Source: Lachnospiraceae bacterium
GTDB taxonomy: Bacteria > Bacillota > Clostridia > Lachnospirales > Lachnospiraceae
Reading direction: 5' to 3'
Length of the DNA stretch: 64,000 nucleotides
NCBI GenBank assembly: GCA_024694055.1
Contig: JAILKC010000052.1
Coordinates: 1 to 64,000, forward strand
Part shown: positions 1 through 64,000 of the stretch, in pieces
Layout of the letters: every line of letters starts with the position of its first letter
Numbering within the stretch: position 1 is the first letter of the stretch
Translations under genes and position numbers: made by a program
The notes under the pieces: model-generated
Seen by the model: the letters and a program-made list of their open reading frames with translations, nothing else
What the model was told of the DNA's origin: nothing
Databases searched by the model: none

Positions 1-1
1 A

Positions 2-3000
2 GTAGGTTCATCTTCGAATGCATTCTTCAGACATATTCACGGAAAGGACTTTGTCGTTACAGCCAAGTCTTCATTCGTTGGCGGTATAGTAGGTGACTTT
101 ACAGCCACATGTACTTCGGCAGCCAATGGCGCATACTTTACGGATATCTCTTTAAAGGGTACGCCGACAAGTGTGGATGCCGACGGATATACTCTCGATT
201 CAACCACGGTTATCGGATTTGACAGAAGCTTTGCCAAAGAAGGATCGGCTGCTGCGACATCGTCGTACTGTGGAGGACTGGTAGGACGACTGCAGCCATA
301 CTGGGTAGGACGTAAATCAGTAAGTCCAACCAATGGAAACACTCAGAGAACTGTCAATAGCGTTACATGTAACGGATATACGGATAACAATGTATCCAAT
401 TATGTAGACGGTATAGTTGTAGTAGGTTATTCCAACTATATAGGAGGTCTGTACGGAGCTTCCAACTATCTCTTTGACAGTTACTGCTACAATTCTTACG
501 TTACATCAGTAGCTGATACAAAGGCGATGTATACATATGTAGGAGGAATAGCCGGACAGAACGGATATACATTAAATAACAGCGGAACCAAGAAGACATG
601 GATAGATGTGAACAATCACTCATTTATCGGTCTCTGCGTAGGGTACCATAACGGATCGGCTTCCATTAACTATGATAAAGTAGAAGATTCAAAGATCAAT
701 ATCAGAAAAGTCGGTACTGCCACCATGGATCTGAGAAACATCGGTGGTGTAACGGGATACAGCACATATCCGGTATATTACTGTACAGTGGTCAATACAT
801 CCGTAAAGGCCCCGGAATACAGAAACGTCGGTGGTATAACGGGATATCTTAATAATGCCATGGCTCGCTGCTTCTATTATGCGGAACCTAAAAATGGTGA
901 AGCTTCGCCGGTGCCTGATGATACCAAATATGTGATAGAAGGCAGACAGGACGTAGGCGGCCTGGTAGGTTATCATTATATAAGTGATCTGACATACTGT
1001 TATTCCAATGCCAATGTAGTGGCTAATGAATTCTATGCAGGCGGTCTGGACGGTATGTACAGGAACAATTATACGTCTACTCAGGTAAGTGGAAAGGTCA
1101 ACTATGCATATTCAAGTGCCGGTCTAAAATACAATTACTTTGCAGGTACAGTTAAAGCCAAGAATTATGCAGGAGGATTGATAGGAAGAGTAGGTCTTGC
1201 TGCAAGCGGATATGGTAAGGCAGATAATCAGGCAAGAGGAGGACGAGTAGCTACAGCTACAAGTACCCTGGATAAGACCGGTTCTTCAAATGAGATATCA
1301 TATACGTATGGTAATATGAGCTTTGCCGGCAAGATCGAAGCAACAAACGGTACCAATGCATATGCATATGCCGGAAATGTCAACGGATTTGAGGGCAGAG
1401 CCAATCGTAACGCGGCTAATTTACAGGCGTATACAAAAGATAAGGCAGAGGTATATTCGGCTGACAGGACTATTCTGTGGGAGAATACTACCATAGCTGT
1501 TAATACTTCGAACAGCAGTACTACAAAAAGTGTTACTCTTGCCAATATGAAGAGAGACATTGGCCCTGATTGGGAAAAACCGCCGGTTTGGGCTAAAAAT
1601 AACAGTGCAGAAGCTACCAATAGTAATCTTGTGGCCGGAGAACCTGCCAGATATGTTCCTTATATGGAATATGGCGGAATATATGGAACGAATGAATATG
1701 AGAGTAAGGCAAAATCTTCAGGCGGTTCAACTACACAGCTTAATGTGCGTATTGTATCAGGTTCCGATATGAGCAATCACGGACCGTATCATGCCATAGT
1801 AAGTTTTGCAGCTCAGACTTCCGGCGCATCCGGAAGGACATGGAGAGGTAACCTGGCTCATGTATTGTTCACACCTGACAGTATTACAAAGCCTACCCAG
1901 GCGCCGTATTCGGCCAGCGCAGATTATGTGAATAAGACATTGTTGCCTCATATTCGTATCAATGCCAATAACAATAATAATCTGCAGGATTATTTGACAT
2001 CATATCAGGTTGCAAAGGAAATAAAACTCGTGGTACCTACCAATGTGCTTGGAGCGAGACGTTCTCGCAGAGCGATGGGTGCTGTTCCGGAGATAAAAGC
2101 TCCGAGTGTATATGCTTCTGATGTAGATAAGATAAATGTTGAATTCGGTGAGAGTGCACTGGGTAATGCATATCTGATGCTGTATTACGGAAGCAGTGAT
2201 GAACCTGTAGCCAAGATACTTGTAGATAAGAGAACATATACTTTCAGTTATGATTTTGCCAAGAAGGTACGCATAGACTACGGTTATGCGGATCTTAACA
2301 GATTTGCCGAGGCAATGAATGCTGCGGGTACGGATTATGTGGATGAGGATATTCTGGATAATCCGGGTTATCTGATCTCATATACGCTTGAGGATGTATC
2401 TGAGAATACTGTTACTCCTGCACAGGGTACTGAAGGCGAGTCTGCAGGCGAAGGCACAGAAGCAGAAGGCAATAAGAGCGGACTTGCCAAGGTGGCTGCG
2501 GCAATATCAGGTGCATTGTCTAAGGGAGAGAATGGCGGTACGGCTAATGATGAGAATACTGCTGAAGGTCAGAACTTAAGCGCAGGTGAGGCATCAAATG
2601 TCGGAACAGATGGTTCGCAGGCGGACTCTGCTGCTGCTTCGGGCGAGACAAAGTATAAAGAGGAATTTGTTTACAAGACCAGACAGCTTGCACGCCGTGT
2701 AATGACTTATGACAGCAGATATTACTATATAACAGAGGATGGAGTAGTGACCGGTACGGGAAGCACTGCATCTGAGAGTGATGAGGAGTCAAAGTACGGG
2801 GATGCTTCCGCTGAACTGATATCAGGTGACTTTGTACATATATATAATGGCAAGGGTCTGTTAAGAAGCGGTGATATAGTAGATCTTGCCGGAGGCGGAA
2901 ACGTCGGCAGAGTTGAGAAGACGGCACTGCTTGATGAAGTTACTCCTCTTGAGGATTATACGTACAATAACAAACGTATACAGGTATTCTCCAAGTATTC

Positions 3001-4756
3001 TACGATATACACGGATATGCCGTTTAACAGAGAGATGCAGATCCTTAAGAGCAGCAATGGCAACAGCGATGTACTGGATGCAGAGGTTCCCAATGTCAAG
3101 GATTCGGCAGTACTGTACTTTAAGGATAATGATTATTATCTGACGGTACTTGGTACGGACGGCATCATGATAGATATGTATCAGGGTGATAACCTTAATG
3201 CTCCGGAAGATTTCCGCTCAAGTGGAATCGTCTATATGACGAATAACTTCAATACTACAGCTCCGTTTATTGTGGTTGAGTACCAGAACGGAGGAGTTGT
3301 GGGATATAATTACATGACCGGAGAGTATCTGTTCAATAACTTTAAGAAGAATGAGATGTCATTGCTTGACTATCTGAAGGTATACTTTGATGGAGATAAG
3401 TCACTTTTGGCCGGCGCATCAAATTCATACTCAATGAACAGTAAGGTGGCTGATATAGCAGGTACTCCTGAGAGATTGGCCAAGATGGTTGCCGGAACAA
3501 ATAATGGCAATACTATTAAGGAAAATAATACGGAAGGTGCTGAAACTGCCAAGGATGAGGAATCCGCGAAAGTGGAGGCTGATGAGGATAATACCAAGAA
3601 GGCAGGTAAGGATACTGCACTTCGTGATTCCGAAGTTGTAGGAAATGAGTACGGCAGCACCAATTCCGGTGAAGACGGTGAGACTCACGGCAAGACTGAA
3701 GCCAATGACAAGAGTGGAGCAAAGGAAGGTCAGCCGGGAATGGTATATGGCTTAGGTGGAACTGATGGAAGCGAAGGCCGTGGCAATGGTACCACATCTT
3801 CTTCAAAGACTGAAGGAACCGGAAGCAGCAATACTTCTGAGGATGAAGGACCTATCGGAAGAGGTGAATCATTCGCTTCAGATACCGAGTCAATAAGCGG
3901 CACCAGTACGGCAGCAGGAGCCGGCGGCGGAACCAAGGCCAATATGGCACATGGTAACGGCGAAGGAAATGGTACCAGTGATTCGTATGCATTTGCAGAT
4001 TCTACGAAGGAGAGAAACGCAGGATCTGAACAGATATCTAAGGGTACAGATAGTTCAACTAAGAGTTCGGGGCTTGGCACAGGTGCCGGAAACGGAGATA
4101 ACCCTGCGTCAGGTAATGGAACCGGTTCGGGTGATTTATCAGCTTCAGGAATGGATAGTGCAAATGGCACAGCGCCTGCAAATGGAAAAGCAACCGGTAA
4201 CGGAAGCAAATCTGCTTCATTAAGCAACAGTTCAAAAGACAGTGCTGCGACTGAGACAGAGCTTGAAGAAACTAAAGATACCGAGCTTAAGGATGAAACA
4301 GATATAAATGCTGAGGATAAGGAACTTGCCGGCGAAGATACGACATCCAAGTTGTTAGATAATGATGCTTCTTCAGAATCTGAGCAGAATAAGATGTTCA
4401 TAGAGAAGCACAGTTCTAAGACAGAAGACAGTCTTGACAATAAGGATAATGCAAGCAACAGTGGAGACACGATCAAGAGTGAGAAGAACTTAAAGACGCT
4501 CTACAATCCTGCTACAGGACAATATGAGATCGTGGATATGGATATGTTCCTTAGCGAGCCAGGCTACCAGTCAGAAAACGCTCGTCTGGCTATCAAGGAC
4601 TTCAGCGCAGTCGGTGGATATGCTACGGCAGAGAAGCCTGATGATGATGACGAGAACAGACGCGGTATTGCACTCTACATCCTGGCATCACTTGCAGTGC
4701 TTGCCGGAGTCGGTAGCGGAATATACTACCGCAAAAAACATAAGATGAAGGTATAA
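2..4756 (+). CDS. Large surface/secreted protein with GLUG-like GGLVG/GGIVG repeats, low-complexity S/G/T/E-rich region and C-terminal TM anchor; 5' end outside window
   Basis: Frame is open from base 2 before the listed Met at 173; repeated GG(L/I)(V/T)G motifs; C-terminus IALYILASLAVLAGVGSGIYYRKKHKMKV is a TM segment plus basic tail. Confidence 0.8.
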   Translation, partial: VGSSSNAFFRHIHGKDFVVTAKSSFVGGIVGDFTATCTSAANGAYFTDISLKGTPTSVDADGYTLDSTTVIGFDRSFAKEGSAAATSSYCGGLVGRLQPYWVGRKSVSPTNGNTQRTVNSVTCNGYTDNNVSNYVDGIVVVGYSNYIGGLYGASNYLFDSYCYNSYVTSVADTKAMYTYVGGIAGQNGYTLNNSGTKKTWIDVNNHSFIGLCVGYHNGSASINYDKVEDSKINIRKVGTATMDLRNIGGVTGYSTYPVYYCTVVNTSVKAPEYRNVGGITGYLNNAMARCFYYAEPKNGEASPVPDDTKYVIEGRQDVGGLVGYHYISDLTYCYSNANVVANEFYAGGLDGMYRNNYTSTQVSGKVNYAYSSAGLKYNYFAGTVKAKNYAGGLIGRVGLAASGYGKADNQARGGRVATATSTLDKTGSSNEISYTYGNMSFAGKIEATNGTNAYAYAGNVNGFEGRANRNAANLQAYTKDKAEVYSADRTILWENTTIAVNTSNSSTTKSVTLANMKRDIGPDWEKPPVWAKNNSAEATNSNLVAGEPARYVPYMEYGGIYGTNEYESKAKSSGGSTTQLNVRIVSGSDMSNHGPYHAIVSFAAQTSGASGRTWRGNLAHVLFTPDSITKPTQAPYSASADYVNKTLLPHIRINANNNNNLQDYLTSYQVAKEIKLVVPTNVLGARRSRRAMGAVPEIKAPSVYASDVDKINVEFGESALGNAYLMLYYGSSDEPVAKILVDKRTYTFSYDFAKKVRIDYGYADLNRFAEAMNAAGTDYVDEDILDNPGYLISYTLEDVSENTVTPAQGTEGESAGEGTEAEGNKSGLAKVAAAISGALSKGENGGTANDENTAEGQNLSAGEASNVGTDGSQADSAAASGETKYKEEFVYKTRQLARRVMTYDSRYYYITEDGVVTGTGSTASESDEESKYGDASAELISGDFVHIYNGKGLLRSGDIVDLAGGGNVGRVEKTALLDEVTPLEDYTYNNKRIQVFSKYSTIYTDMPFNREMQILKSSNGNSDVLDAEVPNVKDSAVLYFKDNDYYLTVLGTDGIMIDMYQGDNLNAPEDFRSSGIVYMTNNFNTTAPFIVVEYQNGGVVGYNYMTGEYLFNNFKKNEMSLLDYLKVYFDGDKSLLAGASNSYSMNSKVADIAGTPERLAKMVAGTNNGNTIKENNTEGAETAKDEESAKVEADEDNTKKAGKDTALRDSEVVGNEYGSTNSGEDGETHGKTEANDKSGAKEGQPGMVYGLGGTDGSEGRGNGTTSSSKTEGTGSSNTSEDEGPIGRGESFASDTESISGTSTAAGAGGGTKANMAHGNGEGNGTSDSYAFADSTKERNAGSEQISKGTDSSTKSSGLGTGAGNGDNPASGNGTGSGDLSASGMDSANGTAPANGKATGNGSKSASLSNSSKDSAATETELEETKDTELKDETDINAEDKELAGEDTTSKLLDNDASSESEQNKMFIEKHSSKTEDSLDNKDNASNSGDTIKSEKNLKTLYNPATGQYEIVDMDMFLSEPGYQSENARLAIKDFSAVGGYATAEKPDDDDENRRGIALYILASLAVLAGVGSGIYYRKKHKMKV

Positions 4757-4785
4757 GCCTAAATCCTAATATGAAATGAATTAAG

Positions 4786-4819
4786 AAGGCTGAGGATGAT
4801 CATTCATCCTCAGCCTTTT
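4786..4819 (+). terminator. Rho-independent terminator
   Basis: aaGGCTGAGGATGA-tcat-TCATCCTCAGCCtttt. Confidence 0.9.
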
Positions 4820-4930
4820 CGTGGCTACACTGTCTGGCAGTCAATTATTCAATGTGGACTGTGATATCACATAGTCCGCCTGACTTCGTCGATTTTATCC
4901 TTGCGGCATTCTGTCTGGCATGTTTGACAT

Positions 4931-5578
4931 CTATAGCATCCCATTCTCACGGAGGGTGTCCTTGACAAAGTCTACAGTCTGGTCTGTTTTTAAAGCAATA
5001 TCATCTATTGACATGCCATCCTCGAATCGAGCCAGAATACGACCTTTCACCAAGCCTTCTGCCAAACCTTCTGCAAGGGCATCATCCCGAATGTTTCGCT
5101 TCAATTTTTTTATGTCGGGATGTGTAAGTAATGATCCAAGTACTTCACTTCTGTGTGATAAAAGAAAATTTCTCAAGATATCCTCCTCTATACATTCTTC
5201 GATAGCGAGTTCTATGGCCTGCTTGTATGACATTTTGTCATGATACCGAGTGATTTTGTCAATAAGAACCGAGTAACCGTTAAGGGTCTTACATTTCTCC
5301 ATGAGGTCTTTGTTATGGCCGGCATTGACATTATATACTCGAACTCTTAGCTCTGCATCAGGTTTGATGCTTTTGTTGGAAAAAGCATCTGAAAGTTTAA
5401 GTTCATATGTATCAGGCACTTTGTCATCTCCATTATAGAATACCACACATTTTGGCGTTGGCAAAGATATCAAAGTCTCTCCGTATAAGGACCTTGAATG
5501 TTTTTGCAGATACTTCTGATACTCCTGTGCCAAATATACTAAGAATCTAAATTGAATTGATAGTAAATTTGTGTACAA
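4931..5578 (-). pseudogene. Rpn/PD-(D/E)XK nuclease-family transposase-like protein, probably N-terminally truncated
   Basis: C-terminal family hallmarks (TPKCVVFYNGDDKVPDTYELKLSDAF; DDALAEGLAEGLVKGRI); N-terminal nuclease part missing. Confidence 0.6.
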
Positions 5579-5675
5579 ATATTAGGTCGGATATTCCGGG
5601 AATATCGGGCGTATGCCCCAAGAATCACCACATTAGATGTGGCGTATTAAAATTGTGATATGACTATAACATAAG

Positions 5676-5726
5676 AATTGCTTATACGCAATAGGTGAAG
5701 CTTCACAAAATGCGTATCCGCAAATT
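5676..5726. repeat. Long imperfect inverted repeat centred on GTGAAGCTTCAC
   Basis: aattgcttatacgcaataggtgaag / cttcacaaaatgcgtatccgcaaatt; perfect 12-bp core palindrome 5695-5706. Confidence 0.7.
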
Positions 5727-5859
5727 GTGCATCTTTACACGCCGCTGTGCTCTATGAATTCCGGTGCGATTGTGGTATAGTAACTGATGTAGTTTGGCCG
5801 GAACACATATATGAGATCGTGATTTTGGCCGTATTTCATAAAGGGAGTAAAGGAACAGG

Positions 5860-7542
5860 ATGGGTATCATTAATAGGACGAAGAGCATCAGCATAGATGG
5901 GGATGCATATATTGAAGAAGCAATAGATTTTATAAGGGATTCGCTTAAGCAGGCCGGTCTTAAGAAGACTGAGACGATAAGAGCACAGCTGCTTGCAGAG
6001 GAGACGATAGCAAGCATGGTCGCACATGCCGGCGCAGAAGACAAGCTCCATATCCGTGTAAAGCATCTGCTTGGTGATTATGTTGTATACCTTCATATGA
6101 AGGGAGCAGAATACGATCCCTTTACGGAGGGCGTAGGTGACTCGCTGATCCCGACAGGAGATGATGCATGGGACGCAGATTCCGTAGAGAGTATTCGCTC
6201 AATTTTGCTGAATGCATATGGCGAAGACTTCAAATACAGTCATAAGAACGGTACCAATAAGATAAGGATCATAGCAAGCCGTGCAGAGAAGTCCATGGTT
6301 AAGGCTACGATAGCAGCGATGATTCTGGGCCTTGGATTCGGCCTTCTTGCCAAAGTGGTACTTCCGCAGATCCTTTCCGATGTCATCTGCGGCTATATTT
6401 TGGGACCATTTAAGACGATGTTCATGAGTGCACTTAAGATCGTGATAGCGCCTGTGGTATTCTTTTCCATCGTATCCTGCTTTTCTCAGTTTACCAATAT
6501 TGCGGAACTGGGACGTCTGGGGGCCAAGGTCATGGCGATGTATGTCTTTACCACGATAATCGCTGTCACCAATGGTCTGTTCATAGGTACGGTTTTGCAT
6601 CCGGGCGAGTTTGGATTTGCTCTTACCGGGGCTGTAGAGGCGGCAGAGGTATCCATAGATACGAATGTTGATACATCCATACTTACGACCATTATCAATA
6701 TCGTACCTGATAATTTTGTCAGGCCTTTTGTGGAATCCGATACGCTCCAGCTCATATTCCTTGCGATGTTATGCGGGATAGCGCTTGGCATGATAGGCGA
6801 GTATTCCAAGACTCTTAAGGACCTGTTTGATGCCTGCAATTCACTTTTCCTTACGATCACGACCATGATCGCCAAGCTTATCCCGATAGCAGTATTCTGT
6901 TCGGTATCACTCCTTGTGGTTGATCTTGGCGGTGAGTCACTCATATCAGTATTGAGCGTGGCAGGCGTTTATATGGTTGCGGTAGCGATCATGCTGACCG
7001 CATACGGGATTTTGGTTCTGCTTATGGGTCATCAGAATCCGATCATATTCTTTAAAAAGATATGGGAAGGCATGCTGACAAGTTTTACCCTGTCTTCAAG
7101 TTCGGCTTCCATGCCTACCAACTTAAGAGTGTGCACACAAAAGCTCGGCATATCTCCGAAAGTGGCCAATTTCTCGATACCGCTTGGTGCGACTGTCAAT
7201 ATGGACGGCACCTGCATGTATCTGTCGATCCTTGGATTGTTCCTTGCAAGGGCATATGGCGTTGAGGTCTCAGTTGCATCCATGTTTTCCGTGGCACTTA
7301 CCATTATTTTGCTTTCACTCGGCGCGCCCGGAGTTCCGGGAGCCGGAATGGTCTGCATGGGTGTAGTGCTTAAGGCGCTTAATGTACCGATCGAGGCGAT
7401 AGGACTGATTATAGCGATAGATCCGATCATTGATATGTTCTGTACCATGTCCAATACGACGGGTGATATGACTGCGGCGCTTATTGTGGCCAAGTCTGAG
7501 AAACTGCTTGATACCGAGCGATTTAAGAGTAAGGTTCAGTGA
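5860..7542 (+). CDS. Dicarboxylate/amino acid:cation symporter (SLC1/DAACS) with N-terminal GHKL-ATPase-like domain
   Basis: DAACS signatures (LSSSSASMPTNLRVC, IPLGATVNMDGTCMYL, MSNTTGDMTAALIVAKSE); extra ~140-aa N-terminal domain. Confidence 0.88.
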   Translation: MGIINRTKSISIDGDAYIEEAIDFIRDSLKQAGLKKTETIRAQLLAEETIASMVAHAGAEDKLHIRVKHLLGDYVVYLHMKGAEYDPFTEGVGDSLIPTGDDAWDADSVESIRSILLNAYGEDFKYSHKNGTNKIRIIASRAEKSMVKATIAAMILGLGFGLLAKVVLPQILSDVICGYILGPFKTMFMSALKIVIAPVVFFSIVSCFSQFTNIAELGRLGAKVMAMYVFTTIIAVTNGLFIGTVLHPGEFGFALTGAVEAAEVSIDTNVDTSILTTIINIVPDNFVRPFVESDTLQLIFLAMLCGIALGMIGEYSKTLKDLFDACNSLFLTITTMIAKLIPIAVFCSVSLLVVDLGGESLISVLSVAGVYMVAVAIMLTAYGILVLLMGHQNPIIFFKKIWEGMLTSFTLSSSSASMPTNLRVCTQKLGISPKVANFSIPLGATVNMDGTCMYLSILGLFLARAYGVEVSVASMFSVALTIILLSLGAPGVPGAGMVCMGVVLKALNVPIEAIGLIIAIDPIIDMFCTMSNTTGDMTAALIVAKSEKLLDTERFKSKVQ

Positions 7543-7547
7543 TACTT

Positions 7548-7577
7548 AGGCTCCGAATGTGGAGCCTTCTTCTTATT
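7548..7577 (+). terminator. Rho-independent terminator after symporter
   Basis: AGGCTCC-gaatgt-GGAGCCT followed by ttcttcttattt. Confidence 0.75.
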
Positions 7578-7611
7578 TGTTTGCTGAACGCATCTATTTA
7601 CTGAGCTTTAG

Positions 7612-9261
7612 CTATTTACTGATCTCGGTTGCCCATTCTATGGCATCATCGATATGAGGTCTGAAGTTGGCTTCGCCGACCTTTTCTATGAATCCATCCT
7701 TGCGCATTGTGTTCATGGGCTGTTCATTGACATGCGAGAATACGAGCTGAATATCTCTTTCCTTGCATCTTTCATAGAAGCCTTCCAGAGAATGCATCGC
7801 TGTAGCATCAAGCGCGGGTACTCCTCTCATACGGATGATGATGACCTTGGTCTCATCACGGAAGTTCATGGTATCTATCTGGCCTGAGCTGCCAAAGAAC
7901 ATGGGACCGTAGATCTCATATACTCTTACCTGCGCCGGAATGGGCTTAAGATTCATTCCGTCGGGATCTTCATCGGGATCGTAGTATTTCCAACCTACCA
8001 CTCCCGATTCTTCGCTCATGCGCTTCATGAAGAGAAGTACCGCAAGAAGCATTCCTATCTCTATTGCTATTACAAGATCAAATACCACTGTCAGTGCAAA
8101 TGTAAGTACGAGCACTATGATATCGCTCTTGGGCGCTGTCTTGCACAGGTGTACGAAAGTGCGCCACTGACACATATTGTAGGCCACCATGAAAAGTATC
8201 GCCGCAATGGTCGGCATGGGTATCAGTGCGGCATAAGGCATTAAGATCACAAGCACGAGCACTAAAGTGATCGAATGCGTGATGCCGGCTATGGGAGTAC
8301 GTCCGCCGTTTTTGATGTTGGCAGCGGTACGTGCTATGGCGCCCGTGGCAGGGATTCCGCCGAAAAGAGCGGATCCTATGTTACCGCAACCCTGAGCGAT
8401 AAGCTCCATATTGGAACGATGATGTGAATTGATCATACTGTCAGCAACCACACATGAGAGCAGTGACTCTATGGCTGCAAGTATTGCTATAGTAAAACCG
8501 TCGGGCAGAGCAGCACTTATGGCTGACATCGATATGGCCGGTACATGTATGGATGGAAGTCTGCTGCTTATGGTGTAGAGATCTCCGATCGTATTGACCT
8601 TAATACCGGTCAGTTTTACGATAAGTATCCCGACTATGACCGCGATCAGCGATCCGGGTATCTTCTCGCTTATCTCGGGCCAAACGATCAATATTATCAG
8701 ACTTATCATTCCGACCAAGAATGCATATGGGTTAAATGTAGAGAAATTCTGACCGAAAGCTTTAAGCTTCTCGACAGTCTCTATGGTGACCGTTCCTGCT
8801 TGATAGCTTAAGCCGAAGAAATCCTTAAGCTGACCTATCACTATGGTCACGGCTATACCTGAGGTAAAGCCTGTTGTGATCGTATAAGGAATGAACTTTA
8901 TAAGTCCGCCGAGACGAAGCAGTCCCATGATAACAAGGATAACGCCGGCTATCACGGTGGCAAGTACCATCCCGTCCATGCCATTTTGCGCTATTATTCC
9001 TGCCACGATCGTGGCGAATGCTGCAGTCGGTCCTGCGATCTGTACGCGGCTTCCTCCCAAAAATGAGATGATAAAGCCGGCTATGATCGCGGTGTACAGT
9101 CCCTCCTCCGGGCCGACTCCTGATGCCAGGGCGAGTGCTATCGACAGTGGCAGAGCGATTATCGCAACGATTATACCTGATACGACATCGGTGCCCAACT
9201 GCTTCATACTGTAGTGTTTTAAGGTGCTGAAAAGCATTGGTTTAAGTTTATCTTTATTCAT
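7612..9261 (-). CDS. SulP family inorganic anion transporter with C-terminal STAS domain
   Basis: GGSRVQIAGPTAAFATIVAGI and C-terminal STAS (IIIRMRGVPALDATAMHSLEGF); start taken at internal Met (MNKDKLKPM). Confidence 0.92.
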   Translation of the reverse strand: MNKDKLKPMLFSTLKHYSMKQLGTDVVSGIIVAIIALPLSIALALASGVGPEEGLYTAIIAGFIISFLGGSRVQIAGPTAAFATIVAGIIAQNGMDGMVLATVIAGVILVIMGLLRLGGLIKFIPYTITTGFTSGIAVTIVIGQLKDFFGLSYQAGTVTIETVEKLKAFGQNFSTFNPYAFLVGMISLIILIVWPEISEKIPGSLIAVIVGILIVKLTGIKVNTIGDLYTISSRLPSIHVPAISMSAISAALPDGFTIAILAAIESLLSCVVADSMINSHHRSNMELIAQGCGNIGSALFGGIPATGAIARTAANIKNGGRTPIAGITHSITLVLVLVILMPYAALIPMPTIAAILFMVAYNMCQWRTFVHLCKTAPKSDIIVLVLTFALTVVFDLVIAIEIGMLLAVLLFMKRMSEESGVVGWKYYDPDEDPDGMNLKPIPAQVRVYEIYGPMFFGSSGQIDTMNFRDETKVIIIRMRGVPALDATAMHSLEGFYERCKERDIQLVFSHVNEQPMNTMRKDGFIEKVGEANFRPHIDDAIEWATEISK

Positions 9262-9494
9262 AACCCCAATAATATACCCATCCAAAGTGGTTGACAATGA
9301 ACAAAATGCTTATTTTGGGGTAATTCAGACACAGATTATTTATCACAATTTACCGCAACTATGATAAGGGCGACCGCAAGAAATTGAATGGGAAAACTAA
9401 AAAAGTAATGTTATAGTACACTTATACTAGGAAAATAAGTATTGGGTTATAGTTTTTATGAAACTTGCACAAATGATCCAAGAAGGAGGATACC

Positions 9495-10445
9495 TTGGCA
9501 AGAGATAAGGTAGTGGTCAAGCCGCCCAAACATAAGATTGACAGGGCTTACATCAAGAGATATTGGCAGTTGTATGCACTTTTGCTGATTCCCATGATCT
9601 ATTTCTTCGTATTTAAGTATATTCCGATGCAGTACGTACTGATCGCATTCAAGAAGTACAGTATCGTACAGAAGGTATGGGAGATGCCGTGGGCGAAGAA
9701 TCATGGTATGGAATACTTCATTAAGGCTTTCAGCAATAGGGACTTTATGAATTCCCTTCGTAATACCATAGTGTTGAACCTGCTTGATCTGGTCATCGGT
9801 TTCCCGATCCCCATCATATTTGCACTTATTCTTAACGAATTGAGATTCAAGAGGTTTAAGAAGTCGGTTCAGACTATAGCTTACATGCCTCACTTCCTTT
9901 CGTGGGTCATCATCTACGGTCTTGCATTACAGCTTTTTACACCGACCGACGGACTTATCAATATGGCTATCACGGCTTTCGGAGGAGATCCGATTCCCTT
10001 CCTTAATGATGGTAAGCATTGGGTAGGTACATATATCGGTCTCGGTATCTGGCAGAGTTTCGGATGGAATTCCATCATATATCTTGCTGCCATAGCCGGT
10101 ATATCACCGGAGCTTTATGAGGCAGCCAGTGTGGATGGAGCCGGCAGATTCCAGAAGATGTGGTACGTTACATTACCGGGCATCAAGCCCACGATAGTGG
10201 TTCTACTTATCATGGCGCTCGGTAATGTTATCGGAAGTAACTTCGACAGACCGTTCGCATTACAGAACAATTTGGTCATGGAATATGCGGAAGTTATTTC
10301 TACATATGTATATAAAGTAGGTATTAAGGGACTGCAGTTCTCTCTCACTACTGCGGTGGGTCTGTTCCAGTCAGTAGTCAATGTGTTCTTCCTGTTGGGA
10401 GCCAACTGGCTTTCACGCAGGATGGGTGAGCGCGGAATCTGGTAA
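9495..10445 (+). CDS. Carbohydrate ABC transporter permease, LplB type
   Basis: MalF-like permease with EAA motif YEAASVDGAGRFQKMWYVTLPGIKP; TTG start after aaggagg. Confidence 0.9.
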   Translation: MARDKVVVKPPKHKIDRAYIKRYWQLYALLLIPMIYFFVFKYIPMQYVLIAFKKYSIVQKVWEMPWAKNHGMEYFIKAFSNRDFMNSLRNTIVLNLLDLVIGFPIPIIFALILNELRFKRFKKSVQTIAYMPHFLSWVIIYGLALQLFTPTDGLINMAITAFGGDPIPFLNDGKHWVGTYIGLGIWQSFGWNSIIYLAAIAGISPELYEAASVDGAGRFQKMWYVTLPGIKPTIVVLLIMALGNVIGSNFDRPFALQNNLVMEYAEVISTYVYKVGIKGLQFSLTTAVGLFQSVVNVFFLLGANWLSRRMGERGIW

Positions 10446-10453
10446 AGGAGTGA

Positions 10454-11347
10454 ATGGACATGGAAGAAAACAGCAGAGTTATCAGATCATTTAAGACGCA
10501 GGTCGGCGACTGGGTATTCGTCATCATATGTGTGCTCATCAGCCTTATGTGTATTTTGCCCATGATCAACCTTTTGGCCAGATCTTTATCCGGCACTGAC
10601 TACCTTGTCAGACATGAGGTGTATCTGTGGCCCAAGGGCTGGAACATAGATGCATACAAGACGGTCCTTACCGATATGAAGTATATCAGAGCTTTCATCT
10701 GGACTGTTGTACTTACGATCATGTGCACATTGCTTTCACTCGTTATGACTACGATATGTGCATATCCGCTCATATTTGAGAATTTAAGAGGAAGAGGCGT
10801 CATCAATATCGTCATCACGATCACGATGTTCTTCTCCGCAGGTACCATACCGAACTACCTGCTCATGAAGTCGCTTAACCTCCTTGACAATCCTTTGGTG
10901 CTCATGGTTCCGTACTGCTTAAGCGTATACAACATGATCATCATGAGAAGTTTCTTCTACGGTATTCCCGATTCCTTAAGAGAATCTGCAGAGATTGACG
11001 GAGCATCGTATTTCAGGATCTTAATATCGATTTACCTTCCGTTATCGAAGCCCGTGCTTGCAACACTTGCACTTTTCTATGCGGTAGGCCGTTGGAACGG
11101 ATACTCGGATGCACTTATGTATATGAAGGATAAGAACTACTATCCGTTACAGTTGCTTTTGTATAACATACTCAACAACATCAATTCGGTGGAGGTGGCC
11201 ACACAGGAAGGCTTCTCGGCTCCCGGACTTAAAGACAGTCTTAAGTCGGCGATAGTAATGTTCTCCACGATACCGATCCTCTGCATCTATCCGTCTTTGC
11301 AGAAGTACTTTATTCACGGAGTTACGCTTGGCGCGGTAAAAGAGTAA
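10454..11347 (+). CDS. Carbohydrate ABC transporter permease, YtcP/LplC type
   Basis: RESAEIDGASYFRILISIYLPLSKPVLATLALFYAVGRWN. Confidence 0.9.
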   Translation: MDMEENSRVIRSFKTQVGDWVFVIICVLISLMCILPMINLLARSLSGTDYLVRHEVYLWPKGWNIDAYKTVLTDMKYIRAFIWTVVLTIMCTLLSLVMTTICAYPLIFENLRGRGVINIVITITMFFSAGTIPNYLLMKSLNLLDNPLVLMVPYCLSVYNMIIMRSFFYGIPDSLRESAEIDGASYFRILISIYLPLSKPVLATLALFYAVGRWNGYSDALMYMKDKNYYPLQLLLYNILNNINSVEVATQEGFSAPGLKDSLKSAIVMFSTIPILCIYPSLQKYFIHGVTLGAVKE

Positions 11348-11471
11348 GCGTCTGGCAGCAGGTCGGCCCGGAATGTTAGTACACCCGGATGACGACCACC
11401 GCACAACATTATGGTAATGACGGTATAGGGACCGTTGTTATAGATTCAGACAAAATTTATGGAGGTAAAAG

Positions 11472-13193
11472 ATGAAAAAGAAGGTTTTATCAGTTTTGCT
11501 TGCATGCACAATGGTAATCTCATTGGCAGCATGTGGCTCATCTGCAGCACCTGCAGCAGACGCAGCACCCGCAGCAGATGAGGCAGCTTCTACAGAGGAA
11601 GCAGCACCTGCAGCAGATACAGCTTCTACAGAGGAAGCGGCACCTGCTTCTGAGCTTACAGACGGTAAGTTCGCAGAGACCAGACATATCACCGTAGAGG
11701 TATATGATCGTGGTAATGACGGTGGATCAGATCCCACCAACAACATGTATACAGAGTATATCAAGAAGGGTATGCTTGAGCAGCACAACGTTGAAGTTGA
11801 GTTCGTAGCAGTTCCCCGTTGGACAGAGGTTGAGGAGATCAACAACCTTCTCGCAGGCGGTACAGCACCTGATGTCTGCGTAACATACAGCTATCCTACA
11901 GTTCTTTCATACGCTAACATGGGCGGTGTGATCGATCTTAAGGACTATGTAGAGCAGTACAAGGCAGATACGCCGAACCTTTGGGGTTGGCTTGGTGATA
12001 CCAACATGCTTTGGGACAAGGATCCCAACACCGGTTCCCTTTGGGCTATCGAAGGTAAGAGAGCTGAGCAGCAGAGAATCAACACATTCGTTCGTCAGGA
12101 TTGGCTTGATGCCCTCGGACTTAAGGCTCCTACAACAACACAGGAATTCGAAGACATGCTTGTAGCTTTCAAGGACAATGCAGACAAGCTCCTTGGCAAG
12201 GATGCAGCCAAGATGGTTCCTTTCTCGGTAAGCTATGATGTAGGTTGGAGAGCATCCAACATCATCACATCTTTCATGGATCCCAAGATCTCTGATAAGG
12301 AATACTATGTTAACGGATTTGATGACAGAATGCTCACAGAGCCTCAGACAAAGGAAGCAGTAAAGCTTCTTAACAAGTGGTACAATGCAGGCCTTATGTG
12401 GAAGGATTTCGCTCTTTACGGAAGCGGAGATACCACAGAGGATGACATGATCAAGGCAGGTTACGTAGGTGCTTTCCAGCACAACTGGGATTACGTCTTC
12501 AGAAACGGTGAAGACAGCATCAACGCTAACCTTAAGAGAAATGTAGGCGAGGATGCCAAGTTCGTGGCTATCGATCCTTTTGAAAATGCTGACGGCAAGC
12601 ATGCTAAGTGGCTTTACAGCCCAGCCGGAGATCGTAAGATCTTCTTCCCTACAACCAATGATGAAGTATTGGCTTCATTCCTTTACCTTGATTTCATCAG
12701 CTCTCCTGAGACTATCAAGTATCTCCAGGCTGGTGATGAGGGTGTTACACACAACGTTCTTGACAGCGGTGCAATCCAGATCATTGCAGCTGAAGGCGAT
12801 GCTATCCAGAACTCAGGTAAGAACATCGACTACACGATCACATGTAACGGTACATACTTTGGTGATCAGGCACTTGCAGCTCTTTCTATAGCTTACGGTT
12901 ATGCTGAGGCAGATCCTGAGCTTGTAAGCCAGTCTGACAAGATTTCCATGACAGACGGTATGGAGCCCAAGAATGTGAATGTCGGCGAGATCGCATCAGA
13001 AGCAGAAATTGGTGATTCACTTTCTGCTAAGAGAGACCAGATATATGACAAGGCAGTTACTGCTTCAGAAGCTGACTTTGACAGTGTTTGGGACGAAGGA
13101 ATCGCTGATTACCTTTCAGCAGGCGGCCAGGCAATCATCGACGAGAGAACCGAAAAGTGGGAGGCTACATTCTCAGGAGATATGCTTCCGTAA
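11472..13193 (+). CDS. Extracellular solute-binding lipoprotein (family 1, LplA-like)
   Basis: Lipobox SLAACG, Ala/Pro/Glu-rich linker, SBP body; downstream of permeases. Confidence 0.9.
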   Translation: MKKKVLSVLLACTMVISLAACGSSAAPAADAAPAADEAASTEEAAPAADTASTEEAAPASELTDGKFAETRHITVEVYDRGNDGGSDPTNNMYTEYIKKGMLEQHNVEVEFVAVPRWTEVEEINNLLAGGTAPDVCVTYSYPTVLSYANMGGVIDLKDYVEQYKADTPNLWGWLGDTNMLWDKDPNTGSLWAIEGKRAEQQRINTFVRQDWLDALGLKAPTTTQEFEDMLVAFKDNADKLLGKDAAKMVPFSVSYDVGWRASNIITSFMDPKISDKEYYVNGFDDRMLTEPQTKEAVKLLNKWYNAGLMWKDFALYGSGDTTEDDMIKAGYVGAFQHNWDYVFRNGEDSINANLKRNVGEDAKFVAIDPFENADGKHAKWLYSPAGDRKIFFPTTNDEVLASFLYLDFISSPETIKYLQAGDEGVTHNVLDSGAIQIIAAEGDAIQNSGKNIDYTITCNGTYFGDQALAALSIAYGYAEADPELVSQSDKISMTDGMEPKNVNVGEIASEAEIGDSLSAKRDQIYDKAVTASEADFDSVWDEGIADYLSAGGQAIIDERTEKWEATFSGDMLP

Positions 13194-13212
13194 TACAACT
13201 TTTGTATGAATC

Positions 13213-13246
13213 ATGGCGCTCCGATCTTTGGAGCGCCATTTTTTTG
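13213..13246 (+). terminator. Rho-independent terminator after SBP gene
   Basis: ATGGCGCTCC-gatcttt-GGAGCGCCAT then T-run. Confidence 0.92.
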
Positions 13247-13272
13247 AAAGATTCATAAAACATGGGGATATA

Positions 13273-16200
13273 ATGCAAAACGGCAAGGAAAGAAAACTGT
13301 ATAACGATAACTGGTCGTGCAGGGTGTATGATGTGGCGGATGTGGAAAAGCCCGGAGTGGAGAGGCCTACGGATATTGATATCTGTGACTTTGAACCGGT
13401 GACTGTGCCGCATGATGCACTTATTGGGGATGCGAATTCGCATTATAAAAGCTGCATAGTATGGTATGCAAAAAGACTTGGCTTTACGCCGAAGTCCGGT
13501 AAGAGATATATCCTATACTTTGAGGGTGTATACATGAACAGCGATGTGTTCGTAGGAGATATGCGCGTGGGCGGCAGACCTTACGGTTACAGTTCATTCA
13601 CTGTTGAACTGACCGATCATATCAAAAGTGAAGATGATATGATATATGTTCGTGCCGAGCATCTTGCACCCAACAGTCGCTGGTACGGCGGCCCCGGCAT
13701 CAATCGTGATGTGTGGCTGTATGAATTGCCTAAGACCCATATAGCCTTGGACAGTATATATATACATACGAACAATAATATCGAGAATAAATGGACGGTT
13801 GATCTGTCCTTTGATATAGACGGCGTTACCGGATCTGCAGGCAGGATCCCAACCGAGGATCTGAGATTTTCTTTTGAACTGGCGGATCATGACGGTGATG
13901 TCATATATGCATCGGATATGATGCCCATATCCGGCGGTATACATACAGAGCATTCTTTTGAGACTGATGGTGTCACTGCATGGGACATCGATGATCCGGT
14001 CCTTTATGAACTTAAGATCAGCCTTTTTGACGGTGATGGTTTGGATGAGGATCCAATCGATGTGAGGACACAGTCATTCGGCTTCAGGGCAATAGAATTT
14101 ACCACCGACAGAGGATTCTTCTTAAATGGCCGACACGTAAAGTTAAAGGGTGTATGTCTTCACACCGACGGCGGTGCCATAGGAATGGCTTTCCATAAGG
14201 ATATGGCGTTAAGACAGCTTCTTACCATGAAGGATATGGGAGTTAATGCCATCAGATTCGCACATAATCCGCCGGCACCGGGCTTCCTTGAACTGTGTGA
14301 CGAACATGGTATGCTCGTCATGGATGAGTCTTTTGACTGTTGGAGAAACGGTAAGACAAGATTCGATTATGGCAGGTTCTTCGATGAGTGGGCTGTTAAA
14401 GACATAACGGATTATATAAGACGCGACCGTAATCATCCTTCGGTGATCATGTGGAGCCTGGGTAATGAGATATACGACACTCATAAAGACGCAGATGAAG
14501 GAGTTAAGACACTGGGGATGCTTATGGATGCGGCCGCGCAGGCAGATCCAAAGCATAATGCTTATCCAACACTCTGTTCCAATTATATGCCCTGGGAGAA
14601 TACGCAGAAGGCCGCGGATGTGATCAAACTAATCGGTTACAATTATGCGGAGCGACTTTATGAGAAGCACCATAAGGAACATCCGGACTGGATCATATAT
14701 GGCTCCGAGACTGCTTCCTGCGTTCAGAGCAGAGGAATATATCATTTTCCGCTTAGTCGAGCGCTTTTAACTGATGAAGACAGACAGTGCTCATCTCTTG
14801 GTAACAGCACCACGAGCTGGGGTGCCAAGAATCTTGAATACTGCATTACGACAGAGAGAGATACGGATTATTCGCTTGGGCAGTTTCTGTGGTCAGGTAT
14901 AGATTATATAGGAGAACCCACTCCGTATCATACCAAGAATTCATATTTCGGCATGGCTGATACGGCATGTTTTCCCAAGGATGCTTATTATCTTTTCAAA
15001 GCCGAATGGACAGATGTAAAAGTATCACAAATGATACATATCCTTCCTTATTGGGATCACAATCCGGGACAGATGATAGATGTGCGTATCTGTTCGAATG
15101 CATCAGAAGTAGAGCTTTTCTTAAATGACAGATCACTTGGCAAAAGGACCATTGATCATGCTCACGGAATGCAGTTGTATGCTGACTTTAGGATCGCATA
15201 TGAACCCGGTGAACTTAAGGCGGTTGCCTATGATGAGTCAGGGAATGAGATAGCGACGGATATAAAGCATTCATTCTTGGATGTGGCAGGCCTTAAGCTT
15301 TCGATGGATCATGCAGATACCGTGCCCGGTGAAGATAAGCTTTATTTTGTAGAGATCGGCGGTGAGGATAAAGACGGACATACTGTAGAGAATGCCGATG
15401 TGAGAGTTAGGGTAAAAGTATCCGGCCACGGATATCTCTATGGGCTTGATAACGGTGACAGCACGGATTACGATTCATATAAAGGTGATACGAAGAGGAT
15501 GTTTAACGGCCGGCTTCTTGCCATAGTCAGAAGTGACGGCACCGGCGGCCGGATAGATATAAGTGCCGATATTGATAAAAGTGACATACCTGTCAGAAAG
15601 ATAGAACTTGATCCGGATGCCGACGGACCGGTTCGTTTAAACCCGGATCATGACAGCGTAGTATTTAAGACTACGGTATATCCGGCGAATGCATGCGGAT
15701 ACGAGATATCTTATGAGATCACCAACGAATCGGGTGTGATCATCAAAAATGCATGTGTTACGGATAACGGAGACGGACATATATCTGTAAAGGCTGTGGG
15801 CGATGGATCCATGAAACTCAGGGCGATCTGCAGAGACAGGGATGGAAGAGTATATCTTATCTCGGCCTATGAGATCCTTGCCGAAGGCTTCGGGGCACTT
15901 AACTTTGATCCGTACAGTTTTGTGACTGCTTCGCTTTATACAGATTCATCAAGCGATATAGGCAATGGCAATGACAGCGGCATAGCGACGCCTGCAGAGT
16001 CGGATGGCTGGGTGGCATATGCCAATACCGATTTCGGAAGCGGTGCAGACACAGTCACAATCCCTATATTCGAACTTGCGGGAGATCCGTTTGACATCAT
16101 ATTCTGGTGCGGTATTCCGCACAGTGAAGGTGCCTTTATAATAGGCAGAGGACATTATCACAAGCCCTGCATATGGAATGTATATCAGGAACAGACCTTT

Positions 16201-16659
16201 AAACTTGATAAACTGCTTAAGGGCATACAGACATTTGCGATAGAGATCGATTCGCATAAGGCGCATATAAAGGGCTTTGTATTTGACAGACTCTCAAGAG
16301 TAGGTGTTATGAATCAGGCTGTCTGTGCGGATGAGATATACGGAGATACCTATGATGTCCGTGACGATGCGATATACGGAATAGGCAACAATGTATCCGT
16401 TGTATATAAGGATTATGATCTTGGAGATGACGGGATCGGCAGACTAACCATTGACGGACATACGAGGATGGATAATAATACGGTACATATCATCTTTGAG
16501 GGTGGCGCCACAAAAGAGAGACGTATCGTGGAATTTGCAGGATCCGATGATTTTATTGAGAGAAGTTTTGTGATTGAAAAGGTAAGCGGAACGGTCGATA
16601 TCACATTCGTGTTCCTTCCCGGATGCGACTTTGACTTTAAAGGATTCAGGCTTGATTAG
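13273..16659 (+). CDS. Glycoside hydrolase family 2 (beta-galactosidase/beta-glucuronidase-like)
   Basis: KGVCLHTDGGAIGMAFHKDMALRQLLTMKDMGVNAIRFAHNPP and VIMWSLGNEI; listed start 13213 lies inside the terminator, so start set at ATG 13273. Confidence 0.88.
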   Translation: MQNGKERKLYNDNWSCRVYDVADVEKPGVERPTDIDICDFEPVTVPHDALIGDANSHYKSCIVWYAKRLGFTPKSGKRYILYFEGVYMNSDVFVGDMRVGGRPYGYSSFTVELTDHIKSEDDMIYVRAEHLAPNSRWYGGPGINRDVWLYELPKTHIALDSIYIHTNNNIENKWTVDLSFDIDGVTGSAGRIPTEDLRFSFELADHDGDVIYASDMMPISGGIHTEHSFETDGVTAWDIDDPVLYELKISLFDGDGLDEDPIDVRTQSFGFRAIEFTTDRGFFLNGRHVKLKGVCLHTDGGAIGMAFHKDMALRQLLTMKDMGVNAIRFAHNPPAPGFLELCDEHGMLVMDESFDCWRNGKTRFDYGRFFDEWAVKDITDYIRRDRNHPSVIMWSLGNEIYDTHKDADEGVKTLGMLMDAAAQADPKHNAYPTLCSNYMPWENTQKAADVIKLIGYNYAERLYEKHHKEHPDWIIYGSETASCVQSRGIYHFPLSRALLTDEDRQCSSLGNSTTSWGAKNLEYCITTERDTDYSLGQFLWSGIDYIGEPTPYHTKNSYFGMADTACFPKDAYYLFKAEWTDVKVSQMIHILPYWDHNPGQMIDVRICSNASEVELFLNDRSLGKRTIDHAHGMQLYADFRIAYEPGELKAVAYDESGNEIATDIKHSFLDVAGLKLSMDHADTVPGEDKLYFVEIGGEDKDGHTVENADVRVRVKVSGHGYLYGLDNGDSTDYDSYKGDTKRMFNGRLLAIVRSDGTGGRIDISADIDKSDIPVRKIELDPDADGPVRLNPDHDSVVFKTTVYPANACGYEISYEITNESGVIIKNACVTDNGDGHISVKAVGDGSMKLRAICRDRDGRVYLISAYEILAEGFGALNFDPYSFVTASLYTDSSSDIGNGNDSGIATPAESDGWVAYANTDFGSGADTVTIPIFELAGDPFDIIFWCGIPHSEGAFIIGRGHYHKPCIWNVYQEQTFKLDKLLKGIQTFAIEIDSHKAHIKGFVFDRLSRVGVMNQAVCADEIYGDTYDVRDDAIYGIGNNVSVVYKDYDLGDDGIGRLTIDGHTRMDNNTVHIIFEGGATKERRIVEFAGSDDFIERSFVIEKVSGTVDITFVFLPGCDFDFKGFRLD

Positions 16660-16690
16660 CATATAATGGAAAGATAAAAAAGGAGAGACA

Positions 16691-18265
16691 ATGTTACTGA
16701 CACAGAACGGTATTGTAAATGATGCGGATGAGTACACTAAGAAAGGATACGGTCTGCCGGGATACGACAGGGAACAGTTAAAACTAAGAACCTATGAGAG
16801 CCCGGAATGGATACATTTTGGCGCAGGCAACATATTCAGGGCATTCCAGGCCAATCTCATGCAGAGATTGATAAATGCCGGCAAGGCGCATACGGGTATT
16901 ATTGTCTGCGAAGGGTATGACTATGAGATCATAGACAGGATGTACAGACCGCATGATGACATAAGCATTCTGGCTACACTTAAGGCGGACGGAACTGCTG
17001 ACAAGACTGTCATAGGAAGTATTGCGGAGTCACTCGTGCTTGACAGAGACAGAACTGATGATTTTGCGCACCTTAAAGAAATATTCAGGGCAGACAGTCT
17101 TAAGATGGCATCCTTTACGATCACTGAGAAGGGTTATGTCGTTAAAGGCAAAAACGGAGAGCTTTTGCCCGCCACATTGGCGGATATAGAGGCGGGCCCT
17201 GATAAGGCATCAAGCTATATAGGAAAGATCGTCTCTCTTTTGCATGAAAGATTTTTAAGCGGATGCAAGCCCGTGGCTTTTGTATCCATGGACAACTGCT
17301 CACACAACGGCGATAAGCTAAAGGATGCTATCCTTACTTATGCAAAGGGCTGGGCCGATAACGGTAAGGCTGATAAGGGCTTTTACGATTACTGCACGGA
17401 TGCATCAAAAGTATCATTCCCGTGGAGCATGATAGACAAGATCACACCCCGCCCCGATGCTGCCATTGAGAAGATGCTTAATGACGACGGTATAGAAGGA
17501 CTTGAACCTGTGATCACATCAAAGAATACCTATGTGGCTCCTTTTGTAAATGCCGAGGAGACTGAGTATCTGGTGATAGAAGATGCTTTTCCTAACGGAA
17601 GGATACCATTAGATGACACGGGTGTCATATATACCGAACGTGAGACGGTGGACAAGGTTGAGAAAATGAAAGTCTGCACGTGCCTCAATCCGCTGCATAC
17701 GGCACTAGCGATATTCGGATGCCTGCTTGGTTATAAGACCATATATGATGAGATGGAAGATGAGGACTTAAGCAGACTGGTATACAGACTCGGTCATGAT
17801 GAAGGCATGAAGACCGTGGTAGATCCCGGTGTGCTTTCTCCTGAGGAATTCCTTGATAACGTACTTACAAAGCGCCTTCCCAATCCGTTCATGCCGGACA
17901 CTCCGCAACGTATTGCCTGTGACACGTCACAGAAGTTGCCCATCAGATTCGGTGAGACAATAAAGGCATATCGCGCACGTCCCGATCTGTCTACTGAGGA
18001 TCTTAAACTTATCCCTTTGGTGCTCGCAGGATATCTGAGATACTTAAAAGCGCTTGATGATAAGGGCGTGGCTTTTGAATTAAGTCCCGATCCGATGCTT
18101 GATACACTTACGTCTCTATCTCCCGAAGATGTGCTTCGCCATACGGAAGTCTTCGGCAATGATCTTTTTGCCGATTCGCTTGCTGAGCGCATTCTTGCTA
18201 TCTATGCAGAACTTAATTCCGGAACCGGAGCGGTACGTACAACACTTCATAAGTATCTTGCATGA
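16691..18265 (+). CDS. Mannitol dehydrogenase family protein (fructuronate reductase/UxuB-like)
   Basis: IHFGAGNIFRAFQANLMQ, VSMDNCSHNGDKL, CLNPLHTALAIFGCLLGY. Confidence 0.82.
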   Translation: MLLTQNGIVNDADEYTKKGYGLPGYDREQLKLRTYESPEWIHFGAGNIFRAFQANLMQRLINAGKAHTGIIVCEGYDYEIIDRMYRPHDDISILATLKADGTADKTVIGSIAESLVLDRDRTDDFAHLKEIFRADSLKMASFTITEKGYVVKGKNGELLPATLADIEAGPDKASSYIGKIVSLLHERFLSGCKPVAFVSMDNCSHNGDKLKDAILTYAKGWADNGKADKGFYDYCTDASKVSFPWSMIDKITPRPDAAIEKMLNDDGIEGLEPVITSKNTYVAPFVNAEETEYLVIEDAFPNGRIPLDDTGVIYTERETVDKVEKMKVCTCLNPLHTALAIFGCLLGYKTIYDEMEDEDLSRLVYRLGHDEGMKTVVDPGVLSPEEFLDNVLTKRLPNPFMPDTPQRIACDTSQKLPIRFGETIKAYRARPDLSTEDLKLIPLVLAGYLRYLKALDDKGVAFELSPDPMLDTLTSLSPEDVLRHTEVFGNDLFADSLAERILAIYAELNSGTGAVRTTLHKYLA

Positions 18266-18341
18266 CTTTGTCGTGATGATATGTTAAAATGAAGAAGTCG
18301 CATGATTGTGACTAAAGTACTTGAAGACGGAGAATACTTAA

Positions 18342-19952
18342 ATGCAGGGTAAAGCGGTATCCGAAGGAATAGCGATAGGAGTATTATCCATATATCGTAA
18401 GTTGGCGCATAATCCCGGAATGTCAAAATATCTCGGGAGTGTTGCTGAGATCAACAGACTTGCGGTAGCGCGCATACAGGCCAAAAGAGAGCTTGAATCA
18501 CTTCGTATCAAAGCATCCATGGAAGGTAATGAAGCCGGAGCATCATTGTTAGGGTCTTATATTGTCATGCTCGATGATCCGGCTTTTATAGATGCAGTCG
18601 AGAGACGTATCGGTGATCGTCATATGACGGCCGAAGAAGCCGTGGAATCGGCCAGGGACCGTATCTATGAACTGTTTGGCAGCATGGATGATCCTTATAT
18701 GCAGGCCAGAGCAGAGGATATCAGAGATATAAGTGACAGGGTCATACGCAATCTCGGAGGCAGTGTGCAGATCACTCCGAATCTTACTGATGATGTTATT
18801 CTGCTTGCGGAAGATCTGACTCCCAGTGACACCATGCAGCTCAATACTGACAGAGTGCTGGCTTTTGTTACAAAGCGCGGATCCAATCTGTCTCATACAG
18901 CCATTATTGCCCGTTCCATGAATATTCCGGCTGTAGTGGCGTTGGATTATCCCGAAGGTTGCGAAGGCAAACTGGCGATACTGGATGGCTACAACGGTGA
19001 GCTGATCATTGATCCTGACGAGGCGACCCTTGAAAGATACAGGGAACGTAAGGCTGAGTTGGAAGAGCGTGCGCGCATCTTAAGCGAACTTAAGTCTCTT
19101 CCGAGCGTTACTTTGGACGGACATCATGTCGGACTTTTGGCCAATGTCGGAAGCGCACCTGATATCAAAAAGGCACTTGAACTCGGCTGTGAAGGTATCG
19201 GACTGTTCAGATCCGAGATATTCTATTTGGACAGAGATGATTATCCTACGGAGGAAGAGCAGTATGAGGCATACGCCGAAGCAGTACGCGTTCTTGACGG
19301 AAGGGAACTGGTCATAAGGACCATAGACATCGGCGCTGACAAGCAGGTTCCTTATCTTCAGATGAAGCATGAGGACAATCCGGCGATGGGTATGCGAGCG
19401 GTCAGATACTGTTTGGGACACAAGGATGTATTCCGCACACAGCTCAGGGCCATTTACAGAGCTTCTGCACATGGTCCGGTATCTATTCTTTTTCCCATGA
19501 TCATATCAATTGAAGAAATATGGCAGATACGTTCCGTTATCAATGAGGTGAAGGCTTCTCTTGATAAGGATGGTCTTAAATATGCTACGTGCAAGATCGG
19601 AGCCATGATAGAGACTCCGGCTGCTGCCATGATATCGGATCTTCTGGCAAAAGAGGTGGATTTTTTCTCTATAGGTACCAACGATCTGACACAGTACACT
19701 TTGGCGGTAGACAGACAGAATACGGAACTTGAATTTATCTGCGATTATCATCATGAGGCGATACTGCGTTTCCTTAAGATGACCATTGATAACGGCCACA
19801 AAGAAGGATGCAAAGTATGTATTTGCGGAGAGCTTGCGGCAGATACATCCATTACGGCTGATCTGCTGCGGATGGGAGTGGATGAACTGTCCGTTACACC
19901 GGCAAGTCTGCTTAAAGTTAAGCAGGCTATCCGTGGGATACGGATATCATAA
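18342..19952 (+). CDS. ptsI: Phosphoenolpyruvate-protein phosphotransferase (PTS Enzyme I)
   Basis: Active-site region GSNLSHTAIIARSMNIPAVV; EGIGLFRSEIFYLDR; FFSIGTNDLTQYTLAVDRQN. Confidence 0.95.
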   Translation: MQGKAVSEGIAIGVLSIYRKLAHNPGMSKYLGSVAEINRLAVARIQAKRELESLRIKASMEGNEAGASLLGSYIVMLDDPAFIDAVERRIGDRHMTAEEAVESARDRIYELFGSMDDPYMQARAEDIRDISDRVIRNLGGSVQITPNLTDDVILLAEDLTPSDTMQLNTDRVLAFVTKRGSNLSHTAIIARSMNIPAVVALDYPEGCEGKLAILDGYNGELIIDPDEATLERYRERKAELEERARILSELKSLPSVTLDGHHVGLLANVGSAPDIKKALELGCEGIGLFRSEIFYLDRDDYPTEEEQYEAYAEAVRVLDGRELVIRTIDIGADKQVPYLQMKHEDNPAMGMRAVRYCLGHKDVFRTQLRAIYRASAHGPVSILFPMIISIEEIWQIRSVINEVKASLDKDGLKYATCKIGAMIETPAAAMISDLLAKEVDFFSIGTNDLTQYTLAVDRQNTELEFICDYHHEAILRFLKMTIDNGHKEGCKVCICGELAADTSITADLLRMGVDELSVTPASLLKVKQAIRGIRIS

Positions 19953-19991
19953 ATACATGATTCATTACAGGAATATATTTGGGAGGATGAG

Positions 19992-20426
19992 ATGGAAAAG
20001 ATAAAGATCAAATATTTTACGGATAAGATCGAGAAATTAAGATACATAGACGGCAAGTCTGACTGGATCGATTTAAGGGCAGCGGAAGATGTTGACATGA
20101 AGGCGGGAGAATGGAAGCTTATTCCCCTTGGAGTTGCCATGCAGCTTCCGAAGGGATATGAGGCTCACATAGTACCCAGAAGTTCCACTTACAAGAACTT
20201 TGGACTTATACAGAGCAATCATATGGGTGTTGTGGACTGTTCATACTGCGGTGACAATGATCAGTGGTTTGTTCCAATGTGTGCCATGCGAGACACTCAT
20301 ATAAGTGTCAATGACCGTATATGCCAGTTCCGTATCATGGAGAATCAGCCCAAGATCGAGTTTGACGAAGTTGAATCTCTGGGCGGTGAGGACCGCGGCG
20401 GTTTCGGTTCTACAGGTAAGAACTAG
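19992..20426 (+). CDS. dut: dUTP diphosphatase
   Basis: [52 protein letters not shown]-like C-terminal motif. Confidence 0.88.
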
Positions 20427-20440
20427 ACATAAATCATCTG

Positions 20441-20468
20441 TTGCATTTTATATGTACGGGTGTATAAT
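20441..20468 (+). promoter_or_regulatory. Candidate sigma-A promoter for Mrp operon
   Basis: TTGCAT-N16-TATAAT upstream of first antiporter gene. Confidence 0.5.
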
Positions 20469-20487
20469 GTGTGTTTGTTAGTAACAC

Positions 20488-21009
20488 ATGGGTATGGATA
20501 TATATATGATGATTATATTCTTTTTTCTGGTATGGGTGATATTTAACGGCAGGCTTACCGTTGAGATAGCCGTATTCGGACTTGTCATATCGAGCGCAAT
20601 ATATATGTTCGTATGTAAGTTCCTTGGCTATTCTCCGAAGATCGACAGATATGCGATACGCAATACGGGCCTGTTTGTTAAATATTTTTGTATACTCATG
20701 GCAGAGATCATAAAAGCCAACTTTACAGCCACAAGATTCATAGGCAGTTCAAGATATGAAGTGGAACCGGTGATAGTAAGCTTTGAGACGGATCTTAAGA
20801 CCAGGTCTGCCAGAGTCCTTTTGGCCAACAGTATCACCCTTACTCCAGGGACTATCACGGTATCCATGGATGGCAACAGATTTACTGTACATTGCCTTGA
20901 TAAGAGCCTTGCAGTAGGACTGGCGGATTCGGTGTTTGTGAAGATGCTTCATGAACTTGAAAGCAGGATCTCGGAGCCTGACCTGATTGAAGAGTCTGAT
21001 GAACAGTAA
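20488..21009 (+). CDS. Na+/H+ antiporter subunit E (MnhE/MrpE)
   Basis: Short membrane protein with NSITLTPGTITVSMDG motif. Confidence 0.85.
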   Translation: MGMDIYMMIIFFFLVWVIFNGRLTVEIAVFGLVISSAIYMFVCKFLGYSPKIDRYAIRNTGLFVKYFCILMAEIIKANFTATRFIGSSRYEVEPVIVSFETDLKTRSARVLLANSITLTPGTITVSMDGNRFTVHCLDKSLAVGLADSVFVKMLHELESRISEPDLIEESDEQ

Positions 21010-21027
21010 AAGATCGTGGAGGATCAG

Positions 21028-21378
21028 ATGACGGATACGGTACTGACACCCATACAAACAGCATATCATTACCTGTATATCGGGGTCATCATATTTCTTG
21101 CATTGGCTCTTTTTGCATGTCTTATAAGAGCCATAAAAGGACCGAAGATCGCGGACAGAATTGTGGCCGTCAATATGATGGGCACAATGGTAATGGTTAT
21201 TATGACGATCATGTCACTTTTGTTAAAAGAGGATTACCTGGTAGATATAAGCCTTATATATGCGATGATCAGCTTTATTGCGGTCGTGGTCATCACCAAA
21301 GTATATATAGGAATATATGAAGAGAGAAGAATAGCTAAAGAAAAGCAAAAAGGAGGTGCGGATGATGGAATGGATTAG
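21028..21378 (+). CDS. Antiporter subunit F (MnhF/MrpF)
   Basis: IKGPKIADRIVAVNMMGTMVMVIMT; GTG at 21016 overlaps the SD, so ATG 21028 preferred. Confidence 0.83.
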   Translation: MTDTVLTPIQTAYHYLYIGVIIFLALALFACLIRAIKGPKIADRIVAVNMMGTMVMVIMTIMSLLLKEDYLVDISLIYAMISFIAVVVITKVYIGIYEERRIAKEKQKGGADDGMD

Positions 21379-21724
21379 ACTTGTCATCGGTGCAGCTTTT
21401 TTATTTTGCGGCCTTGCATTTTTCGTAATGGAGATATACGGAATATTCAAGTATGACTATGTGATCAACCGCATGCATGCGGCAGCCATAGGAGATACGA
21501 TGGGTATCAGCCTGTCCCTTGCCGGACTTATGATATTCTCCGGATTGAATTTCACTACGCTTAAGATCGCGCTGATAGTAGTATTTTTGTGGTTTTCATC
21601 ACCTGTTGCATCGCACCTTTTGGCCAACCTCGAGGTCACTACATGTGATGATAAGGATAAGCATATGAAAGTGTATGATGAACTGAGTACACTGGAAGAA
21701 GAACTTAAGGAGAGCGAAAAGTAA
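21362..21724 (+). CDS. Antiporter subunit G (MnhG/MrpG)
   Basis: INRMHAAAIGDTMGISLSLAGLMI, SPVASHLLA; ATG after aggagg (track start GTG 21356 is in the SD). Confidence 0.85.
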   Translation: MMEWIRLVIGAAFLFCGLAFFVMEIYGIFKYDYVINRMHAAAIGDTMGISLSLAGLMIFSGLNFTTLKIALIVVFLWFSSPVASHLLANLEVTTCDDKDKHMKVYDELSTLEEELKESEK

Positions 21725-22047
21725 TGTCAGTACTGCAGATAATACTTCTCATATTCTTAATAGTGTGCGCGGTGTCTGTGAGTCTTACTCATGACCTGCT
21801 CAATGCGATCCTGATATATATGTCATTTTCGCTTATCATGTCCATTATATGGGTAACATTGCAGTCACCGGATCTGGCTATCACGGAAGCCGCCGTTGGA
21901 GCCGGTGTTACCAGTGTCCTGTTCTTTGTGACGCTTAAAAAGATCCATGCGATCAATATAGAAGAGGGTACAAGGGAACTTAACGATAAAGATATCAATA
22001 CCGAAGATATAGACGGACTCAATGAGCCCGAGAAAAAGCAGATGTAA
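21724..22047 (+). CDS. DUF4040/MbhD-like antiporter subunit
   Basis: SPDLAITEAAVGAGVTSVLFFVTLKK. Confidence 0.83.
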   Translation: MSVLQIILLIFLIVCAVSVSLTHDLLNAILIYMSFSLIMSIIWVTLQSPDLAITEAAVGAGVTSVLFFVTLKKIHAINIEEGTRELNDKDINTEDIDGLNEPEKKQM

Positions 22048-22068
22048 CTTATATCCCGGAGGTGATCC

Positions 22069-23049
22069 GTGAGCAGACGTAAGACTGACGAAGAGTATTC
22101 AAAGACAAAAGCATATAAGTTCTTTAAGTGGTTAAGAGGCGAGAATTCATATATTCCCGAAGAGACCAGGATGGATATGGGTCTGCTTATACCCATTGAG
22201 GATGACTCAACCATAAAGGAGAGGATGAACGAGAAGCAGATGGCCATAGACAAGGTCTATGACGAGGATTCCAATAAGCTTCTAAAGTTCTTTAATAAGA
22301 TGTATCGCGTGGTCGCAGCGATGTTCCTCGTGATACTGGCTGCACTGCTCATATACAATGTGGCCTTCCTGCCTCCTGTTGGTGAGAGGGACAAGCCTGA
22401 CAATAATGAAGTTACCGAGAGATATATAGAGAAGGGTATCGAGGAGACCGGAGCCGTCAACATAGTTACCGGTATGATCCTGGATTACAGGGCATTTGAT
22501 ACGTTCGGAGAGTCCAACGTGCTCTTTGTGGCCACTATAACAGTGCTCATTCTTTTGCGCCTTAATAAAGACAAGAGGCCTGACAGAGATGAGCTGGAGG
22601 ATCACGAGTCTTCGGACCGCATCTATGAGCCCAAGAATGATGTGATACTGCAGACTGTAGCAGGCTTTTTGGTACCAATCATCATGATATTCGGGATATA
22701 TGTGATCCTTAACGGACATTTATCACCCGGAGGAGGATTCTCCGGCGGAGCCATAATCGGAGCCGGACTGATACTTTATCTCAATGCGTTCGGTTTTGAA
22801 AAAGCGGAGAGATTCTTCACCGAGAAGACATATAAGTGGATCAGTTTTTTTGCGCTTACGACATACTGTCTGTGCAAGGCTTATTCATTCTTCTGCGGAG
22901 CCAATCATTTGGACAGCCATATTCCGCTTGGCACCCCGGGTGCGATACTTTCAAGCGGACTTATTCTGATACTTAATATCTGCGTGGGTCTTGTGGTGGC
23001 CTGCACGATGTACACTTTCTATGTAATGTTCAGAAAGGGAGATTTTTGA
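22069..23049 (+). CDS. Fused MbhE-like plus MnhB (MrpB) domain subunit
   Basis: N-terminal TM region with VNIVTGMILDYRAFDTFGE; C-terminal LNGHLSPGGGFSGGAIIGAGLILYL. Confidence 0.85.
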   Translation: MSRRKTDEEYSKTKAYKFFKWLRGENSYIPEETRMDMGLLIPIEDDSTIKERMNEKQMAIDKVYDEDSNKLLKFFNKMYRVVAAMFLVILAALLIYNVAFLPPVGERDKPDNNEVTERYIEKGIEETGAVNIVTGMILDYRAFDTFGESNVLFVATITVLILLRLNKDKRPDRDELEDHESSDRIYEPKNDVILQTVAGFLVPIIMIFGIYVILNGHLSPGGGFSGGAIIGAGLILYLNAFGFEKAERFFTEKTYKWISFFALTTYCLCKAYSFFCGANHLDSHIPLGTPGAILSSGLILILNICVGLVVACTMYTFYVMFRKGDF

Positions 23050-23423
23050 TGTTGCATAATCTTGCGGTTAATTATGAAGAGGCGATAGCAATGCTTTTGT
23101 TTGTCATTGGCTTTGCAAATCTCCTGCTGCAGAAAAATCTCATAAAAAAGATAATCGGACTTAATATAATGGATTCCGCAGTCTATCTGTTCTTGGCGCT
23201 CAAGGGCTATATCGAGGGGGCTGCGGTGCCTATCGTGGTAAACGGCATAACCGATAAAGAGGCTTATATCAATCCGGTACCTGCGGGCCTGGTGCTTACG
23301 GGTATCGTGGTATCCGTATCCGTGTCGGCTCTTATGCTTTCGCTTACCATAAGGCTTTATAGAAGATATCATACGCTTAATCTCGATGAGATATCAATGC
23401 GCCTTAAAAAGGAGGGATTGTAA
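23046..23423 (+). CDS. Antiporter subunit C (MnhC/MrpC, NuoK-like)
   Basis: NLLLQKNLIKKIIGLNIMDSAVYLFL; PAGLVLTGIVVSVSVSALMLSL. Confidence 0.87.
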   Translation: MMLHNLAVNYEEAIAMLLFVIGFANLLLQKNLIKKIIGLNIMDSAVYLFLALKGYIEGAAVPIVVNGITDKEAYINPVPAGLVLTGIVVSVSVSALMLSLTIRLYRRYHTLNLDEISMRLKKEGL

Positions 23424-24916
23424 TGGAACTTATCCGTAATTTCCCCTTCTTTTCCATAATGATCGCAATGTTCTCGGGGCCGGTGTGCTCTGTGCTTCCG
23501 GGCAAGGTCGCAAGAGTGGTCAATGCCTGCGTCATAGTGATCGTGGGGATCATGTCGGCAGTGCTGCTTGGGTATCTTTACGTTACGGGAGAGAGTTTTG
23601 TATACATGATGGGTCACTTTCCGGCGCCCTGGGGTAATGAGATAAGGGCCGGAGTGCTGGAAGCCGGAATGGCCATGTTTTTCTGTATCGTCATGCTTTT
23701 GTCAGTGCTCGGCGGTATCAAGAAACTGTTTGATGAAGTGGTCGTTAGCAAGCACAATCTCTACTATATCCTTGTGGGACTGATGTTGAGCTCGCTCTTG
23801 GCCCTTGTATATACAAATGACCTTTTCACGGCATACGTATTTGTCGAGATCAATACGATATCTGCCTGCGGACTCATAATGATAAGAGAAAACGGACGTA
23901 CCATAGAGGCAGCAGTCCGTTATATGATAATGAGCCTTATAGGTTCTGCGATGATACTTCTTGGTATCTGTATGATATATGATCTTACGGGACATCTTCT
24001 GATGAGCAATATCAAGGAATCTGTTGCCGCGATGACTGCGGGCGGGACCTATCCGGAGCCTTTGCTGTGCACGATCGCTCTCATGAGCGTGGGCCTTGCG
24101 ATCAAGTGTGCGCTTTTCCCTTTTCATTCATGGCTTCCGGATGCATATGGTTATTCGACTGTTTCATCGGCTGCCATCCTTTCAAGTCTTGTGTCCAAGG
24201 GATATATATTCCTGCTCATCAAGATCATTTACAGGGTGATAGGTTTTGATGTATATAAGGGAAGCGGCGTCATAGACGTAATGTTCATATTCGGACTGGC
24301 AGGTATGATATTCGGATCGGTCAGCGCCATCAGAGAGAGCGATGTAAGAAGGATGATCGCGTATTCGTCCGTAGCTCAGATAGGATACATATTCATGGGT
24401 ATCGGAATGGGCACACAGTTCGGTATGGTGGCGGCAGTTTTCCATATTCTTTCGCATGCCTCGACCAAATCGCTTTTGTTCATCTCGGCGATCGGTCTTA
24501 CCGACGTGTCGGGAGGAAGCAGAAAGTTCATCGAACTTACGGGTTCGGGATATCGTAACAGGATTGCGGGACTGTCCTTTGCGATAGGAGCGCTTTCGAT
24601 GGTAGGTGTACCGCTTTTCTCAGGCTTTATCAGTAAGCTTTTGTTCGCCGAGGCTGCCATCAATCTGTCAGGAAGGATGCTTCCGGTATTTATAGTTTTG
24701 GGAATAAGTACGATACTTAATGCGATATATTTCATGAAGACTGTCATAAGGATATATACTCCCGTGGATGAAAGTCCGTATCCCAGGGCGCATATGAGAC
24801 AGTTGCCTTTGTACAGCATGGTGCTGTGTGCATTTGTGATCTTAAATGTAGTGCTCGGAGTTATGTCGGATCCCATTATCGGCCTTATAGGACAGGGTCT
24901 TACGATGTTTGACTGA
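23423..24916 (+). CDS. Proton-conducting antiporter subunit D (MnhD/NuoN-like), copy 1
   Basis: IKCALFPFHSWLPDAYGYSTVSSAAILSSLVSKGYIFLL. Confidence 0.9.
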   Translation: MELIRNFPFFSIMIAMFSGPVCSVLPGKVARVVNACVIVIVGIMSAVLLGYLYVTGESFVYMMGHFPAPWGNEIRAGVLEAGMAMFFCIVMLLSVLGGIKKLFDEVVVSKHNLYYILVGLMLSSLLALVYTNDLFTAYVFVEINTISACGLIMIRENGRTIEAAVRYMIMSLIGSAMILLGICMIYDLTGHLLMSNIKESVAAMTAGGTYPEPLLCTIALMSVGLAIKCALFPFHSWLPDAYGYSTVSSAAILSSLVSKGYIFLLIKIIYRVIGFDVYKGSGVIDVMFIFGLAGMIFGSVSAIRESDVRRMIAYSSVAQIGYIFMGIGMGTQFGMVAAVFHILSHASTKSLLFISAIGLTDVSGGSRKFIELTGSGYRNRIAGLSFAIGALSMVGVPLFSGFISKLLFAEAAINLSGRMLPVFIVLGISTILNAIYFMKTVIRIYTPVDESPYPRAHMRQLPLYSMVLCAFVILNVVLGVMSDPIIGLIGQGLTMFD

Positions 24917-24923
24917 AGTGATT

Positions 24924-26276
24924 ATGGAGATATTTTATTCTTTACCCGTACAATTTCATATGGATCCGCTTGGAGCGATATTTGCTTTTCTTACGCTCAT
25001 TGTGTTTCTGTGTTCGGGAGTCTTTTCTTTTGAATACTTAAAGGGCAGTAAGAACATTAAGAGTTACGCGGTATTCTATGTCATTACCATGGCTGTGGAA
25101 CTGCTTTTGTGTGCGGCATCGAATCTTATCACATTTTATATGTGTTATGAGCTTTTGACGATCATGTCCATGCCTTTGGTGATACATGAAAGAACGGCAC
25201 AGTCCAAGGCGGCAGCGCTTAAATACCTGTTCTTTTCAATGTTCGGCGCGTACTTTGCTCTGTTTGGGATATACAATCTGTCAAAGAAAGCGACAAGTCT
25301 GTCATTTGTCTATGGTGGCAATATAGATGCTTCGGTATGGGTTGCGGATGAGAAGATTCTTTTAATATCCGTTATGGCTATGATCATAGGCTTCGGTGTA
25401 AAGGCCGGAATGTGGCCCATGCACAGTTGGCTTCCCGCGGCGCATCCTGTTGCTCCGTCACCTGCGTCTGCCGTGTTATCGGCCTGTGTGGTAAAAGCGG
25501 GTGTACTCGGTATCATAAGAAGCATATGGTATGTGGCGGGAACGGGAAAAATACCCGGATCCTACGTGCAAAAGGCGTGGATGATCCTTACGTTAATGAC
25601 GGTATTTTTAGGCTCAATGTTGGCTTACAGGGAGCAGGTGCTTAAAAAGCGTCTGGCCTATTCTACGGTAAGCCAGGTGTCATATATACTCTTTGGACTG
25701 GCTGTGGGTATAGGCTCTGTTCATACCGATTCAATGGTCTCTTCGTACGCGTATGTATCCGACAGTATAACCGGAGCGATACTGCACGTACTGGCGCACG
25801 GATTCATCAAGGCTGTACTTTTCCTTGTGGCCGGTGCGGCAATGAGATACATGAATGTTCATAAAGTTGATGAACTAAAGGGTATCGGCCTTAAGATGCC
25901 CGGTATCATGGTGTGCTACACGATAGCTTCCTTGGGACTTATAGGCATACCTCCTACAGGAGGATTCGTCTCGAAGTGGTATCTGGCTACTGGTTCGATA
26001 GCCACAGGCATTCCTGTTTTTTCGTGGTTGGGACCGGTGGTATTGCTTGTAAGTGCACTTCTTACGGCAGGATATCTTTTGGGGCCTGCGGTTAAGGCAT
26101 TCTTCCCGGGCCGGGAGTACAGACAGGATCATAAGGATGATAAGCCTTTGGGTAAGGATGAGAAGCCGGGGCTTTTGATGCTGCTTCCGGTAGCGACTCT
26201 GACACTTCTGTCAGTTTTGATGGGTATATTCACTTCGCCGATCATAGAAGTGATAAGAAAGATATTTTTTATATAG
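24924..26276 (+). CDS. Proton-conducting antiporter subunit, NuoL/M/N family, copy 2
   Basis: VKAGMWPMHSWLPAAHPVAPSPASAVLSACVVKAGVLGI; ATG 24924 preferred. Confidence 0.88.
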   Translation: MEIFYSLPVQFHMDPLGAIFAFLTLIVFLCSGVFSFEYLKGSKNIKSYAVFYVITMAVELLLCAASNLITFYMCYELLTIMSMPLVIHERTAQSKAAALKYLFFSMFGAYFALFGIYNLSKKATSLSFVYGGNIDASVWVADEKILLISVMAMIIGFGVKAGMWPMHSWLPAAHPVAPSPASAVLSACVVKAGVLGIIRSIWYVAGTGKIPGSYVQKAWMILTLMTVFLGSMLAYREQVLKKRLAYSTVSQVSYILFGLAVGIGSVHTDSMVSSYAYVSDSITGAILHVLAHGFIKAVLFLVAGAAMRYMNVHKVDELKGIGLKMPGIMVCYTIASLGLIGIPPTGGFVSKWYLATGSIATGIPVFSWLGPVVLLVSALLTAGYLLGPAVKAFFPGREYRQDHKDDKPLGKDEKPGLLMLLPVATLTLLSVLMGIFTSPIIEVIRKIFFI

Positions 26277-26285
26277 GTAAATGGC

Positions 26286-27788
26286 ATGGTATTTGCAGCA
26301 GTTATCCTGCCGATATTGGCAGGAGGCCTTATTCCGCTTATTAAGTGGAAAAGCGGGCGAATAAGAAACATATATAATGAGTGCATAGTCTTGGCTACTA
26401 CAGCCATCGTATGGTATCTGATACTGGTACCCGGCGCGGAGAGATTCACACTTGTTCGTTTTCAAGGGGATTTAAACATTTCATTCTGTGTGGACGGGCT
26501 CAGTATGATATTTGCGGGACTGGTATCTTTACTCTGGCCTTTGGCGACACTGTATGCCTTTGAGTATATGGATCATTCCACGGCATATGGTCATACACAC
26601 AATGGGAAACTTTCACCAAGGGATGAGATGCCCAATATCTTTTTCATGTTCTATACCATGACATATGGCGTAACGCTTGGTATAGCGCTTGCGGCCAACA
26701 TTCTCACGATGTACTGCTTTTATGAGATGTTAACGCTTGTGACGGTTCCTCTTGTGATGCATACACTGACAAGAAGTGCGATCTTGGCCAGCCGTAAATA
26801 CATGTATTATTCACTCGGCGGAGCTGCGTTCGCTTTCCTTGGTATGATATTCGTCATCACCTACGGTACCACGATAGACTTTAAACTCGGTGGAGTTCTC
26901 GATATGAACGCTGTAGCGGACAAAACCGGAGTTCTGTTGCTTATATATGTATTTGCATTTATGGGATTCTCGGTCAAGGCTGCGGTATGTCCCTTCAATT
27001 CATGGCTTCCGGATGCGGGCGTGGCACCCACTCCGGTCACGGCACTGTTGCATGCCGTTGCCGTGGTTAAATCGGGTGCTTTTGCCATCATCAGACTTAC
27101 GTTTTATCTCTTCGGCACGGAATTCTTGCGAGGAACATGGGCTCAGTACGTGACCATGGCGATAGTTATCATAACGATCATCTACGGAAGTGCAAGAGCG
27201 GTTAAGGAACCGCATATAAAGAGAAGACTTGCTTACTCTACCATAAGCAATCTTTCTTATATCGTATTCGGCGTGACGCTTATGACACCGCTTGGAATGG
27301 CAGCGGCACTTTCGCATATGATCATGCATGCCGTTATGAAGATCTGCTCTTTTTTCTGTGCAGGCGCGATCATGCATAAGACGGGACGTGAATACGTATA
27401 TGAGCTTGACGGACTCGGATATAAGATGCCGCAGGTATTTGGCATATTTACGATCAGTGCTTTTGCACTCATGGGTGTTCCGGGACTTGCGGGTTTCGTG
27501 AGCAAATGGAATCTGGTATCCGCGGCACTTGAACTTGGAACACCGCTTGCATATGCCGGCGTGGTGGCATTGCTCATTTCGGCCATACTTACCGCCATAT
27601 ATATGCTGACAGTCAGTGTCAGGGCATTTTTCCCGAAGGCCGATTATAATACAAGAGTCAATGAGGGCATAAAAGACCCCGGTCTTAAGATGCTCATACC
27701 GTTATATATCTTTGCGATCGCCATGATCGTACTCGGCATCAATTCGTCATTGATCATGGACTTTATATGTAAGGTGGCAGCGATTTGA
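26286..27788 (+). CDS. Proton-conducting antiporter subunit, NuoL/M/N family, copy 3
   Basis: VKAAVCPFNSWLPDAGVAPTPVTALLHAVAVVKSGAFAI. Confidence 0.88.
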   Translation: MVFAAVILPILAGGLIPLIKWKSGRIRNIYNECIVLATTAIVWYLILVPGAERFTLVRFQGDLNISFCVDGLSMIFAGLVSLLWPLATLYAFEYMDHSTAYGHTHNGKLSPRDEMPNIFFMFYTMTYGVTLGIALAANILTMYCFYEMLTLVTVPLVMHTLTRSAILASRKYMYYSLGGAAFAFLGMIFVITYGTTIDFKLGGVLDMNAVADKTGVLLLIYVFAFMGFSVKAAVCPFNSWLPDAGVAPTPVTALLHAVAVVKSGAFAIIRLTFYLFGTEFLRGTWAQYVTMAIVIITIIYGSARAVKEPHIKRRLAYSTISNLSYIVFGVTLMTPLGMAAALSHMIMHAVMKICSFFCAGAIMHKTGREYVYELDGLGYKMPQVFGIFTISAFALMGVPGLAGFVSKWNLVSAALELGTPLAYAGVVALLISAILTAIYMLTVSVRAFFPKADYNTRVNEGIKDPGLKMLIPLYIFAIAMIVLGINSSLIMDFICKVAAI

Positions 27789-29773
27789 ATAATTTAATGG
27801 ATCTGTCAATTGAATATTCGATACCCGGGATATGCGGGATGCCTAGTGGCCTCTGCTTTGTAATAGACGGCTTCAGGCTGATCTATGCCTGCATTGCTAC
27901 ATTTATGTGGGTGGTGAGCCTTGCGCTGTCATCGCAGTATATGAAGCATTATGAGAGAAAGGCAAGATATTATTTCTTCTTTGCACTTACTTATATCGCA
28001 ACGGTGGCAGTATTCCTGTCAGCCGACCTGTATACTTTGTTTATCTTTTTTGAGGCCATGTCCTTATCGTCGTATGTCTGGGTGGCTTTTGATGAGCGAA
28101 AGGCTTCTCTACGTGCGGCGGACACTTATTTGGCCATATCGATCATAGGCGGACTTACAATGCTCATGGGCCTGTTCCTTATCTACGATGCGTCGGGTCA
28201 GCTGTTATTAACGGGCAATACACTTAAGATCAATGAGCTTGCGGATATGTATATCATGGCAAAAGCGGTGAAGTCAGGCTCTCTGCACACACAGATATGG
28301 GCCGGCGGCTTTTGCATGCTCGTTGGCTTTGGAGCCAAGGCGGGCGCTTTTCCATTACATATTTGGCTTCCCAAGGCTCATCCTGTCGCGCCGGCACCTG
28401 CGTCGGCACTTTTATCCGGTATACTGACCAAGACAGGTATATTGGGCATACTGATGCTCACCAATTACATATTTGCGGGCAACATGGAGTGGGGCGTTAT
28501 CATCCTGACGATCGGCGTACTTACAATGATTGTCGGTTCTCTGCCTGCACTTACATCCACGGATTTAAAGAGAACTTTGGCCTGCTCATCCGTTGCGCAG
28601 ATAGGCTTTATCATGACGGGCATAGGAGTGGGCAGTTTGGGTATACCCATGGGAACGTCGGGTGCTTTTCTGCATATGGTGGGACATTCAATCTTCAAAC
28701 TCATCCTCTTCTCGGCAGCAGGCGTCATTTATATGAATGCACATAAGCTTGATCTTGAGTCGATAAGAGGTTTTGGAAGGAAAAAGCCGTTGCTTAATGT
28801 GATATTTTTATCAGGCAGCCTCGGAATAGCCGGAGTGCCGATGTTTAACGGATATATCAGTAAGACTCTGATACACGAGGGGATAGTGGAAGCCGCCATG
28901 ATGATGGCACATATGGAGGCAAACGGCATGGCTATCCCGATATCCGCCGGTACATTGTCCGTGATCGAATGGATATTTGTTATATGCGGCGGATGTACCG
29001 CAGCGTATATGATCAAGCTTTATATATGCATATTTGTTGAAAAGAATTCGGACCCTGAGATCCAGGCAGGATATGATGAAGGTGGCCGCTATATGAATAA
29101 CATCGTGACTGTGGCACTTGCGGCTGCAGCGCTTATTCCGCCGACACTTGGTATCACTGCGCAAAAGAGCTTGAATGGACTGACGGATATGGCTCGTTTG
29201 TTCTTAAGACTGCCATCCGTGCCGCAAGCACACTTTTATTCGTGGGAATCTCTTCGTGGTGGATTGATCTCCCTTGCGATCGGTGTGGTGCTCTACATCG
29301 GTGTCATACGTACGGTGGTTAAGGATGATGAGGGAAGATATTCAGATCCCGTGCCTGCATGGCTTGATCTTGAGGATCTTGTATACAGACCGGTTCTTAT
29401 GCGGGCACTTCCTTTCCTGTGTGCGATAGGGTGCAGAGTACTTGATACTTTGGTTGACATAACAATAGTTGCACTTCGTAAGACTGTCTTTAAAGACAGC
29501 CGTAAGACTGAAGAACTTAAAGAAGGTACATGGCTTACGCATATGCTTGGTACTGCTGCCAATAAAGCGGCTGACATTAAGGCATATTTTTGGGGGCTCA
29601 GAGGGAAAAAGGCTTCCAAACGTCCGGACTATGTGCACCGTTTTGCGCTTGATTATACAAGCTTTAAGGAAAGCCGTACCGTTATATACAGAAGTCTGTC
29701 GTTCGGCCTGCTTTTATTCTGTATGGGCCTGGTACTGACGGTCGCCTATATTCTTATCACGCGCTGGTGGTAA
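27785..29773 (+). CDS. Proton-conducting antiporter subunit, NuoL/HyfB-like, copy 4 with C-terminal extension
   Basis: AKAGAFPLHIWLPKAHPVAPAPASALLSGILTKTGILGI; 662 aa with extra C-terminal region and final TM. Confidence 0.88.
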   Translation: MNNLMDLSIEYSIPGICGMPSGLCFVIDGFRLIYACIATFMWVVSLALSSQYMKHYERKARYYFFFALTYIATVAVFLSADLYTLFIFFEAMSLSSYVWVAFDERKASLRAADTYLAISIIGGLTMLMGLFLIYDASGQLLLTGNTLKINELADMYIMAKAVKSGSLHTQIWAGGFCMLVGFGAKAGAFPLHIWLPKAHPVAPAPASALLSGILTKTGILGILMLTNYIFAGNMEWGVIILTIGVLTMIVGSLPALTSTDLKRTLACSSVAQIGFIMTGIGVGSLGIPMGTSGAFLHMVGHSIFKLILFSAAGVIYMNAHKLDLESIRGFGRKKPLLNVIFLSGSLGIAGVPMFNGYISKTLIHEGIVEAAMMMAHMEANGMAIPISAGTLSVIEWIFVICGGCTAAYMIKLYICIFVEKNSDPEIQAGYDEGGRYMNNIVTVALAAAALIPPTLGITAQKSLNGLTDMARLFLRLPSVPQAHFYSWESLRGGLISLAIGVVLYIGVIRTVVKDDEGRYSDPVPAWLDLEDLVYRPVLMRALPFLCAIGCRVLDTLVDITIVALRKTVFKDSRKTEELKEGTWLTHMLGTAANKAADIKAYFWGLRGKKASKRPDYVHRFALDYTSFKESRTVIYRSLSFGLLLFCMGLVLTVAYILITRWW

Positions 29774-29858
29774 CGATCGCTTGTGCTCCCATCACAAACT
29801 GACTGCAATGACCGCTTATTCTGCAAGTTTTCGCACATTTTCACAGCTGCAAATAATA

Positions 29859-29887
29859 TTGTAAAGAAAAGCAATATTTGTTATAAT
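29859..29887 (+). promoter_or_regulatory. Candidate sigma-A promoter of the signalling cluster
   Basis: TTGTAA-N17-TATAAT. Confidence 0.6.
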
Positions 29888-29967
29888 TTTATACAGACAA
29901 CTGACATATGGAGGAAGGCCGAGGCTTTCCTCTTATTTGGCTATACGGGTATATTGGGAAGGCGGTT

Positions 29968-31419
29968 ATGAGCGAAGCGGGATATGACAGAGAATTTCTT
30001 CGTAAGATAGCGAATTATTTATTTGAGCTTCTCATTTTCTTTGATGATGACGGTACTGTGAGACATGCCAATGAAGTGGTGCTGTCTACCCTTATGTATC
30101 AGGATCTGGATGAGCTCAATAATATATCTGATGTTTTCCCTACTCTTTTCTACAAAGAGGGCGACAAGATGATGTGCCGCGAAGATATGGACGGACATGT
30201 GGTGAGTACGGTGGCATATCGCAGCAACAATACCTGCTTTGAGGTCGAGGCAAGATTCATTAAGGACCTTATAAAGGTTGATGGTGCTCCGGACAAGACA
30301 AGGCATGCCTGTGTAGTGGAAGATATATCCGCCAGAGAGCGTCTTTCCAGAGAGATATCCAAGGCCAGAGAGAGCAGTGAAGATTTCGTCAAGACCAGAG
30401 ATGAATTCGTGGCGAATGTTACTCACGAGCTTCGTACGCCGGTCAATGGCATTCTGGGCAATATCCAGGAACTCATGGGTGCCGAGAGGGACAATAATAA
30501 GCTCTATACCATGGAGATGATAGAGAAGAGCTGCAATGACATGAACGCTCTGATCAATAACATACTTGATTTCTCCAAACTCCAGGCCGGCAAGTTCCAG
30601 ATGGAAGACAGAGAGTTCTCTCTTAAGAGCATGATAGATTATGTCAGATCCAATCACATCAACAAGATACATGAGAAGGGTCTGGATTTCTTCGTTACCG
30701 TGGCTCCGGATATACCGGACAAGTTAATAGGTGATGAACTTAGACTTGAACAGATACTTAACAATCTCTTGTCCAATGCGATCAAGTTCACTACGGTCGG
30801 CAAGATCATGTTGGAGGTTGTGGAGACTGCGAGGGTCGGTAACAGAGTCGAGCTGTTTTTCATGGTAATGGATACAGGTATAGGTATAGCCGATCACGAT
30901 ATGGACAAGCTCTTTAAGGGATTTTCGCAGGTGGATGCATCCATATCACGTAAGTATGGCGGTACGGGACTCGGACTCAATATAAGCAAGCAGCTTGTCA
31001 ATCTCATGGGTGGTGATATCTCCGTGGATTCCACTGCCGGTAAGGGATCGACATTTACATTCTCGGTATGGCTGAATTTGCCTGACGGAGCTGATACGGC
31101 CGCAGAGGAATATCATAAGGCGACGCCGGTATTCAGCAGCATGGCCTCTGAGAGCGGGGATGCTGATGCGGGTATGGAATATGGCTCTGCCGAGAACAGA
31201 GAAGAGATAGACAAAAGGCTTATGAAACTGGCCCTCTGTATCGAGATGGATACATGGGAGAAGGCGGAGATGTTTGCCGACGCCGTGAAACAGCTGACTT
31301 TGGGCGCTCCCAAAGAGATCACACAGACGGCGCTTAAGCTTAAGATGGCCATACAGAAAGAGAACAGAGAGAAGGCTACACAGTTGATAGATACACTCAA
31401 AAAACTGCTGAATTCGTAA
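29968..31419 (+). CDS. PAS-domain sensor histidine kinase
   Basis: N-terminal PAS-like region; HisKA EFVANVTHELRTPVNGILGN; HATPase_c boxes; start set at ATG 29968 after gggaaggcgg. Confidence 0.88.
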   Translation: MSEAGYDREFLRKIANYLFELLIFFDDDGTVRHANEVVLSTLMYQDLDELNNISDVFPTLFYKEGDKMMCREDMDGHVVSTVAYRSNNTCFEVEARFIKDLIKVDGAPDKTRHACVVEDISARERLSREISKARESSEDFVKTRDEFVANVTHELRTPVNGILGNIQELMGAERDNNKLYTMEMIEKSCNDMNALINNILDFSKLQAGKFQMEDREFSLKSMIDYVRSNHINKIHEKGLDFFVTVAPDIPDKLIGDELRLEQILNNLLSNAIKFTTVGKIMLEVVETARVGNRVELFFMVMDTGIGIADHDMDKLFKGFSQVDASISRKYGGTGLGLNISKQLVNLMGGDISVDSTAGKGSTFTFSVWLNLPDGADTAAEEYHKATPVFSSMASESGDADAGMEYGSAENREEIDKRLMKLALCIEMDTWEKAEMFADAVKQLTLGAPKEITQTALKLKMAIQKENREKATQLIDTLKKLLNS

Positions 31420-31443
31420 AGACATACAGAGGACGGGTGCCAT

Positions 31444-32523
31444 ATGGAAGAATACAGAGTTGAGAATAATCAGGCAACGGGGCAGGTACTTATTGTGGAT
31501 GACGTGGAGGTCAACCGTTTTGTCCTGCGCAATATCATAGCGGACATGGGCTATCAGCCGCTGCTGGCGGAGAACGGTATTCAGGGTATCAAGCTCATAC
31601 AGAAGTGCCATCCGGAACTGATACTTCTGGATGTGGCCATGCCGGAGATGGGAGGATTTGAATTTGCTTCCATCGTTAAGGGCGACATAGCTACGAGAGA
31701 TATCCCGATCATATTCATATCTGCTTATGATGAAGTGGACGACATAGTCAAGGGCTTCGAACTCGGCGGTGAGGATTATATCACCAAGCCATTCATTCCG
31801 GAGGTGGTCAAGGCCAGAGCCGGTGTACATCTTAAGTTCCATGAGACGAGAAGGGATCTTTTAGAGACCAACCGCAGGCTTAAGACTTCACTTAACAGCC
31901 AGCTTAAGCAGATCGAGCAGGAGAAAAAAGGCGTACTGTATGCACTGATGAATCTCGCCAGACGCAACTCCATGTACGAAGAGGAGTTCATAGAGAGGAT
32001 GCAGTACAACTGCCGATTGGTCGCCCAGGCGATGCAGCTTGCGGGAATGTACGATGACGTAGTCACGGATACTTTCATCAATACCATAGAGATAGCGGCG
32101 CCTCTTTGTGACATAGGCAATGTCGCAGTTCCCATGGAGATACTGCAGAAGAAAGCAAAGCTTGATCCGAATGAGCGAGACAGGATGCAGACGCATACAA
32201 GAGTGGGAGCGAAGATTTTGCATGACGTGGCTCTTTCGAGTGAGTATGATGATTTTGTGCAGATGGCGGCAGATATAGCACATTATCACCATGAGAACTG
32301 GGATGGAACGGGATATCCCGACGGCAGGAAGGGAGATGAGATCCCGTTGGCGGCGCAGATAGTGGCTATTACCAATGTATATTGCGCACTTACTGCGGAC
32401 AGAGTGTACAGAGTTCCTTATACCAAGGAGGAGGCACTTCGAATAGTCGGCGCCGATTCGGGAGAGAAGTTCAATCCCGAGATATACAATATATGTCGCA
32501 AGATTTCAAGACAGCTTAAATAG
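31444..32523 (+). CDS. Response regulator with degenerate HD-GYP-like output domain
   Basis: REC domain (VLIVDDVEVNR, ILLDVAMPEMGG) plus HHENWDGTGYPDGRKGDEIPLAAQIVAI. Confidence 0.88.
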   Translation: MEEYRVENNQATGQVLIVDDVEVNRFVLRNIIADMGYQPLLAENGIQGIKLIQKCHPELILLDVAMPEMGGFEFASIVKGDIATRDIPIIFISAYDEVDDIVKGFELGGEDYITKPFIPEVVKARAGVHLKFHETRRDLLETNRRLKTSLNSQLKQIEQEKKGVLYALMNLARRNSMYEEEFIERMQYNCRLVAQAMQLAGMYDDVVTDTFINTIEIAAPLCDIGNVAVPMEILQKKAKLDPNERDRMQTHTRVGAKILHDVALSSEYDDFVQMAADIAHYHHENWDGTGYPDGRKGDEIPLAAQIVAITNVYCALTADRVYRVPYTKEEALRIVGADSGEKFNPEIYNICRKISRQLK

Positions 32524-32568
32524 ACAGTCCAAAATATTAACACAGACGTGTAATTCAGGAGGAAGAGT

Positions 32569-32964
32569 ATGAGAATACTGTTGGCGGAAGACGATTTTGT
32601 AACAAGGAAGTTCATGACAAGTTTTTTGTCCAAATACGGTGACTGTGATGTTACCGTAGACGGTATGGAAGCAGTAGATGCTTTCATGATGGCGATGGAT
32701 GAGGATGATCCGTACGATTTGGTATGCCTGGATATCATGATGCCCGTTATGGACGGATATCAGGCTCTTATAGGCATACGTAACATCGAAAAGGAGAGAG
32801 GCATACCTCAGGATAAAGCTGTCAAGGTCATCATGGCTACCGCTCTAAACGAGGAGAAGAATGTCAAGATGGCATTCGATCTTGGCTGTACGATATATTC
32901 GGGCAAGCCGATCAACCAGGACAGATTTGAGCAGGCTTTACAGAAACTCGGACTTATTGACTGA
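32569..32964 (+). CDS. CheY-like response regulator
   Basis: RILLAEDDFVTRKFM, DLVCLDIMMPVMDGYQAL, single REC. Confidence 0.9.
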   Translation: MRILLAEDDFVTRKFMTSFLSKYGDCDVTVDGMEAVDAFMMAMDEDDPYDLVCLDIMMPVMDGYQALIGIRNIEKERGIPQDKAVKVIMATALNEEKNVKMAFDLGCTIYSGKPINQDRFEQALQKLGLID

Positions 32965-32984
32965 TACGACTTGGGATTATATAT

Positions 32985-34694
32985 ATGGCAGAAGATTTTG
33001 ATAGATTTGAGATGCTCGACACCTATCTGTTAGAGACCTCGCAGATACTTGAGAGGCTTCAGACCGTAGTGCTCGAGTACAAAGATGCGGAATGTTTTTC
33101 CAAGGAAGCAATCGGGGAGATATTCCGTCATATGCATACGATGAAAGGCTCCGCCGGATTCATGATGTTTGAGCAACTCCATGCTCTTGCGCATAAGACG
33201 GAGGATGTCTTTTCTTATCTGAGAGAGAATGAACCTAAGAACGTGTCTCAGCCGGAACTTATTGAGAAGATCCTCAAGGTCACCGATTTTATCCAAAGTG
33301 AACTTGACAGACTTTCTGACGGCAAGATGGCTGACACCAGTTCGGAGGCGCTTATTGCCGAATTGGATGAATACCTCTCTTCAATAAAAGCCGGAGCGGA
33401 CAAGGCTTCGGATACAGATAAAGACTCAAAGGGTGACGGCACAGGCGCAGACAGCGGGATTAACGATACTCCCACGCAGATATACATTGCGCCCAAGAAC
33501 AGTAAGGCCAGTCATTATTATCAGATATATATCACATACAATCCCGGTACGGAACTGTGCAATGTTCATGCCTATAAGGTAGTGCATGCGCTCAGGACCG
33601 TGACTGAAGATATTCAATACAGACCCTCTACCATCCTCTCTGATATCAAGAGTTCCGATGAGATACTGGACCAGGGCTTTAAGATATTGCTTAAGTCCGG
33701 CAGCCCCAAACACAAGATCGAGAAGATAGTGAGCGAGGGCTACGAGACCAAATCTATCGAAGTGACCGAGATAGATGCGGCAAGATATGAGGCAGGACTC
33801 GATCTGTTCGGAGTTGATTCGCCGTTAGCAGCCAGGATTACGAACAATGATGAAGAGTATGTGCCCGGTGATTTCGTCGTGCACAATGCCACTCCCGGAA
33901 GGGGAAGGAGACTGGCCAAGGACAGGACCAGACGTTCTACGCATATCAATGTGGCTGAGGCCGATATGGACAAGCTTTCGCAGCTTCTCATGAAGCTTGT
34001 GATATTGCAGGACAGGCTGCTTGGAGATGAAGAACTTAAAGAGTCAGGCCTGGCACTTAAGAACTTTAAGAAGAATGCCAAAAAGATAAAAGATGTGACT
34101 TCGGATATAGAGACACTGGTCGGCGGTATGAGGATGGTCCCTTTGACCAACACATTCCTTCGCATGAACCGTATAGTGTTCGAGGCATCAAGAAAACTGG
34201 ATAAGAAGATAGAATGCGTGATCATAGGGGATGAGGTCAAAGCTGACAGAGGCATAATCGAACATATCTCTGAACCCTTGCTACACATGGTGCGAAACTG
34301 TGCGGACCACGGTATAGAGAAGCCTGAGGAAAGGGAAGCAGCCGGCAAGAATCCTACGGGTAAGATCACGGTAGAGGCCGTCAATAACGGCAAGGAACTT
34401 CTGATCACCGTAAAAGATGACGGAACGGGCCTTAACAGAGAGGCGATCATCAAAAAAGCAAGGGCCAAAGGACTTTTGGATGATGACAGAACCGATGATT
34501 CATACACTGATGAAGAGGTATTCAGATTCATCACCCTGCCGGGATTTTCGACCAACGAGACCGTTACGGAGTTCTCGGGAAGAGGCGTTGGTATGGATGT
34601 GGTATTAAGCTCGATCGAACAGATAGGCGGCAGGCTTGATATACAGAGTAAACGCGGCGAAGGAACGGCCATGACCATGATATTCCCGCTTTGA
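32985..34694 (+). CDS. CheA-like histidine kinase (Hpt, P2-like, dimerisation, HATPase) lacking CheW-like domain
   Basis: Hpt FRHMHTMKGSAGFM; HMVRNCADHGIEKPEER; FSGRGVGMDVVLSSIEQIGG; ends after HATPase. Confidence 0.9.
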   Translation: MAEDFDRFEMLDTYLLETSQILERLQTVVLEYKDAECFSKEAIGEIFRHMHTMKGSAGFMMFEQLHALAHKTEDVFSYLRENEPKNVSQPELIEKILKVTDFIQSELDRLSDGKMADTSSEALIAELDEYLSSIKAGADKASDTDKDSKGDGTGADSGINDTPTQIYIAPKNSKASHYYQIYITYNPGTELCNVHAYKVVHALRTVTEDIQYRPSTILSDIKSSDEILDQGFKILLKSGSPKHKIEKIVSEGYETKSIEVTEIDAARYEAGLDLFGVDSPLAARITNNDEEYVPGDFVVHNATPGRGRRLAKDRTRRSTHINVAEADMDKLSQLLMKLVILQDRLLGDEELKESGLALKNFKKNAKKIKDVTSDIETLVGGMRMVPLTNTFLRMNRIVFEASRKLDKKIECVIIGDEVKADRGIIEHISEPLLHMVRNCADHGIEKPEEREAAGKNPTGKITVEAVNNGKELLITVKDDGTGLNREAIIKKARAKGLLDDDRTDDSYTDEEVFRFITLPGFSTNETVTEFSGRGVGMDVVLSSIEQIGGRLDIQSKRGEGTAMTMIFPL

Positions 34695-34722
34695 CGAAGG
34701 CGGAGGATCGTAAGGATTTTGC

Positions 34723-37149
34723 ATGGATAATAAAGAATACGATCTGCTAAGAAGAAGAAGAATAGAGAATGTTGTCACCGTTATAGTGACTTTGTACGGG
34801 ATCTGTGTCAGCATCCTGGCGTATGATGTTGCGCCTGATTGGATACTCTATACAATAGAGGCGTCTTTTGTGATCATCTGGACGCTCAGACTGACACGCG
34901 CAGGTTCCTATGCTTTCAGGGCTGTTATCTGTGCTTTTCTGTCCGGATTATGTGTGTGCCTGTATTGTATTGCCGTCAATGCTGACGTGGGCGTGCTGAT
35001 ACCCGTCATGGGGCTTATCATCATAGTCGGTCTGTATGAGATACAGAGGCTGCTTATTTTGCCTGCATTTTTCACGACTGTCATCATAGTTCATCATATA
35101 TTCATCAGTAAGACTATTTCATTTTCAAACAGAATAACTTCGGCCAAGAGCGTGCTTGAGATCACGGCTATGTATATCACCATAGCAGTGGTCGTATTCC
35201 TGCTTAAGGAAGAGGATAACAGTAAGGTACGTCTTCTTGATACCATCGACGAACTTAAGCTTGCGCAGCGCAGTAAGGACGATTTCTTGGCTAACGTATC
35301 CCACGAGCTTCGCACCCCCATCAATACCATCTGTGGCATGAGCGAGATAGCTTTGGCTGATGCCAAGTCGGAGATCGCAAGGGAGAATCTGCAGGATATC
35401 AGGACGGCAGGAAGAAACCTTCTTTCTGTTGTAAGCGATATGTTGGATTATGCGGAATTAAGCAGTGGCAAGCTTTCGCTGCATGAAGAGAATTACAACA
35501 TATCTTCGACCATCAATGATGTTATAGCCATGACACTTAATAAGATCGGTTCCAAAAGAATTGAGCTTATAGTCAATTGCGATCCCGAACTTCCAAGTTC
35601 CCTCGTGGGCGATGAGGGCAAGATCAAGAGAATAATAGTCAATCTCATGGACAATGCCGTAAAATATACTACCGAAGGCTATGTCATCATGGATATCAGC
35701 AAGAGAACAGAAAAATACGGTATCAATCTCAATGTGCGTATCAAGGATACCGGTATAGGCATGAGGCCCGAAGCCATAGGCAGGATATTTGCGGATTTTA
35801 CCCAGCTTAGCAGCGGGCGGAACAGAAAGGAAGGCGGAATAGGTCTTGGCCTTACCATATCCCGTACGCTTGTGGATCTGATGGGTGGCTTTATGTCCGT
35901 TGAGTCGCAGTATGGAAAAGGAACGGAGATTCAGTTTACTGTTCCGCAGAAGGTGGAGAATGACAGTCCGATAGGAACACTTAATACGAGACTGCATTCC
36001 GTGAGTCTCGAGAATATTGCTACGGATGAATACGGTGAGGGTGCCGTAAGGGTAACGGGCAAAGCTGCGTCCGACAATGTGCGTGAACAGATCGTCATGC
36101 CGGATGCCCATGTGCTCGTCGTTGATGACAGCTTTATGAACATCAAGGTACTTGAGGGCTTGCTTAAACCTTATCAGATCAAGGTCACCACAGCTTCGAG
36201 CGGCAAAGAGGCGCTTGAGAAGATAGCCGGCAAGAACTTCGATTTTGTGTTCATGGATCATATGATGCCTGAGATGGATGGCATACAGTGTGTGCGCTAT
36301 ATCAGGTCCAAAGACAATCAGTATTATAAGACGGTGCCCATCGTGGCCCTCACTGCCAATGCCGTGGCGGGTGCAAGAGAAATGTTCCTTGAACAGGGCT
36401 TTAATGACTTTATCACCAAGCCGATAGATGTGGCTGGGCTTGAGAAGATGCTGAAGCGCTATGTTCCGAAGGAAAAGATAGGTTATGTGGAGGCACAGGA
36501 TGATGCCTCTGCGGATGCGGATACTTCGATCGGAGATCTTAGGATCGGTGATCTTGATATCAAAAAGGGCCTGCTTTACTGCGGCACGATCGAGAATTTC
36601 AAGGATGTGCTTAAGGTGCATGCGACCAATGGCCCGGACAATATAGATAAGATCAGGCGCCTCTACGAGGAAGATGATATGGAGAACTATACCATATACA
36701 TCCATGCGCTTAAGAGTTCCATGGCCAGCATCGGTGCGGACAATCTTTCTGCCATGGCGAGGGATATGGAACAGGCCGGCAAGGAGGGTAACCGTGAATA
36801 CATTGACGCGCATCATGAGGAACTCATGACCGAATACGAGCGCGTTGTGGCAATGCTGCTTGGACAGAATGCCATGCAGATGGAAGTGACCGATGAATAT
36901 ATGGAAGAAGCGAGCCTGCCGATAGACGATGAGAGATTCGAAGAATATCTTGCGGATTTCGAAGCTGCAGTATATACCTTTGTTCCCGACAATATGTATA
37001 AGATACTTGATGAACTTAAGGGTTACGGATACAACGGACATCCGTTGGCTCCGCAACTTGTGCCCATCAGGAGAAAAATAGAGATGTCTGACTATATGTC
37101 GGCTGTGGATGCTCTGTGTTCCATAAGGGAACGTTACAGGAACAGATAA
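34723..37149 (+). CDS. Membrane hybrid histidine kinase: TM-HisKA-HATPase-REC-Hpt
   Basis: Multiple N-terminal TMs; FLANVSHELRTPINTICGM; DFVFMDHMMPEMDGIQ; Hpt YTIYIHALKSSMASIGA. Confidence 0.9.
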   Translation: MDNKEYDLLRRRRIENVVTVIVTLYGICVSILAYDVAPDWILYTIEASFVIIWTLRLTRAGSYAFRAVICAFLSGLCVCLYCIAVNADVGVLIPVMGLIIIVGLYEIQRLLILPAFFTTVIIVHHIFISKTISFSNRITSAKSVLEITAMYITIAVVVFLLKEEDNSKVRLLDTIDELKLAQRSKDDFLANVSHELRTPINTICGMSEIALADAKSEIARENLQDIRTAGRNLLSVVSDMLDYAELSSGKLSLHEENYNISSTINDVIAMTLNKIGSKRIELIVNCDPELPSSLVGDEGKIKRIIVNLMDNAVKYTTEGYVIMDISKRTEKYGINLNVRIKDTGIGMRPEAIGRIFADFTQLSSGRNRKEGGIGLGLTISRTLVDLMGGFMSVESQYGKGTEIQFTVPQKVENDSPIGTLNTRLHSVSLENIATDEYGEGAVRVTGKAASDNVREQIVMPDAHVLVVDDSFMNIKVLEGLLKPYQIKVTTASSGKEALEKIAGKNFDFVFMDHMMPEMDGIQCVRYIRSKDNQYYKTVPIVALTANAVAGAREMFLEQGFNDFITKPIDVAGLEKMLKRYVPKEKIGYVEAQDDASADADTSIGDLRIGDLDIKKGLLYCGTIENFKDVLKVHATNGPDNIDKIRRLYEEDDMENYTIYIHALKSSMASIGADNLSAMARDMEQAGKEGNREYIDAHHEELMTEYERVVAMLLGQNAMQMEVTDEYMEEASLPIDDERFEEYLADFEAAVYTFVPDNMYKILDELKGYGYNGHPLAPQLVPIRRKIEMSDYMSAVDALCSIRERYRNR

Positions 37150-37171
37150 AGGCGACATAGAGGTATAGCAT

Positions 37172-39895
37172 ATGAATGATAAGATCAAGGAATTGGTCAG
37201 TGGTGAAAACAGAAACATAAGAGAGAAACTGTTTCTCATAGTGTGCCTGGAATGTATAGTAGGAGCTGTCATATGCCTGTGCGAATCCGTGACGATAAGA
37301 GCCGGTATACCCAACTATCTGGTTATAGGTTCTACTCTTGTCATAGTTCCGCTTGCTGTCAGATCCATGGTGTATTACGGGAGGCAGGAACTGCCTATAA
37401 TCATGGTCACCGGATGGATGAATCTCGTTGTCTTTCCGTTGGTCTTCTTTACGTGCGGAGGTGTGAACAGCGGATCAAACTGTTGGTTTGCACTGGGCTT
37501 TTTGTTCATTACCCTTGTATACAGAGGCAAGCCTTTGGTCGTTGCGGCCATACTGACATCCGCTGCGGATGTGGCATGCTATGTTACGGCATATTATCAC
37601 GAGGAACTGGTAAGGCCGCTCGAGTCGAAAGTGGGAATATATATGGATTCGGCGTTTGGCATCGTATCCATAGCAATTACTTCCGCTCTCATATTCTCAT
37701 ACAGACGCCAGGGTTACGGTAAAGAAAGTGCTGTTGCCATCATGCAGCGTAATGAGATTGACCGTATGACCAAGTCAAGAGAGCGATTCTATGCCAATTT
37801 CTCACACGAGATCCGCAATCCCATCAATGCGATCGTGGGATTGAACGAGCTTAATTTAAGAGCCGCCGAAGACAAAGAGGTAGTCCGCAATTCGGAAGCG
37901 ATAGGACGTTCCGGAAGGCTTCTTCTCAGCCTTGTCAACGATATTATGGATCTGTCACAGATAGAGAACAGCAGCATGGCACTTGCCGTGGCTCCGTATG
38001 AACTGGCCGATGTGCTCTCCGAACTTATGGATCTTGTAAGCACGAGAGCGGCAAATAAGAACCTTGAACTTTCGCTTGAAGTGGATCCGGCGCTTCCTAA
38101 GGTCCTTATCGGTGATGAGAGACGTGTGGTGCAGATTCTTTTGAATATCCTTACCAATGCCGTTAAATATACGGAGAAAGGAAGCGTTAAACTAACTGTG
38201 TCCGGTGAGAGAAATGGCCTTGATATGATCCGTATTAAGGCAAGCGTGGCAGATACGGGAATAGGCATTGAAAAAGAGAACCTTAAGCATCTTTTCGAGA
38301 CATACAGCCAGTTTGACAGGCTTTCCAATAACAGCATCGAGGGTAATGGCCTGGGGCTTCCGATAGCTTATGAACTTACAAAACTAATGAACGGTGATAT
38401 AACCGTGGACAGCGTATACGGCAAGGGCTCTGTTTTTACCATAGAATTCGATCAGGGATATGAAGAGGGCGCTCTTCTTGGAGTCTCTGATTATGACGGT
38501 GTCATGGACAAAGCCATTCACAGGGAGGGTTATGTCAGGTCATTTGAGGCTGCCGGTGCGAAGATCCTCGTTGTGGATGATGATGAACAGAACCGAAGCA
38601 TCATAAGAGGACTATTAAGGGATACCAAGGTGAATGTATTCGAAGCCGGAAGCGGAGAAGAAGCTTTGATGTGTACGGCGACGGAAGAATATCATATCAT
38701 CATGGTGGATTATCTGATGCCGGGTATGAGCGGAATAGAGCTGCTTGACGCCATAAGGACCCAGGCGGGCGGAAGATGCCGTAACAGTGTGATAATCGCT
38801 CTTACCGGTGCGAATCTCGACAGCAGGGAACATATCAATGCAAGGTACAGTTTCGATCTTATACTGAATAAGCCTGTTGAATATACCGTGCTTGAGGATG
38901 CCATAGCCGATTCGCTTCCGCCGGAACTTATAGATTACAGGAATGAGCGAAAGGTGGATCATAAGAAATGGGATATGATCAAGGCGGCTCAGAAGATAAA
39001 GAGAAAGATCCGTATCACTACGGAATGTGCGGCCGATCTTCCGAAGGTTGCGATAGAGGAATACGATATAGGTATCATGCCCATGTTTATCAGGTCTGAA
39101 AAGGGCAGATTCATGGACTCTGTTGAAATAAGCCTGTCCGATACCATGGGTCATCTGACTGAGACACATAAGAGTGTGGAAGCCGATGGGGCCACAGTAG
39201 AGGAATATGAGGCATTCTTTAAAAAGGAACTTGAATCGGCGGATGAGATCGTACATGTTACATCCAACGGCAGATTTGGGTTGTGTTATAAGAGGGCGTG
39301 TGAAGCTGCCAAGAGCTTTTCGCATGTCAAGGTCATCGACAGTGGTCTGGTATCGTCCGGCGTAGGCCTGATGGCGGTGATAGCATCAAGATGGGCTGCT
39401 GACGGAGCAACGGCAGAGGAGATAGAAAGAGATGTGGCCAAGATCAGACCCCATGTGGAATATGCTTACATACTTCCTTCTGCAGAGATCCTGGCACAGA
39501 GAGGCAAGATGAGCTTAAGACGCGCTGCGATATATGATGCGCTTCAGATACATCCCGTCATGCATCAGACAAACAGAGGCAATAGACAGATCAGAGCACA
39601 CAGAGGCACCATGGAACAGGCCATAAGAAAGCATATTAAGACGACCATGGCCATAGGCGGAAGAATGGATACACACGTGCCTATCATAGTCAATCACATG
39701 GGAATTGCGCCGAGAGTACAGGGACGTATCCTTACGGAGATGCGTAAGAATATACCGGAGACTTCCATAATGATCGCTCAGGCATCGGTCACATCGGCCA
39801 GTTATTCGGGCCTTGGTGCCATGGGAATAGCCTATTTAAGAGCCAATCATCTGGATGTTATAGAATCCGAGAGAAAAAATTCGTATCTGCTATAA
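37172..39895 (+). CDS. Membrane hybrid histidine kinase fused to C-terminal DegV-like domain
   Basis: FYANFSHEIRNPINAIVGL; REC AKILVVDDDEQN/IIMVDYLMPGMSG; C-terminal RITTECAADLPKVAIEEYDI...GRFMDSVEIS...DEIVHVTSNGRFG...VKVIDSGLVSSGVGL...LPSAEILAQRGKMS (DegV fold motifs). Confidence 0.87.
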   Translation: MNDKIKELVSGENRNIREKLFLIVCLECIVGAVICLCESVTIRAGIPNYLVIGSTLVIVPLAVRSMVYYGRQELPIIMVTGWMNLVVFPLVFFTCGGVNSGSNCWFALGFLFITLVYRGKPLVVAAILTSAADVACYVTAYYHEELVRPLESKVGIYMDSAFGIVSIAITSALIFSYRRQGYGKESAVAIMQRNEIDRMTKSRERFYANFSHEIRNPINAIVGLNELNLRAAEDKEVVRNSEAIGRSGRLLLSLVNDIMDLSQIENSSMALAVAPYELADVLSELMDLVSTRAANKNLELSLEVDPALPKVLIGDERRVVQILLNILTNAVKYTEKGSVKLTVSGERNGLDMIRIKASVADTGIGIEKENLKHLFETYSQFDRLSNNSIEGNGLGLPIAYELTKLMNGDITVDSVYGKGSVFTIEFDQGYEEGALLGVSDYDGVMDKAIHREGYVRSFEAAGAKILVVDDDEQNRSIIRGLLRDTKVNVFEAGSGEEALMCTATEEYHIIMVDYLMPGMSGIELLDAIRTQAGGRCRNSVIIALTGANLDSREHINARYSFDLILNKPVEYTVLEDAIADSLPPELIDYRNERKVDHKKWDMIKAAQKIKRKIRITTECAADLPKVAIEEYDIGIMPMFIRSEKGRFMDSVEISLSDTMGHLTETHKSVEADGATVEEYEAFFKKELESADEIVHVTSNGRFGLCYKRACEAAKSFSHVKVIDSGLVSSGVGLMAVIASRWAADGATAEEIERDVAKIRPHVEYAYILPSAEILAQRGKMSLRRAAIYDALQIHPVMHQTNRGNRQIRAHRGTMEQAIRKHIKTTMAIGGRMDTHVPIIVNHMGIAPRVQGRILTEMRKNIPETSIMIAQASVTSASYSGLGAMGIAYLRANHLDVIESERKNSYLL

Positions 39896-39919
39896 AGATT
39901 TCGGCAAAAAGACCGATAA
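39893..39919 (+). promoter_or_regulatory. Sigma-28 (SigD/FliA-type) promoter upstream of flgM
   Basis: TAAA-N15-ACCGATAA versus consensus TAAA-N15-GCCGATAT. Confidence 0.8.
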
Positions 39920-39964
39920 ACATTATGAAGCCAAAGTTTTATGCCCCTAAGGAGGAGTGGTATT

Positions 39965-40237
39965 ATGCGTATAGAAGCATATAATCAGGTACAGCAGCTT
40001 TACAGAAGCAGCAATTCCAAGCCGGTTAAGAAGGAGAGCGGCACAAGCTTTTCCGATCAGCTTCAGATATCCAGCGCAGGCAAGGATATTCAGGCGCTTA
40101 AACAGGCAGTGAAGGGCGCAAGCGATGTAAGAGAAGATCTCGTTGCATCTATCAAAGAGAGGATAGACAACGGTACTTACAGCGTGGACGCAGGCAGTTT
40201 CGCAGCCAAACTGTACGAGAGATACAGCAATAACTGA
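39965..40237 (+). CDS. flgM: Anti-sigma-28 factor FlgM
   Basis: Small protein, FSDQLQISSAGKDIQALKQAVKGASDVREDLVASIKERIDNGTYSVD; ATG 39965 after aaggaggag. Confidence 0.87.
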   Translation: MRIEAYNQVQQLYRSSNSKPVKKESGTSFSDQLQISSAGKDIQALKQAVKGASDVREDLVASIKERIDNGTYSVDAGSFAAKLYERYSNN

Positions 40238-40260
40238 TAAGCACTTATGGAGGATGACCA

Positions 40261-40779
40261 GTGGCAAGCCTGATGGAATCTCTTATAGATAATCTTGAGC
40301 AGCAGAATGAAGCTTACAAGAGTCTTCTTAAGTTGTCCATGGATAAGACCCCGGTCATCATAAGTGCGGATCTGGAAGCTCTTATGCGCATCACGGATGA
40401 TGAGCAGGAGTTTGTGAACCGGATCAATTCTCTTGATAAAAAACGTCAGGAGAACATGAAAGACATAGCCAACGTTATTAACAAGGATGTTGATAGCTTG
40501 AAAGTCGTCGACCTTATAGATATTCTTAAGGCCAGACCGGCAGAACAGAAAAGGTTGGCAGACATATACGACAGACTGAGAGATACCCTTTCGCAGATGA
40601 AGAGGGTCAACGAGCAGAACAAACAGCTTATAGAGAGTTCGCTCGAGATGGTACAGTTTGATCTTAATGTGCTGCAGGCCTACAGAGCGGCTCCTGAGAC
40701 GGCCAATTATACGAGTAATGCATACAGTGCAGGAACTTACATGGGTGTAGACAAAGGAGCGTTTGACAAGAAGCAATAG
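40261..40779 (+). CDS. flgN: FlgN-like flagellar export chaperone
   Basis: Coiled-coil FlgN-like protein between flgM and flgK; GTG start. Confidence 0.78.
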   Translation: MASLMESLIDNLEQQNEAYKSLLKLSMDKTPVIISADLEALMRITDDEQEFVNRINSLDKKRQENMKDIANVINKDVDSLKVVDLIDILKARPAEQKRLADIYDRLRDTLSQMKRVNEQNKQLIESSLEMVQFDLNVLQAYRAAPETANYTSNAYSAGTYMGVDKGAFDKKQ

Positions 40780-40807
40780 TATCCGACGTTGATAACGAGG
40801 TGAGCGT

Positions 40808-42568
40808 ATGTCACTTATGGGAAGCCTGTATATAGGCGTGTCGGGTCTTCAGACCTCTCAGAATGCACTTAATACAACTGCACATAACATATCTAATAAC
40901 GACACTACCGGTTATGTACGTCAGCAGATACTTCAGAGCGATTCATCTTATGACACCATTAAGCATAACGTTCATGCTGTGTCCAAACAGCAGGTAGGTC
41001 TCGGTGTCGTATATTCCAAGACAAGACAGGTACGTGACGTCTTTTTGGACGCCACTTATAGAAGAGAGTCGGGCAGAAGCGCCTTTTATGAGGTGTCTGC
41101 AGATGCACTCGGCGAAGTAGAGAATCTTTTGGACGAGATGAACGGTGAGACTTTCCAGGAATCCATCCACGACCTTTGGCTTGCTGTACAGGAGATGTCC
41201 AAGGATCCCGGAAGTGCTGTTACGCAGGGACTCTTTGTGGAGAGATGTTCGGAATTTTTGGCAAGAAGCCAGTCGGTATATGAAGGCTTATGTGATTATC
41301 AGGACAGCCTTAACCAGACCGTTAAGAAGAATGTTACCCGCATCAATGAGATCGCGGAGCAGATAAAGGTCTTAAATGACCAGATCAGAAATATAGAGAT
41401 ATCCAATACCAATGAGCATGGAATGTCATTTGAGAAAGCCAATGACTTAAGAGATACACGTAACGCTCTTTTGGATGAACTTGCAACATACGGCAATATA
41501 CAATATGAAGAAGATATGGACTGTACCGTATGGGTACAGCTCGAGGGTGAAGACCTCGTCAGAGGTGAGATAGCATACAAGATCCTTTTGTACGAGGCGC
41601 CGGATACCGGATTCTACACACCTTTCTGGGAGAAAAATGCAAGACCTTCGGTTGATAATGAGGGCAACAGATACTATACCGAAGAAGAAGCCAATAAAGG
41701 CAGAGTGTTTGATCTGTCAAGGGTGATCTCTTCCGATCTTAATACTGATATAGGTGCACTCAAGTCTTCGCTTTTGGCAAGAGGCGATCACAGAGCCAAT
41801 TACACGGATCTTTTGGCTGACAGATATGATTATGAGATATCACAGTCGGTATGTATGAATGTAATGGCTGAGTTTGATCAGCTCGTACACGGTATCGCCA
41901 CAGCCATCAATGACGTGATAGCACAGGCTGCATACGACGCCAAGGCGATCAACCCGTCGAGCACATATCTGATGGATGACAATGGCAATCCCATCCAGGT
42001 ATTTCTGAAAGTAGCTTCCGACGGATACGACAATACGGGCGTGCATGAATGGGATTCTACAGAAGGACATGCAGCCAATTATAATATAGAACATACCGGT
42101 ACTTATAATGTAGCTACCGGCAAGGTAGATGATTATCAGGCAGAATCACTGTATACATGTACCAATATGCAGATCAATATGGATCTCTTGAGACAGCCTA
42201 CCAAGCTTGGCTTTGTCAAGATAGACGGGCAGGTGGATTTCGCCACGATGGAGAAACTCAAAGAGAAATTCACTTCTGAAGACATGGCGCTTAACCCCAA
42301 TGTCAAGAAGAAGTCCTCTTTCGTGGATTACTACGGAGATCTGGTGAGCCAGGTAGCCAATTCCGGTTCGATATACAACAGTATCATCGACAGCCAGGAC
42401 AAGACAGTTACAGCTACATCCAATGCAAGAGAGCAGATCATAGGCGTCTCACAGGATGAAGAACTTACTTTCATGATCAGATTCCAGAATGCATATAATG
42501 CATCTTCAAGATATATCAATGTAGTGGATGATATGTTGGAGCACATTATCAATACACTTGCGATGTAA
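40808..42568 (+). CDS. flgK: Flagellar hook-associated protein FlgK (copy 1)
   Basis: YIGVSGLQTSQNALNTTAHNISNNDTTGYVRQQ; C-terminal FQNAYNASSRYINVVDDMLEHIINTL. Confidence 0.93.
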   Translation: MSLMGSLYIGVSGLQTSQNALNTTAHNISNNDTTGYVRQQILQSDSSYDTIKHNVHAVSKQQVGLGVVYSKTRQVRDVFLDATYRRESGRSAFYEVSADALGEVENLLDEMNGETFQESIHDLWLAVQEMSKDPGSAVTQGLFVERCSEFLARSQSVYEGLCDYQDSLNQTVKKNVTRINEIAEQIKVLNDQIRNIEISNTNEHGMSFEKANDLRDTRNALLDELATYGNIQYEEDMDCTVWVQLEGEDLVRGEIAYKILLYEAPDTGFYTPFWEKNARPSVDNEGNRYYTEEEANKGRVFDLSRVISSDLNTDIGALKSSLLARGDHRANYTDLLADRYDYEISQSVCMNVMAEFDQLVHGIATAINDVIAQAAYDAKAINPSSTYLMDDNGNPIQVFLKVASDGYDNTGVHEWDSTEGHAANYNIEHTGTYNVATGKVDDYQAESLYTCTNMQINMDLLRQPTKLGFVKIDGQVDFATMEKLKEKFTSEDMALNPNVKKKSSFVDYYGDLVSQVANSGSIYNSIIDSQDKTVTATSNAREQIIGVSQDEELTFMIRFQNAYNASSRYINVVDDMLEHIINTLAM

Positions 42569-42583
42569 GGGAGGTTTTTGCTT

Positions 42584-44668
42584 ATGCCGTCACAATTTTT
42601 CGGACTTAATACAGCATATAAGGGACTGCTCAATGCCAATGCAGGCCTTAATACAACCGCCAATAACATATCGAATCTTGAGACCGAGGGCTACAGCCGC
42701 CAGGCTATTCACTCCGAAGCTGCCGAGGCTTTGAGAGTATTTACGACTTACGGATGTGCCGGCGCCGGCGTGGACACTCTTTCGATCGAACGTATTCATG
42801 ATGAGTTCTACGACAGTAAATACTGGTCCAACAACAACAAGACCGGCCAGTATGAGATGAAAGATTATTATATGAAGCAGATAGAGGATTATTTTAAGGA
42901 TGATTCCACTATCGAAGGCTTCACTACCACATTCAACAAGATGATGACTGCTCTGGCAGAAGTTAAGAAGAATCCGGCCAATATCTCTACCAAGGCTCAG
43001 TTCGTGGGATTTGCAGACAACCTCTGTGAGTACTTTAACTCAATGGCCGGCAGTATGGAACAGGTACAGAAGGACGTCAATTCCGAGATTAAGTTAAAAG
43101 TGGATGAGATCAACTCCTTGGCCAGTGAGATCGCTACTATCAATAAGCAGATCAATGTCATAGAGTTAAGCGGCGGAACTGCCAATGAACTTCGAGACAA
43201 GAGAACTCTTTTGGTGGATCAGCTTTCTTCCGTAGTAAGTATAGAAGCCAAAGAATATGCGGTTGTGGATACCAATGATCCCGAGAGACTTACGGGAAGC
43301 CACATGTACGTGATCAAGATCGCCGGAGGACAGACTCTGGTGGATACCGATTCATACAACACTCTTGAGTGTCTTGCCAGAAGGAACGATCAGAAGCAGA
43401 ACCAGTCTGATATAGACGGCCTTTACGATGTGTATTGGGTTTCATCCGGAGATCACGCAGCATTTGAGAGATTCAATGAAAAGCGTATAAGCGAAGGCAA
43501 GGAAGAGGTTACATGGAACGATTACGTTAGAAATAAGTGCTCTGAATTCAGCCTTTACAATGCGGCCTTGGGTGGTCAGCTTCAGGGTCTCATACAGATG
43601 AGAGACGGTAATAATTCCGAGAACTTCAAAGGCACTGTAGCAGCTCCTTACGGTGAGGATCCCATCGACAGCATCACCGGCACCAATGCCAACGGAGACA
43701 CGATCAGAAAAGTGACCGTCAAAGCATCGGCAGACTATCTTGCGGATCTTGATAAATGTACATTGTCTGATTCGGGCGGACTCATCACACTGGCCAACCA
43801 GAAATTTTACTATGATGACTGGACCTTCAGATGTGACATGTCGTCAGGTACGGCTGAATACTATTATGATTTCTACATAAATGAGACAAAGACCGTGACA
43901 TTTAATGGAGATGGCAGCGTCTCAGAGACACAGGTCCTTTCAAGCCTTAAAGGAAAAGAAGTTGAGATAGGTACAGGAATCAAATATCAGGGTGTTCCTT
44001 ATTATCAGCAGCAGTTAAATGAGTGGTGTCGTATATTTGCCGGATCATTTAACGATATTCTTACAAGCGGATATACATCCGAAGGCGAAGGCGGAGTAGA
44101 GATGTTTGTCGGCAACAAGGAGACGGAGGATGATCAGTATCTCTTCCGCACCAGATACGGCAAATACATCATGGATGCTGATGGTAATCCGATAAGCTCC
44201 AATGTGCAGGCTGACGGAAGTTACACGATATCCATGACGGATGACAGCTTCTACAGACTTAAGGCAGGCAATCTCGATATCCTCGGCGCTTTGCAGGAGG
44301 ATCCCGGTAAGCTCGCCACCAAGTCGGATTCGTCAGCAGGATCCGATCAGTACGATATAGTAGGCAGGCTTATAGAGATGACCACCAATAAGAACGTGGC
44401 ATCCTACAGAGGAGCGGCCACTCAGGAATTCCTCACCTGTGTACTTTCGGATGTGGCACTTAATGCCAAGAATGCATCGACGTTCTATAAGAACTATTCC
44501 AACATAGGACAGAACATAGATAATCAGAGAATATCCATCTCGGGTGTGGATACGGATGATGAAGCGGTCAATCTGTTGAAGTATCAGAACGCATATACAC
44601 TGGCATCCAAGATGATACAGACACTTACGGAAGTATACGACAGACTTATACTTCAGACAGGCGTCTGA
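42584..44668 (+). CDS. flgK: Flagellar hook-associated protein FlgK (copy 2)
   Basis: FFGLNTAYKGLLNANAGLNTTANNISNLETEGYSRQ; C-terminal KYQNAYTLASKMIQTLTEVYDRLI; ATG 42584 after gggagg. Confidence 0.9.
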   Translation: MPSQFFGLNTAYKGLLNANAGLNTTANNISNLETEGYSRQAIHSEAAEALRVFTTYGCAGAGVDTLSIERIHDEFYDSKYWSNNNKTGQYEMKDYYMKQIEDYFKDDSTIEGFTTTFNKMMTALAEVKKNPANISTKAQFVGFADNLCEYFNSMAGSMEQVQKDVNSEIKLKVDEINSLASEIATINKQINVIELSGGTANELRDKRTLLVDQLSSVVSIEAKEYAVVDTNDPERLTGSHMYVIKIAGGQTLVDTDSYNTLECLARRNDQKQNQSDIDGLYDVYWVSSGDHAAFERFNEKRISEGKEEVTWNDYVRNKCSEFSLYNAALGGQLQGLIQMRDGNNSENFKGTVAAPYGEDPIDSITGTNANGDTIRKVTVKASADYLADLDKCTLSDSGGLITLANQKFYYDDWTFRCDMSSGTAEYYYDFYINETKTVTFNGDGSVSETQVLSSLKGKEVEIGTGIKYQGVPYYQQQLNEWCRIFAGSFNDILTSGYTSEGEGGVEMFVGNKETEDDQYLFRTRYGKYIMDADGNPISSNVQADGSYTISMTDDSFYRLKAGNLDILGALQEDPGKLATKSDSSAGSDQYDIVGRLIEMTTNKNVASYRGAATQEFLTCVLSDVALNAKNASTFYKNYSNIGQNIDNQRISISGVDTDDEAVNLLKYQNAYTLASKMIQTLTEVYDRLILQTGV

Positions 44669-44679
44669 TAATATAAGTG

Positions 44680-44751
44680 GTTTCAGAGGGCTCACAGCAT
44701 CGGCTGTTTGACTGAAGCGCCGGTATTCCTCCGATTCGCTGATGTGAATCG
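44680..44751 (+). ncRNA. Candidate structured intercistronic RNA element, copy A (flgK2-flgL)
   Basis: P1 GTTTCAG/CTGAAGC; conserved GGCTCACAGCA..GGCTGTTT with ACAGC/GCTGT hairpin; P3 CGATTCGC-TGAT-GTGAATCG; second copy at 61552. Confidence 0.6.
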
Positions 44752-44769
44752 CAAAAAGGAGATTCAAAT

Positions 44770-47097
44770 ATGAGAATAACTACTAAGGTTATACAGAGCA
44801 ATTCAATCAACAACATCAATACCAATAAGGTGTTACAGGACAAGTTGAACAATCAGATGGCTACGGAGAAGAAGATAGTACGCCCTTCGGATGATCCGGT
44901 AGTAGCTATCAGAGCGCTGAGACTTCGTACCAACGTAAGCCAGGTTACCCAGTATTATGAGAAGAATGCTCCCGATGCAGAGAGCTGGATGAAGGTTACG
45001 GAAGATTCTCTGACGACAGTGTCAAGCGTCATCACGGATATGATCGAGCAGTGTACCAAGGGCGCTTCCGAAAAACTTACGGCGACTGACAGAACGACCA
45101 TCTTAAATGAGCTTAAGGCTCTGAGAGATGAAGTATATGCCACGGGTAATGCCGATTACGCGGGCAGAAGCGTGTTCACAGGATACAGAACGGAGACCAC
45201 TCTTAAGTATACAGAAGCTGAGAGCAGAAAGTATTCCATCAATGAGCAGCTTAAGAATGATGCTCTTGATACGATCACATATGTCAATTCCGCATATCTT
45301 AACGGGATCAATCAGGTTAACTACAATAACGGCGCTTACTTTGATCCTTCCGGCAAACTTAAGAAGAACTCGGATATGGTGGAGACCGGCATAAGCGAGA
45401 GTACGATCCATCGTATCAGACTTGCTTATGAGAATATAGATGCCGAAGATATAGACTTCAGGATATATAAGGGCGATAAGTATGATGCGGCTGCAAGTAC
45501 TGCTGCTCTTGAGAATGAGCTCAATTACGGAAGAAAGATCTATGATGCGGCCGGTAATGTGATCGTGTCAGGCTCACATGGACTGACTATCACACAGGCA
45601 GCAGAGTTTACGGCTCAGACAGTGCCGGATTCAGCCACCTTTGAAGCAATGAACGCAGCCTCTCCCGGACTTCTGGTAGAAAAAGAAGGCTATCCCGGAG
45701 AGTATGAGGATGCAACTGAGTATGATGCAACGAAGACATATTACAAGCGCACCAAAGATGCACAAATCGGCACATACAACAATAGATCGGTTGGTAATAA
45801 TGGTGATTTCTATACTGAAAATGGTACGAAGTTTGCCAGCACAGGTGATATGGCGAAGGCTCTTGACGGGGGCGAAAAGATCTATGATGCGGCCGGAAAT
45901 GTTATCAGTGAGACAAATGGAGCGTATACATATGCAAATCACCAGCCTGCGCAATATACTACACCCGCGACAGTTGCCACAGAGGCAGCCTTTACATCGG
46001 GTGGCACATGGTATGTACAGGTAGATGGGAAGTATGTTCAGACTGATGTGTATGATCCGACGATTGAATATTGTCATATGACTCAGCCGGAGCAACCGGG
46101 TTCAGTGACTCTTAATGCAAGCAAGGCGTCAGATTATTATATCCGTACCAGAGCTGAGGACCTTCCTGTATCAGAGAGATACCAGACGATGTCTTTTCTC
46201 AATATAGAGGTTGTATCGCAGAACAATATCCCCAATCCTTATCAGAAGATGGCGGAATATGACGAGGCCAATGCAGAAGCAGTTAAAAACGGAGATCCGG
46301 CTACAGACAGAGCTATACTGATACCCGAGACCGGCGAGCTTCTTATAAGCAGCAGCGCATATGAGAAGATCATGAAACTTAAGGATGACGTGACTTCGCC
46401 CACTTATGACGAGGGACAGTTCCAGATAGAGTATAAGAAGACGACATGGAAAAAGGATGATCTTAAGCCTGAGCACTATTTTGCATGTACCGATATGTCT
46501 GATCCCAATCCGATCAATCATATCAGATACAATACGGATTACTTAAGCGGTATAGTGGAAAAGCAGTCCATAGAATATGATGTGGGACTTAATCAGACCA
46601 TTCGCGTCAATACTACGGCTGACGAGGTATTCACTCATGCGATCGGAAGAGATATAGATGATCTTATCACCTCGATGCAGGAAGTGATTGATATGACCGA
46701 GACTGTGGACAGATTTGAAAAGATCAGAAACGGTCTTGATGTGTCGGATCCTCAGTATACCACCATTACCAATCAGATAGATGCGGCGAATAAGGCACTT
46801 ACGTTCTTAAAAGAGAAGAATCAGAAACTGTTCGAGGGTGGTATCACGAAGATGCAGGGACATCTCAATAAGGTCAATGAGGCTACAACAGCCTGCGGTA
46901 CCAGAGAGAAGAAGCTTTCACTCATCCAGAACAGACTTATGAGCCAGAAGACTAACTTCGAGACTCTTGAATCGGAGAATGAGAACGTAGAGATCACAGA
47001 CGTGGCTTTGCAGCTTAAAGGTGCCGAACTTACCTATCAGGCGGCTTTGATGAGCACAAGTAAGATTTTGCAGACATCATTGATGAATTACATCTGA
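44770..47097 (+). CDS. flgL: Flagellar hook-associated protein FlgL, enlarged with internal repeat insertion
   Basis: MRITTKVIQSNSINNINTNKVLQDKLNNQMATEKKIVRPSDDPV; C-terminal LKGAELTYQAALMSTSKILQTSLMNYI; 775 aa. Confidence 0.9.
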   Translation: MRITTKVIQSNSINNINTNKVLQDKLNNQMATEKKIVRPSDDPVVAIRALRLRTNVSQVTQYYEKNAPDAESWMKVTEDSLTTVSSVITDMIEQCTKGASEKLTATDRTTILNELKALRDEVYATGNADYAGRSVFTGYRTETTLKYTEAESRKYSINEQLKNDALDTITYVNSAYLNGINQVNYNNGAYFDPSGKLKKNSDMVETGISESTIHRIRLAYENIDAEDIDFRIYKGDKYDAAASTAALENELNYGRKIYDAAGNVIVSGSHGLTITQAAEFTAQTVPDSATFEAMNAASPGLLVEKEGYPGEYEDATEYDATKTYYKRTKDAQIGTYNNRSVGNNGDFYTENGTKFASTGDMAKALDGGEKIYDAAGNVISETNGAYTYANHQPAQYTTPATVATEAAFTSGGTWYVQVDGKYVQTDVYDPTIEYCHMTQPEQPGSVTLNASKASDYYIRTRAEDLPVSERYQTMSFLNIEVVSQNNIPNPYQKMAEYDEANAEAVKNGDPATDRAILIPETGELLISSSAYEKIMKLKDDVTSPTYDEGQFQIEYKKTTWKKDDLKPEHYFACTDMSDPNPINHIRYNTDYLSGIVEKQSIEYDVGLNQTIRVNTTADEVFTHAIGRDIDDLITSMQEVIDMTETVDRFEKIRNGLDVSDPQYTTITNQIDAANKALTFLKEKNQKLFEGGITKMQGHLNKVNEATTACGTREKKLSLIQNRLMSQKTNFETLESENENVEITDVALQLKGAELTYQAALMSTSKILQTSLMNYI
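45535..46090 (+). repeat. Two degenerate tandem repeat units inside flgL
   Basis: Both start with aagatctatgatgcggccgg(t/a)aatgt(g/t)atc (45535 and 45880), encoding KIYDAAGNVI. Confidence 0.65.
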
Positions 47098-47149
47098 TGG
47101 TTTATAATGTTTATTGATATAAGTATTACGGACAGGAGGCAGTGCGTAT

Positions 47150-47599
47150 ATGAAAGTTACTACAAGAGTATTTGGGGATATTGACATCGAAGATGAGAAG
47201 ATCATACATTTTCAGGGCGGTATAGTAGGCTTTCCGGATTTGACGGATTTTGCACTTATTCACGATGCAGAGAAGGATGGAGATTCTCCCATCAGATGGA
47301 TGCAGTCACTTCAGGAGCCCAATTTTGCGATGCCCGTTATGGATCCCCTTGCAGTATGCCCGGATTACAATCCCGTGGTAGAGGACGAACTTTTAAGACC
47401 CATCGGTGAGATACATCCCGATTCGGTACTTGTGCTTGTTACGCTCACGGTGCCCAAGAATATCAAGGAGATGTCAGTGAATCTCCAGGCACCTTTTGTA
47501 ATAAATGCCGATGAGAAGAAGGCATGCCAGATAATAGTGGATTCTGATAAGTATCCCGTACGTTTCCCTATATACGATATTATTAAGAAGGAGGACTAG
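47150..47599 (+). CDS. fliW: Flagellar assembly factor FliW
   Basis: FQGGIVGFPDLTDFALI...IRWMQSLQEPNFAMPVMDP. Confidence 0.93.
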   Translation: MKVTTRVFGDIDIEDEKIIHFQGGIVGFPDLTDFALIHDAEKDGDSPIRWMQSLQEPNFAMPVMDPLAVCPDYNPVVEDELLRPIGEIHPDSVLVLVTLTVPKNIKEMSVNLQAPFVINADEKKACQIIVDSDKYPVRFPIYDIIKKED

Positions 47600-47600
47600 G

Positions 47601-47819
47601 ATGTTAGCATTATCACGTAAGAAGAACGAGGCCCTCGTTATTAATAATAATATAGAGGTGACCGTACTTGAGATTAAGGGTGATCAGGTCAAGATCGGTA
47701 TTACCGCACCCAAGGAGATTCCCGTATATCGTAAGGAAGTATATCTCCAGATCCAGAAGGAGAATGAGGACGCTATGAGTTCTACCAATCTCACGGCTCT
47801 TTCAGATCTCTTCAAATGA
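47601..47819 (+). CDS. csrA: Carbon storage regulator CsrA
   Basis: MLALSRKKNEALVINNNIEVTVLEIKGDQVKIGITAPKEIPVYRKEVY. Confidence 0.97.
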   Translation: MLALSRKKNEALVINNNIEVTVLEIKGDQVKIGITAPKEIPVYRKEVYLQIQKENEDAMSSTNLTALSDLFK

Positions 47820-47871
47820 TCCTGCGTGCGCAGGCAGCAGATCGATTTTTGAAAAAATTCGGATCAGCTAT

Positions 47872-47898
47872 TAATTAATTTGTTACATAAGCCGATAT
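47872..47898 (+). promoter_or_regulatory. Candidate sigma-28 promoter
   Basis: TAAT-N15-GCCGATAT; exact -10 match. Confidence 0.55.
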
Positions 47899-47900
47899 AA

Positions 47901-47936
47901 AGGTTAGCAGGATTACTATGCTAACCTTTTTTACTC
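47901..47936 (+). terminator. Rho-independent terminator after csrA
   Basis: AAGGTTAGCA-ggattacta-TGCTAACCTT then T-run. Confidence 0.9.
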
Positions 47937-48028
47937 ATATATATTGGAAAAGTCGCGAATTCCCAATGTATATGAGCCGTGATACAGTTAATTGTTTTAT
48001 TCTAATGATCGCAAGGAGGTGAATCATT

Positions 48029-48451
48029 ATGGCAATCGAACCAATCGGAACCATGACGGCTATGCAGGTACAGAATACAGTAAAAGTACAACCTGTAGAG
48101 AAACAGGCTAATTCGCAGAACACGGATGTTGTATCGGAGAATTCGGCTACACCGAAGCTTGATGATACCACTGCGGAAGTGGCCAAAGTGTCTGAAGAAG
48201 GCAAGAATTACAATAACCAGGAGCAGAAGGAGCCTGATCTTGAACAGATCAAGAAGGCTGTTGAGAACATTAACAAGAAGATGAATACCGAAGCGGTATT
48301 CGGGATCCACGAAGAGACCAATCGTGTGACCATTAAGCTTGTGGACAGAGATACCAAAAAGACCATCAAGGAACTTCCACCCGAGAAGACTCTTGACATG
48401 ATCGCCAAGGTATGGGAGATGGCAGGTATTCTGATCGACGAGAAGCGATAG
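48029..48451 (+). CDS. flaG: FlaG family flagellar protein
   Basis: C-terminal FGIHEETNRVTIKLVDRDTKKTIKELPPEKTLDMIAKVWEMAGILIDEKR. Confidence 0.9.
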   Translation: MAIEPIGTMTAMQVQNTVKVQPVEKQANSQNTDVVSENSATPKLDDTTAEVAKVSEEGKNYNNQEQKEPDLEQIKKAVENINKKMNTEAVFGIHEETNRVTIKLVDRDTKKTIKELPPEKTLDMIAKVWEMAGILIDEKR

Positions 48452-48460
48452 GAGGTGCCT

Positions 48461-49993
48461 ATGCCGGTTAGATTATCAGGAATGAATTCAGGACTTGATA
48501 CAGAAGCTATCGTAGCTGAACTGGTCAAGGCTAAATCCACAAAAAAAGAGAATCTTGAGAAAGATCAGAAGAAACTGAGCTGGAAGCAGGATGCATGGAA
48601 AGAGCTTAATACCAAGATATACGGGCTCTACAGCAAGACTTTGTCCGATATGAGATTTTCCACAGCATATCTTAAGAAGACTACCAAGTCATCCAACAGT
48701 GCGGTGTCTGTAGTGACAGGCGCCAATGCTCCGGAGACACAGCAGTCGCTTAAGATTACCAGTATGGCCAAAGCCGGCTATCTGACCGGTGAAGAACTCA
48801 AGGTATATGATGCGGTTCAGGACAAGTATAATAAGGCCAGCTACACCTCTTCCACCACGATGGATTCAATAGAGGGTATGGATTTTTCGTCTGTTGATAC
48901 GAAGACGATCACTGTTAAGATCAACGGATCGGATGAAGCGGTTGATATCGAACTTACAGCAGGCAAGAAGATAAGTGACGTTATCAATGAACTGAACGCT
49001 GCAGGCGTAAAGGCCAATTTTGACGAGAAGAATCAGCGATTCTATATAGCTGCTTCAGGCATGGGTGCAGATAAGGACTTTAAGATCACAGGTGATCCAT
49101 CATCGCTCAGGGCACTTGGACTTGATTATGATAATCTGGCTGAGCCTCAGGGCAAGAAGATTGGCGGTTCCAACGCACAGATCGTACTTAACGGGCAGAC
49201 ATATACATCTGATACCAATACTTTTGAGATCAATGATCTTACCATTACGATCAACAATATGACATCCGACGATATCACTCTCACGACTACTCAGGATACG
49301 GACGGAATATATGAAAATATCAAGAAGTTCTTAAAAGAGTACAATGAGCTCATCAAAGAGATGGACAAGCTCTACAATGCAGAGAGTGCCAGCAAGTACA
49401 AGATGCTTTCCGACGATGAGAAGGAGGCAATGAACGAAGATGACGTCAAGGAGTGGGAGGACAAGATCAAGTCCGCACTCCTTCGTAAGGATTCTACGCT
49501 TGGCGGAGTTGCAAGTGCCATGAAGGAGATCATGTTAAGCGGAGTGACTCTTGAGAGTGGCAAGAAGATGTATTTAAGCGATTTCGGTATCGGAACGCTC
49601 AGTTATTTCTCTGCACCGGATAATGAGAAGAGCACATATCATATAGACGGTGATAAGGATGATGAATCCACATCAGGCAACGTGGACAAGCTTAAAGCCA
49701 TGATAGCATCGAATCCCGAAGAAGTGACCGAGTTCTTCACGGGACTTTGTAAGAACCTGTACAATAAGCTTGATAAGCTTATGGCCAGCACTGATTACAG
49801 TTCAGCGTTCACGATATATAATGACAAGTCATTAAAGACAGAGTACGAAGGCTATAAGGATAAGATCAGTAAACAGGAAGAGAAGATCAACACATGGGAA
49901 GATTTCTACTACAAGAAATTTACCCGTATGGAGACCGCAATGGCCAAGCTGCAGAGTCAGGAAAGCGCAATAAGCGGACTTTTCAACAGCTGA
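48461..49993 (+). CDS. fliD: Flagellar filament capping protein FliD
   Basis: RLSGMNSGLDTEAIVAELVKAKSTKKENLEKDQKKLSWKQDAWKELNTKIYGLY; ATG 48461 after ggaggt. Confidence 0.93.
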   Translation: MPVRLSGMNSGLDTEAIVAELVKAKSTKKENLEKDQKKLSWKQDAWKELNTKIYGLYSKTLSDMRFSTAYLKKTTKSSNSAVSVVTGANAPETQQSLKITSMAKAGYLTGEELKVYDAVQDKYNKASYTSSTTMDSIEGMDFSSVDTKTITVKINGSDEAVDIELTAGKKISDVINELNAAGVKANFDEKNQRFYIAASGMGADKDFKITGDPSSLRALGLDYDNLAEPQGKKIGGSNAQIVLNGQTYTSDTNTFEINDLTITINNMTSDDITLTTTQDTDGIYENIKKFLKEYNELIKEMDKLYNAESASKYKMLSDDEKEAMNEDDVKEWEDKIKSALLRKDSTLGGVASAMKEIMLSGVTLESGKKMYLSDFGIGTLSYFSAPDNEKSTYHIDGDKDDESTSGNVDKLKAMIASNPEEVTEFFTGLCKNLYNKLDKLMASTDYSSAFTIYNDKSLKTEYEGYKDKISKQEEKINTWEDFYYKKFTRMETAMAKLQSQESAISGLFNS

Positions 49994-50084
49994 TCACATA
50001 TGTGCACTTAAGGCTTTTGAGTAGAAAAGCAACGGCCTATAGTGTATAATACAAATACATTTATTACATGGAGGTAAGAGCAGG

Positions 50085-50468
50085 ATGGCACTTCCTAACG
50101 CTTATACACAATATAATAACAGTAAGATTCTTACGGCATCACCCGCTGAGCTTACGCTTATGCTTTATGACGGAGCGATTAAGTTCTGTAATATAGCGAT
50201 CATGGGTATAGAGCAGAAGGATATTCAGAAGGCTCACAACAATATAGTCAGGGTACAGCGTATCATAGAGGAGTTCAGAAGTACTTTGGACCGTAAGTAC
50301 CCGGTGGCTGAAGATTTTGACAGAGTATATGTATATCTGCTGCAGAGACTGCTTGAAGCCAATCTTCACAAAGATCCGGAGATTTTGAAAGAAGTGCTTG
50401 AACATTTAAGATCCATGAGAGATACATGGGTAGAGGTCATGAAGAAGAACAAGTACAAAGGTGCATAA
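50085..50468 (+). CDS. fliS: Flagellar export chaperone FliS
   Basis: YTQYNNSKILTASPAELTLMLYDGAIKFCNIA. Confidence 0.95.
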   Translation: MALPNAYTQYNNSKILTASPAELTLMLYDGAIKFCNIAIMGIEQKDIQKAHNNIVRVQRIIEEFRSTLDRKYPVAEDFDRVYVYLLQRLLEANLHKDPEILKEVLEHLRSMRDTWVEVMKKNKYKGA

Positions 50469-50480
50469 AGGTCTATGAAC

Positions 50481-50509
50481 AGAGGTCCACTTCCGTGGGC
50501 CTCTTTTTT
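50481..50509 (+). terminator. Rho-independent terminator after fliS
   Basis: AGAGGtCCAC-ttcc-GTGGgCCTCT then T-run. Confidence 0.85.
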
Positions 50510-50557
50510 GTGGTATAATTTCAGGGAAACAGGGTTACGTATCAATGGAGAATGGTT

Positions 50558-51031
50558 ATGCTTGACAGATATCTTAAGATTCTAAGTGAGAGCCTTGATA
50601 AGAAGGCGGATATTTTGAAAAATATTGAGAGACTCAGTAAGGAGCAGAGTGAGCTGATAGACAATGATGCGACATATGAGGATATAGATGCCAATATGGA
50701 TGCCAAGGATGCGCTTATCAGCGAGATAATCAAGCTTGATGAGGGCTTTGAGGCTATGTATGACAATATTAAGAGTTCACTTAATGAAAGCCCCCGGGAG
50801 CATAAGGATCAGATAGCGGATATTCAGGAGAAGATCAGAACGGTAATGGGACTTGGCGCTTCCATAGAAGCTATAGAAGCCCGCAATAAAGACAGAATGG
50901 AGAAGCGCTTCGCAGAGGAAAAGAGGACTTTACAGGATGCGCGTAAGGTCTCCACAGCGGCATATGACTACTATAAGGTTACCAACAAGCTTAATGTTGT
51001 TACGCCGCAGTTTATGGATAAGAAGAAATAA
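50558..51031 (+). CDS. Coiled-coil protein, possible FlgN/FliT-type flagellar chaperone
   Basis: Helical charged protein adjacent to fliS; family membership weak. Confidence 0.5.
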   Translation: MLDRYLKILSESLDKKADILKNIERLSKEQSELIDNDATYEDIDANMDAKDALISEIIKLDEGFEAMYDNIKSSLNESPREHKDQIADIQEKIRTVMGLGASIEAIEARNKDRMEKRFAEEKRTLQDARKVSTAAYDYYKVTNKLNVVTPQFMDKKK

Positions 51032-51069
51032 TGGGGTAAGCAAGGGTTACAAATGTAAGGAGGGGTAGC

Positions 51070-51978
51070 GTGAAGATACAACAGCTTAGCGGCGGACTGG
51101 CCAGCCAGGTCTTTCAGTATGTGTTTTTAAGATGCGGTGAGATGGCTGACAGCAGTCACAAATGGTATCTGGATGATTCGGCATATTTTTCCGGCAATGT
51201 ATATAACGGATATGAGCTTGAGAAGGTGTTTGGGGTAAAGCCGAAGTTGCTCAGTCGTTTTTTTGAACCGGATGTATGGAGTGAATATGTTGAGCTTAAA
51301 GCCAAAGGCATGAGTATCCCCGAGATGTTTTTGAAGTGCGGTGAGGATATTGTCATGTATGCCGAGACGGATGACTATATGATGACTAATCCATTCTCGG
51401 GAGAGGTATTCCGTATGGAACCGGTGGGTCCGTTCTATCCGGATATACTCAATCTCAATGCGGACAATCTATACTATCACGGCACGTGGATAGATGAGAA
51501 CTGGTTTGAACTCCATAAGGATATATTCCTTGATGAACTTAAGTTTCCGGAGATCACAGGCAAGCAGGCCTGTAAGTATCTTAAACAGATAGATGATTGC
51601 TATGCCGTGGCACTCCATATCAGACGCGGAGATTATCTGGATCTTGGTATCAACCTTGAGACCACCTATTACAGGGAGGCTTTGGAGAAACTTGCAGATT
51701 ATCGTAAGGATTATGAACTCTTCGTATTCTCAGATGATCTGTATTGGTGCAATCAGCATTCGGGTGAACTCGGACTTCAGTTCGCACCGAAAGTGACATA
51801 TGTGTCAGGTAACTTCGGCAAGGAGAGTTATGTGGATCTTCAGTTGATGAGCAGATGCAAGGGACTGATCATGGCCAACAGCGCTTTTTCATATCTGTCT
51901 GCTCTGCTCAACAGGGAACTTGACTTCTGTGTGGGACCAGACAAGACGGATCTTGAGTTTGAGGATATCAAAAGATAA
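51070..51978 (+). CDS. Glycosyltransferase family 11 (alpha-1,2-fucosyltransferase-like)
   Basis: N-terminal LSGGLASQVFQYVF and VALHIRRGDYL; GTG start after aaggagg. Confidence 0.8.
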   Translation: MKIQQLSGGLASQVFQYVFLRCGEMADSSHKWYLDDSAYFSGNVYNGYELEKVFGVKPKLLSRFFEPDVWSEYVELKAKGMSIPEMFLKCGEDIVMYAETDDYMMTNPFSGEVFRMEPVGPFYPDILNLNADNLYYHGTWIDENWFELHKDIFLDELKFPEITGKQACKYLKQIDDCYAVALHIRRGDYLDLGINLETTYYREALEKLADYRKDYELFVFSDDLYWCNQHSGELGLQFAPKVTYVSGNFGKESYVDLQLMSRCKGLIMANSAFSYLSALLNRELDFCVGPDKTDLEFEDIKR

Positions 51979-52026
51979 GAGGGAGAGTGTGAGCAGACTT
52001 ATATCTGCCATAGTGGATAAGGAAAT

Positions 52027-53169
52027 ATGAGATACGATTATTTGATAGTTGGAGCGGGACTGTATGGTGCAGTCTTTGCGCATGAATTAAAGAAAGCGGG
52101 CAGCAGTTGCCTTGTAATAGATAAAAGAGAGCATATCGCGGGCAACGTATACACCGAGAATATGTCAGGGATCAATGTCCATATGTATGGCGCCCATATT
52201 TTCCATACGAGTAATAAGAGGGTATGGCAGTATGTAGGGCAGTTCGCTGAATTCAATAATTATATCAATTCACCTGTGGCAGTGTATGGAGATGAGCTTT
52301 ACAATCTTCCCTTCAATATGAATACGTTCCATGGACTGTGGGGCGTCAAGACTCCCGAGCAGGCGAGGCGCAAGCTTGATGAGGAGATAGCTTCGGCAAG
52401 GGAACTTTTGGGAGACGGAGAACCGGCCAACCTTGAACAGCAGGCATTAAGACTTGTGGGACGTGACATATACGAGAAGCTTATCAAGGGTTATACGGAG
52501 AAACAGTGGGGAAGAGACTGCACGGACCTTCCTGCTTTTATCATCCGCAGGCTTCCCGTGAGATTCACATACGATAACAATTACTTTAATGACAGATATC
52601 AGGGCATACCCATGGGAGGCTATACCGGTATAGTAGAGAAACTGCTTGATGGGATCCCTGTCAGACTTGGGTGCTCGTACAAGGAGTTTAGGGCAGAATG
52701 TGAAGCTAAGGGATCAGAGGCGGATACTTTTGCCAAGATACTGTATACCGGTATGATCGATGAGTTCTATGACTACAGATTCGGCGAGCTCGAATACAGG
52801 ACTCTTAAATTTGAGACCGAGATGCTTACGGGCGTTGAGAACTACCAAGGCAATGCCGTGGTGAATTATACCGAGAGGCAGATTCCTTATACACGCATAA
52901 TCGAGCACAAGCATTTTGAATATGAAAAAAGTCCCGATACGGTCATCACAAAGGAGTATCCGGGTAAGTGGAGCAAGGGAGACGAGCCTTATTATCCGGT
53001 AAATGATGAGCGCAACAGCGCTTTGTACGAAAAGTATAAAGAACTGGCAGATTCCGAACGTGACATCATATTCGGAGGTCGGCTCGGACAGTATAAATAC
53101 TACGACATGGATAAGGTTATTGAGGCTGCGCTTGATGCGGCAGATAAGGAGATAGAGGGCCTGATGTAA
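52027..53169 (+). CDS. glf: UDP-galactopyranose mutase
   Basis: YLIVGAGLYGAVFAHELKKAG; YGAHIFHTSNKRVWQYV; GYTEKQWGRDCTDLPAFIIRRLPVRFTYDNNYFNDRYQGIPMGGYT. Confidence 0.95.
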   Translation: MRYDYLIVGAGLYGAVFAHELKKAGSSCLVIDKREHIAGNVYTENMSGINVHMYGAHIFHTSNKRVWQYVGQFAEFNNYINSPVAVYGDELYNLPFNMNTFHGLWGVKTPEQARRKLDEEIASARELLGDGEPANLEQQALRLVGRDIYEKLIKGYTEKQWGRDCTDLPAFIIRRLPVRFTYDNNYFNDRYQGIPMGGYTGIVEKLLDGIPVRLGCSYKEFRAECEAKGSEADTFAKILYTGMIDEFYDYRFGELEYRTLKFETEMLTGVENYQGNAVVNYTERQIPYTRIIEHKHFEYEKSPDTVITKEYPGKWSKGDEPYYPVNDERNSALYEKYKELADSERDIIFGGRLGQYKYYDMDKVIEAALDAADKEIEGLM

Positions 53170-55340
53170 TGTCGGACCCGAGGGATATTATGCTGAACAG
53201 AAGAGACAATACACCCAATGTGGTCATAAGGGAAAAAGTCAGCGGACTTGGCAATCAGCATATCAATTTTGTACCCATGGATATGATCAACGGCTATGAG
53301 GTCAGACCCGGATTCTATGAGATCAACGGCGCGACGGTCATTCCGGGTGGTATCAACTTTACCATTCATTCCAACCAGGCGACAAGTTGTGAACTGTGGC
53401 TTTTTAAACGCAAAGAGAAGGAGCCTTTTGTTAAGCTTCCTTTTCCTGACAATTACAAGATAGGCAACTGCTATTCCATGATCGTATTCGGCGTGGAACA
53501 GGAGAATCTTGAGTATGCCTATGTGATGGACGGGCCATATGACGAGAAGAGGGGGCTTCTCTTTAACAGGGAGAACATACTTCTTGATCCCTATGCCAAG
53601 GCTGTAGCCGGGCTGCGTGAGTGGGGACTTGAAGGAACGGCTCCTGAGTATTCCGGATATCGCGGAAGAGTTGTAAGAGATGATTTCGATTGGGGCGATA
53701 CCAAGCAGCTTCATACTCCGATAGAGGATGTCATCATATATGAACTGCATGTCAGAGGTTTTACACGGGATGATTCTTCGGGAGTTGAGTTCCCCGGGAC
53801 ATTTGACGGTATCAGACAGAAGATTCCTTATCTTAAGGAACTTGGCATTACAGCGGTAGAACTCATGCCCATCTTTGAGTTTGATGAGATGCATGATGCA
53901 AGAGAGTATAACGGCAGAACGCTCATGGACTATTGGGGCTATAATACCGTTAATTATTTCTCGCCCAACACGGCCTACAGTTCAAGACCTGAATATAACA
54001 GAGAGGGTAACGAACTTAAGAGACTCATCAAACTTTTAAAAGAGAATGAGATAGAGGTATACCTTGATGTGGTGTTCAATCATACCGCTGAGGGTAATGA
54101 ACACGGTCCGATATTCTCCTTTAAGGGAATGGACAACAATATCTACTATATGCTCACTCCCGACGGATATTATTATAATTTCTCGGGGTGTGGCAATACA
54201 CTTAACTGCAATCATCCTATCGTGAGGCAGTTCATATGTGACTGTCTGCGTCACTGGGTAATAGCATACAGAATAGACGGATTCAGATTCGATCTGGCTT
54301 CAATACTCGGACGTAATGAAGACGGTGCGCCGCTTAGCAAGCCGCCGTTACTTGAACTTTTGGCTTTTGATCCCATACTTGGCAACGTCAAGCTGATCGC
54401 AGAGGCATGGGACGCCGGCGGCATGTATCAGGTGGGCAGTTTCCCTTCGTGGAATCGATGGATGGAATGGAACGGTAAATACAGGGATGATGTCAGATCA
54501 TTCCTTAAAGGCGATGACCGCATGGAACAGGCTGCGGCCAATCGTATCTCGGGATCACCCGACATATACGGCGGCAATACGAGAGGACATTTTGCTTCGG
54601 TCAATTTCATTACCTGTCATGACGGATTTACAATGCATGACCTCTATTCATATAATTACAAGCATAATGAGGACAACGGCTGGAACAATACCGACGGAAC
54701 CAATGACAATTACAGCTGGAACTGCGGATTTGAAGGCGAGACGGATGACCCCGAAGTGCTCTCCGTGCGTACCAGGCTTATCAAGAATGCCTTTGTGACA
54801 CTTATGCTATCCAGAGGTATTCCGATGTTCCTTGCCGGTGATGAATTCTGTAATACACAGTTTGGCAATAACAATGCATACTGTCAGGACAATATCATCT
54901 CATGGCTTGACTGGTCGCTGCTTGATAAGAATCATTCCATGTTCACATTTGCACAGTACATGATATGGTACAGACAGCAGCACAGAGTTGTGAGGATCGA
55001 TACGGAGAAATGTTCGATGAACTATCCTTGTATCAGTCAGCATGGATTGCAGCCTTTCTGGACGGACTATAACGGCGGACATCATTATGTCGGGATCATG
55101 TATGCCGGCAAGAATAAAAATGGCAAAGATGAGCTGGTATATCTGGCTATCAATGCATACTGGCATGAACAGACCGTTACTCTTCCGGCTGCACCGGAGG
55201 GTATGCACTTCTACCTGATGATAGATACCAACCGTGAAATGAGTGTTGTTCAGGACATGGTGGAGCTTAACGGAGTGTTTACGATACCGCCCCGTACGGT
55301 ATTTGTACTGGAAGCATTTCCAATACTTGTGGAGGAGTAG
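53169..55340 (+). CDS. Glycogen debranching enzyme GlgX/isoamylase-type (GH13)
   Basis: DVIIYELHVRGFTRD; VYLDVVFNHTAEGNEHGP; YRIDGFRFDLASILGR; LIAEAWDAGGMYQVG; FITCHDGFTMHDLYSYNYKHNEDNG. Confidence 0.93.
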   Translation: MSDPRDIMLNRRDNTPNVVIREKVSGLGNQHINFVPMDMINGYEVRPGFYEINGATVIPGGINFTIHSNQATSCELWLFKRKEKEPFVKLPFPDNYKIGNCYSMIVFGVEQENLEYAYVMDGPYDEKRGLLFNRENILLDPYAKAVAGLREWGLEGTAPEYSGYRGRVVRDDFDWGDTKQLHTPIEDVIIYELHVRGFTRDDSSGVEFPGTFDGIRQKIPYLKELGITAVELMPIFEFDEMHDAREYNGRTLMDYWGYNTVNYFSPNTAYSSRPEYNREGNELKRLIKLLKENEIEVYLDVVFNHTAEGNEHGPIFSFKGMDNNIYYMLTPDGYYYNFSGCGNTLNCNHPIVRQFICDCLRHWVIAYRIDGFRFDLASILGRNEDGAPLSKPPLLELLAFDPILGNVKLIAEAWDAGGMYQVGSFPSWNRWMEWNGKYRDDVRSFLKGDDRMEQAAANRISGSPDIYGGNTRGHFASVNFITCHDGFTMHDLYSYNYKHNEDNGWNNTDGTNDNYSWNCGFEGETDDPEVLSVRTRLIKNAFVTLMLSRGIPMFLAGDEFCNTQFGNNNAYCQDNIISWLDWSLLDKNHSMFTFAQYMIWYRQQHRVVRIDTEKCSMNYPCISQHGLQPFWTDYNGGHHYVGIMYAGKNKNGKDELVYLAINAYWHEQTVTLPAAPEGMHFYLMIDTNREMSVVQDMVELNGVFTIPPRTVFVLEAFPILVEE

Positions 55341-55604
55341 GAGGCTGACCACAAGATGATGAATTGCACAAATTGTTTGAATTTACTGCGTTTGTGGAAC
55401 TTTTGAGATATCATATCTTTTGTCACAAAAGGTGTTGACGGCTTGACATTTAGGTGATAAGGTAAGATTGTACTATAATGTATTATACCCTAGGTGTAGT
55501 ATCTGGGTGACAGTATGAACAGTACAACCTACATAAGCGAATATGTACTTTTGCTCATACAGGGATAGTATGACTCTAATCATGGAAGAAAGGAGGAGCA
55601 GGGT

Positions 55605-56969
55605 ATGGCATATTCAGCGGCACTTAATACCGTCTACAATCAATATCTAACTACATATGCACCGAAGAAGAGCGATACCCGCTATGACACTCATAAGCGC
55701 AGTGAGCTTAAGGGTATCACGAATTCCATGGTGAAGGTCAATAAGGATGCTCCTCTTTATAAGTTGGACACCTCTCCCGAATCCCGTGAATATATAATTG
55801 GACTCAAGGAAGAATCGAGGATATTGCAGAATACCATTATGTCTTCTATCGGCAGTGCCGAATACGGAGATATCAATGGTAAGATTGCATATTCTTCAGA
55901 TGAAGGCATTGCTACGGCCAGATACGTGGGAGATGAGAACAGTAGTCTTACCATGGATACCGAAGTCGGTGAGGATGGCTCTGTAAGTTATGTACAGAGA
56001 GAAGTTCCCGAATACAGCATTGAAGTACAGTCGCTTGCATCGGCTCAGGTCAATAAGGGCAAGTTCCTTCCGATGGACAGCCTTGGAATAGAACCCGGTG
56101 ACTACAGTTTTGATATGATCGTAGGCGGGCAGGGATATGAGTTCCAATATACGATAAGAGAAGATGACACCAATTTTGATATACAGAACAGATTAAGCCG
56201 ACTGATCAACAATTCCGGCATACATCTGAATTCCGTTGTGGAAGAAGATGGAGAGGGCAATGCCAGCCTCCGTATCGAATCTGCACAGGTAGGTATACAT
56301 TATGGCGAGAGTAGCAGAGTGTTCGATATCAAGGATCCGACCGACAGGATATCCGGCTCGGGATCTGTTGAGTACTTTGGTCTTGATTATGTGGCAAGGG
56401 AAGCATCCAATGCACACTTTATCGTGAACGGCATCGAGGCAAGTTCCGCTTCCAATACATTTATATTAGAAAAGAACTATGAGATCACACTTAATGGCGT
56501 AAGCCCTGCAGAGGGTGTGACGACCTCTGTGGGAGTCAAGCCCGATACTGAGGCTGCTGTGGACAATATCAGCAATCTGATCGGTGGATATAATGACTTC
56601 ATGCGTGCGATCAATGCATACAAGGATGTACAGAGCAAGAGCCTGTCTTTGGCAGGTGAGATGCAGGGCATAGCAGGACTGTACAGCGCGGGCATGGATG
56701 AGATGGGTATCACACTTGGTGAAGACGGTACCATGGAGATAGACAGGGACAAGCTTGGATCGGCTATGGCTTCCGAGGATTCAGGGAAGTCTGTCAATAT
56801 GCTTAAGGAATTCTCCAATGCGGTTATGCGTAAGAGCAGACAGGTATCACTCAATCCCGTTTCTTACATTAATAAGACAGTGGTAGAGTATAAGAATCCG
56901 GGCAAGACGTTCTCCAATCCTTATACGGCCAGTGCATACGCCGGACTGATGTTCAATTCATATTGCTGA
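55605..56969 (+). CDS. FliD-like (hook-associated protein 2-like) protein outside the flagellar operon
   Basis: VPEYSIEVQSLASAQVNKGKFLP, NFDIQNRLSRLINNSGIHLNSVVEEDGEGNASLRIESAQVG, LIGGYNDFMRAINA resemble FliD N/C regions; divergent termini. Confidence 0.6.
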   Translation: MAYSAALNTVYNQYLTTYAPKKSDTRYDTHKRSELKGITNSMVKVNKDAPLYKLDTSPESREYIIGLKEESRILQNTIMSSIGSAEYGDINGKIAYSSDEGIATARYVGDENSSLTMDTEVGEDGSVSYVQREVPEYSIEVQSLASAQVNKGKFLPMDSLGIEPGDYSFDMIVGGQGYEFQYTIREDDTNFDIQNRLSRLINNSGIHLNSVVEEDGEGNASLRIESAQVGIHYGESSRVFDIKDPTDRISGSGSVEYFGLDYVAREASNAHFIVNGIEASSASNTFILEKNYEITLNGVSPAEGVTTSVGVKPDTEAAVDNISNLIGGYNDFMRAINAYKDVQSKSLSLAGEMQGIAGLYSAGMDEMGITLGEDGTMEIDRDKLGSAMASEDSGKSVNMLKEFSNAVMRKSRQVSLNPVSYINKTVVEYKNPGKTFSNPYTASAYAGLMFNSYC

Positions 56970-57021
56970 TACCCGAAAGTACATTTGCGAAATAATATAT
57001 ATAATATATAGAAAAAAGATG

Positions 57022-57050
57022 TTGACGGCTTACAGATGCTGTGCTATATT
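57022..57050 (+). promoter_or_regulatory. Sigma-A promoter for rpmG-secE-nusG
   Basis: TTGACG-N17-TATATT. Confidence 0.65.
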
Positions 57051-57110
57051 GTACAGGCAAGACGTGACGTCTTTTTTTTGTGCATTGAATATGAAAGGAA
57101 GTAGATCAAT

Positions 57111-57260
57111 ATGCGTACCAAGATAACATTGGCATGTACAGAGTGCAAGCAGCGCAATTACAATACCACTAAGGATAAGAAGACACATCCCGACAGGATG
57201 GAGACCAAGAAGTATTGTAGATTCTGTAAGGCACATACATTACATAAGGAGACAAAGTAA
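57111..57260 (+). CDS. rpmG: 50S ribosomal protein L33
   Basis: Translated by eye: [49 protein letters not shown]; absent from ORF list (too short). Confidence 0.95.
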
Positions 57261-57457
57261 TGGCAGATTCTGTTAAGGAAAATAAGCCTAGCTTTTTCGA
57301 CGGTGTCAAGGCTGAATGGAATAAGATAGTATGGCCGGACAAGGAACAGCTCACGAAGCAGACGGTTGCGGTCATAGCAGTGACGATAGTTTTGGGTATA
57401 GTCATAGCATTGCTGGATACAGGATTGCAGTATGGCGTTAATCTGTTGTCAATGTAA
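57260..57457 (+). CDS. secE: Preprotein translocase subunit SecE
   Basis: FFDGVKAEWNKIVWPDKEQLTKQTVAVIAVTIVLGIVIALLDTGLQYGV. Confidence 0.95.
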   Translation: MADSVKENKPSFFDGVKAEWNKIVWPDKEQLTKQTVAVIAVTIVLGIVIALLDTGLQYGVNLLSM

Positions 57458-57481
57458 GATATTTTAGGATGAGGTTTTGAT

Positions 57482-58000
57482 ATGGCAGAAGCTAATTGGT
57501 ATGTTGCTCATACCTATTCGGGATATGAGAATAAAGTTAAGGCCGATCTTGATAAGACCATTGCCAATCGCGGACTTGAGGATCAGATCCTTGAGGTGCG
57601 TGTTCCCATGCAGGAAGTAGTGGAGATGAAGAACGGTGCCCGTAAGACTGTGCAGAAGAAGCTTTTCCCAGGTTATGTACTTATCAACATGATCATGAAC
57701 GATGAGACATGGTATGTTGTGAGGAATACCAGAGGAGTCACAGGTTTCGTGGGACCGGGAAGCAAGCCTGTTCCACTTTCGGATGCGGAGATGAAGCCGC
57801 TTGGTATCAAGACAGAGAATGTTACCATCGACTTTGTGGAAGGCGATACCATCGTGGTTGTTGCAGGCCCTTGGAAGGATACGGTCGGTGCGGTTACTCG
57901 TATAGATTACAGCAAGCAGACCGCCACCATCAATGTAGAACTGTTCGGCAGAGAGACACCTGTCGAGATCAGTTTCGAAGAAGTGCGTAAGCTTTTATAA
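57482..58000 (+). CDS. nusG: Transcription termination/antitermination protein NusG
   Basis: WYVAHTYSGYENKVKADL; KLFPGYVLINMIMNDETWYVVRNTRGVTGFVG. Confidence 0.97.
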   Translation: MAEANWYVAHTYSGYENKVKADLDKTIANRGLEDQILEVRVPMQEVVEMKNGARKTVQKKLFPGYVLINMIMNDETWYVVRNTRGVTGFVGPGSKPVPLSDAEMKPLGIKTENVTIDFVEGDTIVVVAGPWKDTVGAVTRIDYSKQTATINVELFGRETPVEISFEEVRKLL

Positions 58001-58019
58001 AAGTTTGACCTTTTATGAA

Positions 58020-58056
58020 GCTTCAAGTGGAAGGGTACCTATAACCCGTACCACGC
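58020..58056 (+). promoter_or_regulatory. Candidate L1-binding autoregulatory leader upstream of rplK
   Basis: aGTGGaaGGGTacctataACCCgtaCCAC stem with internal loop, resembling L1 targets. Confidence 0.45.
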
Positions 58057-58093
58057 ATATATTATCAATATATTTTTATAGGAGGAAGCCATC

Positions 58094-58519
58094 ATGGCAA
58101 AGAAAGTAGAAGGTTACATTAAGTTGCAGATTCCCGCCGGCAAGGCAACACCGGCACCCCCGGTTGGACCCGCTCTTGGTCAGCACGGTGTTAACATCGT
58201 TGAGTTTACCAAGCAGTTCAACGCAGTAACAGCAGATAAGGGTGATATGATCATTCCTGTTGTTATCACAGTATATGCTGACAGAAGTTTCAGCTTCATC
58301 ACCAAGACACCTCCGGCAGCCGTATTACTTAAGAAGGCTTGTAATATCAAGTCAGGCTCAGGTGTACCGAACAAGACTAAGGTCGCTACAATCTCTAAGG
58401 ATAAGGTAAGAGAGATCGCAGAGCTCAAGATGCCTGACCTTAATGCTGCATCTATTGAGGCAGCTATGAGCATGATAGCAGGTACAGCAAGAAGTATGGG
58501 TATAACGGTAGAGGACTGA
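58094..58519 (+). CDS. rplK: 50S ribosomal protein L11
   Basis: [35 protein letters not shown]. Confidence 0.98.
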
Positions 58520-58535
58520 TTTAGGAGGTGAGCGA

Positions 58536-59225
58536 ATGAAGCACGGTAAGAAATATAGCGAGGCTGCTAAATTAGTAGATCGCGCAGTACAGTATGAGCC
58601 CGCAGAGGCTATAGGAATAGTTAAGAAGACAGCCAGCGCCAAGTTCGATGAGACTGTGGAGCTGCACATCAGAACAGGTTGCGACGGACGTCATGCAGAT
58701 CAGCAGATCCGCGGCGCCGTAGTACTTCCCAACGGAACAGGTAAGACTGTAAGAGTTTTGGTTTTTGCCAAGGGTACAAAGCTTGACGAGGCACAGGCAG
58801 CAGGTGCTGACTTTGTCGGCGGTGAAGAGCTCATCCCCAAGATCCAGAACGACGGTTGGTTTGAGTTCGATGTAGTAGTTGCTACACCCGATATGATGGG
58901 CGTTGTAGGACGTCTTGGTAAGGTACTCGGACCTAAGGGTCTTATGCCCAATCCTAAGGCAGGAACGGTTACAATGGATGTAGCCAAGGCCGTAGAGGAT
59001 ATCAAAGCAGGTAAGATCGAGTATCGTCTTGATAAAGCCAATATCATCCACGTACCGGTTGGTAAGGCATCATTCAGCGAGGAGCAGCTTACACAGAATT
59101 ACGAGGCACTTATGTCTGCAATCCTTAAGGCTAAGCCCGCTGCACTTAAGGGTCAGTACCTTAAGAGCATCACACTCGCATGCACGATGGGCCCCGGCGT
59201 GAAGATATCTACAGCAAAGTATTAA
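58536..59225 (+). CDS. rplA: 50S ribosomal protein L1
   Basis: [42 protein letters not shown]. Confidence 0.98.
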
Positions 59226-59240
59226 TATTTGCAAAGTTTC

Positions 59241-59270
59241 GGACCGACACATATGTGTCGGTCCTTTTTA
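59241..59270 (+). terminator. Rho-independent terminator after rplA
   Basis: GGACCGACACATATGTGTCGGTCC then ttttta. Confidence 0.92.
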
Positions 59271-59366
59271 TTTAATATGAAGATCTGAGAGACCTCATAT
59301 TAAACAATAAACGGGACAGATCCCGGGATGTTGTCATCATGGGAAGAATGGGATAATATTACATAT

Positions 59367-60638
59367 ATGAATAAAGGCAGAAAAAAACCGAATCTCATAT
59401 TGATATTTTTGCTGACACTTACGCTTACGATAGGAGCGGGAGTGGGAGTTTTGTATGTGGTTACAATTCACAGAGGACAAAGTGAACCGGAGGCCACCGA
59501 CAGAGATCGCGACAACGGGCAGGCGGTTGCGCAGGTATATGATATAGAAGACAGTTCGGAGGCCGAAAAAGAAGAGCAGTCTGTGGATGAAGAGCCGGTG
59601 GACAACTCAAAATATGGCAAGATACTTGCTGATGAAGAGTATTGCGCAGAGAATAGGATATATGCCATAGATGCCGGGTATGATGATGAAGTAAGCCTGC
59701 TTTTTGCCGGGGATATATCTTTTGCCGACGGATATGCCAATATGGAGACCCTTAAACAAAGAGGAGGGGAAATCGCCGCGGCCTTTGATGACAATACGCT
59801 TGAGATAATGCAGTCTGCGGATATTTTTATGGTGAACAATGAATTCACCTACACAAGCAGGGGAACACCCACGGAAGAGAAAGCGTTCACGTTCAGAGGC
59901 AATCCGGATTACGTGAGATATTTAAAGGATATCGGAGCTGATGTGGTGTCAGTGGCCAATAATCATGTCTATGATTATGGAGAGGTATCCCTTCTTGATA
60001 CGCTTGATACACTTGAAGGCGCCGGCGTACCATATGTGGGTGCCGGACGCAATATCGATGAGGCAGTTAAGCCGGTATACTTCATTGTCAACGATATCAA
60101 GATCGCATTGGTATCGGCTACGCAGATAGAGAGACTGGATAACCCCGATACAAAGGGAGCGACAGCGGACAGTGCGGGTACTTTCAGGTGCTGGAACAAT
60201 GACAGGATATATGATGTGATAAAGGATGCAGCTGCGCAGAGTGACTATGTGGTGGCTTACATCCATTGGGGTACTGAGAATGAAGAGATACCCGACTGGG
60301 CGCAGGATAAGATGGCACCGAAACTGGCAGAGGCGGGAGCGGATCTCATAATAGGAGACCATCCGCATATTCTGCAAAAGATAGGATATATAGGAAGTAC
60401 GCCTATCATATACAGCCTGGGCAATTATTGGTTTAACAGCAAGACTCTGGATACAGGTCTTTTAGAAGTCACACTTGATACAGAGGGCCATACCAATACG
60501 GTGAGATTTATTCCTGCCATTCAGTCCGGTTGTCGCACTGTTGTGGTAAACGGCGCGGAAGCCGAGAGGGTTCTTGATCACATGCGCGAACTCTCCGGTG
60601 GAGTGACTATAGACAGTGAGGGATATATACATAAATAG
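59367..60638 (+). CDS. CapA family protein (metallophosphatase-like, poly-gamma-glutamate capsule type)
   Basis: LLFAGDISFADGY; VNNEFTYTSRGTPTEEKAFTFRGNP; VSVANNHVYDYG; YIHWGTENEEIPDWAQDKMA; IIGDHPHILQK; N-terminal TM. Confidence 0.9.
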   Translation: MNKGRKKPNLILIFLLTLTLTIGAGVGVLYVVTIHRGQSEPEATDRDRDNGQAVAQVYDIEDSSEAEKEEQSVDEEPVDNSKYGKILADEEYCAENRIYAIDAGYDDEVSLLFAGDISFADGYANMETLKQRGGEIAAAFDDNTLEIMQSADIFMVNNEFTYTSRGTPTEEKAFTFRGNPDYVRYLKDIGADVVSVANNHVYDYGEVSLLDTLDTLEGAGVPYVGAGRNIDEAVKPVYFIVNDIKIALVSATQIERLDNPDTKGATADSAGTFRCWNNDRIYDVIKDAAAQSDYVVAYIHWGTENEEIPDWAQDKMAPKLAEAGADLIIGDHPHILQKIGYIGSTPIIYSLGNYWFNSKTLDTGLLEVTLDTEGHTNTVRFIPAIQSGCRTVVVNGAEAERVLDHMRELSGGVTIDSEGYIHK

Positions 60639-60683
60639 AGCCCGTGTTTTGTGACAATATATGTGAAAATACGAAAAAATGTC

Positions 60684-60713
60684 TTGACACGTGAGTCTGA
60701 CACATGCTATTAT
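60684..60713 (+). promoter_or_regulatory. Sigma-A promoter for rplJL
   Basis: TTGACA-N18-TATTAT. Confidence 0.65.
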
Positions 60714-60719
60714 TGCAAG

Positions 60720-60900
60720 GTCGTTCGGGTTAAACCCGTATGATGAGCCGAAGACAGCAGGTAGGATACCTTATGGCTATCCTCTAACGAGTTCGCCTGC
60801 CGAGGAATGAAGAGAACGTTTTACGAGATATGATTCGCTTTGATTCCTTCTGTCTTATGGCAGGAGGTTTTTTCGTAGGAAGATATACCATCCTCATTCG
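60720..60900 (+). ncRNA. Ribosomal protein L10 leader (attenuator-type leader of rplJL)
   Basis: ccgaagacagcaggtag...cgcctgccgaggaatgaagagaacg followed by ccttctgtc-ttat-ggcaggagg-tttttt attenuator, upstream of rplJ. Confidence 0.85.
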
Positions 60901-60925
60901 GTAAAATCTAACAGGAGGAGAGAAT

Positions 60926-61540
60926 ATGGCAAAGGTTGAGATTAAGAAGCCTATCGTAGAAGAGATCAGCGCTGCTATTAAGGATGCTCAGTCAGTGGTC
61001 CTTGTTGATTACCGCGGACTTACAGTTGAGCAGGACACCAAGCTTCGTAAAGAGCTTCGTGAGGCAGGCATCAACTACAAGGTGTACAAGAACACAATGA
61101 TGAATTTTGCGTTCAAGGGTACTGACTTCGAGTCATTGCTTCCTTATCTTGAGGGACCCAGCGCAGTAGCAATTTCATCTTCAGATGCTACAGCTCCCGC
61201 AAGAGTACTCGCAAAGTTCGCTAAGACAGCTGAAAATCTTGAGATCAAAGCCGGTGTGGTAGAAGGAACACTTTATGATGCAAATGGCATGAAGTCAATC
61301 GCTTCAATTCCTTCACGTGAAGAGTTGCTGTCCAAGTTGCTTGGAAGCATTCAGTCACCTATCACCAACTTTGCTCGCGTCATGAATCAGTTGGCTGAAA
61401 AAGGCGGAGCAGGAGAAGCGGTAGCAGCAGCACCTGCAAAAGAGGCCGAGGCTACAGAGGCAGCACCCGCTGCTGAGGCAGAGGCACCCGCAGCTGAGGA
61501 AGCACCTGCTGCAGAAGCAGAAGCACCCGCAGCAGAATAA
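60926..61540 (+). CDS. rplJ: 50S ribosomal protein L10 with Ala/Glu/Pro-rich C-terminal tail
   Basis: VVLVDYRGLTVEQDTKLRKELREAGINYKVYKNTMMNFA. Confidence 0.97.
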   Translation: MAKVEIKKPIVEEISAAIKDAQSVVLVDYRGLTVEQDTKLRKELREAGINYKVYKNTMMNFAFKGTDFESLLPYLEGPSAVAISSSDATAPARVLAKFAKTAENLEIKAGVVEGTLYDANGMKSIASIPSREELLSKLLGSIQSPITNFARVMNQLAEKGGAGEAVAAAPAKEAEATEAAPAAEAEAPAAEEAPAAEAEAPAAE

Positions 61541-61551
61541 AAGGTTGAAGA

Positions 61552-61627
61552 ACTTACAACGGCTCACAGCAAAGGCTGTTTCGCCGGTAAGTACCAGTCA
61601 ACCCTCCGTTTTGCAAGGGCGAAACGG
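61552..61627 (+). ncRNA. Candidate structured intercistronic RNA element, copy B (rplJ-rplL)
   Basis: P1 ACTTAC/GTAAGT; conserved GGCTCACAGCA..GGCTGTTT; P3 CCGTTTTGC-AAGG-GCGAAACGG; homologous to copy at 44680. Confidence 0.62.
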
Positions 61628-61667
61628 CAGATTGTTTGAATCGTAGAATTTGAAAGGAGTCATTATC

Positions 61668-62051
61668 ATGGCAAAGTTATCAACACAGGATATTATTGAT
61701 GCTATTAAGGAACTTACCGTACTTGAGCTTAACGACCTTGTAAAGGCTTGCGAAGAGGAGTTCGGTGTATCAGCAGCAGCAGGCGTTGTAGTTGCAGCAG
61801 CAGGTGCAGGCGCAGGTGCAGCAGCAGGCGCTGAGGACAAGGATGAGTTCGATGTAGAGCTTACAGAGGTTGGCGCTGAGAAGGTTAAGGTTATCAAGGT
61901 TGTTCGTGAGGCCACAGGTCTCGGACTTAAGGAAGCTAAGGATCTCGTAGATTCAGCTCCTAAGATGATCAAGGAAGGCGCAGCTAAGGCTGAGGCTGAG
62001 GACATCAAGGCTAAGCTTGAGGAAGTTGGCGCTAAGGTAACACTTAAGTAA
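61668..62051 (+). CDS. rplL: 50S ribosomal protein L7/L12
   Basis: [34 protein letters not shown]...[30 protein letters not shown] 61668 after gaaagga. Confidence 0.98.
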
Positions 62052-62068
62052 TCCAATTTACTAAATTA

Positions 62069-62096
62069 AGAGACCACGCGAGCGTGGTCTCTTTTT
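62069..62096 (+). terminator. Rho-independent terminator after rplL
   Basis: AGAGACCACGC-ga-GCGTGGTCTCT then ttttt. Confidence 0.95.
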
Positions 62097-62155
62097 GCGT
62101 GAAAATACGACATAATTTTCCGTAAATAAAACGATAAATTTTTCACAAAATCTTC

Positions 62156-62185
62156 TTGACATGGGTCAGATACTTGACGTACAAT
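62156..62185 (+). promoter_or_regulatory. Sigma-A promoter for rpoB
   Basis: TTGACA-N18-TACAAT. Confidence 0.6.
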
Positions 62186-62310
62186 GGACAGTGCACTATT
62201 GTGGTGCGGTATGCGCAAGGCAACCATGTAAAAGCCTGTAATAAAGCACTCTTTTCGTGGTTTCTGCCATATCAGTTGCAAATAAATCATATCAAACGGG
62301 GTAATTATCA

Positions 62311-64000
62311 ATGGAAAAGAACAGAATACGACCTACCTATGGCGGTAAAAAGGTACGTATGAGTTATTCACGACAGAAGGAAGTTCTGGAGATGCCCAAT
62401 CTGATCGAGGTTCAGAAGGACTCATATAATTGGTTCCTTAAAGAAGGCCTCAGAGAAGTGTTTGACGACATTTCTCCCATCGCAGATTACAGCGGACACT
62501 TAAGCCTTGAGTTCGTGGATTACGAGTTGTGCAAGGATGATGTAAAGTATTCTATTGAGAAGTGTAAGGAGCGTGACGCTACTTATGCAGCTCCTCTTAA
62601 GGTGAAGGTGCGTCTCTACAATAAGGAAAAGGAAGAGATCACGGTGCATGATATATTCATGGGTGACCTCCCTCTTATGACAGAGACCGGAACTTTCGTC
62701 ATAAATGGTGCTGAGCGTGTTATCGTCAGCCAGCTTGTCCGTTCACCGGGCATATACTATTCAATATCTCATGACAAGATCGGTAAAGAACTCTTCTCAT
62801 GTCAGGTGATCCCTAACAGAGGTGCATGGCTTGAGTATGAAACTGATGCCAATGATGTCTTTTATGTAAGGGTAGACAGAACCCGTAAGGTTCCGGTTAC
62901 CGTTCTTTTGCGTGCTCTCGGAGTAGGTACCAATGATGAGATCAGAGAGATGTTCGGAGACGAGCCCAAGATAGAGGCTTCTTTCACCAAGGATTCGGCT
63001 ACGAACTATCAGGAAGGTCTTCTTGAGTTATATAAGAAGATACGTCCGGGCGAGCCTCTTAGCCTTGAAAGCGCAGAGAGCCTGATCACAGCCATGTTCT
63101 TCGATCCCAGAAGATATGACCTTGCCAGAGTAGGACGTTATAAGTTCAATAAGAAGCTTAAGCTTTCCAATCGTATCCGCGGCCATGTTCTGGCAGAGGA
63201 TGTGGTTGATGTTAATACAGGTGAGATCATTGCTACGGCAGGTACCACAGTTACCGCTGAACTTGCTGATCAGATTCAGAATGCAGCTGTATCAAGCGTG
63301 CTCATCCAGACAGAAGAGAGGAATGTCAAGGTTCTCTCCAACATGATGGTTGACATAACACAGTTTGTTGAGTGTGATCCCGAGGAACTTGGTATAACCG
63401 AGCTTGTATACTATCCCGTTCTTGAGAAGATCATAGAGGAGTACGGTAAGGATCCCGAGGCACTTGCTGAAGCTATACAGAAGAGCGTACATGAGCTTAT
63501 TCCAAAGCACGTGACCAAGGAAGACATACTTGCTTCCATTAACTATAATATGCACCTTGAGTACCGCATCGGTCATGACGATGATATCGATCACCTCGGT
63601 AACAGACGTATCCGTGCGGCAGGTGAACTTTTACAGAATCAGTACAGAATAGGTTTAAGTCGTCTTGAGAGAGTCGTACGTGAGCGTATGACCACTCATG
63701 ACATGGAGGACATCTCTCCTCAGGGCCTTATCAATATCAAGCCCGTACAGGCTGCCGTTAAGGAGTTCTTCGGTTCATCACAGCTGTCACAGTTCATGGA
63801 TCAGAACAACCCTCTCGGTGAACTGACACATAAGAGACGTCTTTCAGCCCTTGGTCCCGGCGGTCTTTCAAGAGACAGAGCAGGATTCGAGGTTCGAGAC
63901 GTTCACTATTCACACTACGGAAGAATGTGTCCTATTGAGACACCTGAAGGACCCAACATCGGTCTTATCAACTCGCTTGCATCTTATGCACGCATCAACA
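62311..64000 (+). CDS. rpoB: DNA-directed RNA polymerase subunit beta (3' truncated by window end)
   Basis: [47 protein letters not shown]...[23 protein letters not shown]; frame open to the window end. Confidence 0.97.

Follow-up and report, generated by a model that had tools for sequence, protein, structure and literature searches.

The L10 leader (RF00557) is a known regulator of the rplJ operon, and integron attC sites are folded sites that follow stop codons in integrase-linked cassette arrays and carry GTTRRRY/RYYYAAC boxes. MITEs and ERIC/RU sequences are non-autonomous, structured, multi-copy intergenic repeats of about 100 bp. HMP2_254 and HMP2_2105, found upstream of L7/L12, are candidate ribosomal protein leaders reported from Treponema and Collinsella (PMC8040213), and the GTAG REPs are reported to lie close to the 3' ends of upstream genes, at variable distances from downstream ORFs, and to supply TAG stop codons (PMC3733652); the text of that REP survey makes no mention of Lachnospiraceae.

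The window analysed here, 64,000 nucleotides from a Lachnospiraceae bacterium (genome G000), contains a structured intergenic element between a flgK paralogue and flgL (copy A) and again between rplJ and rplL (copy B). We give a probability of roughly 0.6 to the reading that both copies are members of a dispersed, non-autonomous palindromic repeat family of the Lachnospiraceae that is REP/MITE-like. In common with the GTAG REPs, the element is a multi-copy dispersed intergenic palindrome, and many of its copies have TAG at the 5' foot, preceded by a variable base and often serving as the upstream stop (PMC3733652 for the REPs; the TAG excess reported below for the element). Unlike REPs, which measure 20–40 bp, it consists of a bulged hairpin of about 60 nt plus a second hairpin, has fixed loops and variable stems, lies almost always in the sense orientation and has no associated RAYT; since the RAYT link fails, we call it REP-like rather than a REP. 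It resembles MITEs in having empty sites in relatives (full and empty rplJ-rplL alleles), but differs from MITEs and ERIC/RU in that the sole full/empty comparison, at rplJ-rplL, showed no target-site duplication and a search of Y1 transposases identified no parental insertion sequence. Like the ribosomal protein leaders it is a structured element in the rplJ-rplL region; unlike them it is not tied to ribosomal protein genes, and the true, canonical L10 leader lies separately, 5' of rplJ (60730-60883, + strand; 55.8 bits, above the gathering threshold). In contrast to gene-specific cis-regulatory RNAs, its many unrelated hosts share no conserved gene or pathway. The core-operon hosts and the stem sequences, compared by eye, do not suggest an integron attC site.

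Results

Two copies of the element in the window

The first-pass annotation had described several stems in the gap between the second flgK paralogue and flgL, and all of them are present there (Table 1; its P3 is our P4). It had also recognized the same architecture and core between rplJ and rplL, where the core match is indeed exact (61561-61581) and the stems differ yet still pair. The core common to both gaps comprises 18 specified bases, GGCTCACAGC-NNN-GGCTGTTT, within a bulged hairpin, downstream of which lies a second hairpin. When up to three mismatches were allowed, the core pattern matched twice in the window versus 0.02 matches expected, and none of 100 shuffles reached two. The spacing of exactly 11 nt noted between stop codon and first stem is arithmetically correct for both copies (stems beginning at 44680 and 61552), but the element itself starts 0-1 nt after the stop; the outer stem P0 had been overlooked, and what was read as spacing is P0 plus an internal loop. 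Similarly, two copies do lie in the window, but the window genome holds at least four. A third CACAGCNNNGGCTGT match in that genome (C57) is without the element and falls in a repetitive, coding-like stretch.

Table 1. Features of the two element copies and their upstream host genes (window positions).
Feature	Position	Strand	Basis
Copy A (flgK2-flgL), degenerate member: core hairpin and second hairpin P4	44669..44751	+	read and folded
Copy A P0, weak, AATAT/GTATT	44670-44674/44723-44727	+	
Copy A P1, GTTTCAG/CTGAAGC	44680-44686/44712-44718	+	read directly
Copy A conserved core GGCTCACAGCATCGGCTGTTT, enclosed by P1	44689-44709	+	counted by core pattern
Copy A inner stem, ACAGC/GCTGT	44694-44698/44703-44707	+	read directly
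Copy A P4 hairpin, CGATTCGC-TGAT-GTGAATCG	44732-44739/44744-44751	+	read; in centroid fold
Copy B (rplJ-rplL), full 91-bp element, directly after rplJ stop	61541..61631	+	full/empty comparison with G010 and G003
Copy B core, with conserved internal-loop bases	61543..61603	+	fold and alignment
Copy B P0, GGTTGA/TCAACC	61543-61548/61598-61603	+	
Copy B P1, ACTTAC/GTAAGT; P2, CGGC/GCCG; P3, ACAGC/GCTGT	within 61543..61603	+	fold
Copy B P4 hairpin, CCGTTTTGC-AAGG-GCGAAACGG	61606..61627	+	fold
Host gene 5' of copy A: FlgK paralogue	42578..44668	+	Pfam FlgK_D1, Flg_bbr_C; stop TGA 44666-44668
Host gene 5' of copy B: rplJ (ribosomal protein L10)	60926..61540	+	Pfam Ribosomal_L10; stop TAA 61538-61540

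As RNA, copy B folds far more stably than its shuffles (z -5.36), and model R3, which was built from copies outside the window genome and so without copies A and B, recovered it at 61542-61604 with an E-value of 8e-14 (cmsearch). In copy A the GGC/GCC stem (P2) has disappeared, and the fold taken by itself does not reach significance (z -1.24; 24 of 200 shuffles were equally good). Its minimum free energy structure is a different fold, the centroid contains the proposed stems, and with model R3 it is the second-best match in the window (E 0.095). Taken alone, copy A would not be convincing, but as a degenerate member of the family it is. Its P4 is followed by a Shine-Dalgarno sequence, AAGGAG. 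According to Pfam, the genes 3' of the copies encode a flagellin-domain FlgL (copy A) and L7/L12 (copy B). Ahead of flgL stand two flgK paralogues side by side, of 586 and 696 aa (window 40808-44668), and fliW lies downstream (47150-47599).

Architecture and covariation

By means of the 18 specified core bases, further copies were found in four species of the genus besides that of the window. In a structure-blind MAFFT alignment of 11 copies, the element is made up of P0, an internal loop (AA/UAA-like), P1 and a short P2, in most cases GGC/GCC, after which come an invariant internal loop (TC/TTC) and P3, which is capped by a 4-base loop. The bulged hairpin P0-P1-P2-P3 occupies about 60 nt and, together with P4, the unit reaches roughly 90-100 bp. 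Covariation, which the first-pass annotation had proposed as a check, is pronounced in this alignment, with two-sided changes in 17 of 22 pairs and 90% of cells paired, a result matched by none of 500 shuffles; in slid controls pairing fell to about 40%. Across the copies, hundreds of two-sided changes leave pairing intact, the loop bases stay constant while the stems change around them, and the asymmetric internal loops are conserved across genera.

In other genera the unit is approximately TAG-TGTGAGAAG-ACTTCT-...-GCTCGCAGCAAAGGCTGCTTCGC-...-AGAAGT-CTAAGTCTCACAC and is then followed by a hairpin, e.g. GGAGAATGCC...GGCATTCTCC. A hairpin occupies the P4 position in 91 of 129 copies, versus 19 of 645 shuffled flanks; these P4 stems are near perfect yet varied, with 67 distinct stems among the 91 copies. 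Extra hairpins appear at fixed bulge positions in some copies (L050, L080, L085, L104). One of these (L050:1493-1612) has an insertion of ~58 nt with extra hairpins in its P3 loop, the remainder being intact, and arrays of short GAGGCGAAACGAAC-like repeats, apparently derived from P4 arms, lie downstream of the element in L005 and L036.

Pair composition

RNA stems tolerate G-U pairs, and G-U would thus be expected to exceed A-C in an RNA. While tRNA stems from the same loci have 20 G-U versus 1 A-C in 192 cells, both pair types are rare in the element stems, with G-U:A-C ratios of 24:25 in one alignment and 20:18 in another; the genus copies, which are part of the 20:18 set, give 10:15 (pair counts lean toward the model in alignments A3 and A4, which were made against it, and not in A2). 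The stems, described at first pass as those of a conserved RNA, therefore lack the enrichment of G-U over A-C mismatches that RNA stems show. In one set, 18 of the 25 A-C cells come from a single subfamily column, so that a mild G-U excess is possible elsewhere, and the test is weakened by shared ancestry. Among copies at shared sites, 91 pair comparisons were two-sided and still paired versus 7 of one-sided G-U types. These data speak for a process at the level of DNA hairpins, be it constraint or mutation (template switching, for example), more than for classic RNA compensatory evolution.

Placement, orientation and host genes

Genes were called by a simple ORF procedure, in which individual rows may be wrong, and were named through Pfam for the window hosts, through Rfam for RNAs and otherwise by eye from translations. 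Of the 119 copies with both neighbours called, 106 share their strand with the upstream gene, and between co-directional genes 86 copies are sense and 3 antisense (n=89). This bias suggests either that the target, the stop codon, is itself oriented or that the reverse orientation carries a cost at the RNA level. The element starts no more than 12 nt from the upstream stop in 77 of 106 cases, versus about 37 expected under uniform placement; even where the downstream gene is convergent (20/106), 15 of the 20 copies remain stop-adjacent versus 6.5 expected. TAG terminates 34 of 79 adjacent genes, versus 152 of 702 in the background, and stands at the foot of 63 of 129 copies, versus 5%; the base that precedes it varies, so there is no fixed GTAG. 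Distances to the downstream gene vary widely, and the element often ends ahead of the next Shine-Dalgarno sequence.

The first-pass annotation had tied the element to the gene that follows it, but its hosts are unrelated and the feature that stays constant across copies is the upstream stop codon. The occupied sites include rplJ-rplL, nusG-rplK, rpsH-rplF, groEL, tRNA and tmRNA loci, with the element adjoining the tRNA-Asn 3' end in three species and, as an antisense copy, the tmRNA 5' end in four (L042, L039, L047, L048). The tmRNA-side copies apparently lie between the promoter and the mature 5' end, where their reverse complement would form a tmRNA leader. In three species copies sit directly beside a cobalamin riboswitch-like stretch (L035, with two in tandem, L033 and L038), for which an Rfam match is confirmed at the G004 locus only.

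Full and empty sites

Comparison of the window genome with G010 and G003 points to a clean 91-bp insertion directly after the rplJ stop. The empty allele reads TAA followed by TTGTTTAT...TTTGAAAGGAG, beginning with TTGTTT; the filled allele reads TAA, then the insert AAGGTTG...AAACGGCAGA, which ends in CGGCAGA, and then TTGTTTGAATCG...TTTGAAAGGAG, again beginning with TTGTTT. No target-site duplication was evident at this site, the only one compared in full and empty form. Among 18 genus genomes, the rplJ-rplL element is intact in three: the window genome and G004 and G005, whose copies have diverged. G007 retains a remnant from which the inner hairpin is gone, and the remaining congeners have none. 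The flgK-flgL gap is filled in the window genome only, of 15 congeners. This distribution does not bear out the suggestion that a conserved RNA enhances or protects the downstream gene, the one of higher stoichiometry.

The flgK-flgL gap is also occupied in two further genera, represented by G162 and by G578 and G588, and no copy was found there in the other 20 of 23 carriers searched. Each of these copies resembles the unit type of its own genome, and they are thus probably independent insertions. By our estimate, from roughly 150 copies and roughly 1,800 gene ends, ~0.1 such recurrences would be expected. Copies at the 3' end of a FliK-like gene occur in G003, G010 and G310. Recurrent sites may reflect either an insertion hotspot or selection. 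In the gap 5' of an oadA-like gene (L026, G003), a full element lies together with a 3'-half remnant that resembles the G005 element at this gap, an arrangement that suggests re-insertion where a copy was already present.

Distribution and novelty

A search for further homologues, also suggested at first pass, uncovered many in other Lachnospiraceae by covariance model. Model R1, made from the 11-copy alignment, gave 32 matches, spread over 7 of the 20 genomes of the genus. When one genome per species was scanned with the pattern, at least 118 stretches were returned, nearly all from Lachnospiraceae among the matches listed. Carriers account for about 4% of Lachnospiraceae genomes (13/298, and 15/397 in a second draw); all 16 carriers among 393 genomes drawn across the order were Lachnospiraceae, in a draw whose share of non-family genomes is not given. 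The wide searches scored few candidates, so their per-genome counts are minimum values; with more candidates scored, G310 has 33 copies, G325 21, G337 19 and G162 14. Eight copies in G310 have the same model score at different sites, and among those listed seven copies share an identical core while sites and flanks differ, a pattern of recent dispersal. A pattern scan of viral contigs gave five matches, one of them with a clear copy (L170:9688-9737, - strand, 47.9 bits); this IMG/VR contig may represent a prophage from a Lachnospiraceae host.

The presence of Y1/RAYT genes does not follow that of the element, and no copy lies within about 1.5 kb of any of them; PF01797 is absent from several carriers (G325, G337, G096 and G212). 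A search that covered Y1 transposases found no parental element or transposase of shared termini. Rfam, consulted at permissive thresholds as well, gave chance matches alone and none above the gathering cut-off, and the element matches no Rfam family. No Lachnospiraceae intergenic repeat of this kind was found in the open-access literature, to which the search extended (subscription journals lay outside it), and the family is apparently new.

Discussion

The first-pass observation of two related structured elements is confirmed and its interpretation partly supported. The copies form a family with a common structure and a patchy, multi-copy distribution, and they are scattered, usually right after stop codons; their likely nature is thus that of mobile spacers, not of a switch dedicated to the gene that follows. 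As a mobile REP/MITE-like repeat, the element would enter, or be kept, in sense orientation directly after a stop or, in fewer cases, at one end of a tRNA or tmRNA gene, and may spread as DNA through a recombinase or transposase that recognises the folded hairpin. Once in place it would be transcribed between genes as an intercistronic hairpin, which could, in a REP-like manner, shield or segment the upstream mRNA or slow the terminating ribosome, with any effects on the downstream gene incidental only. Against this reading, the search for Y1/RAYT genes yielded no associated transposase, an orientation bias of 86:3 exceeds what an intergenic element acting purely at the DNA level should show and fits an RNA-level constraint, the two-sided changes at shared sites look like selection on structure rather than the decay of an inert insert, and the occupancy of flgK-flgL in further genera exceeds the prediction of random insertion.

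These points bear on whether the hairpin is a functional RNA, selected directly behind stops in busy operons to act on termination, 3'-end stability or processing, with copies recruited rather than tolerated. Covariation far above shuffles and slid controls argues for such a role, as do the fixed TCA/TTTC loops amid changing stems, the sense bias combined with stop-codon adjacency, shared-site stems that stay paired in several species, the use of flgK-flgL in three genera, and hosts that range from ribosomal protein operons and groEL to tRNA and tmRNA loci. We nevertheless consider it rather doubtful, given the patchy presence with many empty orthologous sites, the lack of a G-U surplus over A-C, the antisense orientation of the tmRNA-adjacent copies and the deletion of most of the rplL copy in G007. 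The narrower proposal of the first-pass annotation, in which a cis-acting RNA enhances or protects expression of the downstream gene, the one of higher stoichiometry (rplL, flgL), or binds a regulator, drew on a pair of copies, both in the window, ahead of genes of this kind and would be consistent with rplL copies in three species and with element ends that often precede the next Shine-Dalgarno sequence. It appears very improbable in view of the widely varying downstream distances, the convergent downstream genes, the absence of the element from both genes in most relatives and the dedicated L10 leader already present 5' of rplJ.

The covariation could instead be mainly mutational, if template switching during replication perfects one arm of a DNA hairpin from the other in the absence of RNA selection; this is a realistic, if tentative, account and can be combined with the mobile-repeat reading. 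The scarcity of one-sided or G-U intermediates, the equality of G-U and A-C, and P4 stems that are near perfect but diverse are in line with it, but the asymmetric internal loops have remained unperfected and conserved across genera, implying some constraint besides template switching. We also regard as unlikely, though less so than the downstream-gene proposal, a mobile element with true stop-codon targeting, whose sense hairpin would insert at gene ends (stops, tRNA 3' ends, tmRNA 5' ends), at the same sites across genera, and then be kept as a working RNA at translation stops.

Whether or not such targeting operates, the mobile REP/MITE-like repeat that we favour carries a caution, in that strong covariation and operon context do not by themselves establish a dedicated cis-regulatory RNA; the same signature can come from a dispersed palindromic repeat. 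The carriers belong to abundant gut bacteria for which apparently no REP-like family had been described. If stop-codon targeting is real, the family would lend itself well to the study of how an element can move through operons while leaving their genes intact.
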